A stretch of 34,333 nucleotides of DNA. Origin: Arthrobacter sp. H35-D1 (GTDB lineage: Bacteria; Actinomycetota; Actinomycetes; Actinomycetales; Micrococcaceae). Position 1 is the first letter of the stretch; each line of letters begins with the position of its first letter. Made by a program: the position numbers and the translations under genes. The notes beneath the pieces are model-generated. The model was not told the DNA's origin. It saw only the letters and a list, made by a program, of their open reading frames with translations, and did no database searches. This document shows, one piece after another, positions 1-34,333 of the stretch. The DNA is taken from assembly GCF_030063185.1 (NCBI RefSeq), contig NZ_JASISP010000029.1, positions 1-34,333 of the forward strand, given 5' to 3'.

Positions 1-126
1 CAACTACTCACCGAAGAACTCAACAACACCCCCACACGGCTCCCCGGCGACCGACGCCCCCTGAACTACCAAATAGCCCAGGCCCCAATCTCAACAATGA
101 GCAAACACGTACTTCAGGAGGTCTGA
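1..126 (+). pseudogene. C-terminal end of an IS30-type transposase (cut by window edge)
   Basis: Frame 1 is open from the first base to TGA at 124-126 and reads LLTEELNNTPTRLPGDRRPL followed by a short tail. The ELNN-P-R-LPG-R-P pattern is what IS30-family transposases show at their extreme C-terminus, after the catalytic glutamate. The usual ending after this motif is short, so the gene probably ends here naturally. Whether the gene is intact upstream cannot be seen. Identification rests on about 20 residues. Confidence 0.55.
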
Positions 127-239
127 GACTGTGTCGCTGTGAAAGGGGATGGCAACGGCCGAAAGGAAGGTATTGTCATCGGCCCCGAGCGGTGTTTGAC
201 TGAGGTGACAAGCCACAAACGAACAACGGAAGGCGTGAG

Positions 240-348
240 ATGAAGGCGCTGACTTGGCAAGGCAAGCGGACCATCGAATACTCCAAGGTCCCGGATCTGC
301 AGATCCAGGAACCCACCGACATCATCAAGGTCACCTCGACGGCCAATT
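240..348 (+). pseudogene. N-terminal fragment of a zinc-type alcohol/formaldehyde dehydrogenase
   Basis: ATG at 240 follows a good ribosome binding site (GGAAGG, 229-234). It opens MKALTWQGKRTIEYSKVPDL and continues to a TSTAN-C motif. This is the start of zinc-dependent medium-chain dehydrogenases of the glutathione-independent formaldehyde dehydrogenase type, where the conserved text is TSTAICGSDLH. Similarity stops after about 36 codons, exactly at the first catalytic-zinc cysteine. The frame then runs into unrelated sequence and soon ends. The remaining roughly 350 codons are absent and catalase sequence follows directly, so this is a deletion or recombination scar that kept the translation start. 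Confidence 0.75.
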
Positions 349-759
349 GCCGAACGCATTGTTGGGATCGTCGCAGATGCTAGTAGCGACCTGTCCCAAA
401 TCTCTGCCGCTCGCCAGGCCCTCAATGCCGTGGGAGTGGTACCGCTGGTTATTGCCCCTAACGGCGGCGTCCTTAGCGATGATGAAGGCCAGACGATTGC
501 GGTGCAGCGAACCTATCTCACTGCTAGGTCTACGGAATTCGATGCTGTCATACCGACACACGGTGGAACGCCCGCAGTGGGTAATAAACTTTCAAGGGAT
601 GCGAAAGCCAACCCCGACGTCTCAGCCTTGGATCCGCGGATCACTCTTCTGTTGTCCGAAGCCTTCCGGCACACAAAAGCAATCGGTGCGTGGCGCCCTA
701 GCGTATTAGCGCTCAAAACAGCAGGTATCTCTCAAAACTCCGCCGGAATCACTGTGTGA
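349..759 (+). pseudogene. C-terminal domain fragment of a large-subunit (HPII-type) catalase
   Basis: Frame 1 reads ERIVGIVADASSDLSQISAA and continues through VVPLVIAPNGG, IAVQRTYLT and STEFDAVI to TGA at 757-759. This matches the flavodoxin/DJ-1-like C-terminal domain of clade II (KatE/HPII) catalases. That domain stabilises the large subunit and carries no haem ligand. The catalytic barrel, normally over 500 residues upstream, is missing. It has no start codon of its own near the junction and lies in a different frame from the dehydrogenase start at 240, so no working fusion protein is expected. Confidence 0.75.
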
Positions 760-1100
760 GACAACGCCTCAACAGTTATCGCCGCAGTCACCGGCATACT
801 AACGACCCATAGAGCGTGGGAATGCTTCTCACCAATAGGGAAAAACAATGAATGGACCGTGTCGCTTCTGTTATTCAATAGCCAATCCGGTTGTCCCATC
901 GTTACTCCAAAGTGTTGATCCGACACCTCGCTGGAGGGTGGTCATTGGGAAGATAGATCGTTGCGGATCAAATACTTTGGGCGTTCAAAGTCTTGGGATC
1001 ACTCATTCTATTGTTGGTGCTGGATAGGTGTCATCATTATGTCCGCAACGGTATGACAGTGGTTGCTACCGATGCGACATCTATCAAGGAAGGTTCATTT
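760..1100. other. Spacer between catalase fragment and DUF3253 gene
   Basis: No coding sequence with convincing composition or similarity is seen here. A frame open from 993 runs into the next gene, but its first residues do not look like the family and its start has no ribosome binding site. The promoter of the DUF3253 gene is presumably here, but no clear -35/-10 pair can be named. Confidence 0.4.
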
Positions 1101-1604
1101 GTGTCGACCGAGAAGACAGTAGAACCTACTGCAGACGGACACTACCTCGTCATAGATGGAAGGAAGTGGAGAGCGAGTGATCCTTCGATTCCTGACACGC
1201 TTCGTCAGGAACTCGTTGATGAACTAATGTCCGCTCGACGAGCTGTCAAAAACCGGGAAAATGATGCTCGAATACGAGTGAACGATGCAAAGGTTGCGCT
1301 GGGAGAACGTGGCCAACCATGGTGGGAAAAGCATGAGCCACAAGCGTTCAATGAGAGAATCATGGCGACTATTGGAGCGCTTTTGCGGAAACGTGCCGGA
1401 TCCTCTATCTGTCCGAGCGAGGTCGCCCGGGTTGTCGGCGGCAAAGGGGAATCATGGCGGCAGTACATGGATGATATCCGCCAGGTTGCGGCAGAAATGG
1501 CCTCTCAAGGTGAACTTATTGCTACCCAGAAAGGTGTAGCCGTCGAACCCAATAACGCGCGAGGACCCATTCGGCTCCTATTGCCACCCAGACCTGCCCA
1601 GTGA
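1101..1604 (+). CDS. DUF3253 family protein
   Basis: This 167-residue soluble protein has no assigned biochemical role. The N-terminal part reads YLVIDGRKWRASDPSIP and is followed by a charged helix (LVDELMSARRAVKNRE) and VALGERGQPWWE. The C-terminal half (ERIMATIGALLRKRAG, ICPSEVARVVGG, WRQYMDDIRQVAAEMASQGE) has the winged-helix-like layout of DUF3253, and both parts are often joined in actinobacteria. GTG at 1101 is chosen over ATG 993 or 1053 because AAGGAAGG lies eight bases upstream and family similarity begins at YLVIDGRKWR. The gene stands alone between broken genes and looks intact. Confidence 0.75.
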   Translation: MSTEKTVEPTADGHYLVIDGRKWRASDPSIPDTLRQELVDELMSARRAVKNRENDARIRVNDAKVALGERGQPWWEKHEPQAFNERIMATIGALLRKRAGSSICPSEVARVVGGKGESWRQYMDDIRQVAAEMASQGELIATQKGVAVEPNNARGPIRLLLPPRPAQ

Positions 1605-1815
1605 CCTCCGATCCAAAAACTGGACAACATTGAAGAACACCACCAAATGACAAACCGCCATAACATTCCCTAAAGCGTCAAAGCACCTAGCACTGGGTAC
1701 ATGTTCCTCCTCGCTTCTACCTCGCAGAAAAAACAGTGACATTGCTGGAAGTAGATACGGTGCCATGAGAGACTATATTTCGTTAGCTAGTTCCCATATT
1801 TGGAGGTTGTTTAGC

Positions 1816-2031
1816 ATGGTCGAGAAGCTGCACGAAGCAGGTATCAAAAGTGAATACGCTTACGCTGGAGGCTTTGCATCCATCGTCGTCTCCCTCATCT
1901 CTTGGCTCGTTAGCCGTGGTAAAAAAGGGGACTCCAAAGCTCAATCGGATCGCTGGGGAATTTTCATCGGTCACTGGGCGCCGACGTTTTTCGCTCTAGG
2001 TATTGCCTTGCGGTTGGAAGAGAAGAAGTAG
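1816..2031 (+). CDS. Small conserved membrane protein
   Basis: This predicted 71-residue protein begins MVEKLHEAGIKSEYAYAGG. It has one hydrophobic helix (FASIVVSLISWLV), a basic loop (SRGKKGDSKAQSDRWG) and a second hydrophobic stretch (IFIGHWAPTFFALGIAL), so it likely spans the membrane twice or is membrane associated. ATG 1816 is preferred to ATG 1765 because GGAGGT at 1802-1807 sits at ideal distance. Similar short proteins with a DRWGIF-G-WAPTFFALG motif are common hypothetical proteins in actinobacteria, as I recall them. No function is known. A terminator-like hairpin follows 26 bases after the stop. Confidence 0.65.
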   Translation: MVEKLHEAGIKSEYAYAGGFASIVVSLISWLVSRGKKGDSKAQSDRWGIFIGHWAPTFFALGIALRLEEKK

Positions 2032-2057
2032 TCCTCTCCCCGCACTGAGGAGTTTGT

Positions 2058-2091
2058 AAACGGGCTGCGGCAGTTAGTTAGCAGCCCGTTT
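2058..2091. terminator. Hairpin between convergent genes
   Basis: An 11-bp perfect stem (AAACGGGCTGC, 2058-2068, pairing with 2081-2091) has a 12-base loop. It lies between the plus-strand membrane protein and the minus-strand flavoprotein, so it can serve both. There is no long T tract, but the stem arms end in TTT on either strand. Confidence 0.6.
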
Positions 2092-2170
2092 GCAAGCGTC
2101 AACTTATCGACATACATGGGATCTGAGACGGGCGACCAACCGGCGGGCATTCTCTTCTGCGCTTGCTGAT

Positions 2171-3469
2171 TCAGGCGCGGCCTTTGAGGATTAGGTGCCA
2201 GTAAACCCACGGGAGAATATGGCGCTCTAGGATCCACGTTGCCCGATGTTCTTTCATGCTTCCGCGCCACGGCAGGGTTGGTTGAGGGGCATGCTTGTCA
2301 TCGAATTCAGCGAAAACCACTGTAGACCGGGAAACAGTGAAGGGTGTGGCGGAGTAGTGGTCGTATTTTTGTTCTGGTTCTTTGCCTTCCTTGACCGATT
2401 TGAGGTTCTTGGCGAGCACCAAACATTGCTTTCGCAGTGATGCCCCTGATTTGTAGTTTTTCGTACCGGCAACATCCCCGAGTGACCAAATGTTGGTGTA
2501 GCGGGAGTGCTGGAGGGTTTCAGGATTCACATCGATGAAGCCTCCCGGGTCGCCAAGACGTGTTAGTCCACTGGAGAGCAACCAGTCCGGAGCGACTTGT
2601 GGCGGTACCGCGTGCAGCAGATCGTAATGAAGTACTTGGTCCTGAGTGGTCCCGGCCTTAATCGGATCGGATGGGTTTTTTACCGTGGAGATGGTTACCG
2701 TTTGAGCGTCACCGTCTACGGCGGTAACTTCGCTGCTGCAATAAAGCTCTACCCCGTATTCGTCGATTTTACGGTTCAGCTCTTGATCCACGACATCTAC
2801 TCCGTAGATAGTAGGTGAGTGAACCACCATGAGGACTTTAATATCATCGAGAACTCCTTGTTCTCGCCAGTAGTCACAAGCGAGATACATGATTTTCTGG
2901 CTGGCACCATCACATTTCACCTCCCCAGAAGGCATGGTGAACACTGCAGTTCCACTCCGTAGCTCGCGGATAAGTTCCCACGTTTTCGGGGCCAGTTTAT
3001 ACACGTAATTACTGGATACGGACGGTGTTTTCATCGCATCTTCAAGTCCTAGTACAGCAACCCAGTCCAACCGCATACCGGGGCAGATGACTAGGTGACG
3101 GTAGGTAACCACCGTGCCTGTTACGAGTTGGACTGTTTGGTGATCCGGGTCGATGATGACTGCTGCGTCGTGAATCCACCGGACTCCGGTAGGCATCACA
3201 TCAGCTTGTGGTTTCATGGCTTCCGTAGCTTGTGCTGTGCCCCCTCCGATGTGCGAGAACAACGGCTGGTATAGGTGTTTATCGTTGGGTTCCACGATCG
3301 CGAGGCTACGAAAGCCATAACGCTTCAGACGCGATGCTAGTGAGATGCCCGCATTTCCCCCTCCGATGATGAGAACATCAAAGTGGTCTCTTGAGGCATC
3401 ACTTCGGACACCTATGGGAGCCGTCGTGGGATCTACGTCGAGTGTGCTCGACCAAAGACTCGGAACCAT
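2171..3469 (-). CDS. Sulfide:quinone oxidoreductase-like FAD protein
   Basis: This 432-residue flavoprotein resembles type II sulfide:quinone oxidoreductases, which oxidise sulfide at the membrane and pass electrons to quinone. Visible parts are the FAD-binding DVLIIGGGNAG (residues 31-41), LVICPG closing the first Rossmann fold, the active-site strand VKCDGASQKIMYL with Cys186, YDLLHAVPPQ, and GGFIDVNPETLQHSRYTNIW leading into GDVAG. The C-terminal end (LPWVYWHLILKG) is the amphipathic membrane-contact region of the family. In the human enzyme the second redox cysteine sits in GDC; here it is GDV, so the usual cysteine pair is incomplete. ATG 3469 is preceded by AAAGGAAA. It is a monocistronic gene, and electron acceptor or substrate may differ from sulfide. 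Confidence 0.8.
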   Translation of the reverse strand: MVPSLWSSTLDVDPTTAPIGVRSDASRDHFDVLIIGGGNAGISLASRLKRYGFRSLAIVEPNDKHLYQPLFSHIGGGTAQATEAMKPQADVMPTGVRWIHDAAVIIDPDHQTVQLVTGTVVTYRHLVICPGMRLDWVAVLGLEDAMKTPSVSSNYVYKLAPKTWELIRELRSGTAVFTMPSGEVKCDGASQKIMYLACDYWREQGVLDDIKVLMVVHSPTIYGVDVVDQELNRKIDEYGVELYCSSEVTAVDGDAQTVTISTVKNPSDPIKAGTTQDQVLHYDLLHAVPPQVAPDWLLSSGLTRLGDPGGFIDVNPETLQHSRYTNIWSLGDVAGTKNYKSGASLRKQCLVLAKNLKSVKEGKEPEQKYDHYSATPFTVSRSTVVFAEFDDKHAPQPTLPWRGSMKEHRATWILERHILPWVYWHLILKGRA

Positions 3470-3748
3470 TCGTATTTCCTTTTGCAGCTAGATACTCAAT
3501 TTATGTAGAGCCTACGCGAGCATCCACGGGAGCAAAAGCATGGCTAGGCCAGAGTTTAGGTGACAGGCGACAGGTGTCGAGGGGTTGTCTAGGTCCTTAT
3601 TTCTTGTCATTGACGGTGTCAGCACTTAATCGGTTCATGGTTGGATCTAGTGATGTATGGCGGGTGGACGCGGAGAATTGTTCTTTCCGATGAGGTTATT
3701 TCGCCCGTTTCAAGTCGCACTTGTCTGCGATCTTCTTCTTTGATGGCT

Positions 3749-4012
3749 TTATGTATGACTGCGCCAGTCGGGAATGGCTGCATCTAGGGTGTTGAGCGTT
3801 GATGCTCCGAGTGTGTTCTCAGTCCGTTTTTGGTGTTGGATGTGGAGCCAGACATCCAGAGTGTGCTCTTCTTCTGTTGCGTAGGCCCTGTATCTGGGAA
3901 GCTGCCCGGTAGCAGTGATGTAGTCCCTGAGCTGGATAAACCGGGATTGCCAATGCTGATCGAGTTCAAGCTGGCGAGTAGGAACGTCCCACCCGGTCAG
4001 CAGCGCGAACAC
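3749..4012 (-). pseudogene. Fragment with a helicase-associated (HA) domain
   Basis: The minus strand reads LELDQHWQSRFIQLRDYITA, then GQLPRYRAYATEEEHTLDVW, LHIQHQKR and LDAAIPDW. This is the tryptophan-bracketed three-helix helicase-associated repeat found, often in tandem, in actinobacterial proteins and some helicases. The only upstream start in frame is GTG at 4012 and the frame closes at 4028. Similarity on the opposite strand changes to umuC at the same place. I read it as a single repeat left over from a larger gene, joined end to end with the umuC remnant. The function of the intact proteins is unclear. Confidence 0.5.
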
Positions 4013-4758
4013 CTCATGGCAGGGTTGTCAGTGATCGAGATCTGGGGAGTTGCCACCCGGCTCACTAAGCGCCTGAACGCTCTGCGTATCTGGTCAATCC
4101 TGGATTTGAGAAACGCGAATCCAGTGATGATCCGTGATCGTTTCTCCATCGTGATGATGCGCACCGTCCTAGAGTTACAAGGCACCCCCCCTGCATCCCT
4201 ATGGAAGAAGAACGCATGGGTCGTGACCAACTCATCTTCTCTCGATCCTTTTCGACCCGGATCACCACCCAAGCCGATATGCGTCAAGTCCTGAGTCTGT
4301 ACGCCCAACAGTCCAGCGCTTGGCTAGCCAAACACAACCTCCAGACCAAGATCATGACAGCATTCGCGGCGACGTCCTATTACAACCCGGGGGATACCTC
4401 CTACCCTTCGGTGTGTTCCTTTGCTGATGCCGACCGCGGATCCAGTGCTGCTGGCACGGACCGCTTTCGCATTGGTGCCCAGAATTGTGGAAGGGGTTAA
4501 ATACGTGCACGCTGGGATCCTCGTTACTGACCTTCGCCCTATTGGGGACCAGCCGCCGTTGGAGCTTTTTGAGAACCCGCACGAGGAATACCACATCGGA
4601 CAACTCCTGGAAGACGTCACCAAAAAGTACGGACGCGGCAGTATCGGCCTCGGTGCCGGAGGCGTTAAAGGTGGCCCGGACTGGTCCATGAAACGCGAGA
4701 TGCTTTCCCCCGATACACCACGCACTGGGACGAGCTACCTATTGCCAAGGCTTCATGA
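4007..4758 (+). pseudogene. umuC: umuC remnant (error-prone DNA polymerase V subunit), three frameshifts
   Basis: Joined across three frames, the plus strand reads IWGVATRLTKRLNALRIWSI, RTVLELQGTP, then CIPMEEERMGRDQLIFSRSF, LLMPTADPVLLARTAFALVP, YVHAGILVTDLRPIGDQPPL and WSMKREMLSP, ending RYTTHWDELPIAKAS. These are the thumb, little-finger and C-terminal parts of UmuC. Frame changes are needed at the 7-C run 4185-4191, near 4411-4416, and at the 5-C run 4707-4711. The catalytic palm and fingers (roughly the N-terminal half) are absent, replaced by the helicase-associated fragment. No umuD is nearby. The stop overlaps the stop of the SRAP gene tail to tail. Confidence 0.85.
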
Positions 4759-5457
4759 GCTGATGGGTTTTAGCAGTTCCGGTCCGTCCCCTTTGAGTGG
4801 GGCAACCTGGTGAAACTCTAAGGCCTCGGCCACTGGCGTGGCAGCTGCTACAGCAGAATCAACCAATGTTTGATCCCCCTCCTGGCCGGCGTCCAACCAC
4901 TCATCCCAAAAACTCGGTGGCAACGTCACCGGCGTGCGATCGTGGAGCTGGCTCACTTCTCCGACAGCTGTCCGGGTCAAGATCGTTGCCGTCAACGTCC
5001 AATAGTTCCAGTCATCCTCGGGAAGTGATTTGTCTGGCCACCACGTGTACAAACCAGCAAACGCCAACAACTCATCGTTGGGGCTGTGGATCGCGTAGGG
5101 GGTCTTGGTCTTCCCCTCGGTGTGCCACTCATAGTAGAAGTCGGCCGGAAGAATCGCTCTCTTGCTCTTGACCGAACCTCGGAAGGTGGCTTTCTCAGCT
5201 GCCGTTTCCGAGCGGGCGTTGAAGGTAGCGAATTTCGTTTTCAACTCCTTGGAGTAGGACGGCGTCAGCGACCATCGGCCCGCCTCGAGGCGACGAATGA
5301 CCTCATCCTCGCCTTTGGCCGATTCAAGAATCACCGGCACGCGGTTTGTCGGCTTGATATTCCATGCCGGATCCGGCAATCCATCACCGACGTCCTGAAC
5401 ATCAAAGATACTCACCAAATCAGCCGTGGCCCTTGCAACTACGTAGCGTCCGCACAT
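4753..5457 (-). CDS. SRAP domain protein, HMCES/YedK type (abasic-site DNA-protein crosslinker)
   Basis: This 234-residue protein shields abasic sites in single-stranded DNA by forming a thiazolidine link through Cys2. The start at 5457 gives MCGRYVVAR with cysteine at position 2, which the chemistry needs; a longer frame starting at 5472 would bury it. Family motifs are seen in order: WNIKPTNRVPVI, RWSLTPSYSKE (for the usual RWGL-P), FNARSETAAEKATFR, RAILPADFYYEW with the active-site glutamate, YAIHSPNDELLAFAGLYTWW, and LHDRTPVTLPPSFWDEWL with the catalytic histidine. It faces the umuC remnant tail to tail with overlapping stop codons, so it once neighboured a second DNA-damage gene. Confidence 0.92.
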   Translation of the reverse strand: MCGRYVVARATADLVSIFDVQDVGDGLPDPAWNIKPTNRVPVILESAKGEDEVIRRLEAGRWSLTPSYSKELKTKFATFNARSETAAEKATFRGSVKSKRAILPADFYYEWHTEGKTKTPYAIHSPNDELLAFAGLYTWWPDKSLPEDDWNYWTLTATILTRTAVGEVSQLHDRTPVTLPPSFWDEWLDAGQEGDQTLVDSAVAAATPVAEALEFHQVAPLKGDGPELLKPISS

Positions 5458-5742
5458 GAGCCCATTCTGCACCGCCAGAGCGGTCGTTAGGAAGAACTCG
5501 CCTACGACTTACCTCACCATCTCCAACCAAGCTCCTGCCTTGACATGCTGTGGTTCCCCCGGGATGGTTCGCCCCAAAAAGGTTTGGTACCCGCAGACTC
5601 ACACCAGGCCATGGACCCTGCATCCACTACCCGGACCAGACGGTAAAACCACTCTGGCGGGGAGGGGCTGAAATGGCGTAGCGCCACCGGCCAGTCAAAA
5701 GCAACGCCCGGTCTCTGGGCACGCCCTATCAGCCAGACTCGT
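5458..5742. other. Spacer between SRAP gene and IS3-family element
   Basis: No recognisable gene is present. Short open frames exist on both strands, one on the minus strand giving GYQTFLGRTIPGEPQHVKAG, but none matches a family I know or has a ribosome binding site. The stretch should include the SRAP promoter and the flank of the insertion sequence. Confidence 0.35.
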
Positions 5743-5798
5743 TAGAGACCGTTTCTTGAATGAGAATAGAGGCTGAAGGCAGGAGGGAAAGCTTCACA

Positions 5799-6293
5799 AT
5801 GACTACATCCACATCAGCAGGAACCGGACAGCCCGGACCGGAGGAATCAACCAGCCAGGACCAGGTCTCAGCGGAGCCTGGGCCGCGTTCCAACCGGTCT
5901 GCCCGCAGGACTTTCACGGCCGAGTTCAAGCGCGCCATCGTCGAGGAATACGACGGGGCACCAAACGGGTCCAAGGGTGCGGTGCTACGCCGCGAACGGC
6001 TTTACGATTCCCATATTCAGGAATGGCGGTCCGCGTTCGAAGCGGGCGCGCTGGAGAAGCCGGTGGCACGCCGGGGCCGGCCGAAGAACACGGCCGAGCA
6101 GACTCAGATCGTCGCGCTGACCAAGGAGCTGGCCGCCGAGCGGGCTTCGCACGAGCGGACCCGTGACAAGTTGGCTTCCTCGGATGCGGCCTTGGATACC
6201 CTGGGAAAAGGAGTCGCGTTCTTGGAAGCTCTCTCGTCGAAGAACGCGTCATCGCCGGAACTGGGTACCAGTCGTGGCAAGCAGAGACCGTAG
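5799..6293 (+). CDS. IS3-family transposase OrfA (helix-turn-helix part)
   Basis: This 164-residue protein has a disordered N-terminus, then RRTFTAEFKRAIVEEYDGAP and a helix-turn-helix, followed by a heptad-rich coiled coil (QIVALTKELAAERASHERTR) typical of OrfA leucine zippers. ATG 5799 is preceded by AGGAGGG (5781-5787). In IS3 elements OrfA binds the terminal repeats and is joined to OrfB by -1 frameshifting. OrfB here lies in the -1 frame and overlaps the end of OrfA. OrfA itself is intact even though the element cannot make full-length OrfAB. Confidence 0.85.
   Translation: MTTSTSAGTGQPGPEESTSQDQVSAEPGPRSNRSARRTFTAEFKRAIVEEYDGAPNGSKGAVLRRERLYDSHIQEWRSAFEAGALEKPVARRGRPKNTAEQTQIVALTKELAAERASHERTRDKLASSDAALDTLGKGVAFLEALSSKNASSPELGTSRGKQRP
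6203..6209 (+). other. Slippery heptamer for -1 frameshifting (GGGAAAA)
   Basis: In the OrfA frame the bases read G GGA AAA, a standard X XXY YYZ slip site. Stepping back one base here enters the OrfB frame, which stays open through SLVEERVIAGTGYQSWQAET into the known OrfB region. This places the OrfAB fusion point about 30 codons before the OrfA stop. Confidence 0.6.
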
Positions 6294-6663
6294 CGGAACT
6301 CAGTCCGCTGATCGGGGTGGTGAGTGCCTGTGCGCTGGTGGGCCGTTCCCGGGCCACCCATCACCGTCAGGCCAGCCCCAAGCCGCGGATGCACGGTCCG
6401 TGGCCCAAGGCCCAGCACCCGGCGGAACTCTCGACGGCCGAACGTGCCCAGGTCTTGGAGGTGCTCAACCGGGGGGATTACGCGAACCTCTCACCGACGC
6501 AGGTCTATGTCCGTGAGCTGGACGAGGGCCGGTATTGGTGCTCTCAGCGCACCATGTATCGGGTCCTGGCGGACGCAAAGATGGGCGGGGAACGCCGGCG
6601 CCAGGCCACCCATCCGCCCCGGAAGATTCCCGAGTTGATGGCCACAAAACCATGCGAGGTATG
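6210..6663 (+). pseudogene. IS3-family transposase OrfB, 5' part (interrupted)
   Basis: The frame reads VAELSPLIGVVSACALVGRS, LSTAERAQVLEVLNRGDYAN, TQVYVRELDEGRYWCSQRTM and HPPRKIPELMATKPCEVWS. This is the HTH_21 region that precedes the integrase core in IS3 OrfB proteins. The frame leaves the transposase at 6664, where the RIT terminal repeat begins. The catalytic DDE residues are all in the other half at 13704-14322. Confidence 0.85.
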
Positions 6664-6751
6664 GTCGTGTTATGCCGAGGTCTTGGTTATGCCGACACCT
6701 CCGTCAGCGGCCCGGGTTCCTATGGTCGCCGAGGCCAAACTATCGGCATAA
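6663..6751 (+). repeat. Left terminal inverted repeat of outer RIT (ritC side)
   Basis: These 89 bases match 13596-13684 perfectly as an inverted repeat. They hold two direct copies of TTATGCCG (starting 6670 and 6687) and one inverted copy (6744-6751) at the inner edge. The ritC stop codon begins at the next base, 6752-6754 on the minus strand. Confidence 0.95.
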
Positions 6752-6971
6752 TCAGAGTGCCTCGAGAAATGTGATGACTGCGTCCGTTGGCTGATAACGA
6801 CCCTGGGCGGAGACCTCGGACGGGGCGACCTTCGCGATTGCTTCTTCTTTGAGGGTCATATCGGCATGGATGTAAATATTAGTTGTGGAAATCTGCTCGT
6901 GACCTAGCCAGAGCGCGATTACGGTGGTGTCGACCCCTGCTTGGAGCAGTCTCATCGCGGCGGTGTGGCGC
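6752..6971 (-). pseudogene. ritC: Outer RitC recombinase, 3' part (catalytic C-terminus)
   Basis: The minus strand from 6971 reads RHTAAMRLLQAGVDTTVIAL, then WLGHEQISTTNIYIHADMTL, and ends TFLEAL with TGA at 6752-6754. It carries the end of the HxxR box, the third-box histidine (LGH) and the nucleophilic tyrosine (NIY). It continues exactly where the 5' part breaks at 10606 (AHTMR followed by HTAAM). Inner RIT sequence separates the two by 3.6 kb. Its TGA directly adjoins the terminal repeat. Confidence 0.92.
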
Positions 6972-6991
6972 TTATGTGGAATTCCACATAA
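6972..6991. repeat. ritA-end palindrome of inner RIT
   Basis: TTATGTGGAATTCCACATAA is a perfect 20-bp palindrome made of two inverted terminal-box copies. It lies between host sequence and the terminal repeat and has no counterpart at the ritC end (10606 onward is host ritC). Its spacing to the first repeat box is the same as in the outer element. Confidence 0.9.
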
Positions 6992-6995
6992 TGGG

Positions 6996-7079
6996 CATTA
7001 CGTGGCCGGGCGAGTTATGTGGCCGGTTGGGGTGTTTGCGCAGGCGGGCGCACTTTTACCGTCATTTCCGGCCACATAA
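6996..7079 (+). repeat. Left terminal inverted repeat of inner RIT (ritA side)
   Basis: These 84 bases match 10522-10605 inverted with three mismatches. Boxes TTACGTGG (6998-7005) and TTATGTGG (7015-7022) are direct, and CCACATAA (7072-7079) is inverted at the inner edge. The 171 bases from here to the ritA start probably hold the promoter, but no clear hexamers can be named. Confidence 0.93.
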
Positions 7080-7250
7080 TCCCTGATATCCGGCATTCTC
7101 TGGCTGGTGCACACCGATGGCTAGGCCCGGTTCTTTGCCTCTGTCCGGCATGCTTCGGCGCCCATTTTCCCGTTCGGAACCCGTCAAAATTCCATACCCG
7201 TGGCGAAGACTTGCCTTATCTGTTCACCACTATCAGAGGGGCTGGTTCTT

Positions 7251-8516
7251 ATGGAAGCATCAAACATCAAAGAAGCGTCGGGGCGGGTGATCGTCGCGTT
7301 GAAGGCCGCGGATAGGTCACGCGCAACCATCAATCGCCATGAGGCGGTCTTCAACGCGTTTGCCAGATTCCTCGAGGCCCATGGCCGAGGACTTCCTACC
7401 GAGTCTGACTGCCTTGAATTCATTACCGAGCGGACCGGTACCGTGCTTACGGGTTTGCGAGAGCTGACCAGTTCCAGGCCTGCTCAACTTGCCCGACGGC
7501 CCCTGATACTGCTGATGGATACCCTTGATGCCGGCCTGCCCCGGGTGGGCCAGGTTACATCGCCGCGGTTCGAGCGGTGCCCTGCACGATTCCTGGGCAT
7601 CAGGGATGAATACCTTCAGGTGTGCCATCGGCGCAGAAATGCCGAGGCCAGCATTGAATCGAAGCAACGTGCCGCGGATCAGTTCCTTGCCTACCTCGAG
7701 GGGATCGGGAGGGAATCCATCGACGAGGTTCAGGGCCAAGACTTGGTCGGGTTTTGGGTTCAGCGCCAGCACGGGCACTACGCCCCGAAGACCATTGGTT
7801 CGCTGCGTTCGGTATTGGCTGACTTCCTGCGCTACTTGCACCAGACTGGGCAGATCCGGGAGGATCTGGCCGAGCGGCTCCCACCCCAGCGCTATCCACG
7901 GCGCGGGGAGACGGCCCCGTACTCGTGGACCGCTGAGGAGGTCCGCCTGGTCTTGGATCAGATCGATCGGCAAGCGGCGATCGGGAAACGTGATTACGCG
8001 ATGGTCCTGCTGACCGCCAGGCTCGGTTTGAGGGTCGGAGATCTGCGTCGTCTGGAACTTGGATGGTTCGACTGGCGGGCCAAGACCCTGGCGTTGACGC
8101 AGCACAAGACCGGCCTGCCATTGACGCTGCCGCTGCCCGGTGATGTCGGATGGGCTGTGATCGATTACATCCGTCACGGTCGGCCTGAAACGGACTGTCG
8201 GCAGGTGTTCGTGAAACATCGTTACCCGTTCACGGCTTTCGGTTCCTCGAGCTCGGCGGGCAGCCGGCTGGGCTATTACGCGAGGCGTACCGGGATAGTG
8301 TTCCCGGCCGGGCAGGCGCACGGCCTTCACTCGCTACGCGGCGCCTTGGCGGTGGCGATGCTCCAAACCGACACGCCCCCGCCAGTCGTCACGGCGGTTC
8401 TGGGCCACGCCTCTGCCACTACGACCGCCGCGCACTACTTCCGGCTCGACACTGAACACCTGCGCCGCTGTGCCCTCGATGTTGAAGATGTCCTGAATGC
8501 CGAGGAAGGTGCATGA
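7251..8516 (+). CDS. ritA: RIT tyrosine recombinase A (inner element)
   Basis: This 421-residue tyrosine recombinase has an N-terminal SAM-like core-binding region (about 100-215, including KQRAADQFLAYLEGIGRESI) and a catalytic domain. Catalytic signatures are ARLGLRVGDLRRLELGW (first arginine), HKTGLPLTLPLP (lysine strand), LHSLRG (HxxR), LGHASATTTAAHYFRLD (histidine and nucleophilic tyrosine). ATG 7251 has AGAGGGG at 7235-7241; an upstream GTG at 7200 lacks a site. The stop overlaps the next start as ATGA. RitA is the longest of the trio, as in the outer element (405 residues). Confidence 0.92.
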   Translation: MEASNIKEASGRVIVALKAADRSRATINRHEAVFNAFARFLEAHGRGLPTESDCLEFITERTGTVLTGLRELTSSRPAQLARRPLILLMDTLDAGLPRVGQVTSPRFERCPARFLGIRDEYLQVCHRRRNAEASIESKQRAADQFLAYLEGIGRESIDEVQGQDLVGFWVQRQHGHYAPKTIGSLRSVLADFLRYLHQTGQIREDLAERLPPQRYPRRGETAPYSWTAEEVRLVLDQIDRQAAIGKRDYAMVLLTARLGLRVGDLRRLELGWFDWRAKTLALTQHKTGLPLTLPLPGDVGWAVIDYIRHGRPETDCRQVFVKHRYPFTAFGSSSSAGSRLGYYARRTGIVFPAGQAHGLHSLRGALAVAMLQTDTPPPVVTAVLGHASATTTAAHYFRLDTEHLRRCALDVEDVLNAEEGA

Positions 8517-9487
8517 CTGTGAATACGATGACGTTGCCCGATCTGATCGATGTCCTGGTCGCGGCCCGCCGTGCCGGCGGCTTCCGCTATAACGGCCAAG
8601 AACGGGTGTTGGCCCAGTTCGCAGAACACTCCCGCCAAGAAGGATACGCGCATGGCTCGATTATCCAAGAAGCTGTTCAGGGATTCCTCTACGACCGCCA
8701 CCTCAAATCCTCCACCATCCGCAAAGAGGAGATCGTCTTGCGTGAATTGGCCGAACACGCCCGCCAGTTCGGCTGGCAAGCGTGGGCGCCGCTGACCCTG
8801 ACACATGTAAAGACCCTCCACCGGCCACCGCCCTACGTGTTCAGCGACGAGGAGATCCGTCGCCTCTTCCACGCCATCGATGCCCAGAAGCTGTCCGAGA
8901 TTTCGAACAGGGCCCTGGTCGACCCGGTGTTGTTCCGAGTGTTCTATGGCACCGGGATGCGCCTGTCAGAAGCGCTCAATCTGGAACTGCGCGACTTCGA
9001 CCGGGCCCGCGCCACCCTTGCGGTGCGTGACGGGAAAAACCACGAAAACCGCCTCGTGCCTCTCACCTCGCGCCTCACATCCACTCTGGAAAGTTACGTC
9101 GCGACTGCACACCCCGATCCCGACCCTGGCCACAAGCTTTTCTACACCGGCAACCGGGCCAAATCGGCTGACAAGTCCACGATCTACAATAGGTTCCGCC
9201 GCTACCTCGCCGACGCCGACATTCCCCACTTTCCGGGCGGCCCGCACATCCATTCGCTGCGTCACGGCTTTGCCGTGGCAAATCTGCGTCGCTGGGCTGC
9301 CGGCGGTGGGGACTTGATGGTGATGCTGCCCTATCTCTCCGCCTACATGGGCCACGCCGACATGCGCGGCACCCAGTACTACCTCCAGCTGACTGCGGAC
9401 GCCTACCCCGAGGTCGCCGCGATGGCCCAAGCCAGGTTCGGCTACGTCATCCCGGACGTGGACATAGTGGAAGGCAGCAAGCGATGA
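8513..9487 (+). CDS. ritB: RIT tyrosine recombinase B (inner element)
   Basis: This 324-residue tyrosine recombinase is translated from an ATGA overlap with ritA, which implies translational coupling. The core-binding region is RRAGGFRYNGQERVLAQFAE and on. Catalytic boxes are VFYGTGMRLSEALNLELRDF, GKNHENRLVPL, HSLRHGFAV and YMGHADMRGTQYYLQ with the tyrosine. The long linker between HxxR and the third box (WAAGGGDLMVMLPYLSAY) is also present in the outer RitB (WYRDGADVAAMMPALSTY) and seems typical of the B position. All four catalytic signatures are intact. Confidence 0.92.
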   Translation: MTVNTMTLPDLIDVLVAARRAGGFRYNGQERVLAQFAEHSRQEGYAHGSIIQEAVQGFLYDRHLKSSTIRKEEIVLRELAEHARQFGWQAWAPLTLTHVKTLHRPPPYVFSDEEIRRLFHAIDAQKLSEISNRALVDPVLFRVFYGTGMRLSEALNLELRDFDRARATLAVRDGKNHENRLVPLTSRLTSTLESYVATAHPDPDPGHKLFYTGNRAKSADKSTIYNRFRRYLADADIPHFPGGPHIHSLRHGFAVANLRRWAAGGGDLMVMLPYLSAYMGHADMRGTQYYLQLTADAYPEVAAMAQARFGYVIPDVDIVEGSKR

Positions 9488-10512
9488 GCGGCGAGGACCT
9501 GGCTGGCAAGTGGCTTGCGAAGTTCCTCACCGGCCATCTGGCCGGGGAGCGAGACCTCTCGACCCAGACCATCGCATCCTACCGAGACGCGATAAAGATA
9601 CTGCTCACTTGGTACCGCGATGTGCAGGGAACCCGGCCCGAAAAACTCCGCCTGACGGACCTTGACCGGGACCGGGTGCTCTCCTTCCTGGACTGGCTCG
9701 AAGCCGAGCGTGGCAACTCGGCGGCAACCCGCAACCAACGCCTTGCCGTCATTAAATCCTTCGCCCGATACACCGCGGTCGCCCGGCCGGATTTCCTTGA
9801 CCAAGCCACCCAAATCCTTGCCATCAAGCAAAAGAGGACCTCTGCCACCAACATGGGCCACCTCACCGGCGACGAGATGAAAGCCCTCTTGAACGAGCCA
9901 GACCCGGCCACCTCGCGCGGGCTGCGTGACACAGTCCTGCTCTCCACTCTCTACGACACGGCCGCCCGCGTTCAAGAGATCTGTGATCTGAACACCGCCG
10001 ACATCCGCACGGCCCGACCCATGGTGGTGACGCTACGCGGCAAGGGCTCGAAAACCCGGTGCGTCCCGCTGATGGAACCCACCGCTCGGCTCGTGACGGA
10101 CTACCTCAACCGTCGCATACCCCACCCCGGAGTCGGCGCGGACGCAGACCCGCTGTTCAGCGGGCCGAACCACACCCGGCTGACCCGGTGGGGTATCACC
10201 AAAGTCCTTGCCAGACACGTCCGATCCCTGCGGGGCCGTGATCCCGGATTCGCGCCGGGTCTCAAAGTCACCCCGCATGTGATCAGAAGGAGCAGGGCGA
10301 TGCACCTGCTCCAGGCAGGGGTCAACCTGATCTACATCCGCGACCTGCTCGGCCACGCCGACGTCTCCACCACGGAAATCTACGCCCGCGCCGACACGGA
10401 GGCCAAACGCATCGCCATTGAAAGTGCCTACCAGTCGCTAACTCCCGAGCCCCTGCCCGACTGGACAGCAGACCAGGACCTCCTCGACTGGCTCGATCAC
10501 GCCGACAACTAG
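9484..10512 (+). CDS. ritC: RIT tyrosine recombinase C (inner element)
   Basis: This 342-residue tyrosine recombinase starts at an ATGA overlap with ritB. It has a XerC/D-like core-binding domain (FLTGHLAGERDLSTQTIASY, ILLTWYRDVQG, FLDWLEAERGNSAATRNQRL) and a catalytic domain with LYDTAARVQEICDLNTADI, LRGKGSKTRCVPLM, TPHVIRRSRAMHLLQAG and LLGHADVSTTEIYARAD. The stop lies only nine bases from the right terminal repeat. It is complete, in contrast to the outer ritC. In the HxxR box it reads HVIRRSRAMHL where XerC/D-type enzymes have HxLRHxFA, a C-position peculiarity. Confidence 0.92.
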   Translation: MSGEDLAGKWLAKFLTGHLAGERDLSTQTIASYRDAIKILLTWYRDVQGTRPEKLRLTDLDRDRVLSFLDWLEAERGNSAATRNQRLAVIKSFARYTAVARPDFLDQATQILAIKQKRTSATNMGHLTGDEMKALLNEPDPATSRGLRDTVLLSTLYDTAARVQEICDLNTADIRTARPMVVTLRGKGSKTRCVPLMEPTARLVTDYLNRRIPHPGVGADADPLFSGPNHTRLTRWGITKVLARHVRSLRGRDPGFAPGLKVTPHVIRRSRAMHLLQAGVNLIYIRDLLGHADVSTTEIYARADTEAKRIAIESAYQSLTPEPLPDWTADQDLLDWLDHADN

Positions 10513-10521
10513 AACCCAGCG

Positions 10522-10605
10522 TTATGTGGCCGGAAATGACGGTAAAAGTGCGCCCACCTGCGCAAACACCCCAACCGGCCACATAACTCGGCCGTCCACG
10601 TAATG
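10522..10605 (+). repeat. Right terminal inverted repeat of inner RIT (ritC side)
   Basis: It holds the mirrored boxes TTATGTGG (10522-10529), CCACATAA (10579-10586) and CCACGTAA (10596-10603). It matches 6996-7079 with three mismatches. Read on the minus strand it also supplies the premature end of the outer ritC frame, whose stop falls at 10522. Confidence 0.93.
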
Positions 10606-11382
10606 TCGCATAGTGTGGGCGGTAATCCGTTGGCCGTTCAAGGAGGGGCATGAGGGCGCAGCGGTAGCTACCGCGACGCGGATTCGCTGTTCGATTGCGT
10701 CTCGGCTGAGTCTGCGTCCGGTCGTAGTCGTGAATAGAGGGGCATCGATGCAGCCTCCGTTCTCGTCGATCCAGTTGCCCATGATTGCCAACACGGCAGG
10801 TAGCAAGGGGGTCCGGCGTTCCTTGCGGCCTTTGCCCAGGCAATGGACGTGCGGGCCGGTTCCGGTGTGGATGTCCACGATGTTCAGGCCAATCAGCTCA
10901 CTGACGCGTAGTCCCGTCTGAATCGCCAAGCTGAATAGTGCATGATCACGCCGGCCGGTTCTGGTGCCCTGGTTGCAGGCAGCCAGCAATGCATCAGCCT
11001 CGCCTTGGTCGAGCCAAGAGACGATGTTGCGTTGAATTCTCGCGGTCGGAATCGCCAAGACCCGCTGGATGACGGCGGCATGTTCGGGATGACGCAGTGC
11101 GGCGTAGGTGAACAGCGAATGGATCGCAGCCAGACGGGCGTTGCGGGTGCGGACGCTATTTCCCCGGACCGTTTCCAGATAGGTCAGGAACCCGGTCACG
11201 GTGCCGGAGTCAAGGTCGCTGATCTCCAACTTCGAGGGGGCTTTGCCTGTCTGGTCCTGCACATGTGCAAGCAGCAGCTTGAAGGTATCCCTGTAGGAGG
11301 CGATGGTGTTCGGGCTGGCTTGACGCTGGGTCATCAGCCGATCGGTGAAGAAGGCCTGCAACAGCGGGGCAAGAGAAGTCAT
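10606..11382 (-). pseudogene. ritC: Outer RitC recombinase, 5' part (interrupted)
   Basis: From ATG 11382 (ATGA overlap with ritB) the frame reads LLQAFFTDRLMTQRQASPNT, LDSGTVTGFLTYLETVRGNS, AIQTGLRVSELIGLNIVDIH and LGKGRKERRTPLLPAVLAIM, up to ITAHTMR. It then enters the inner terminal repeat and stops after about 29 foreign codons. The core-binding domain, first arginine and lysine strand are present. The second-box arginine is the last native residue, while the third-box histidine and the tyrosine lie at 6752-6971. The truncated protein should be catalytically dead. Confidence 0.92.
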
Positions 11383-12323
11383 GGCCCCACCTGCCCATGA
11401 GTGTCTGCATTGGCGAGCCGGGCCGAGGCATGGGCCAGCAATTCTGGGACGGCACTGAGGTACCAATAGGTGTTGGCCGGGTCGCTGTGCCCCAAATACG
11501 TTGATAACGCGGGCATCATGGCTGCGACATCGGCTCCATCGCGATACCAGCCCAGCAGGGTGTTCACGGCGAACGCATGTCTGAGATCATGCATTCTGGG
11601 ATGCAGCCGGTGGGTCTGTATCCTGGCAGCGCTGGCTGCCTGGCGGAACGCCTTAAGGACGTTATCGTAGGGAAGCTGGTCACCTTCACGATTGATGAAA
11701 AACGGTGCACTGCCAGCGTGCGACTGTTGCTCATACCCATCGCGCCACGAAGCATAGCGCCCCAAGGCAGCGATGCTGCTCTCATGCAGTGGCACCAGCC
11801 GCTGCTGGCGGGATTTACCGCTGCTGACCACTAATATTCCGGTATCAAGATCAACATCATCACGGGCCAGGCCCAGCGCTTCACCGACCCTGAGCCCGGA
11901 GACGGCGAGCAGCCCAAACAACGTGGGGTAGGTGTGTGCCCGAATTCCGTGGCTGAGATGTCCTGCCGACTCAATCAGCGCGGATGTCTCGGCATTGGTA
12001 TAGATATACGGTGCCGAACGGTGAACCGGGTGAGCGAAGACCCCTTGGGGTGGGATCTCATGGGCAGGGTCCACCGCGTGCATATAGGTGGCGAACCCCC
12101 GCACGGCCATAAGCCGCCTGGATGCACGGGCGATGCGATGACCCGTTCCGCTGAAAGAGGCTTCAGCCCAAGAGACGGCGTTGGCGGTTGTGATAGTCAG
12201 GCTGCCAGCAGAAGCCAGATGGGTCGTATATTGACCCAACAGATGCTCGTCCCAGGCAAGGAGGGCACCTAACTGGCGACGTAGCCGCAAGTAGTCGGCC
12301 ACGTGCTCTTCCCACCCGTTCAT
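11379..12323 (-). CDS. ritB: RIT tyrosine recombinase B (outer element)
   Basis: This 314-residue tyrosine recombinase has its start at 12323 set by the ATGA overlap with ritA; an upstream in-frame ATG at 12347 would lie inside ritA. The core-binding part is YLRLRRQLGALLAWDEHLLG. Catalytic boxes are LLAVSGLRVGEALGLARDDV, GKSRQQRLVPLHES, RMHDLRHAFAVNTLLGWYRD and YLGHSDPANTYWYLSA. It is intact and could still act with the outer RitA, though its ritC partner is broken. Confidence 0.92.
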   Translation of the reverse strand: MNGWEEHVADYLRLRRQLGALLAWDEHLLGQYTTHLASAGSLTITTANAVSWAEASFSGTGHRIARASRRLMAVRGFATYMHAVDPAHEIPPQGVFAHPVHRSAPYIYTNAETSALIESAGHLSHGIRAHTYPTLFGLLAVSGLRVGEALGLARDDVDLDTGILVVSSGKSRQQRLVPLHESSIAALGRYASWRDGYEQQSHAGSAPFFINREGDQLPYDNVLKAFRQAASAARIQTHRLHPRMHDLRHAFAVNTLLGWYRDGADVAAMMPALSTYLGHSDPANTYWYLSAVPELLAHASARLANADTHGQVGP

Positions 12324-13537
12324 GACAGGCTCCCATCGGCCGGCCACGGTTGGGCCAAGGTGCGCAGCCTGGTCACGTCGACGCGAGCATAATTTGCGGT
12401 GGTGACCGGGTCATCGTGACGCAATACCTGCCCGATCGCGGCCAATGACACCTCGGCACCAACCATGGCCTCACCGAGGGAATGGCGTAGTCGGTGCGCA
12501 CCGAAAGGCTGCATACCAGCACGCTTGCAGCCGCGAACGACGATTGCCCATACTGCCGGTGAGCCGAGCCGGCGCCAGGGTGCCTTCACGGTGCTGAAAG
12601 CCTCTCGCAGTTCCGGTATTGCCGGACGGGCATGGAGTAGATAATCCACCACAGCCGCCCCGACTTCGTCCGGCAGGGGTAGCCGTTCGTCTTTGGATCC
12701 CTTGCCGCGGACAAGGAATTCACCGTGATGCCAGTCGATATCCTCCAGACGTAGCCCTGCGACTTCACCAGCGCGCAGTCCTAATCGTGCGAGCAGCATG
12801 ATCACCGCATAATCACGTCTTCCTACCGCGGAATTTCGGTCACAGGCCTCCAACAGGGCATGAATCTGGCTCGGGCTCACACCAATGGGCAGCAGTGAGG
12901 GCTGGGGCAATCGCACCACTAGGGTCGCCCCGGCCAGGTCACGATCCAGCTCTCCGACCAGGAAGCAGAAACGCAAAAACGAACGCAACACGTAGCCGAA
13001 CTTTTTTACGGAAACGGGTTTCCTGCTCTCTCCCTCATCCAGCAATGCCCGGATGACATCAGCTGCCTTCAGGTCGGAGATACCTCCCGGAGGGGTGTAG
13101 CCGTTGAGGAAACGGCGCGCCCGGGACACCTGCGCCTGAACGGAAATCTCCTTCAGTCGCCGTTCACTGCGAAGGTAATCCTCGAAACGGACCAGCACCA
13201 GAGGATCCGAGATCTGCCGAGGCAAAGCCACCTCCACGGCGATCACCGCCGATGTGACCAGCCAGCTCAGCAGCGGCTTCAGCGCACGGTAGCTGAAGTG
13301 TGAGGCATATTTTGTCTGCCGCTCAAGGAGGAAAAGCTCAATGAGTTCCACCGTAAGGTCTGCCACGACCAAGTCCTTAGCTTGGAGCCAGCTGCTCAAA
13401 TGTGCCATAAGACGGAGCTGGGCTCCAGCCGAGATAGGAGTGAATCCCAGCCGGATCAGTTCGGCTTCGAATCCCTCGACGTACGATTCCAACGGGCCAC
13501 CGACATGCACCCGACTCAACTTGCCAACAATCGCCAT
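12320..13537 (-). CDS. ritA: RIT tyrosine recombinase A (outer element)
   Basis: This 405-residue tyrosine recombinase starts at ATG 13537, with AAAGGAAA about eight bases upstream; longer in-frame starts reach into the terminal repeat. The N-terminus reads MAIVGKLSRVHVGGPLESYV. Catalytic boxes are LLARLGLRAGEVAGLRLEDI, VRGKGSKDERLPLPDEV, GAHRLRHSLGEAM and VLRHDDPVTTANYARVD. The third-box LGH of most relatives reads LRH here and keeps the histidine. The start lies 58 bases inside the right terminal repeat, so the promoter may partly lie in that repeat. Confidence 0.92.
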   Translation of the reverse strand: MAIVGKLSRVHVGGPLESYVEGFEAELIRLGFTPISAGAQLRLMAHLSSWLQAKDLVVADLTVELIELFLLERQTKYASHFSYRALKPLLSWLVTSAVIAVEVALPRQISDPLVLVRFEDYLRSERRLKEISVQAQVSRARRFLNGYTPPGGISDLKAADVIRALLDEGESRKPVSVKKFGYVLRSFLRFCFLVGELDRDLAGATLVVRLPQPSLLPIGVSPSQIHALLEACDRNSAVGRRDYAVIMLLARLGLRAGEVAGLRLEDIDWHHGEFLVRGKGSKDERLPLPDEVGAAVVDYLLHARPAIPELREAFSTVKAPWRRLGSPAVWAIVVRGCKRAGMQPFGAHRLRHSLGEAMVGAEVSLAAIGQVLRHDDPVTTANYARVDVTRLRTLAQPWPADGSLS

Positions 13538-13595
13538 GACTTCGTTTCCTTTGTCTCCGCAAATAATGGGAAACAAGTCGAACATGCTTCGATGG

Positions 13596-13684
13596 TTATG
13601 CCGATAGTTTGGCCTCGGCGACCATAGGAACCCGGGCCGCTGACGGAGGTGTCGGCATAACCAAGACCTCGGCATAACACGACC
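13596..13684 (-). repeat. Right terminal inverted repeat of outer RIT (ritA side)
   Basis: It is a perfect inverted copy of 6663-6751. Boxes are TTATGCCG (13596-13603), CGGCATAA (13653-13660) and CGGCATAA (13670-13677). Confidence 0.95.
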
Positions 13685-13709
13685 TATGCCGATATCGGCA
13701 TAGGTCGTG
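13678..13709. repeat. 32-bp palindrome at the ritA end of outer RIT
   Basis: The perfect palindrome runs CACGACC, then TATGCCGATATCGGCATA, then GGTCGTG. Its core joins two inverted terminal-box halves. Its right arm contains the host spacer GTCGTG and its left arm the inverse of that spacer, lying between box 1 and the palindrome core. The ritC end has no such palindrome. Confidence 0.95.
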
Positions 13710-14322
13710 GGATATTACGAAGATGCGTGGTCCGGCCAAGGGTATCTGGTACCACGCCTACGTGGTGCTCGATATCTTCTCCCGCTACGTGGTCGGTTGG
13801 CGGGTTGAACTCATCGAGGACGGCCAGCTTGCCGCCGACCTCGTGCAGGACATCGTTGCGGACACCGGCGGCCACCCGCCCGGGTACCTGCACGCCGATG
13901 GCGGGGCCGCGATGACGTCCAAGGCGTTGGCGTCGATGCTGGTGGACATGGACATCACCCGATCCCATTCCAGACCCCACACAAGCAACGACAACCCCTT
14001 CAGCGAAGCCCAGTTCAAGACCATGAAATACACCTCTGACTACCCCGATCGCTTCGCTTCAGTGAATGAGGCCCGGACCTGGATGGAAGGATTCACCGCT
14101 TACTACAACCATGAGCACCGACACTCAGGAATCGGTTATCACACCCCGGCCAGCGTGCATTACGGCACCGCCGGCGCCGTGCGTGACCAACGCCAAGCCA
14201 CCCTGAACCGGGCCTACGGCGCACATCCAGAACGATTTGCCCGCCGCCCTGCCGCACCCCCACTGCCGGCCAAGGCAGCAATCAACGACCCGGCGAAAAG
14301 AGCCAAGGCCCCGATTCATTAA
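13704..14322 (+). pseudogene. IS3-family transposase OrfB, 3' part with DDE core
   Basis: The frame resumes at TCG TGG GAT and reads SWDITKMRGPAKGIWYHAYV, VLDIFSRYVVGWRVELIEDG, YLHADGGAAMTSKALASMLV, TSNDNPFSEAQFKTMKY and FTAYYNHEHRHSGIGYHTPA. These give the catalytic triad: D of WDIT, D of HADGG, and E of SEAQFKTMK. All core residues are preserved, so only the nested insertion inactivates the gene. It joins the part ending at 6663 without loss when the RIT elements are removed. Confidence 0.9.
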
Positions 14323-14341
14323 CGACCACAACTACGTCTCA

Positions 14342-14749
14342 TTTGATTTGACAAATTCCGCCTTCCCCACCACCAACAAAATTCCGGTGAGTACTATGAC
14401 CTCTGCTGACTTCTGTCCCATCAGTACCAGCCCTCACGGACCAGACCGCTCCACCCAACAAACAAGTGACGCACTGGAACAGATCTCCCCAGATAAGAGC
14501 ATTTACTTTCCCCCTGCCGCCGCCGCATTTACACACTGGCCGTTTCGGTGGAACGGGCTTCACCGTCTCTTGCCGGCTTACCCCAACCAATATGCCTTCT
14601 ATGCGGTTCGTGTCCCTCGGTGCAGGGATTTGCCTCCGGCTTCCTTCCCACCCCACCTCACGGTGACGCAGTTGCCATCAGCTAGAAGTTAAACCACCTT
14701 CTCCTCCAGAGGACTTTCACCTCCAAGCAAATGCCCATGCTGGGCGTAC
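14342..14749 (-). ncRNA. 5' part of a group IIC (bacterial class C) intron, truncated
   Basis: Read on the minus strand from 14749, the RNA starts GTACGCCCAGCATGGGC. It continues through GGAGGTGAAAGTCCTC, the AAGGAAGCCGGAGGCAAA segment, GAGGGACACGAACCGCATAG and ACAGAAGTCAGCAGAGGTCA followed by TAGTA. These follow in order the domain I to IV landmarks of class C introns such as the Oceanobacillus intron O.i.I1. The start directly follows a terminator hairpin, the known class C target. The intron is cut near 14342 by the IS3-family element, close to where its reverse transcriptase would begin; domains V and VI are not in the window. It cannot splice as it stands. Confidence 0.8.
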
Positions 14750-14755
14750 AAGAAA

Positions 14756-14788
14756 GAGACCTCGCCGCCCATGGGGCGGCGAGGTCTC
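14756..14788 (-). terminator. Intrinsic terminator of the 14817-15554 gene and intron target
   Basis: A perfect 15-bp stem (14756-14770 with 14774-14788) has a three-base loop and is followed on the minus strand by TTTCTT. The group IIC intron begins at the next base. A segment AAGAGA inside the intron (minus strand 14571-14566) can pair with TTTCTT allowing one G-U, and is a candidate exon-binding site. Confidence 0.85.
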
Positions 14789-14816
14789 TACTGAAGGAAA
14801 TCAGTTCTTAGAAATT

Positions 14817-15554
14817 TCAGACACGCCGTGTAGCGCGAGGGATGTGGGTGTTGCCGTGGCGATCTTTGTTGGCTACTGAACGGGATCCGAGGAGACCTCC
14901 GGCTGCTGCTACGAGGCTGCCGAGCAGCAGAGCCCAGAAGCCGGTAGTGGCGCCCTTCTGGGCTGCATCGGCTGCGTCATCAGCGATTTGCTTGGCCTGG
15001 TCTTGGTACTGCTTGACTGTCTGACCCGCCTGATCAAGCTGTTCCTGGGTGGGGGTAGGAACTTTATCGCCGGGCTGGACCTGAACGGATTGACCCAAAC
15101 CTTCGGTCACTGTGCCCAAGACACCGCCAACGGTGCCGACAGCACCAAGGGCAATCATGGTGATCAGCACAACGGCTGCCACGACGGACCCTGCCCATGT
15201 GAGGAAGCCGTGCAGGAAGCCTGCACGTACTGCCAACGCTCCAGCGATTGCGCCGCCAACGAAGAGACCGAGCGCCAAGCCGAGGATGGTCATGACCGTG
15301 GCCCCGGTAGAGGAACCATCAAGGCCGAAAGAAGCAGTAGCCAGAGCGAAAAGGAAGACAATGGCCAAGAAGGTCACGATTCCTGCGAAGATAGCTCCCC
15401 AAGAAACATTGCGTACATTCTCGGAACGGTCGTTACCGACGAAAGTCTCTTTCCACGACAGGTTATCGTCCTGAACTCCGGTGGTGTTGGTATCAGCAGC
15501 GGCATGGCTGACGTTAGTGCCTACCGGCGGCGTCGAGTGAGGTGTGCTGGACAT
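14817..15554 (-). CDS. Predicted polytopic membrane protein
   Basis: This 245-residue protein has a polar N-terminus (about 50 residues). It then has hydrophobic segments WGAIFAGIVTFLAIVFLFAL, VMTILGLALGLFVGGAIAGA, LTWAGSVVAAVVLITMIALG and a C-terminal WALLLGSLVAAAGGLLGSR. Between the last two lies a charged, glutamine- and alanine-rich stretch (TPTQEQLDQAGQTVKQYQDQ) likely helical outside the bilayer. Small-residue packing (G/A rich) is marked. ATG 15554 is preceded by GGGAGCC only. It resembles unnamed actinobacterial membrane proteins found near stress genes; function unknown. It ends at its own strong terminator. Confidence 0.75.
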   Translation of the reverse strand: MSSTPHSTPPVGTNVSHAAADTNTTGVQDDNLSWKETFVGNDRSENVRNVSWGAIFAGIVTFLAIVFLFALATASFGLDGSSTGATVMTILGLALGLFVGGAIAGALAVRAGFLHGFLTWAGSVVAAVVLITMIALGAVGTVGGVLGTVTEGLGQSVQVQPGDKVPTPTQEQLDQAGQTVKQYQDQAKQIADDAADAAQKGATTGFWALLLGSLVAAAGGLLGSRSVANKDRHGNTHIPRATRRV

Positions 15555-15679
15555 AATGGGCTCCCAATTTTTGAGGTCGTGTCAGGCGATGCGTCCAGAC
15601 ACGCTGAGTCTTACCGTACCGGGGTCTTGGTAGTAATGGAACAGAATTACACGATAGGCCGCTCAATGGCCCGATGACT

Positions 15680-15769
15680 CTAGTGTTGTCGCGACGGGGG
15701 GGGGTCCGCCGTGGCGCTGATCCGCTCAGCGGCGGCGTAGACGCGCTTCTTCACTGGCTGTTCTGCCAC
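15680..15769 (-). pseudogene. KfrA-like N-terminal fragment (plasmid DNA-binding protein)
   Basis: From GTG 15769, behind AGGAGA, the minus strand reads AEQPVKKRVYAAAERISATA followed by DPP. This is the start of the KfrA N-terminal helix-turn-helix domain (consensus V-AAADAL-A-G-DPT-A-VR). The frame breaks at a run of nine C (15696-15704): without one C it continues VATTLES, otherwise it stops at 15680-15682. The rest of the DNA-binding domain and the long coiled coil of KfrA are absent. KfrA proteins regulate plasmid genes and often bind repeats next to their own start, as seen at 15787-15819. Confidence 0.5.
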
Positions 15770-15786
15770 AGCAACTCTCCTAAAGT

Positions 15787-15819
15787 AGTAATCGTAGTAA
15801 TACTCCTACTATGATTACT
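15787..15819. promoter_or_regulatory. Palindromic operator-like repeat upstream of the KfrA fragment
   Basis: Arms AGTAATCGTAGTA (15787-15799) and TACTATGATTACT (15807-15819) pair at 12 of 13 positions around a 7-base centre. The motif TAGTAAT also recurs directly inside. It lies just upstream of the KfrA-like start, the usual place for a KfrA autoregulatory operator. Confidence 0.55.
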
Positions 15820-15960
15820 GATTGCGTCACCCCGTCACTCGCGGCCTCGGATGCGCTGCGGCAGGCATGCGCCCCCGCCACCGTCCCGGCCATCGACATG
15901 ACAGGCATCCACACCGCAGCTGGAAACCAGCCAACGCATGAATACAATCCACACAAATAG
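15811..15960 (+). CDS. Possible 49-residue ORF divergent from the KfrA fragment
   Basis: ATG 15811 opens MITDCVTPSLAASDALRQAC and runs to TAG 15958-15960, ten bases before the IS630 left end. No ribosome binding site is visible and the start lies inside the palindromic repeat. Codon use looks coding-like, with GC-rich third positions. I do not recognise a family. It may be the truncated start of a gene cut by the IS630 insertion or a chance frame. Confidence 0.25.
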   Translation: MITDCVTPSLAASDALRQACAPATVPAIDMTGIHTAAGNQPTHEYNPHK

Positions 15961-15970
15961 CGATCACTAC

Positions 15971-17109
15971 TAATGTCCTGCACCTGAAATTCTTTCAATA
16001 AGTGTAAGAATTGGTGCATGGCACGCACCGGACGACCCACGGCCGAATTGAACCTCTCTGATGAAGAGCGCGAGCAGCTGTCGCGATGGACCCGCAGGCG
16101 CAAGACCGCCCAAGCGCTGGCACTGCGTTCGCGGATCGTACTGGCCTGCGCTGAGGGGATGGCAAACAAGGACGTCGCCACCCTGGTCGGGTGCTCGGCC
16201 CCGACGGTGACGAAGTGGCGCTCACGGTTTCTGCAGCACCGTCTGGATGGGCTCAGCGATGATCCACGCCCGGGGCGACCGGCAACGATCACCACCGAGC
16301 AGGTCGAAGATATCGTCGTCGCCACCTTGGAAAGCACTCCGGAAAACGCGACCCATTGGTCCCGGGCCAAGATGGCCGAACGCGCCGGATTGTCAAAGTC
16401 CACCATCGGGCGGGTCTGGAAGGCCTTTGGCCTGACGCCCCACCGCACCGACAGGTTCAAACTTTCCAACGACCCGTTCTTCGTGGAGAAGGTCTACGAC
16501 ATCGTGGGCCTGTACCTGAACCCGCCCGAATCCGCGGTGGTCCTCAGCGTCGATGAAAAATCTCAGGTCCAGGCCCTGTCCCGGTCACAACCGGCCTTCG
16601 GCGATGATGCCGGGCATGCCCGAGAAGCGCACCCATGACTATGCACGGCATGGCACCACAAGCCTGTTCGCGGCAATGAACGTCTCTGATGGGACCGTGA
16701 TCGCCTCCACCTGCCGCTTGCACCGGGCCGTGGAGTTCAAGAAGTTCCTGACCAAGATCGATGCGCAGGTCCCGGCGGACCTGGACGTGCATATCGTCTG
16801 CGACAACTACGGGACACCCAAGAGTCCAACCATTGTCTCGTGGCTTGCCAAGCACCCGCGGTTCACGATGCACTTCACCCCTACGTACTCGTCCTGGATC
16901 AATCAGGTCGAGCGGCTGTTTGCCGAAGTGACCCGGGAACTACTCCAGCGCAGCGACCACAGGAACGTACAGACGCTGGAGAAAGACCTGCGCAACTGGG
17001 CCAAGGGATGGAACGAGAATCCCAAGCCGTTTATCTGCACGAAGACCGCCGAAGACATCCTCGAATCACTGGGAAGACTACTAAAACGAATTAACGGCGC
17101 GGGACACTA
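15971..17109 (+). mobile_element. IS630-family insertion sequence
   Basis: Imperfect terminal inverted repeats are visible. After TA at 15971 the left end reads ATGTCCTGCACCTGAAATTC, and inverted from 17107 the right end reads GTGTCCCGCGCCGTTAATTC. Both are bordered by TA (15971-15972, 17108-17109), the duplicated target typical of IS630/Tc1 elements. One transposase gene, frameshifted, fills the element. Confidence 0.85.
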
Positions 17110-17110
17110 G
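16018..17110 (+). pseudogene. IS630-family transposase with a frameshift
   Basis: The first frame (16018-16638) gives RRKTAQALALRSRIVLACAE, a helix-turn-helix with VGCSAPTVTKWRSRF, a second one (LSKSTIGRVWKAFGL), and VVLSVDEKSQ with the first catalytic aspartate. It loses the frame near 16598-16604. The next frame continues MMPGMPEKRTHDYARHGTTS, HIVCDNYGTPKS with the second aspartate, and YSSWINQVERLFAEVTRE with the glutamate, ending at 17110. The DDE triad is intact but in two frames. One surplus base in TTCGGCGATGATG explains it. Programmed frameshifting is known in some IS630 members, but no slippery run is seen here, so mutation is likelier. Confidence 0.85.
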
Positions 17111-17269
17111 GATGGGAGATGTGGTGGCAGATTCTCCCGGGGGGGTCGTCAGCAAAATCCCCCAGACGAACCCCGTGGCCACGTCTACTCCCAGCCGACC
17201 GGCCACGGCCACGGCGTGCGGGAGTCTCTGAACAAGATTCAAAAGATCATCAAGGAGATGAATCCATGA
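17111..17269 (+). pseudogene. C-terminal fragment of an unknown protein
   Basis: A frame open from the IS630 right end reads GHVYSQPTGHGHGVRESLNK and IQKIIKEMNP, stopping at TGA 17267-17269. That stop overlaps the next gene's start as ATGA. The ending looks like a genuine coding sequence translationally coupled to the DksA-like gene. The upstream part was probably removed by the IS630 insertion. I do not recognise the family. Confidence 0.35.
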
Positions 17270-17610
17270 CCCAAGCCGAGCAACAGCGAGCACTCCTGAA
17301 CGATCACCTAGAGCGCGTACAGGCCCGAGTACACAAACTCGAAGCTGACCTCACCGCTGTGGTTCGTACCCGGCGCAACCAGTCCGACGATGATGAACAC
17401 GATCCCGAAGGTGAAACCCTCTCTTCCCTTTGGTCCATGCAGGCAGGCCTCCTTGAAGCCGCACGTGCAGATGCCAGTCAGGCCAAAGACGCGATGCAGC
17501 GCCTCGAGGCAGGCGCCTACGGCATCTGCATCTCCTGTCTCGAGCCCATCCCCATCGGCCAGCTCGAAGTACGCCCCTTTCGAGAACGCTGCGTGCCATG
17601 CACAAGCTAA
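17266..17610 (+). CDS. DksA/TraR-type zinc-finger protein
   Basis: This 114-residue protein has an N-terminal coiled-coil helix (RALLNDHLERVQARVHKLEA) and a C-terminal C4 zinc finger with CISC and CVPC separated by a 17-residue loop. The motif GAYGICISCLEPIPIGQLEV is the TraR/DksA signature. DksA-type proteins enter the secondary channel of RNA polymerase and change promoter use in stress. The acidic loop DDDEHDPEG between helices is where DksA carries its tip aspartates. ATG 17266 has AAGGAG at 17252-17257. Confidence 0.85.
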   Translation: MTQAEQQRALLNDHLERVQARVHKLEADLTAVVRTRRNQSDDDEHDPEGETLSSLWSMQAGLLEAARADASQAKDAMQRLEAGAYGICISCLEPIPIGQLEVRPFRERCVPCTS

Positions 17611-17835
17611 ACACCCACCCCTGCCCGGACACGCGGATAGGGGGTTGAATGGTAACCGTGCAGCCGTTGGCGGTAAGGACCGGTATTCGTTGTGCTTTCA
17701 GGGCAGAAGCTATGTGGCTAGCCCTGCTCTAGCCTCTCGCAACTCGTCCGAGTGTTGCTGAATTGTTGCCCTGATTTTGTGGTGGCTTTTGATCCACGAA
17801 TCGCTTCCTTCTCCGCGCGATTACAGGTTCGCCGG

Positions 17836-17869
17836 GGGTCTATCGCAAACCAGCGATTGCGATAGACCC
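17836..17869. repeat. Perfect 13-bp hairpin
   Basis: GGGTCTATCGCAA (17836-17848) pairs perfectly with 17857-17869 around an 8-base loop. No T tract follows on either strand, so a terminator is not obvious. It could be a recombination or protein-binding site. Confidence 0.5.
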
Positions 17870-18255
17870 AGCAGGCTTAGCGCCAGCCACTGTTCGGTTA
17901 CTACTCGACCGCCGACTCCCCCAGCAGTCACTATGGGCACTAAAACGGGGTCGCTTGTGAATTCGGACAATATCTAGAGGGGCATAGCGGGAAGCTTGGC
18001 GTTCTCACTGTTCATGAGACATCGAACAGGGCTTTGCACTTCCGGAGCTGATGAAGGAAATGCCGGCAGAACCTTCCACGCCGCTGCGTTGTTGGTGCAG
18101 GATTAGCTCATATGTGGACGATTCGTCATTGCAAGGGCTTTTGCTCAACCGGTCTTTACATGGTGGAGTTCCGGTCCGTGAGTGCGGCAACGGCACGAGC
18201 CTAACTTTGGCTGGTATGCGTCAATATCAACAGTTCGGCGTGGAAAGGGGCTGCA

Positions 18256-18295
18256 CCCAGCCAGCGGCATCCGTGGCTTGCGGGGCTGGGTTTTT
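18256..18295 (+). terminator. Intrinsic terminator candidate
   Basis: CCCAGCC (18256-18262) pairs with GGCTGGG (18284-18290), with a second partly paired inner segment, and is followed by TTTTT (18291-18295). No gene is recognised directly upstream on the plus strand, which leaves room for an unrecognised small transcript. Confidence 0.5.
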
Positions 18296-18434
18296 AAGCT
18301 CTCTGCACCCTACCGCCCTTGACTTAGGTGGACACTGCTCCTCTCCACAGTGGAGGGCACGTTGGCAGGCTCCGCGGGGGCTCGCTTCATACCCGAAATC
18401 GAGACTAGGCGGTGTTTCCCCCCCCATTCGATAC

Positions 18435-18761
18435 TCATGTTGTCTTCCTACGGACTAAGACGAGCACCAGTACAATTCCGCCGATCAGTGCCAGAGCTGA
18501 GGAGAGGACGGCTGCTTGGATGCCCAGTGTGCCATTCTGGACCCGCACCCACGCCAACCTAAAATCGTCAGCTAACACAAAGCCCCTGTTTTCTGCTTGT
18601 TTACAAACTTGACCCCATTGGAGCTTGGCTTGCTTTTTGATGTTCAGCCGAGCACTGAATTCAACGACAGTTGCTCTGAGTTCCACCTGGCGCCTAGCAA
18701 GCCTTTCTTCAATCTGCACTGGCTCGGTGCCGGGCATTTTATCGTGCTCAGGGCTAGTCAT
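18435..18761 (-). CDS. DUF3618 family protein with one membrane helix
   Basis: This 108-residue protein opens with a charged stretch and the DUF3618 motif IEERLARRQVELRATVVEFS, predicted as a long helix. It ends in a single membrane segment (AALVSS-like region, LALIGGIVLVLVLV) followed by RRKTT. The basic tail predicts a cytoplasmic C-terminus. ATG 18761 has AAGGAGA upstream. DUF3618 proteins often sit next to holin-like DUF1469 and YihY genes in actinobacteria, as here. No molecular function is known. Confidence 0.7.
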   Translation of the reverse strand: MTSPEHDKMPGTEPVQIEERLARRQVELRATVVEFSARLNIKKQAKLQWGQVCKQAENRGFVLADDFRLAWVRVQNGTLGIQAAVLSSALALIGGIVLVLVLVRRKTT

Positions 18762-18795
18762 GGGCGGTGTTCTCCTTGAATTCTGTGGCGGGCTC

Positions 18796-18960
18796 CTACA
18801 CGATGATCATGGCCCGTTCGGATTTCAGCGATCCTGCAGCCACGACTTGCTTCTTTCCCACCAATGACACGATGCCGACACTGTCGGTCGGCACTACTGC
18901 TAACGACAGTACGGCCAGAGCAAAGAAAGCAAGGAGACAGCTAGCGCCGACCCTGAGCAC
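18796..18960 (-). CDS. Possible 54-residue membrane peptide
   Basis: GTG 18960 opens LRVGASCLLAFFALAVLSLA, one membrane helix or signal anchor, then VVPTDSVGIVSLVGKKQVVA and a short polar end at TAG 18796-18798. It lies 34 bases upstream of the DUF3618 gene on the same strand and could share its transcript. The ribosome binding site is poor: GAGGAG is about 17 bases from the GTG. Codon use and the membrane segment argue for a gene; the weak start argues against. Confidence 0.4.
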   Translation of the reverse strand: MLRVGASCLLAFFALAVLSLAVVPTDSVGIVSLVGKKQVVAAGSLKSERAMIIV

Positions 18961-19001
18961 TATCAGGACCCGGTCCGCTCCTCAATGGAAACTCATTTAG
19001 C

Positions 19002-20111
19002 TCAGGTGTTTTCTGGGGAGTGGTTGTTGCTGTGTTGGTCGGGGTCGTTGTTGTGTTGTTGGCGTAGCTCGCGACCGTGGCGGATTTCTTCTTCTTCTTT
19101 GGTTTGGAGTTTGTCGCTTTTTTTGGTGTCTCGTGGTGGTAGTTGGATCGTTTCCTCGGCTTTGATGCCGGCTTGGAGTTGGCGTCCACGTTCGACTTCG
19201 GCGTCGAATTCGGCGCCGAATAGCAGTGACAGATTCAAGATCCAGAGCCAGAGCAGTGCGATGATTACCCCGCCGATTGCGCCGTACGTTTTGTTGTAAC
19301 TGCTGAAGTTGGCGACGTAGAGACCGAATGCCAGCGATGCGAGCAGGAACACCACTAGTGCGATCGCTGAGCCTAGGCTCATCCAACGGAATTTGGGTTG
19401 TTTCACATTGGGTGTGGCGTAGTAGAGGACTGCTATTGCCACGATGATGAGCACGAGCATGACTGGCCATTTGGCGATGTTCCATACACTCAGGAAAGTT
19501 CCTCCGAGCCCGATGATATTCCCGACGGACTCTGCTACCGGCCCGCTGAGCACGAGCATCGCGGCCAGCACGACGACGATCAACAGGTTGACGACGGTGA
19601 CCACCAGCATCGTGCCACGGAACTTGATGAAGGCCCGGCCCTCGTCGATTTCGTATACCCGGTTCATGGCCCGGCCGAAGGCGGCCACGTACCCGGAAGC
19701 GGACCAGATGGCGGTGAGAAGACCGATAACCAGGGCCAGGCCGGCGTTGGACGAGCTCACAAGTCCCTCGACAACGGGGCGGATGGTATCCACAGTTTGG
19801 CTTGGTGCGATGTTCTGGATGATATCTAGCAGCGCGGAAGTGGTCTTTTCGGCCTGTCCAAATAATCCCAATAGGGATACCAGAGCCAAAAGGGCCGGAA
19901 AAATTGACAGCACAGCATAGTAGGTCAGACCGGCGGCGAGGTCCGTGCACTGGTCCTTGGTGAACTCGCGCAGTGTTTTCTTGGCGACGTATTTCCACGA
20001 CGCTTTGCTGACGTCTGTGGGATTGTCTGGTTTGCGCATATCCTCAGGCGCAGGGGCCGTGCGGGCCTTGGCGGTGCTGCTCTTGCTGGTTTCAGCGTTG
20101 TTCTCGGACAT
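19002..20111 (-). CDS. YihY/virulence factor BrkB family membrane protein
   Basis: This 369-residue protein belongs to the family once misnamed ribonuclease BN. The start 20111 (MSENNAETSKSS) has AAAGGATGG upstream and is preferred to 20138. After a polar 45-residue N-terminus come the family motif TDLAAGLTYYAVLSIFPALL, then WSASGYVAAFGRAMNRVYEI, and further membrane segments (VVNLLIVVVLAAMLVLSG, VMLVLIIVAIAVLYYATPNV, AIALVVFLLASLAFGLYV, YGAIGGVIIALLWLWILNLS), six in all. The ending AEFDAEVERGRQL is the family signature. A long hydrophilic histidine- and asparagine-rich tail follows. The substrate is not known. Confidence 0.92.
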   Translation of the reverse strand: MSENNAETSKSSTAKARTAPAPEDMRKPDNPTDVSKASWKYVAKKTLREFTKDQCTDLAAGLTYYAVLSIFPALLALVSLLGLFGQAEKTTSALLDIIQNIAPSQTVDTIRPVVEGLVSSSNAGLALVIGLLTAIWSASGYVAAFGRAMNRVYEIDEGRAFIKFRGTMLVVTVVNLLIVVVLAAMLVLSGPVAESVGNIIGLGGTFLSVWNIAKWPVMLVLIIVAIAVLYYATPNVKQPKFRWMSLGSAIALVVFLLASLAFGLYVANFSSYNKTYGAIGGVIIALLWLWILNLSLLFGAEFDAEVERGRQLQAGIKAEETIQLPPRDTKKSDKLQTKEEEEIRHGRELRQQHNNDPDQHSNNHSPENT

Positions 20112-20140
20112 GGGTCCATCCTTTAGGGTTAAGTGCAATA

Positions 20141-20177
20141 GGCCGGCCTTTCCCTGGAAAGTCAGGGAGGGCCGGCC
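20141..20177 (-). terminator. GC-rich hairpin behind the DUF3618/LEA-like gene
   Basis: GGCCGGCCTTTCCCTG (20141-20156) pairs with CAGGGAGGGCCGGCC (20163-20177), with one extra T in the left arm, around a 6-base loop. It separates the three-gene minus-strand unit from the YihY gene. No T tract follows, so it may stabilise mRNA or act as a factor-assisted terminator. Confidence 0.6.
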
Positions 20178-20188
20178 GGTTGCGGTAC

Positions 20189-20752
20189 TCAGCTTTGCTG
20201 GACGTTGTCCTTGGCGTCGGCGGCCCGGCCCTTGACATCAGCAACAGCGTCTTGGCCTTCGTCCTTGACATGTTCAGTGGCGTCAGTGGCGGTGGCTTTG
20301 ACGTTCTCTATCGCTTCTTGGGCTGGTTCCTTGAGTCCTTCGGCCAGTTCCTTAGCGGTCTCTGTCACATCTTTGGTGAGCGGTTCGGCAGCGGTCTTCA
20401 GGGCGTCTGCGGCTTCGCGTTCCTTCTCGCTGGCCGGAATCAGGGATGACAGGAGCAGCCCGGCGCCGAAGGCGATCAGTCCGGCAGCGAGCGGGTTTCC
20501 TTGCGCTTTAGCCTTCACTTGAGCCGGTGCGTCCCCGATCCCAGCACCTGCCTCGCTTAGGTTCCCGCCGGAGTGGTCGCTGGCTCCCATGACCTTGTCC
20601 TTGACTCCGAATACGGCATCTTTAACTTTCTCAGTCTGCCGTTGCACGATGTGCGACGGGGTGACTTTGTCCGCCACCGCGTCAACATTGGTACCGAGCC
20701 GTGCGCGGGTCGCTTCGATATCGGCTCGGATGGCATCCGGGTTTTCACTCAT
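20189..20752 (-). CDS. DUF3618 protein with LEA-like repeats
   Basis: This 187-residue protein opens with the DUF3618 signature (NPDAIRADIEATRARLGTNV, DAVADKVTPSHIVQRQ). It has one glycine-rich membrane segment (LAAGLIAFGAGLLLSSLIPA). After it come imperfect 11-residue repeats rich in A, E, K, D and T (TETAKELAEGLKEPAQEAIE, NVKATATDATEHVKDEGQDA) like group 3 LEA proteins, which form amphipathic helices that protect membranes or proteins on drying. ATG 20752 has GAGGAAAA upstream. It lies 17 bases after the holin-like gene and is probably cotranscribed with it. Confidence 0.8.
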   Translation of the reverse strand: MSENPDAIRADIEATRARLGTNVDAVADKVTPSHIVQRQTEKVKDAVFGVKDKVMGASDHSGGNLSEAGAGIGDAPAQVKAKAQGNPLAAGLIAFGAGLLLSSLIPASEKEREAADALKTAAEPLTKDVTETAKELAEGLKEPAQEAIENVKATATDATEHVKDEGQDAVADVKGRAADAKDNVQQS

Positions 20753-20769
20753 CGTTTTTCCTCGCTGAT

Positions 20770-21183
20770 CTACGAATTGGGTTTGAGGGTAGGAGGGATT
20801 TCCTGCAGGGTCTGCCCCGTTTGGGGAAGACCCTTGATGGATTTGAGTTCCTTCCGGCCAAGCATGGCCAGAACAGCTGCAATGATTCCCCAAAGGATCG
20901 CTACAGCAACAGCAGACCAGCCCAGTCCGATTAGGTATCCGAGGGCCCACCAAAGAGCCAGCGACAAAAAAATGAGGACGAAATGACCGGCGACTCCGGC
21001 TCCGGCCAGCATGCCGCTGCCCTTCCCGGCCCGAGTGGCTGATTCCTTGAGCTCAACTTTGGCCAGCTCGACTTCCTGGCGCATCAGGGTGGAAATGTCT
21101 TGGGTGACCTCGCCAAGAAGTTCACCCAAGGACGAAGATTCCGCTTTGGAGTGGGCCCCGGTGTTCGGTATTTCGCTGCTCAT
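20770..21183 (-). CDS. Actinobacterial holin-like membrane protein (DUF1469/Holin-X type)
   Basis: This 137-residue protein has the family motif LLGEVTQDISTLMRQEVELA followed by KVELKESATRAGKGSGM and two membrane helices (GVAGHFVLIFLSLALWWALG and WSAVAVAILWGIIAAVLAML), then a short basic tail. It starts with an ATGA overlap with the gene upstream, so the two are translationally coupled. Despite the holin name, chromosomal members are not known to lyse cells; they are thought to act in envelope maintenance. Confidence 0.88.
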   Translation of the reverse strand: MSSEIPNTGAHSKAESSSLGELLGEVTQDISTLMRQEVELAKVELKESATRAGKGSGMLAGAGVAGHFVLIFLSLALWWALGYLIGLGWSAVAVAILWGIIAAVLAMLGRKELKSIKGLPQTGQTLQEIPPTLKPNS

Positions 21184-22070
21184 CGATGACCACCGTCCAA
21201 GGGATCGTCACGTAGCGGATCGGCCGTTCCCAGCGGATCGGTCACGGCCGGTTCAGAACCCCACGGATGCTGTTGGCCAAGCTCTTCTTGAACGACAGCC
21301 CCAGATACGCTCGACGGGTAGGTGTCGGGCATACCCGCTGTGCTCGTGTCGGCGGTCGGCGGTTCCACAGGTACAGGCGGGACAGTCATTGCCGTATCAG
21401 GAGCCGTGGTCTTTGATACGTGCGTGTCATCGACGGACCCTGCGGAGACTTCAGCGTCGGGGGCGCCGGCACTGAGGCTGCGGCTGAGCCTTCCAGCCAG
21501 CACACCAGCACCGGCTGCCAGAAGCAGGAACGTACCAGGCTTTTGCCGGGCAAAGGACGTCACTTCAGCCAACAAGGAGCCAGGATCCCTGGCATCCAAC
21601 CACGACGCCACGGACGAGGACCGCTCAGCTGCTTGGCGCACGAGGTCTGTGGCGACACCTGGCTGATCGGAGGCAGAAACCATGGCTTGCAACTCGGTGG
21701 ATACCGAACGCAAGCCCTCTGCCACTTTTTGCTGCTGATTCGCAGCTTGGTCGGTGAGGTCGGACTTCGCCTGCGCCATCAGGTCCCGGGCGTTGGTCTT
21801 CACTTCAGCAGCGACGTTGGCTGCCTCGTCTTTGGCCGTATCCGTCACGTCTTGAGCTGCATCCTTGGCGTGGCGTGCAACTTCACCCGCTTCATCTTTA
21901 GCCGCGTCCGACTTCGAATCCGCACCCTGTCCAGAAGCCTGCGGTGTCGCGGTCGCGACCGACGGGAACGGTGAGGGCTGCCCGGGCGGGACCTGCCGTC
22001 CTGGCACGGGGTTTTGGCCAGTCTCGGGGACTTTGAGTCCCCCGTTTTCGGGCCATGAGTTCTCTGTCAT
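21180..22070 (-). CDS. LEA-like membrane-anchored protein
   Basis: This 296-residue protein has a proline-rich N-terminus (about 1-45), a region of alanine-, aspartate- and lysine-rich LEA-like repeats (AKDEAGEVARHAKDAAQDVT, DTAKDEAANVAAEVKTNARD), a helical segment (VAEGLRSVSTELQAMVSASD), one membrane segment (KPGTFLLLAAGAGVLAGRL) and a long acidic, proline- and threonine-rich tail. ATG 22070 follows GAAAGAGAG. It heads the three-gene unit with the holin-like and DUF3618 proteins. The layout suggests a membrane-tethered protectant, inferred from composition. Confidence 0.75.
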   Translation of the reverse strand: MTENSWPENGGLKVPETGQNPVPGRQVPPGQPSPFPSVATATPQASGQGADSKSDAAKDEAGEVARHAKDAAQDVTDTAKDEAANVAAEVKTNARDLMAQAKSDLTDQAANQQQKVAEGLRSVSTELQAMVSASDQPGVATDLVRQAAERSSSVASWLDARDPGSLLAEVTSFARQKPGTFLLLAAGAGVLAGRLSRSLSAGAPDAEVSAGSVDDTHVSKTTAPDTAMTVPPVPVEPPTADTSTAGMPDTYPSSVSGAVVQEELGQQHPWGSEPAVTDPLGTADPLRDDPLDGGHR

Positions 22071-22344
22071 CGTCGCTCTCTTTCAGGAAGGATCCATTGG
22101 AAAACATGAATCAACGGTCCGGATGAAAATACTAACCACGGTTACGATCTAGATGATAGGCAAAGTCCCCGCACCTCCGCAAGACATTCTTCGAAAGTCA
22201 TCCAGTAGACCATGAAAAAACAGCAAGGATGCTTGCCAAAAAGCTGCGGACCCTGCCTACAGTAGAAACCCGGCAGTAGATTGTTGGCTGCACTCACTGT
22301 CCGCCCCCATCGTTTCGGCTACCACCAGCAGAAAGGCCGCCCGC

Positions 22345-22806
22345 ATGGTCACGTCTCCCATGCCCCGCACCCAGGACGACGTCCGGCTGCTCCTCACTGC
22401 AGCCCGTCTAGTCCAGCACCGCCAAGACGAAGCACTGGCACCGCTCCGCCTGACACGCACCGCCGTCATCGCCCTTGAAGCAGTGGCGCTGAGCCCAATG
22501 AACCAAGAACAACTAGCTCAAAAAGCCGGAATCAGAAGCCAAACACTCGGGCGCGTGATCACCCGAGTGGAAGGAGAAGGGCTAGTCACCAGAACCCGCA
22601 ACCCAGCGGACAAACGTCAATTCCTGGTCCAGATCACAACAGCCGGGAAAACCGCACTCGAAGCCGCCACCCAGACAGAAAGCGTAGCCATACCCAACGA
22701 CTTCGATGGTTGGGACAACCTGCGAGAACTCCTCACGCAGCTAATCGAGACCTTCCAAGCCCCCGCAAGACCACCCTCAGGCGACACAGAAGATCGAAAC
22801 AACTGA
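22345..22806 (+). CDS. MarR family transcriptional regulator
   Basis: This 153-residue winged-helix regulator has a dimerisation helix (LLLTAARLVQHRQDEALAPL), helix-turn-helix MNQEQLAQKAGIRSQTLGRV with recognition helix, and the wing GLVTRTRNPADKRQFLVQIT with the conserved DxR pair. A C-terminal helix follows. ATG 22345 has AAAGG upstream. It is divergent from the LEA-like operon with 274 bases between starts, so it may control that operon. No ligand-binding clue is visible. Confidence 0.9.
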   Translation: MVTSPMPRTQDDVRLLLTAARLVQHRQDEALAPLRLTRTAVIALEAVALSPMNQEQLAQKAGIRSQTLGRVITRVEGEGLVTRTRNPADKRQFLVQITTAGKTALEAATQTESVAIPNDFDGWDNLRELLTQLIETFQAPARPPSGDTEDRNN

Positions 22807-23172
22807 AGACTCCCCCATCTGAATCCCGAGCCACGTACTCCGTAATTTTAAGGCACGGGCTTTGGAACCAATTATGGAACCACTTCGGCTTGCGCCGGGC
22901 AAAACCATGTTCAGCACAATGATCGGTTTCTTGCCTCTGGCCCGATGCCATCATGCTGATTTGCTATGTCCACGTTCAGCCATCCCATGATGGAATCCCC
23001 CACCAAGACACCACCCTGTAGTAAGAGTCAGAAAACAGTCGGTCCTATGGGTCGCGAAGCTAGTTGGGTCAGCCACGCCGCGCCCGTCAGCTCATTGCTG
23101 GGCTGGATTTCGCCGTGGCTGCCCGCGGAACCGGACGCGCTACTCTCGAGCGCATCGGACCTCCAAGCATTA
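22807..23172. other. Spacer without recognised gene
   Basis: Frames on both strands are short and interrupted and none matches a family I know. On the minus strand, frames continuing the DUF6431-like fragment (down to about 23090) may be further decayed parts of it. Confidence 0.35.
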
Positions 23173-23388
23173 TTATCCGGCGGCGGCACAAGAGCCGGCC
23201 CACCGAGGGTGCTTTACATGCGTCCGTTGCACCGACACCACCGGAATCAGCACATGCGTGGCTCCGCACCCGCACAGTGTCTTTGGTGTGGGGCGCTCCT
23301 CCCGGTTCTTCACCACCGTGGTGCCATAACGGATAATCCTGGCTCTCGCAAAACTCAGCGATGCAATCTTCCCGGGTAATCCAGGCAT
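23173..23388 (-). pseudogene. Possible fragment of a DUF6431-type zinc-ribbon protein
   Basis: The minus strand reads CGCGATHVLIPVVSVQRTH. This resembles the zinc-ribbon end of DUF6431 proteins (C-x-CG-THVLLP), which accompany transposases or helix-turn-helix genes in actinobacteria. Upstream residues are only weakly alike and downstream sequence changes frame. There is no helix-turn-helix part. This rests on a short motif. Confidence 0.3.
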
Positions 23389-23834
23389 AACAAAGGCCCT
23401 ATGTCCAGATCAGATTCGACAGCAGCACGATCTTCACATACGGCGTGCACAGTTTCGCGTTAGAACGACCAAGTGCGGCCAGAGAATCTGGCATCGGGTC
23501 GGTCGTTCGTTTTACACAGCAGCCCTGTCGTCAGCCTGACGCTGCGAACCAACACAGGGTCAAGGCCCACCAGAGAAAATAACAATCAACTCTGGCCCAT
23601 CGGCACCCAACGCGACTACCTAATGTGAACCAACGCCACGCGCAATACCCACGCCCGTGCCAGGACGACTACCCGGGGTACTGGATTGTTCTGGACGATG
23701 TCGAATCTTCAACCTCAACCAAATGCCCTCATCCCTGAACCAAAATTATCAGGGATGAGGGCAGCGGCGTTGCGGTCAGATGGAACTGTAGTTTTTAGTC
23801 ATCGTGCCGCGGATATTTGTTGATTTCGGAGGGT
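23389..23834. other. Spacer with terminator, otherwise no gene seen
   Basis: It contains the strong hairpin at 23724-23763 and a weaker one, GAACGACC near 23464 pairing with GGTCGTTC near 23502. No coding sequence stands out on either strand. Confidence 0.35.
23724..23763 (-). terminator. Hairpin terminator of the GlsB-like gene
   Basis: A perfect 15-bp stem (TGCCCTCATCCCTGA, 23724-23738, with 23749-23763) has a 10-base A/T-rich loop and is followed on the minus strand by TTTGGTT. It lies 71 bases beyond the stop of the GlsB-like gene. Confidence 0.75.
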
Positions 23835-24104
23835 TTAGGCGTGGCTTTTGTTCCTGCCAGTGATGGCGCCGTAGATTCCTGCAACAACCAACCCGCCAAC
23901 GATGGCTAGCAGCCATGATCCCAAGCTCCAGAACGTCATTTCTCCCTTGTTGAAGAGAAGGTCTCCGATCCAACCACCGACGATGGCGCCGACCACGCCC
24001 AGAATGAGGCTAGTTACCCAGCCCCCACCCACCCGGCCGGGCATGACGGCCTTGACGATGACTCCGACGATGAGACCGAGAATGATCCATCCAATGAAAC
24101 CCAT
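23835..24104 (-). CDS. GlsB/YeaQ/YmgE family stress-response membrane protein
   Basis: This 89-residue, glycine-rich protein has three membrane helices: GFIGWIILGLIVGVIVKAVM, SLILGVVGAIVGGWIGDLLF and SWLLAIVGGLVVAGIYGAIT. The motif PGRVGGGWVTSLILGVVGAI is the family signature. Members are induced by acid, alkaline or osmotic stress and are encoded near Asp23/Gls24 genes in Gram-positive bacteria. ATG 24104 has an excellent site, TAAGGAG. It is monocistronic, with its own terminator, and lies close to the Asp23 locus. Confidence 0.92.
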   Translation of the reverse strand: MGFIGWIILGLIVGVIVKAVMPGRVGGGWVTSLILGVVGAIVGGWIGDLLFNKGEMTFWSLGSWLLAIVGGLVVAGIYGAITGRNKSHA

Positions 24105-24551
24105 AATTACTCCTTAGAAACGTGTGACTACTGTGAAGTGCACTGTGGCAGGACCTCTGTTTTTATTCAGTTCTGCTCTGCAGCCCAGAGCTTACCCTGA
24201 CCGTATAGCGATTCGGGACTGTTTTCTAGAGATTCACGATAAATAGCCAGCGGAATACCCTTGATTCGGCCCTGTTGACACCGCCGGATCGATATTTATG
24301 TAACGACAATCACCTTCAGGTGACTGGAAGGCCACTCTTCGTTACTTGATTGGAGATAGACCCTAACTACATCCAGTCTGATGGTGGGAGGGGTCGTTTA
24401 TGCGAGAGTGAGATGAGCGTTTAGTGCGTGTCAGTCTCAGGTATTAGAACCTTGCTGCTTAGTGGTGTTCTATGTAGCTCCGCGGATCAGGGGCCGTGGT
24501 GTTGTGGGGCATGAGGTAGGGCGTGCTGTGCTGACGCTTGGATACCGGTGA
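24105..24551. other. Intergenic stretch of 447 bases
   Basis: No gene is recognised. It must contain the promoter of the GlsB-like gene and the 3' end of the sigma-factor operon. A small dyad (TCACCTTCAGGTGA, 24310-24323) is the only marked symmetry. No promoter can be assigned with confidence. Confidence 0.35.
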
Positions 24552-24947
24552 TCAGGATTTGGCCGTGTCAGTACAGGGTTCTATGGCGAGGATGTTGATG
24601 TGGATGTGGCCGGGGGTGAGTCCGGTGTGCTGAAGGGTCTCGCGGACACGGTTTTGGACGGACTGGGCAACCGAAAGGGCGGTGTAGGCGATGTCGGTGG
24701 CTATATCGAGATGAACTTGGACGGTGCCATCGACGATGGTTGCAGTGACGCCGTCATGTCGGTAGCTGCCGTTTTGGCTCTTGGGTTTTAATAGACTGCG
24801 CAGGGCCGCGGGTCCGAGCTGGGCAAGGAAGCCTTGAATGGTGGGTTCAAGTCTGAGAACTCCAGGTGTTTCCAGTGCGGTGCGCGCGGCTAGAGAGGCA
24901 ATCATTTGGCTGTTGACTAGAGCGCCCTGAAAGGGTTGTTCAGACAT
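24552..24947 (-). CDS. Asp23/Gls24 family envelope stress protein
   Basis: This 131-residue protein opens MSEQPFQGALVNSQMIASLA and contains the Asp23 fold: ARTALETPGVLRLEPTIQG, YRHDGVTATIVDGTVQVHLD, TDIAYTALSVAQSVQNRVRE and LTPGHIHINILAIEP. In staphylococci Asp23 is a membrane-associated alkaline shock protein held by AmaP. ATG 24947 overlaps the end of the upstream fusion gene by eight bases, so it is third in the sigma-factor operon. The position of the GV and HIHI strands is standard; no membrane segment is present. Confidence 0.82.
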   Translation of the reverse strand: MSEQPFQGALVNSQMIASLAARTALETPGVLRLEPTIQGFLAQLGPAALRSLLKPKSQNGSYRHDGVTATIVDGTVQVHLDIATDIAYTALSVAQSVQNRVRETLQHTGLTPGHIHINILAIEPCTDTAKS

Positions 24948-25539
24948 CGTAAAGGTCCTCCACGGTGATGTTGATGGTTCCGGCATCGATGCCTATTCCG
25001 GCCGGGAGGACGTTACGGATCTCTCGCCGCAGTGCCGCAATAGTGTGGGGGATATTGATGTCCGCTGATGCAGCAACGCGAAGATTGATGATCAGTTCAG
25101 GATCAGTGCCGGGGTTGGCTGTGAGGGTGTTTTTGGAAGAGTCATTGGTGCCGGGGAGTATGTCGATGCGGCAGCGTCGGGAGTGGATGCCAGGGATGGC
25201 TGTTGCTGCGCGTCGGATCACCGTGCTTAGTGCTTGTTCACTGATCTCGATGGTCCCGTACCCTGTTGTGCGCACTAGGAGTTTTTGACCGCGGCGTACC
25301 TCTGCCCGGGCGATGTCCATGATGGTATTAGTGATCCCGGGGCGCGGTTTGAGCTGCGGATCCTGCTGGTCGCTTTCGGCCAGTGCGTGCGTTGCCTTCT
25401 TGAGTTGTTGCAACTGTGTTCTGGCTGTTCGGCAATGTTGACAATGTTCTTCGTGCCCGGAAGGTGGCTGGTCAATGCCGGCCCAGATCTGATCGATGCT
25501 GCGGCCGCAGCCGAGGCGGGGAGTGTCATCTAGCGCCAC
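24940..25539 (-). CDS. Zinc-finger/Asp23 fusion, candidate anti-sigma factor
   Basis: This 199-residue protein has two parts. Residues 11-40 carry Cys11, then His29-x3-Cys33-x2-Cys36 (GHEEHCQHC), the zinc-binding pattern of ECF anti-sigma (ZAS) domains, followed by a helix (RTQLQQLKKATHALAE). Residues about 68-199 are an Asp23-like domain (TTGYGTIEISEQALSTVIRR, IPGIHSRRCRIDILPG, PELIINLRVAASADINIPHT, LPAGIGIDAGTINITVEDLY). There is no membrane helix, unlike most anti-sigma factors. The GTG start 25539 overlaps the sigma gene by ten bases. Pairing with the sigma factor is inferred from the overlap and zinc motif; the Asp23 part may sense envelope state through AmaP-like partners. Confidence 0.8.
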   Translation of the reverse strand: MALDDTPRLGCGRSIDQIWAGIDQPPSGHEEHCQHCRTARTQLQQLKKATHALAESDQQDPQLKPRPGITNTIMDIARAEVRRGQKLLVRTTGYGTIEISEQALSTVIRRAATAIPGIHSRRCRIDILPGTNDSSKNTLTANPGTDPELIINLRVAASADINIPHTIAALRREIRNVLPAGIGIDAGTINITVEDLYDV

Positions 25540-26120
25540 TGGCTCATCCCTTCTGCTATTTTTTGGCGTGCGCGGGCGAGTGTGCCGCGGACCGTTGTGG
25601 GGCTAATCTTAAGTGTGTCACTTATTTCTGCGTAACTACGGCCATGAATTTCGCGTAAGAGCCAGCAGGCCCGTTGCACCGGCGGCAGCGTGTTCAGCAC
25701 CTCGGTGAGCTCGCCCTGTTGAGCGGACCACTCAGCCCGGTCAGCCGGGTCCGCACCTGAAGAGTCTTGGAGAGAACCGCTTTCTGCCGTGAAACGTAGT
25801 TCCTCTGGATCGGTAATCGTTTCAGCATGGGTGGAGCGCTTACGGAGCAGGTCCAGGCATTTATTGGTTGCCAAGCGGTAGAGCCAACCACTAAAGGCGT
25901 CTACGTCCGCGAGCATCGGCAGGGAACGCCAACTGGTGGTGAGTGTTTCCTGAACGATATCTTCAGCATCTGTTCGGTTGTTGAGCATCCGGTAGGCCAG
26001 GCGGAACAGTCGATCTTGATAGGCCATCACGAGATGTTCAAAGGCTGCCAAGTCTCCGTCTTGGGCGCGCGCGACGACACTCCCCTCATCCTGTTCCACG
26101 CTGGGGCCGTGATCATTCAT
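25530..26120 (-). CDS. ECF-family RNA polymerase sigma factor
   Basis: This 196-residue protein has sigma region 2 (FEHLVMAYQDRLFRLAYRML, NNRTDAEDIVQETLTTSWRS, DVDAFSGWLYRLATNKCLDL) and region 4 (LTEVLNTLPPVQRACWLLRE, GRSYAEISDTLKISPTTVRG, TLARARQKIAEG), with no regions 1.1 or 3, as in ECF sigma factors. It leads a three-gene overlapping operon with the zinc-finger/Asp23 protein and an Asp23 protein, and faces the plus-strand Asp23 operon. It probably directs transcription of this locus, including itself. The start at 26120 has a poor site (GAACGGA); no better in-frame start is seen. Confidence 0.92.
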   Translation of the reverse strand: MNDHGPSVEQDEGSVVARAQDGDLAAFEHLVMAYQDRLFRLAYRMLNNRTDAEDIVQETLTTSWRSLPMLADVDAFSGWLYRLATNKCLDLLRKRSTHAETITDPEELRFTAESGSLQDSSGADPADRAEWSAQQGELTEVLNTLPPVQRACWLLREIHGRSYAEISDTLKISPTTVRGTLARARQKIAEGMSQWR

Positions 26121-26224
26121 GCACTATCCGTTCTCTGAAGCCAGATATCGGCGCTTGGCCCCAATATGCCACATGCCGGACGCCAGCGGAGCTATAGCGT
26201 CCACCGGATGGGATTATTTTTTGT

Positions 26225-26236
26225 TGTCACGCGTGA
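26225..26236. promoter_or_regulatory. Dyad in the divergent stress promoter region
   Basis: GTCACGCGTGAC is a perfect 12-bp palindrome midway between the sigma operon and the Asp23 operon. It could be a regulator site or part of ECF-type promoter elements, which often contain GTCAC or CGTC. Assignment is tentative. Confidence 0.3.
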
Positions 26237-26306
26237 CGTATACCCCCGAGCTGCGTCTTTATCTATGCAAGGGAAATCACACATATCCACGAAGGAGCTG
26301 TTTTTC

Positions 26307-26822
26307 ATGGCAGAGTCACCCAAAACCCCCGGAACATCCAGTGGCATTGTGCCCACTCCCGAAGAGCAGAAGCACAGCGCAGCTCAGCAAGAACAGCCCA
26401 AGAAGCATGATGCGCTACATACAGACCGCGGAGATACCTCCATCGAGGAAACCGTGGTCCAGAAGCTGGCTGGGATGGCCACACGGGAAGTCCCCGGCGT
26501 GTACGCGATGGGAAGTTCAGGTCGGCGCGCGTTCAGTGCCATCACCGAACGCATCCCTGGATCACAAACCAACGTCAGCGGCGGGGTCAGCGTTGAAAAA
26601 GGCGAACGTCAAACAGCCATCGATGTCTCCATCGTGGTTGAATATGGCGTTTCCATCGTCGAGATCAGCCAAGGCATTCGCCGCAATGTCATTCAATCAG
26701 TGGAGCACGTCACCGGCTTGGAAGTGATTGAAGTGAACGTCAACGTCACTGATGTCCACCTCCCCGAGGAAGATCAGCACGACCAGCAAAACCAGCAGGA
26801 ACGCAAAACTGAACTTCAGTAA
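26307..26822 (+). CDS. Asp23/Gls24 family envelope stress protein (long N-terminus)
   Basis: This 171-residue protein has a polar, disordered N-terminus of about 45 residues. A standard Asp23 domain follows: DTSIEETVVQKLAGMATREV, PGVYAMGSSG, SVEKGERQTAIDVSIVVEYG, VSIVEISQGIRRNVIQSVEH and VTGLEVIEVNVNVTDVHLPE. A glutamine-rich charged tail follows. ATG 26307 has GAAGGAG nine bases upstream. It is the first gene of the plus-strand operon, divergent from the sigma factor. Of the four Asp23-like proteins here it is closest to the canonical family. Confidence 0.92.
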   Translation: MAESPKTPGTSSGIVPTPEEQKHSAAQQEQPKKHDALHTDRGDTSIEETVVQKLAGMATREVPGVYAMGSSGRRAFSAITERIPGSQTNVSGGVSVEKGERQTAIDVSIVVEYGVSIVEISQGIRRNVIQSVEHVTGLEVIEVNVNVTDVHLPEEDQHDQQNQQERKTELQ

Positions 26823-26883
26823 GGCAGAAGCACCGGGCGGGAACCCCCGCCCGGTGCACCAGTGAGTTAAAGAGAGGAAGAAA

Positions 26884-27069
26884 ATGACTATGTCTACTAC
26901 ACGGTGGTGCCTAATGATAGGGCTGGTGCTGGGAATAGTTTTAGCTTTCGGTGGCTGGTGGGCGCTGGTATCGGCAGTGGTCCTAGCTTTCATCGGTTTG
27001 CTGATCGGCCGGGTGGCGGAAGGCAAACTCGACGTGGCTGCCGTGTTCGGTAAAGCAACAAGTCGATGA
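26884..27069 (+). CDS. DUF2273 family small membrane protein
   Basis: This 61-residue protein is nearly all membrane: CLMIGLVLGIVLAFGGWWAL and LVSAVVLAFIGLLIGRVAEG form two helices, ending in a short basic tail. DUF2273 proteins are regularly encoded beside asp23 and amaP in Gram-positive bacteria and are thought to help place Asp23 at the membrane. AGAGGAAG precedes ATG 26884. The stop overlaps the next start as ATGA. Confidence 0.85.
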   Translation: MTMSTTRWCLMIGLVLGIVLAFGGWWALVSAVVLAFIGLLIGRVAEGKLDVAAVFGKATSR

Positions 27070-27491
27070 ACCCGCCAGGCGCGCACGCCCAGCCACTGGA
27101 CACGCGCAAGGACGGGGATGCCGGTGGCATCGATTCGCGAGGACAGACAGTGCTGGCGGATAAAGTGATCGAGAAAATCGCCAGCCAAGTCGCCAGCGAT
27201 GAATCCGCCGCAGGTGGCGCCTCAGGCGGTTTTCTGGGCATCGGCGCCCACGCGGACCTCTCCGTCAGGCCCAAGGCGTCGGTTGATCTGAGCGGAAACA
27301 TTGCCACGCTGAGCGTGGAAGTCGGGATGCTCTACCCCGTTCCTTTACGTCAGGCAACGGAGAATCTGCGTCAGCGGATCCGGGCCAGGGTCACTGAGCT
27401 AACCGGGGTAGAAGTCCGACATGTGGATATTAAAGTCTGTTGGCTCACCAATACCGACGGTGAGTCCCGTGGGAAAAGGAAATTGCTATGA
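27066..27491 (+). CDS. Asp23/Gls24-like protein
   Basis: This 141-residue protein has a short variable N-terminus, then LADKVIEKIASQVASDESAA, VRPKASVDLSGNIATLSVEV, LRQATENLRQRIRARVTELT and VEVRHVDIKVCWLTNTDG. This is the Asp23 fold with a glycine-rich insertion (GGASGGFLGIG). It is coupled by ATGA overlaps to DUF2273 upstream and the DUF6286-like gene downstream. Alkaline-shock function is inferred from family and neighbours. Confidence 0.8.
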   Translation: MNPPGAHAQPLDTRKDGDAGGIDSRGQTVLADKVIEKIASQVASDESAAGGASGGFLGIGAHADLSVRPKASVDLSGNIATLSVEVGMLYPVPLRQATENLRQRIRARVTELTGVEVRHVDIKVCWLTNTDGESRGKRKLL

Positions 27492-28087
27492 GCCGCAACG
27501 ATGGACGCTCTACACGCCTTCGCCGCCGTCCCAGCCGTACCATACCTGCTCTAGTTGCCGGAATTTTGCTCCTGGCTATCAGTGTTGGGCTGGTTTGGGC
27601 CAGCATTGCCAGACTCATCGACGGGACTTGGTCCACCCTCTTAGCAAGCCCCCGGGACTGGCTGACGAGCCTTTCATGGGACAGCCCATCCATATGGGCT
27701 ATCGCAATAGTCGCCATCGTGGTTGGTGTGATCCTGCTGCTGTGTGCTCTCATTCCGGGAGCCTTCAGTGCACTGACTGTGCGCAGCGGCGCCGCAACTG
27801 GTGGTTCGAACTCTGATGCCCAGGCCCAAGAACGCGAGACTGTCATGACCCGCCGGGCTGTAGCCCACGTTGTCAGGGCCCAGTGCGTGCAGATTGATGG
27901 CGTCAGTGGGGTATCGGCCACTGCCAGCAACAAGCACGTGCATCTGAGCGTGAAGACCTCATTGCGGGAAACCAGCGATCTTCGCTCCCGTGTCATTGAG
28001 GAGGTCCGGGACCGGTTGACCACGATCGGGCTCGACCCGGTCCCGCGGATCAGCGCGACCATCGAGACCATCGAGACCCAAGGATGA
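27488..28087 (+). CDS. DUF6286-like membrane protein
   Basis: This 199-residue protein has a basic N-terminus (RLRRRPSRTI), a membrane helix (ALVAGILLLAISVGLVWASI), a loop, a second helix (IWAIAIVAIVVGVILLLCAL) and a C-terminal domain with RRAVAHVVRAQCVQIDGVSG and VHLSVKTSLRETSDLRSRVI. This matches the actinobacterial DUF6286 proteins encoded in asp23 operons. The C-terminal domain looks like a degenerate AmaP/Asp23-like half. It starts at an ATGA overlap. Confidence 0.75.
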   Translation: MSRNDGRSTRLRRRPSRTIPALVAGILLLAISVGLVWASIARLIDGTWSTLLASPRDWLTSLSWDSPSIWAIAIVAIVVGVILLLCALIPGAFSALTVRSGAATGGSNSDAQAQERETVMTRRAVAHVVRAQCVQIDGVSGVSATASNKHVHLSVKTSLRETSDLRSRVIEEVRDRLTTIGLDPVPRISATIETIETQG

Positions 28088-28127
28088 GACAACCACCTAC
28101 CCGTCATCAAATCGACAAGGAAATTCG

Positions 28128-28745
28128 ATGAGACAAACAGCAGGAACTCTCAATCGCACGTGGCTGGCAATCCTAGGCATCCTCATTCTCGCCGCCGGTG
28201 CAGCCCTGCTCCTGCAAACCACAGGAATTCTGCAAAAAGTTTTCCAAACCCCGGCTCCAGGCACCAAGATCGTCACCGGCGAGCTGCACTCTTTCTTCGC
28301 ACAACAATGGCTGATAATTATCTTTCTGATCATCAGCGTTGTTGTAGGTGTGCTGGCTCTAGTGTGGATCATTGCCCAAATCCCTGTGAAGAACTTGGCA
28401 GAGACCTACCGACTGCACCAAGAGGGCGCACAAGGACGAACGAGTTGCGACCCGTCTGTTCTGGCCAGCGCAGTGGAGCACCAGATCGACTCCCTGCCTG
28501 ATGTGCTCACTTCCACGGTAATACTTCGAGGGACCGTCGATGAGCCCGATGTGACTTTGAGAGTCACCGTCAACGATCAAGCAGACATCCGTGCATTACT
28601 GCGCCACGTTGAAAGAACCACCTTGGCCGAGCTATCCACAGCGTTGGAAGCACCCCTGCATAAACGTCGCGTACAGATCGACGTCAGCGCACGCAAGCAA
28701 AACACCGGAACAGTCAGGCCCTCCACCGGTACCGTTCTGCAGTAA
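28128..28745 (+). CDS. AmaP-like alkaline shock response membrane anchor
   Basis: This 205-residue protein has two membrane helices (LAILGILILAAGAALLLQTT and WLIIIFLIISVVVGVLALVW) separated by an outside loop. A C-terminal soluble domain (VLASAVEHQIDSLPDVLTST, PDVTLRVTVNDQADIRALLR, LAELSTALEAPLHKRRVQID) has the fold of AmaP and Asp23 proteins. AmaP anchors Asp23 beneath the membrane in Staphylococcus. AAGGAAA precedes ATG 28128. It closes the Asp23 part of the operon and precedes the PRC-barrel genes by 31 bases. Confidence 0.78.
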   Translation: MRQTAGTLNRTWLAILGILILAAGAALLLQTTGILQKVFQTPAPGTKIVTGELHSFFAQQWLIIIFLIISVVVGVLALVWIIAQIPVKNLAETYRLHQEGAQGRTSCDPSVLASAVEHQIDSLPDVLTSTVILRGTVDEPDVTLRVTVNDQADIRALLRHVERTTLAELSTALEAPLHKRRVQIDVSARKQNTGTVRPSTGTVLQ

Positions 28746-28776
28746 TCCGAACCCAGCGAGCTTTCAGGAGGGTGCA

Positions 28777-29496
28777 GTGATCACTACCAAAGACCTCGAA
28801 ACGATCATGACCGGCGGCGTTGTCTATTCCGGGGATGGGCAGGAAATCGGGACCGCGCGCGAGATCTATTTAGATCCCAAAAGCGGGGAACCAGCGATGG
28901 CACGGGTTAGCAACGTCATCCCCTCCACCGCAGATATCCTCCTGCCCCTGCAGGACGCAACATTGGAAGGCAACACCCTTCACGTTCCCTATCCAGCAGC
29001 GCAGATCATGGACGCCCCCGCCATAGACACCAGCGAAGGAATCAGCGCCACCACTCAAGCCAGGCTGTACCGGCACTACGCTGACCACTCCACGTGTGTT
29101 GATACTACCGACGCAGGGGACCACGCGGTGGAGATGATCCGCTCAGAAGAGCAGCTACGCGTACATTCTGAGACCTATGCCACTGAACGATTGCGGCTGG
29201 GTAAATATATCGTCACCGAAGACGTGGCGTTCACCATTGCAATTCGCCGGGAAGAATTCCGACTTGAACGCGAAACCGTTCCGACTACGGACGACGGTCC
29301 AGGTCTTAACCATGGACCCCTATCAGAAGGGGACTATGAAATGATCCTGTACGCCGAGCGCCCCGTGGTCACCATGGAAGTCGTGCCGGTGGAACGCATT
29401 ACCGTCCGCAGAAACATCATTACCGCACGGCAACACCTCACCGAGCAAGTCCGCGAAGAACACATCGATACCCACGGCGGCAACAATAACGACTAA
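28777..29496 (+). CDS. PRC-barrel and DUF2382 protein (first copy)
   Basis: This 239-residue protein has an N-terminal PRC-barrel (GVVYSGDGQEIGTAREIYLD, TADILLPLQDATLEGNTLHV) and a C-terminal DUF2382 region beginning IRSEEQLRVHSETYATERLR. Repeated motifs are RLGKYIVTEDVAFTIAIRRE and ERPVVTMEVVPVERITVRRN. GTG 28777 with AGGAGGG is chosen; a longer frame extends into amaP. DUF2382 (YsnF-like) proteins are linked with general stress. Compared with the second copy the PRC end is shorter and GKARLRK reads ERLRLGK. Confidence 0.85.
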   Translation: MITTKDLETIMTGGVVYSGDGQEIGTAREIYLDPKSGEPAMARVSNVIPSTADILLPLQDATLEGNTLHVPYPAAQIMDAPAIDTSEGISATTQARLYRHYADHSTCVDTTDAGDHAVEMIRSEEQLRVHSETYATERLRLGKYIVTEDVAFTIAIRREEFRLERETVPTTDDGPGLNHGPLSEGDYEMILYAERPVVTMEVVPVERITVRRNIITARQHLTEQVREEHIDTHGGNNND

Positions 29497-29578
29497 TCCG
29501 CCCCACAACCCCAGGACGTATCCACGTGCTGGCCGCGAGAAATCTACACAGTAGAAATCGATACAGAGGAGAATCACC

Positions 29579-30406
29579 ATGATCAGCACTGAACAGATTC
29601 AGGACCTGCTCGGCCGCGGCGGGACCGTCACCGGTGGTAACGGGTACGAGATCGGCCGGATCGGTCAGGTCTACTTGGACGATGACACAGGCCAGCCCGC
29701 GTGGGTCACCGCCAAGACGGGCTTGTTTGGCACCTCAGAAACTTTCATCCCGTTGGCCGAGGGCACTGTGGAGGAGGACACCATCCGCGTCCCCTACGAC
29801 AAGTCCACCGTCAAAGACGCCCCACGGATCGACGCCGAGGAGCACTTGAGCGTGGATCAGGAACAGGCCCTCTTTCAGTACTACGGTCTGGGACATTCGC
29901 AGCCAGCCTCGGATTCCGGGCTCCCCGCCGATGGCATCGCTCAGCAGTCGACAGCGGGACAGCACACGGATCGCTCCGCTGAGCAAGACGCACAGGTCCG
30001 TGACACCTCCGGACCGAACACCGATGATGCCATGACTCGTTCGGAAGAGCAGCTGCGGGTCGGTACTGAAAAGGTTCAAACCGGCAAGGCCCGGCTGCGC
30101 AAGTACGTGGTGTCCGAGACCGTGACCACCACGGTGCCGGTCAGCCACGAAGAAGTCAGTATCGAACGCGAGCCCATCACCGAAAGTAACCGGGACGCTG
30201 CCATGACCGGCGGAGAGCTCACCGAAGAGGAAGTCGAGGTCACCCTGCACGCGGAACGGCCCGTGGTGGAGAAGGAGACCGTCCCCGTCGAGCGAGTCCG
30301 GCTCAATACAGAAACTGTCACCGAAGAGCAACAAGTCACCGAGGAAGTCCGCAAGGAACAAATCGACACCGACACCGATGAGGACGTCAACCCAGAGAGG
30401 CGCTGA
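29579..30406 (+). CDS. PRC-barrel and DUF2382 protein (second copy)
   Basis: This 275-residue protein has a PRC-barrel at the N-terminus (YEIGRIGQVYLDDDTGQPAW, FIPLAEGTVEEDTIRVPYDK, LSVDQEQALFQYYG). A disordered linker of about 45 residues leads to a DUF2382 domain (MTRSEEQLRVGTEKVQTGKA, RLRKYVVSETVTTTVPVSHE, EEVEVTLHAERPVVEKETVP). It is very acidic at the end. ATG 29579 has GAGGAGA. It is a diverged paralogue of the gene just upstream, so the pair arose by duplication. Proposed role: stress-related envelope or nucleic-acid surface protein, not proven. Confidence 0.88.
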   Translation: MISTEQIQDLLGRGGTVTGGNGYEIGRIGQVYLDDDTGQPAWVTAKTGLFGTSETFIPLAEGTVEEDTIRVPYDKSTVKDAPRIDAEEHLSVDQEQALFQYYGLGHSQPASDSGLPADGIAQQSTAGQHTDRSAEQDAQVRDTSGPNTDDAMTRSEEQLRVGTEKVQTGKARLRKYVVSETVTTTVPVSHEEVSIEREPITESNRDAAMTGGELTEEEVEVTLHAERPVVEKETVPVERVRLNTETVTEEQQVTEEVRKEQIDTDTDEDVNPERR

Positions 30407-30469
30407 CACCTCGCTCACGTCCGAATTTCTTCCCCATCCCACGCGAAATCAACGCAAAGGAGAAAACAA

Positions 30470-30652
30470 ATGCAGATCGACAAGCAGCAGATCATTGACC
30501 ATCTCAAGGGTACAGGCGACCAAGACAAGGCCGATCAGGCCCAGTCCGAACTCCCCGAGAAGGTCGACACCGAGAAGGACTCCGGATTGCTAGACAAGTT
30601 CGGCATCAATCCCAAAGATCTGATGGGTAAGCTCGGCGGATTGGGCGGCTAG
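30470..30652 (+). CDS. Small conserved protein of 60 residues
   Basis: It reads MQIDKQQIIDHLKGTGDQDK, then ADQAQSELPEKVDTEKDSGL and LDKFGINPKDLMGKLGGLGG. A charged helix leads to a glycine-rich hydrophobic end. AAAGGAGA lies six bases upstream of ATG 30470. I recall similar short proteins with LLDK-GINP-DLLGKLG endings in actinobacteria, where they have no known function. It ends the stress operon; a GC-rich hairpin follows at 30701-30733. Confidence 0.7.
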   Translation: MQIDKQQIIDHLKGTGDQDKADQAQSELPEKVDTEKDSGLLDKFGINPKDLMGKLGGLGG

Positions 30653-30700
30653 CCCACCCCCACTGCCGTGGAACGTCCGGCAGGTAAGCCTGAAGGACAT

Positions 30701-30733
30701 GTTCGCCCCGTTTCTTCGTGGAGCGGGGCGAAC
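30701..30733 (+). terminator. Hairpin after the 60-residue gene
   Basis: GTTCGCCCCG (30701-30710) pairs perfectly with CGGGGCGAAC (30724-30733) around a 13-base loop. It is likely the end of the stress operon transcript, although there is no T tract. Confidence 0.5.
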
Positions 30734-30843
30734 CCAATAGAGCAACTGAACACAGCTCAGTGGCGCCAGAGCCCTCCAGAGCACCGCCGATATCCTGCAA
30801 TGCTAAGCACCGTTGTGGGTTCTTACCTTCAGGTCGGAGTGCA

Positions 30844-30883
30844 AGGCCCACCAGCACGTATGGTCCTATGTGCTGGTGGGCCT
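30844..30883. repeat. Perfect 14-bp hairpin
   Basis: AGGCCCACCAGCAC (30844-30857) pairs perfectly with GTGCTGGTGGGCCT (30870-30883) around a 12-base loop. No T tract is present. It could be a factor-dependent terminator or a binding site. Confidence 0.5.
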
Positions 30884-31140
30884 GAGCACATCACAGCAGT
30901 ATAAGGATTGCCTCGTTCGGGCTGGTACTACTGCCATGCTGCAGGGGAAGATGTGTCTTGTGAATTAAACCGGCGAGCGGCGTCCTATCTTCTGTGCCAA
31001 CGCCGAGGTGTCCGGGCATGAGCGATATTGGCTGTGGCCGGCCTTAATCGAGTTCTCTTCGTTTTTGGCGGAAGCCGGTTGTTCCGGAGTCTCCTGCGCT
31101 AACTGTGTTGCCGGAGTCATTTTTACCTTTAGGAGCATTC

Positions 31141-31224
31141 ATGATCACCGGAAGTTGTTTGGACCCCCTGGGGTCCCCGAACTCGGGGCCATGCAAGCAT
31201 GGTGCCGAGGTTGATCATGGATAG
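31141..31224 (+). CDS. Possible 27-residue leader peptide overlapping the antiporter start
   Basis: ATG 31141 follows TTTAGGAG at a spacing of five bases, a better site than the antiporter's own. The frame reads MITGSCLDPLGSPNSGPCKH then GAEVDHG, stopping at TAG 31222-31224, just past the antiporter ATG (31217). Translation of the leader would deliver ribosomes to the antiporter start. A GGACCCC/GGGGTCC stem lies inside. It may be a coupling or regulatory ORF. Confidence 0.4.
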   Translation: MITGSCLDPLGSPNSGPCKHGAEVDHG

Positions 31225-32509
31225 CGTCGCGTTGTTGTTTTTAGCCGCCGGTATAGCGGCCCTGGCTGCAGCGATTCTGCCTAGACTGCTGGGACAGGTT
31301 CCGGTGTCCATGCCGATGGTGTTCTTTACGGCCGGTCTGTTGGGTTTTTCGGTCTTGGGTTTCCTGCCCAACCCGGACCCGGTCGATTATGGGCCCGTGG
31401 CCCAACATCTGACCGAGCTGTGCGTGATCATCTCCCTCATGGGCGCGGGGCTGGCCATCAATCGTCCCTTCCGTATACGAAGCTGGGCAACCACGTGGCG
31501 GTTGTTGGGCATCACGATGCCCCTGTCGATCCTTGCTGTGGCTCTCCTTGGTTGGTGGATGCTGGGGCTTGGTGTTGCCGCGGCCATCTTGCTGGCGGCG
31601 GCCTTGGCACCAACCGATCCGGTGCTGGCTTCCGAGGTGCAGGTGGGTGAACCCACCGATGATGAAGAAGGCCAGGATGAGGACGAGGCACGCTTCGCGC
31701 TCACTTCCGAAGCCGGCCTCAACGACGGCTTGGCTTTTCCCTTTGTCTACCTTGCTATTGGCATCAGCAGTGTCGGGTTGGCGCCGCGGGAATGGCTAGG
31801 TGAATGGATTTTCCAGGATCTGGTGTGGCGGCTCGCCGCGGGGTTCATCATCGGCATCTTAACCGGTTGGCTGCTGGGCAAGCTGTTCTTTTCCACCGCG
31901 GCCAAGCGCCTCAAGCTCTCCGAAAATGCCGAAGGGTTCTCCGCCCTTGCAGCAACGTTCCTGGCCTACGGCGCCGCTGAACTGGTCAATGGATACGGGT
32001 TCCTGGCCGTTTTTGTCGGCGCGTGCACGATCCGCGCCGCTGAGCGTTCCCACGGCTATCACCGGATCCTGCATAACTTCGTTGAACAGATCGAACGCAT
32101 CCTCACCGTGGTGATCCTGGTCCTGCTGGGAGGCGCGGTCGCCCGGGGTCTATTGGCTGGTATCGGATGGAAAGAAATCTTCGTGGTCTGCTTGATCCTG
32201 CTGGTCATTCGACCCGTCGCCGGATGGCTGGGGTTGGCTAGAGGCAAGACCGGGCCACAAGAGCGGGCCGTTATTTCGTTCTTTGGCGTCCGGGGCATCG
32301 GATCACTGTTCTACATGGCCTATGCACTGGAAAAAGGCGCTTTCGGAGACGGGGAATACCTGTGGGCAATGGTGGGTCTGACGGTCACCGGGTCCATCCT
32401 GTTGCATGGTGCCGCTGCCTCCCCCGTCATGAACTATCTCGATGCTCAGCGCATCAAGAAGGCCAAAGCCCGCGGTAGGCCGGACCAAGCCCCTACCACC
32501 GCGGTCTGA
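31217..32509 (+). CDS. CPA1-type Na+(K+)/H+ antiporter (NhaP-like)
   Basis: This 430-residue polytopic protein has about 12 membrane segments. Family motifs are LTELCVIISLMGAGLAINRP, ILLAAALAPTDPVLASEVQV, LTSEAGLNDGLAFPFVYLAI with the ion-binding ND pair, YGFLAVFVGACTIRA, and RAVISFFGVRGIGSLFYMAY. It exchanges cations for protons across the membrane, in pH and salt homeostasis, which fits the alkaline-shock locus just upstream. An acidic cytoplasmic loop (TDDEEGQDEDEARFALTSE) precedes the ND motif. ATG 31217 with GCCGAGG is preferred; an alternative in-frame ATG lies at 31199. Confidence 0.88.
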   Translation: MDSVALLFLAAGIAALAAAILPRLLGQVPVSMPMVFFTAGLLGFSVLGFLPNPDPVDYGPVAQHLTELCVIISLMGAGLAINRPFRIRSWATTWRLLGITMPLSILAVALLGWWMLGLGVAAAILLAAALAPTDPVLASEVQVGEPTDDEEGQDEDEARFALTSEAGLNDGLAFPFVYLAIGISSVGLAPREWLGEWIFQDLVWRLAAGFIIGILTGWLLGKLFFSTAAKRLKLSENAEGFSALAATFLAYGAAELVNGYGFLAVFVGACTIRAAERSHGYHRILHNFVEQIERILTVVILVLLGGAVARGLLAGIGWKEIFVVCLILLVIRPVAGWLGLARGKTGPQERAVISFFGVRGIGSLFYMAYALEKGAFGDGEYLWAMVGLTVTGSILLHGAAASPVMNYLDAQRIKKAKARGRPDQAPTTAV

Positions 32510-32786
32510 GCCCACCGTTCACGAGAGTCCCGTTCCGCCAAGCAAACGCGAACCGTCAAGGCCCCGTTTTTGGGGATTATGGGATTGTCAATACGATCCG
32601 TTCAGCGTCAGATTCGTGCGTCAACAAGTCATGATATGTGTGCGCTCCGGACGGTCCAGATCATTAGGGCGTTTCCTGCACGACGGTATCCTGTGCCTCG
32701 GTCAGACCCTTAGTAGCTTCTGGTACCATGCGCCGAGAATTGAGGTGTGTCAAGGATCTGGGACAGTTGGTTAGTTTCTTTTTTGG

Positions 32787-33623
32787 TTAGGCAGCAGCGC
32801 GTTGTTGGTGGTTTTGGGTAGTGAAGTTGGCCATGGCTGTTGCCGGCGGTAGTCCGTCGTTATGGCTGTGTGGTCTCCACCGGTTGTAGAAGGCCTCGAT
32901 ATAGTGCATGGTGGCCTGTCTGGCGGCCTGGCGGGTATCAAAGCTGTAGTGGTGGTAGAACTCGTTCTTCAGGGACGAGAACGCTGATTCAGCCACGGCA
33001 TTGTCCCAACACACACCGGCTAATCCCATCGACTGGCGGATATTATTTCCGGTACACCAAGCCCCCAGTTCGCGGGAGGTGTATTGAGCCCCATGGTCTG
33101 AATGAAAAATTCCGTTTGCTTGCAGATGGCCCTTGTCTCTGGCCATTTCCAGCGCACTGACACACAGGGATGCGCGCATATGGTCGGCCATGGCCCAGCC
33201 GACAATCATGCGGGTGCACAGGTCGATGACGGTGGCCAGATACAGCCATCCCTCTCCCGTGCGCAAATACGTGATGTCTCCGACCAGGCGGGTGCCCGGG
33301 GTTGCTGCGGTGAAGTCACGGCCGATGAGATCCTTGAAAACCTTGTCCGGATCGCCAGGGATGGTGGTTCGTTTGAAGGCGCGCATCCGCCTGGCGACCC
33401 ACCCGTTTTCAGCCATGATCGTGGCCACGGTTCCCACGGAAACAGCCACCCCGTCGGCGGCTAATTTGGTGTGAACCATGCGGTGGCCAAAGATCTGATC
33501 GGAGGAATCGAACATCGACTTCACTTGATCGGTCAGCTCCCTATGGCGGATGGTTGTGGGCGTGTCGGTGGCATCACGCCAGCGGTAGTACGAGGACCTG
33601 GGCACACCCAGTTGCCGGCACAT
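32787..33623 (-). CDS. IS3-family transposase OrfB (DDE integrase core)
   Basis: The 278-residue part from ATG 33623 shows HTH_21 (RHRELTDQVKSMFDSSDQIF, GHRMVHTKLAADGVAVSVGT) and the DDE core. It has RLVGDITYLRTGEGWLYLAT (first D), IFHSDHGAQYTS (second D) and CWDNAVAESAFSSLKNEFYH (E). The frame is open further upstream to the orfA overlap, so the working product is an OrfAB fusion made by -1 frameshifting at 33713-33719. All catalytic residues are present. Confidence 0.92.
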   Translation of the reverse strand: MCRQLGVPRSSYYRWRDATDTPTTIRHRELTDQVKSMFDSSDQIFGHRMVHTKLAADGVAVSVGTVATIMAENGWVARRMRAFKRTTIPGDPDKVFKDLIGRDFTAATPGTRLVGDITYLRTGEGWLYLATVIDLCTRMIVGWAMADHMRASLCVSALEMARDKGHLQANGIFHSDHGAQYTSRELGAWCTGNNIRQSMGLAGVCWDNAVAESAFSSLKNEFYHHYSFDTRQAARQATMHYIEAFYNRWRPHSHNDGLPPATAMANFTTQNHQQRAAA

Positions 33624-33679
33624 CCACGCGACTTTTTCTCCAGCGTTCTCCTCCTGCTGAACAAAGCGGTAGGTATCAA

Positions 33680-33970
33680 TTACCGTTGCTCCTTGGCGAA
33701 GAACGCTGAAACTTTTTTTAGGAATTCATTCTCCCGTTCCACTTCACGAAGCCGGGCCTCCAAGGCCTTGTATTTCGTGGCATCCACCGGTTGATCCGGT
33801 TTCTTGCCCTCACCGCTTTGACCTTCGCGGGAGAGTTTGACCCAGCGTTTGAGGGCGGTCAGTGAGATGCCGAGTTCGGCAGCCACCAGAGCCAGCGGGC
33901 GGCCGGAAGATTCAGCTAACGCGACGGCGTCGGCCTTGAACTCATCAGAGTAGGTTGGTCGAGAAGACAT
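33680..33970 (-). CDS. IS3-family transposase OrfA
   Basis: This 96-residue protein has a helix-turn-helix (YSDEFKADAVALAESSGRPL, LVAAELGISLTALKRWVKLS) followed by a leucine zipper (YKALEARLREVERENEFLKK). ATG 33970 follows AAAGGATTG. Seven A's on the minus strand (33719-33713) form the slip site A AAA AAA G, where a -1 shift enters the orfB frame that reads VIDTYRFVQQEENAGEKVAW. Confidence 0.92.
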   Translation of the reverse strand: MSSRPTYSDEFKADAVALAESSGRPLALVAAELGISLTALKRWVKLSREGQSGEGKKPDQPVDATKYKALEARLREVERENEFLKKVSAFFAKEQR

Positions 33971-34016
33971 GGGAACAATCCTTTCAGGAACTGTCTCACA
34001 TCATTACTACACCTCA

Positions 34017-34333
34017 AATAGCGCTCAACCGCAACGTCTTCCGCAAGAAGTTAGAGTGCTGAATATTGGCACCAGTCCGCACTCTGCTGTTTGATGAGTA
34101 TTTGAAGGCTTGAGCAGCACTACTATTGGGGTTGAGCAGCATTGGATATTGCTGGTGAGCAGCATCAGGGGCGAGGAGCTGCTCACCAGCTGGTTGGGGT
34201 TAGCCGCAATGCCGTTCGGTTAGGCCGTGGTGTTTGATGTCAAGTCGGCGTGTCTAGTGCGGAATGAGGTGTGGCTCCTATTTGAGTAGTTCGGTCCACC
34301 AAGACTGATCTACTCCAACGGGAGCCACTATGT
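34017..34333. other. Repeat-rich right edge, probable start of another mobile element
   Basis: TTGAGCAGCA occurs at 34110-34119 and 34132-34141, with TGAGCAGCA at 34156-34164. A 13-bp hairpin (34151-34163 with 34178-34190) contains the last copy. Nearer the edge GTGGCTCC (near 34271) and GGAGCCAC (34321-34328) are inverted around 42 bases. An ATG at 34330, preceded by CGGGAG, begins a gene cut off by the window end. I cannot name the element family. Confidence 0.4.

Follow-up and report, generated by a model that had tools for sequence, protein, structure and literature searches.

RIT (recombinase in trio) elements are ~3.4 to 3.6 kb long, carry three overlapping tyrosine recombinase genes, ritA-ritB-ritC, and end in terminal inverted repeats. 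Beyond these repeats, the RIT section of Van Houdt et al. (PMC3414803) offers no convincing binding sites for the recombinases, and Table 1 of a 2023 comparison marks three RIT properties as not tested: target specificity, the empty site, and movement (PMC10214605). Here we describe two RIT elements, one inserted in the other, in a 34,333-nt stretch of Arthrobacter sp. H35-D1 DNA (NZ_JASISP010000029.1, positions 1 to 34,333; referred to as the window, with all coordinates on the forward strand), together with the ends of related trios.

Results

The window contains an inner element inserted into an outer one, both with the gene order ritA-ritB-ritC. XerC/XerD-type models pick up all six Rit proteins, at scores below the curated cutoffs. 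A pattern search found the HxxR and Y motifs in inner RitA, RitB, and RitC and in outer RitA and RitB; the inner element sits within the HTMRH codons of outer ritC and breaks that gene. The terminal inverted repeats in the window measure 92 bp (99%) and 84 bp (96%). Judged by gene trio, catalytic motifs, ~3.5-kb size, and inverted repeats, both are RIT elements. A SRAP-domain gene at 4753 to 5472 lies outside both.

The inner element extends from box 1 to box 1 over positions 6998 to 10603. Read inward, its ritA end begins with a host-side 6-bp core spacer, TGGCGC (6966 to 6971), which flanks a 20-bp palindrome, TTATGTGGAATTCCACATAA (6972 to 6991), the putative joint sequence discussed below. 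An internal 6-bp core spacer, TGGGCA (6992 to 6997), leads from the palindrome to box 1, TTACGTGG (6998 to 7007, plus strand). Box 2, TTATGTGG (+17; 7015 to 7024, plus strand), has an octamer identical to the palindrome arm, and an inverted box lies at +74 (7072 to 7079, minus strand). The tyrosine recombinase ORFs, all on the plus strand, are ritA (7200 to 8516; start codon uncertain), ritB (8513 to 9487), and ritC (9484 to 10512), each overlapping the preceding one by 4 bp. The terminal repeat at the ritC end (10522 to 10603, minus strand) has no palindrome; its box 1, box 2, and inverted box are at 10596 to 10603, 10579 to 10586, and 10522 to 10529, and the core spacer TGTCGC (10604 to 10609) forms the junction on the box 1 side.

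The outer element runs in the opposite direction. Its ritC-end terminal repeat, also without a palindrome, occupies 6670 to 6754 (plus strand), with box 1 from 6670, box 2 from 6687, and the inverted box at 6744 to 6751; the core spacer GTCGTG at 6664 to 6669 forms the junction. The genes are on the minus strand: the 3′ part of ritC (6752 to 6971), cut at the HTMRH codons, the 5′ part of ritC (10606 to 11382), ritB (11379 to 12347), and the ritA ORF (12320 to 13675), whose true start is probably further inside. The ritA-end terminal repeat (13593 to 13677, minus strand) contains box 1 (13670 to 13677), box 2 (13653 to 13660), and the inverted box (13596 to 13603). Outside it lie the internal core spacer (13678 to 13683), a 20-bp palindrome, CTATGCCGATATCGGCATAG (13684 to 13703), likewise a putative joint sequence, and the host-side core spacer GTCGTG (13704 to 13709). 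With both flanking 6-bp cores included, the perfect palindrome comprises 32 bp (13678 to 13709). The first-pass annotation had described it as 6 bp outside box 1 with arms beginning with T; it does lie there, and its arms begin with C. The outer element interrupts a transposase gene on the plus strand, with the part ahead of the WSWDIT motif, recognized by reading frame and motif, at 6215 to 6669 and the rve part at 13710 to 14322. Apart from the interrupted insertion sequence (IS) in the window itself, a search of the same genome turned up no further copy, and uninterrupted homologues were found in relatives.

At both ritA ends the palindrome, box 1, box 2, and the inverted box are at offsets −26, 0, +17, and +74, and at both ritC ends the boxes are at 0, +17, and +74 without a palindrome, which bears out the end geometry proposed from the window alone. 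TTATGTGG, TTACGTGG, and TTATGCCG are confined, on either strand, to these element ends within the 34-kb window. The proposal that the boxes are recombinase-type sites, in which geometry is conserved and box sequence differs, also held up, with recurrence in 74 of 136 trio calls. A further suggestion, that boxes coevolved with the proteins, was weakly visible: rank correlations between box distance and Rit distance ranged from 0.02 to 0.20 among 60 dereplicated elements. When a Mantel-type test was used to ask which box varies with which Rit protein in these elements, the signal was weak; for the boxes, only two partial correlations had P values of ≤0.05 (uncorrected for 12 tests), namely, box 1 with RitB (0.13; P ≤ 0.007) and box 2 with RitB (0.12; P ≤ 0.037).

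Trios were called by BLAST with the window proteins and then with the trios found with those, because NCBIfam models match only as XerC/XerD type, below cutoff. The final rule required the register and a palindrome whose first 5 bases include 3 in common with the +17 box; since this condition favors both, the likeness of palindrome to box 2 and the count at +17 were not used as proof. The register was found in 74 of the 136 calls, with the palindrome at the ritA end in 32 elements (A), at the ritC end in 38 (C), and at both in 4; there was none in 60 trio calls. Before the wider trio search, the same rule had given A 32, C 33, both 4, and none 52. Controls used an earlier list of 123 trios, 70 of which were positive under one detection rule. 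Shuffling the flanks in 2-base blocks left no positives in any of three runs. Eleven displaced registers gave 0 to 11 positives each; the true register, with the same extra condition imposed, gave 68. A first rule (A 29, C 34, both 9, none 52; n = 124) and a looser second rule were dropped, as both included spurious registers.

Some of the 60 calls without a palindrome are truncated contigs or repeated calls. The rule missed several palindromes that are visible by eye, among them those of L047, L058, L084 to L087, L140, and L141, and some trios with full flanks may lack one. L034, seemingly an integrated joint, was withdrawn: its contig is a perfect mirror image (3,593 of 3,593 positions) and may be an assembly artifact. 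Viral contigs scanned with outer RitA yielded two stretches that fit a pattern, with no relative among them. The end architecture recurs in elements of several bacterial phyla.

The side of the palindrome varied between near-identical copies in the same genome. L090 (C), L091 (A), and L094 (A) are 99.97% identical over 3.4 kb, and L092 and L093 (both C), from that genome, are at 97.7 to 97.9% over 6.6 kb including flanks. The same was found for L084 (A), L085 (C), and L087 (A), at 99.8 to 99.9% identity; for L088 (A) and L089 (C), at 100% over 3,374 bp; and for L117 (C) and L123 (A), at 99.5%. Palindromes occur at both ends of the four called elements and of L086, a situation that the first-pass annotation itself had named as contradicting its proposal. 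The interpretation offered by the first-pass annotation is partly supported, and its central point, a one-sided palindrome that marks the ritA side, fails.

What the position does follow is the target. We compared 49 pairs whose flanks are at least 60% similar in register; the pairs are not independent. In all 25 opposite-end pairs the palindrome keeps to one side of the target, and in all 24 same-end pairs the flanks likewise correspond by side, palindrome with palindrome or far with far. The CARGG codons of a reverse transcriptase motif are on the palindrome side in 20 elements (A 7, C 11, both 2), and CARGGNGG was at the far end in 0 of 74 elements. As read from these alignments, palindrome position follows target polarity and not gene end.

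The 6-bp core matches the target, and variation is mostly at codon wobble positions. In 65 elements, internal and host cores agreed at an average of 5.00 of 6 positions, compared with 1.91 for unrelated elements. The internal core was identical to the target core in 29 of 65 elements and not identical in 36, with differences mostly at positions 3 and 6; the two flanking cores differed in 32 of 65. Across these 65 elements, the internal core is compatible with a retained older core. Most of the targets identified are conserved motifs in enzymes of other mobile elements, and in the window, one RIT element splits the catalytic HxxRH codons of another. The end architecture suggests insertion into short conserved codon pairs, often in genes of other mobile elements.

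We consider it likely that the palindrome is the joint of a circular form of the element, flanked by two inverted core sites. The circle would read ritC-end box 1, 6-bp core, 20-bp palindrome, 6-bp core, and ritA-end box 1, so that the joint would hold two equivalent inverted core sites, each consisting of box 1, 6 bp, and a palindrome arm. Outward from the dyad, the predicted joint is symmetric at 92 of 100 positions for the inner element and at 99 of 100 for the outer. Box 1 and the palindrome arm would be the two half-sites of the core, with box 2 and the inverted box as accessory sites. Integration would proceed by strand exchange between a 6-bp target core and either core site. If the circle opened at the ritC-side site, the palindrome would remain at the ritA end; if it opened at the ritA-side site, the palindrome would remain at the ritC end. 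Because the target core is asymmetric, the palindrome would end up on one and the same target side, with the genes free to point either way. The unused core would be kept inside the element as a copy of an earlier target core. Geometry, side switching in near-identical copies, target polarity, and spacer homology are read directly from the sequences; from them we infer the circle, the strand exchange within 6 bp, and the assignment of Rit proteins to boxes. Elements with palindromes at both ends would need a second event or recombination between copies, which counts against the circular reading, as do the calls without a palindrome and the differing flanking cores.

Both window elements have the palindrome at ritA, as would be expected if it were a fixed asymmetric mark of that end, such as a directionality or recombinase-loading site. 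As a general rule this is refuted by the 38 of 74 elements with the palindrome solely at ritC and by the occurrence, in one genome, of one element with the palindrome at either end, and we give it next to no credence. It is also very unlikely that the palindrome is made anew at each insertion, for example, by the opening of a hairpin end, with copying of target sequence. The perfect outer palindrome does take in the target core on both sides, but copies of one element at different places share their 20-bp palindrome, and the 36 of 65 internal cores that differ from the present target core argue against such copying. Alternatively, the palindrome could stay beside the target while the element inverts in place between the core sites, which do form inverted repeats, one at each end of the element. 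On this view the host-facing arm would be constant. The reversed arms of the ritA-end palindrome in L086 are as expected after inversion, and two diverged opposite-end pairs, L070/L080 (73%) and L137/L148 (70% RitA identity), in which the palindrome stays host-side, fit as well; L086, together with L084, which has two like arms, speaks against a circular form. However, in L085/L087, L088/L089, and L117/L123, the identities of the ritC-proximal and ritA-proximal arms are constant across A and C copies, so the host-facing arm switches, as predicted for a circle; these copies are at different places and hence have moved as well. Arm identity is likewise kept at both ends of L095 and L114, and the diverged opposite-end pair L148/L151 (63% RitA identity) fits a circle. 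Among more diverged opposite-end pairs, 26 of 31 were ties. Constancy of the two arms is supported but not uniform, and we regard inversion in place as improbable.

A single-stranded intermediate in place of a double-stranded circle, its palindromic joint folded up to give a single double-stranded core site as in integron attC recombination, has a better claim than these, although we still find it rather doubtful. The joint is a near-perfect inverted repeat that would fold in this way, and use of either strand would account just as well for side switching and target polarity. The argument is one of symmetry and not a test, single-strandedness is required by nothing in these sequence data, and the proposal is a subcase of the circular-joint reading.

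Discussion

We lean modestly toward the view that RIT elements are largely hyperparasites of other mobile elements, with a two-core palindromic joint of a design not described before; each family would be specific for two codons within a conserved motif, usually that of a mobile-element enzyme, and would carry a memory of the previous victim coded in wobble positions. If the circular-joint reading is correct, a palindromic joint with two inverted cores cancels the element's own orientation and leaves that of the target alone. The pattern predicts the joint and the crossover register exactly and supplies a rule for the target, and each of these is testable. Going by this pattern, many RIT families may disrupt enzymes of other mobile elements by inserting at conserved codons, and it would further imply that there are site-specific recombinases whose targets are very short, on the scale of codons. 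The only hint of mobility is the presence of near-identical copies at different sites within one genome.

Parts of this picture have counterparts elsewhere. In the coupling sequences of Tn916-type elements, target bases travel in the circle, as the RIT core would. Homing elements and inteins, like RIT elements, have slowly changing codons as targets, with different enzymes for homing. We know of no symmetric double-core joint in Tn916-type, homing, or intein systems. The register, side switching, target polarity, and codon-pair core are not in the RIT section of Van Houdt et al. (PMC3414803), and none of the open-licence literature matches listed describes RIT side switching or target motifs.

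GInt islands resemble RIT elements in encoding three proteins that are tyrosine recombinases or related to them, and att recombination has been demonstrated for them. According to the cited passages, they differ in having four essential genes, 2.5 to 70 kb of cargo, and direct imperfect repeats of 10 to 17 nt, and six examples are at the end of an ssb gene, with its product unchanged (PMC5385486, PMC10214605). Tn554-related elements also use tyrosine recombinases and copy 6 bp of old flank to the new site; they have TnpC instead of a third recombinase, and a two-core joint palindrome is not part of their description in the comparison cited (PMC10214605). SE elements (strand-biased circularizing integrative elements) have tyrosine recombinases, as RIT elements do, and, as proposed here for the latter, a 6-bp joint spacer and a donor core that stays behind as a footprint, as set out in the corresponding part of that comparison (PMC10214605). 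Their gene set, intA-tfp-intB-srap, is absent from the two window elements, which carry three tyrosine recombinase genes only. The SE joint is given there as one C-6 bp-C′ site, without a palindrome between two core sites, whereas in the predicted RIT joint the 6-bp spacing, from box 1 to a palindrome arm, occurs twice around the dyad.

The window elements and their insertion sites

Both elements in the window are RITs, carrying a recombinase trio of ritA, ritB, and ritC. The outer element with its cores (6-bp spacers) occupies positions 6664 to 13709 on the minus strand, inside an IS3-type transposase gene whose right part matches rve (Pfam). Motif reading of the empty site places the insertion point at the codons of the WSWDIT motif, which is uninterrupted in relatives, e.g., L157 and L160. 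The inner element, on the plus strand, extends from the palindrome starting at 6972 to the far box 1 at 10596 to 10603; it lies inside ritC of the outer element, at the HTMRH codons (motif reading). The first-pass annotation had described shared end offsets (a second box at +17 from box 1, an inverted box at +74, and a palindrome with a 6-bp gap outside box 1), and these offsets were correct for both elements. The box octamers of the two RITs occur nowhere else in the window.

An SRAP (SOS-associated peptidase) gene at 4753 to 5472 adjoins the interrupted IS3-type element. A second IS3-type transposase (rve), at 32787 to 33623, has no RIT interruption, and a pattern check found no W..D.T match in it. 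Locus L008 (position 4483) provides a second, independent case, in which HTLRH codons in another RIT's ritC are interrupted by a RIT of the inner family. The window's own genome has a third RIT (L070; G000:C86:121800-128005), with its palindrome at the ritA end and target codons that resemble the IstB Walker B motif.

A common register at RIT ends

We examined 148 loci, including the window and leaving out L001 to L007 (own-genome hits) and L155. A ritA-ritB-ritC trio was called at 127 of these loci. Removing a spurious trio on the reverse strand of the window and adding the outer element, with its split ritC, by hand brought the total to 136 trio calls, a few of them redundant or overlapping (L123 was called twice, and L046 and L093 are one element). 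Setting aside two duplicates and the 60 calls that yielded no palindrome leaves 74 elements whose palindrome (10 + 10 bp), 6-bp spacer, and box 1 share a single register. Named records among these 74 come from Actinomycetota, Bacillota, and Pseudomonadota.

Controls used an earlier list of 123 trios, which gave 70 detections; when flanks were shuffled in 2-base blocks, there were 0 in each of three runs. Under an extra condition common to both counts, 68 were detected in register, versus 0, 1, 2, 2, 3, 6, 6, 7, 7, 9, and 11 in eleven displaced registers. Palindromes pairing at 8/10 or more positions were also sought in 61 long-flanked elements. On the palindrome side, 56 of these elements had one at the register (as they were selected to), and on the other side none did; at other offsets, the means for the two sides were 0.05 and 0.06 elements per offset. 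The inverted box (at least 7/8 matches) was present in 60 of the 74 elements; 50 have it between +72 and +76, and 37 have it precisely at +74, with offset ties settled towards 74.

Four RITs (L139 to L142) lie next to a DEAD/DEAH helicase gene on separate plasmids from Dinoroseobacter and Pukyongiella. L140 and L141 show a TTATCC-type palindrome at the ritA end, where none can be seen in L139 or L142.

The inner palindrome arm was nearer box 2 in 45 of the 74 elements and nearer box 1 in 11, while 18 showed no difference (31, 9, and 9 of 49 by RitA cluster). Since the detection rule favors likeness between the palindrome arm and box 2, these counts are only a hint that there may be two half-site types. 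Correlations between Rit proteins and boxes were weak.

The palindrome lies at either end, on a side that follows the target

Among the 74 elements, the palindrome was at the ritA end (A) in 32, at the ritC end (C) in 38, and at both in 4. The strongest evidence on this point comes from copies of one element within one genome. In the Kibdelosporangium genome of L045, five copies (L090 to L094) have the palindrome at C, A, C, C, and A; another element (L084 to L087) has it at A, C, both, and A; and two copies without a single difference over 3374 bp have it at opposite ends (L088 at A, L089 at C). Likewise, L117 and L123 (99.5%; one genome, class of L017) have it at C and A. Palindromes at both ends occur in L086, L095, L103, L114, and L025, as after recombination between copies, or as assembly chimeras in short contigs. 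One palindrome common to two head-to-head RITs (L034:3584-3603) was set aside, as the contig mirrors itself perfectly (3593/3593 positions) and may be an assembly artefact.

We compared, in register, the flanks of pairs of elements with a single-end palindrome. Flank identity of at least 60% somewhere was found in 49 pairs (not independent of each other), 24 same-end and 25 opposite-end, the latter spanning 26 loci. In every one of the 49, the flanks that match are either the two palindrome sides or the two far sides; the top cross identity between the two sides was 0.44. CARGG codons, from the GTPQGG motif of reverse transcriptase, lie on the palindrome side in 20 elements, of which 7 have the palindrome at A, 11 at C, and 2 at both; CARGGNGG was found at the far end in 0 of 74. 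In the two double-palindrome elements of this group, L025 and L103, each end carries such codons. We conclude that the palindrome side follows target polarity.

Target genes

Targets were typed by motif reading of empty sites and by Pfam matches of separately scanned flank pieces. They include reverse transcriptase at GTPQ|GG (RVT_1); IstB ATPase at its Walker A and B motifs (Pfam: L061, L079, L088, L102, L116, L118, and L123); tyrosine recombinase at HxxRH (Pfam: window inner element, L012, and L152; motif: L008), a family also matched by the far flank of L144; rve transposases (window outer element, L068, and L153); IS66 (L076), IS110 (L137 and L148), IS200 Y1 (L127), and DDE_5 (L136); and a resolvase-type serine recombinase (L090). 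When 106 fragments were scanned together, 17 matched IstB, 7 matched RVT_1, and 6 matched Phage_integrase; because trial frames and the flanks of both sides are among them, the figures do not count elements. Some targets are other than mobile genes, and some have no assigned family. Other flanks are PemK/MazF-like (L125), PRiA4_ORF3 (L154), or zincin (L151), and L139 to L142 adjoin helicase-type genes by annotation. Pieces scanned singly gave no Pfam family for L060, L067, L077, L080, L081, L083, L108, L109, L119, L129, or L146.

The three 6-bp cores

All three cores were readable in 65 elements with a single-end palindrome. The palindrome-side host core agreed with the internal core at a mean of 5.00/6 positions, the two being identical in 29 elements; for the far-end core the mean was 5.11/6, with 33 identical; all three were identical in 19 elements. 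Mean agreement between unrelated elements was 1.91/6. Positions 3 and 6 account for 47 of 65 differences between the palindrome-side core and the internal core. Two frame classes make positions 3 and 6 wobble bases; in the 35 elements with a long open frame in either class (the longest frame being picked), 29 of 34 differences fall there. The internal core has no contact with the present target, yet it differs from it mostly at these wobble positions, and it has the look of a core from a previous target gene of like kind. In L090 to L094, the codon-pair versions GAGGCC and GAAGCT are combined differently across the three core places.

A proposed circular form with a double-core joint

The best-supported model from sequence comparison is a circle with a double-core joint. 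The element would form a circle joined as box 1, 6 bp, palindrome, 6 bp, box 1; this joint would carry two equivalent, inverted core sites, and crossover would occur between either one of them and the 6-bp target core. The predicted outer joint is symmetric at 20, 20, 20, 20, and 19 per 20 positions outward from the dyad, and the predicted inner joint at 17, 18, 20, 19, and 18.

The arms of the palindrome are not always identical: some elements have one or two bases that tell them apart. If the palindrome is one piece of the circle, the ritC-proximal and ritA-proximal arms are expected to be unchanged between A- and C-copies; if the element instead flips by inversion, the palindrome stays at the host side. 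Arm identity is kept, as the circle predicts, in the near-identical pairs L085/L087, L088/L089, and L117/L123, and also in L095 and L114, at each of their two ends. It is not kept in the ritA-end palindrome of L086, and the arms of L084 are alike. Among the 74 elements, 31 opposite-end pairs in all have an imperfect palindrome and RitA proteins sharing 60% identity or more; 26 of these pairs were ties. Three fit the circle (L088/L089 and L117/L123 at 100% and L148/L151 at 63% RitA identity), and two fit a host-side palindrome (L070/L080 at 73% and L137/L148 at 70%). Recent moves are thus consistent with the circle; over longer times, inversion of the palindrome or of the element seems also to have taken place.

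Among the matches listed from the open-licence literature, none described side switching or target polarity for RITs, nor the codon-pair core or the classes of target. A palindrome near RIT ends had already been noticed, with no convincing role given in section 11 of PMC3414803.
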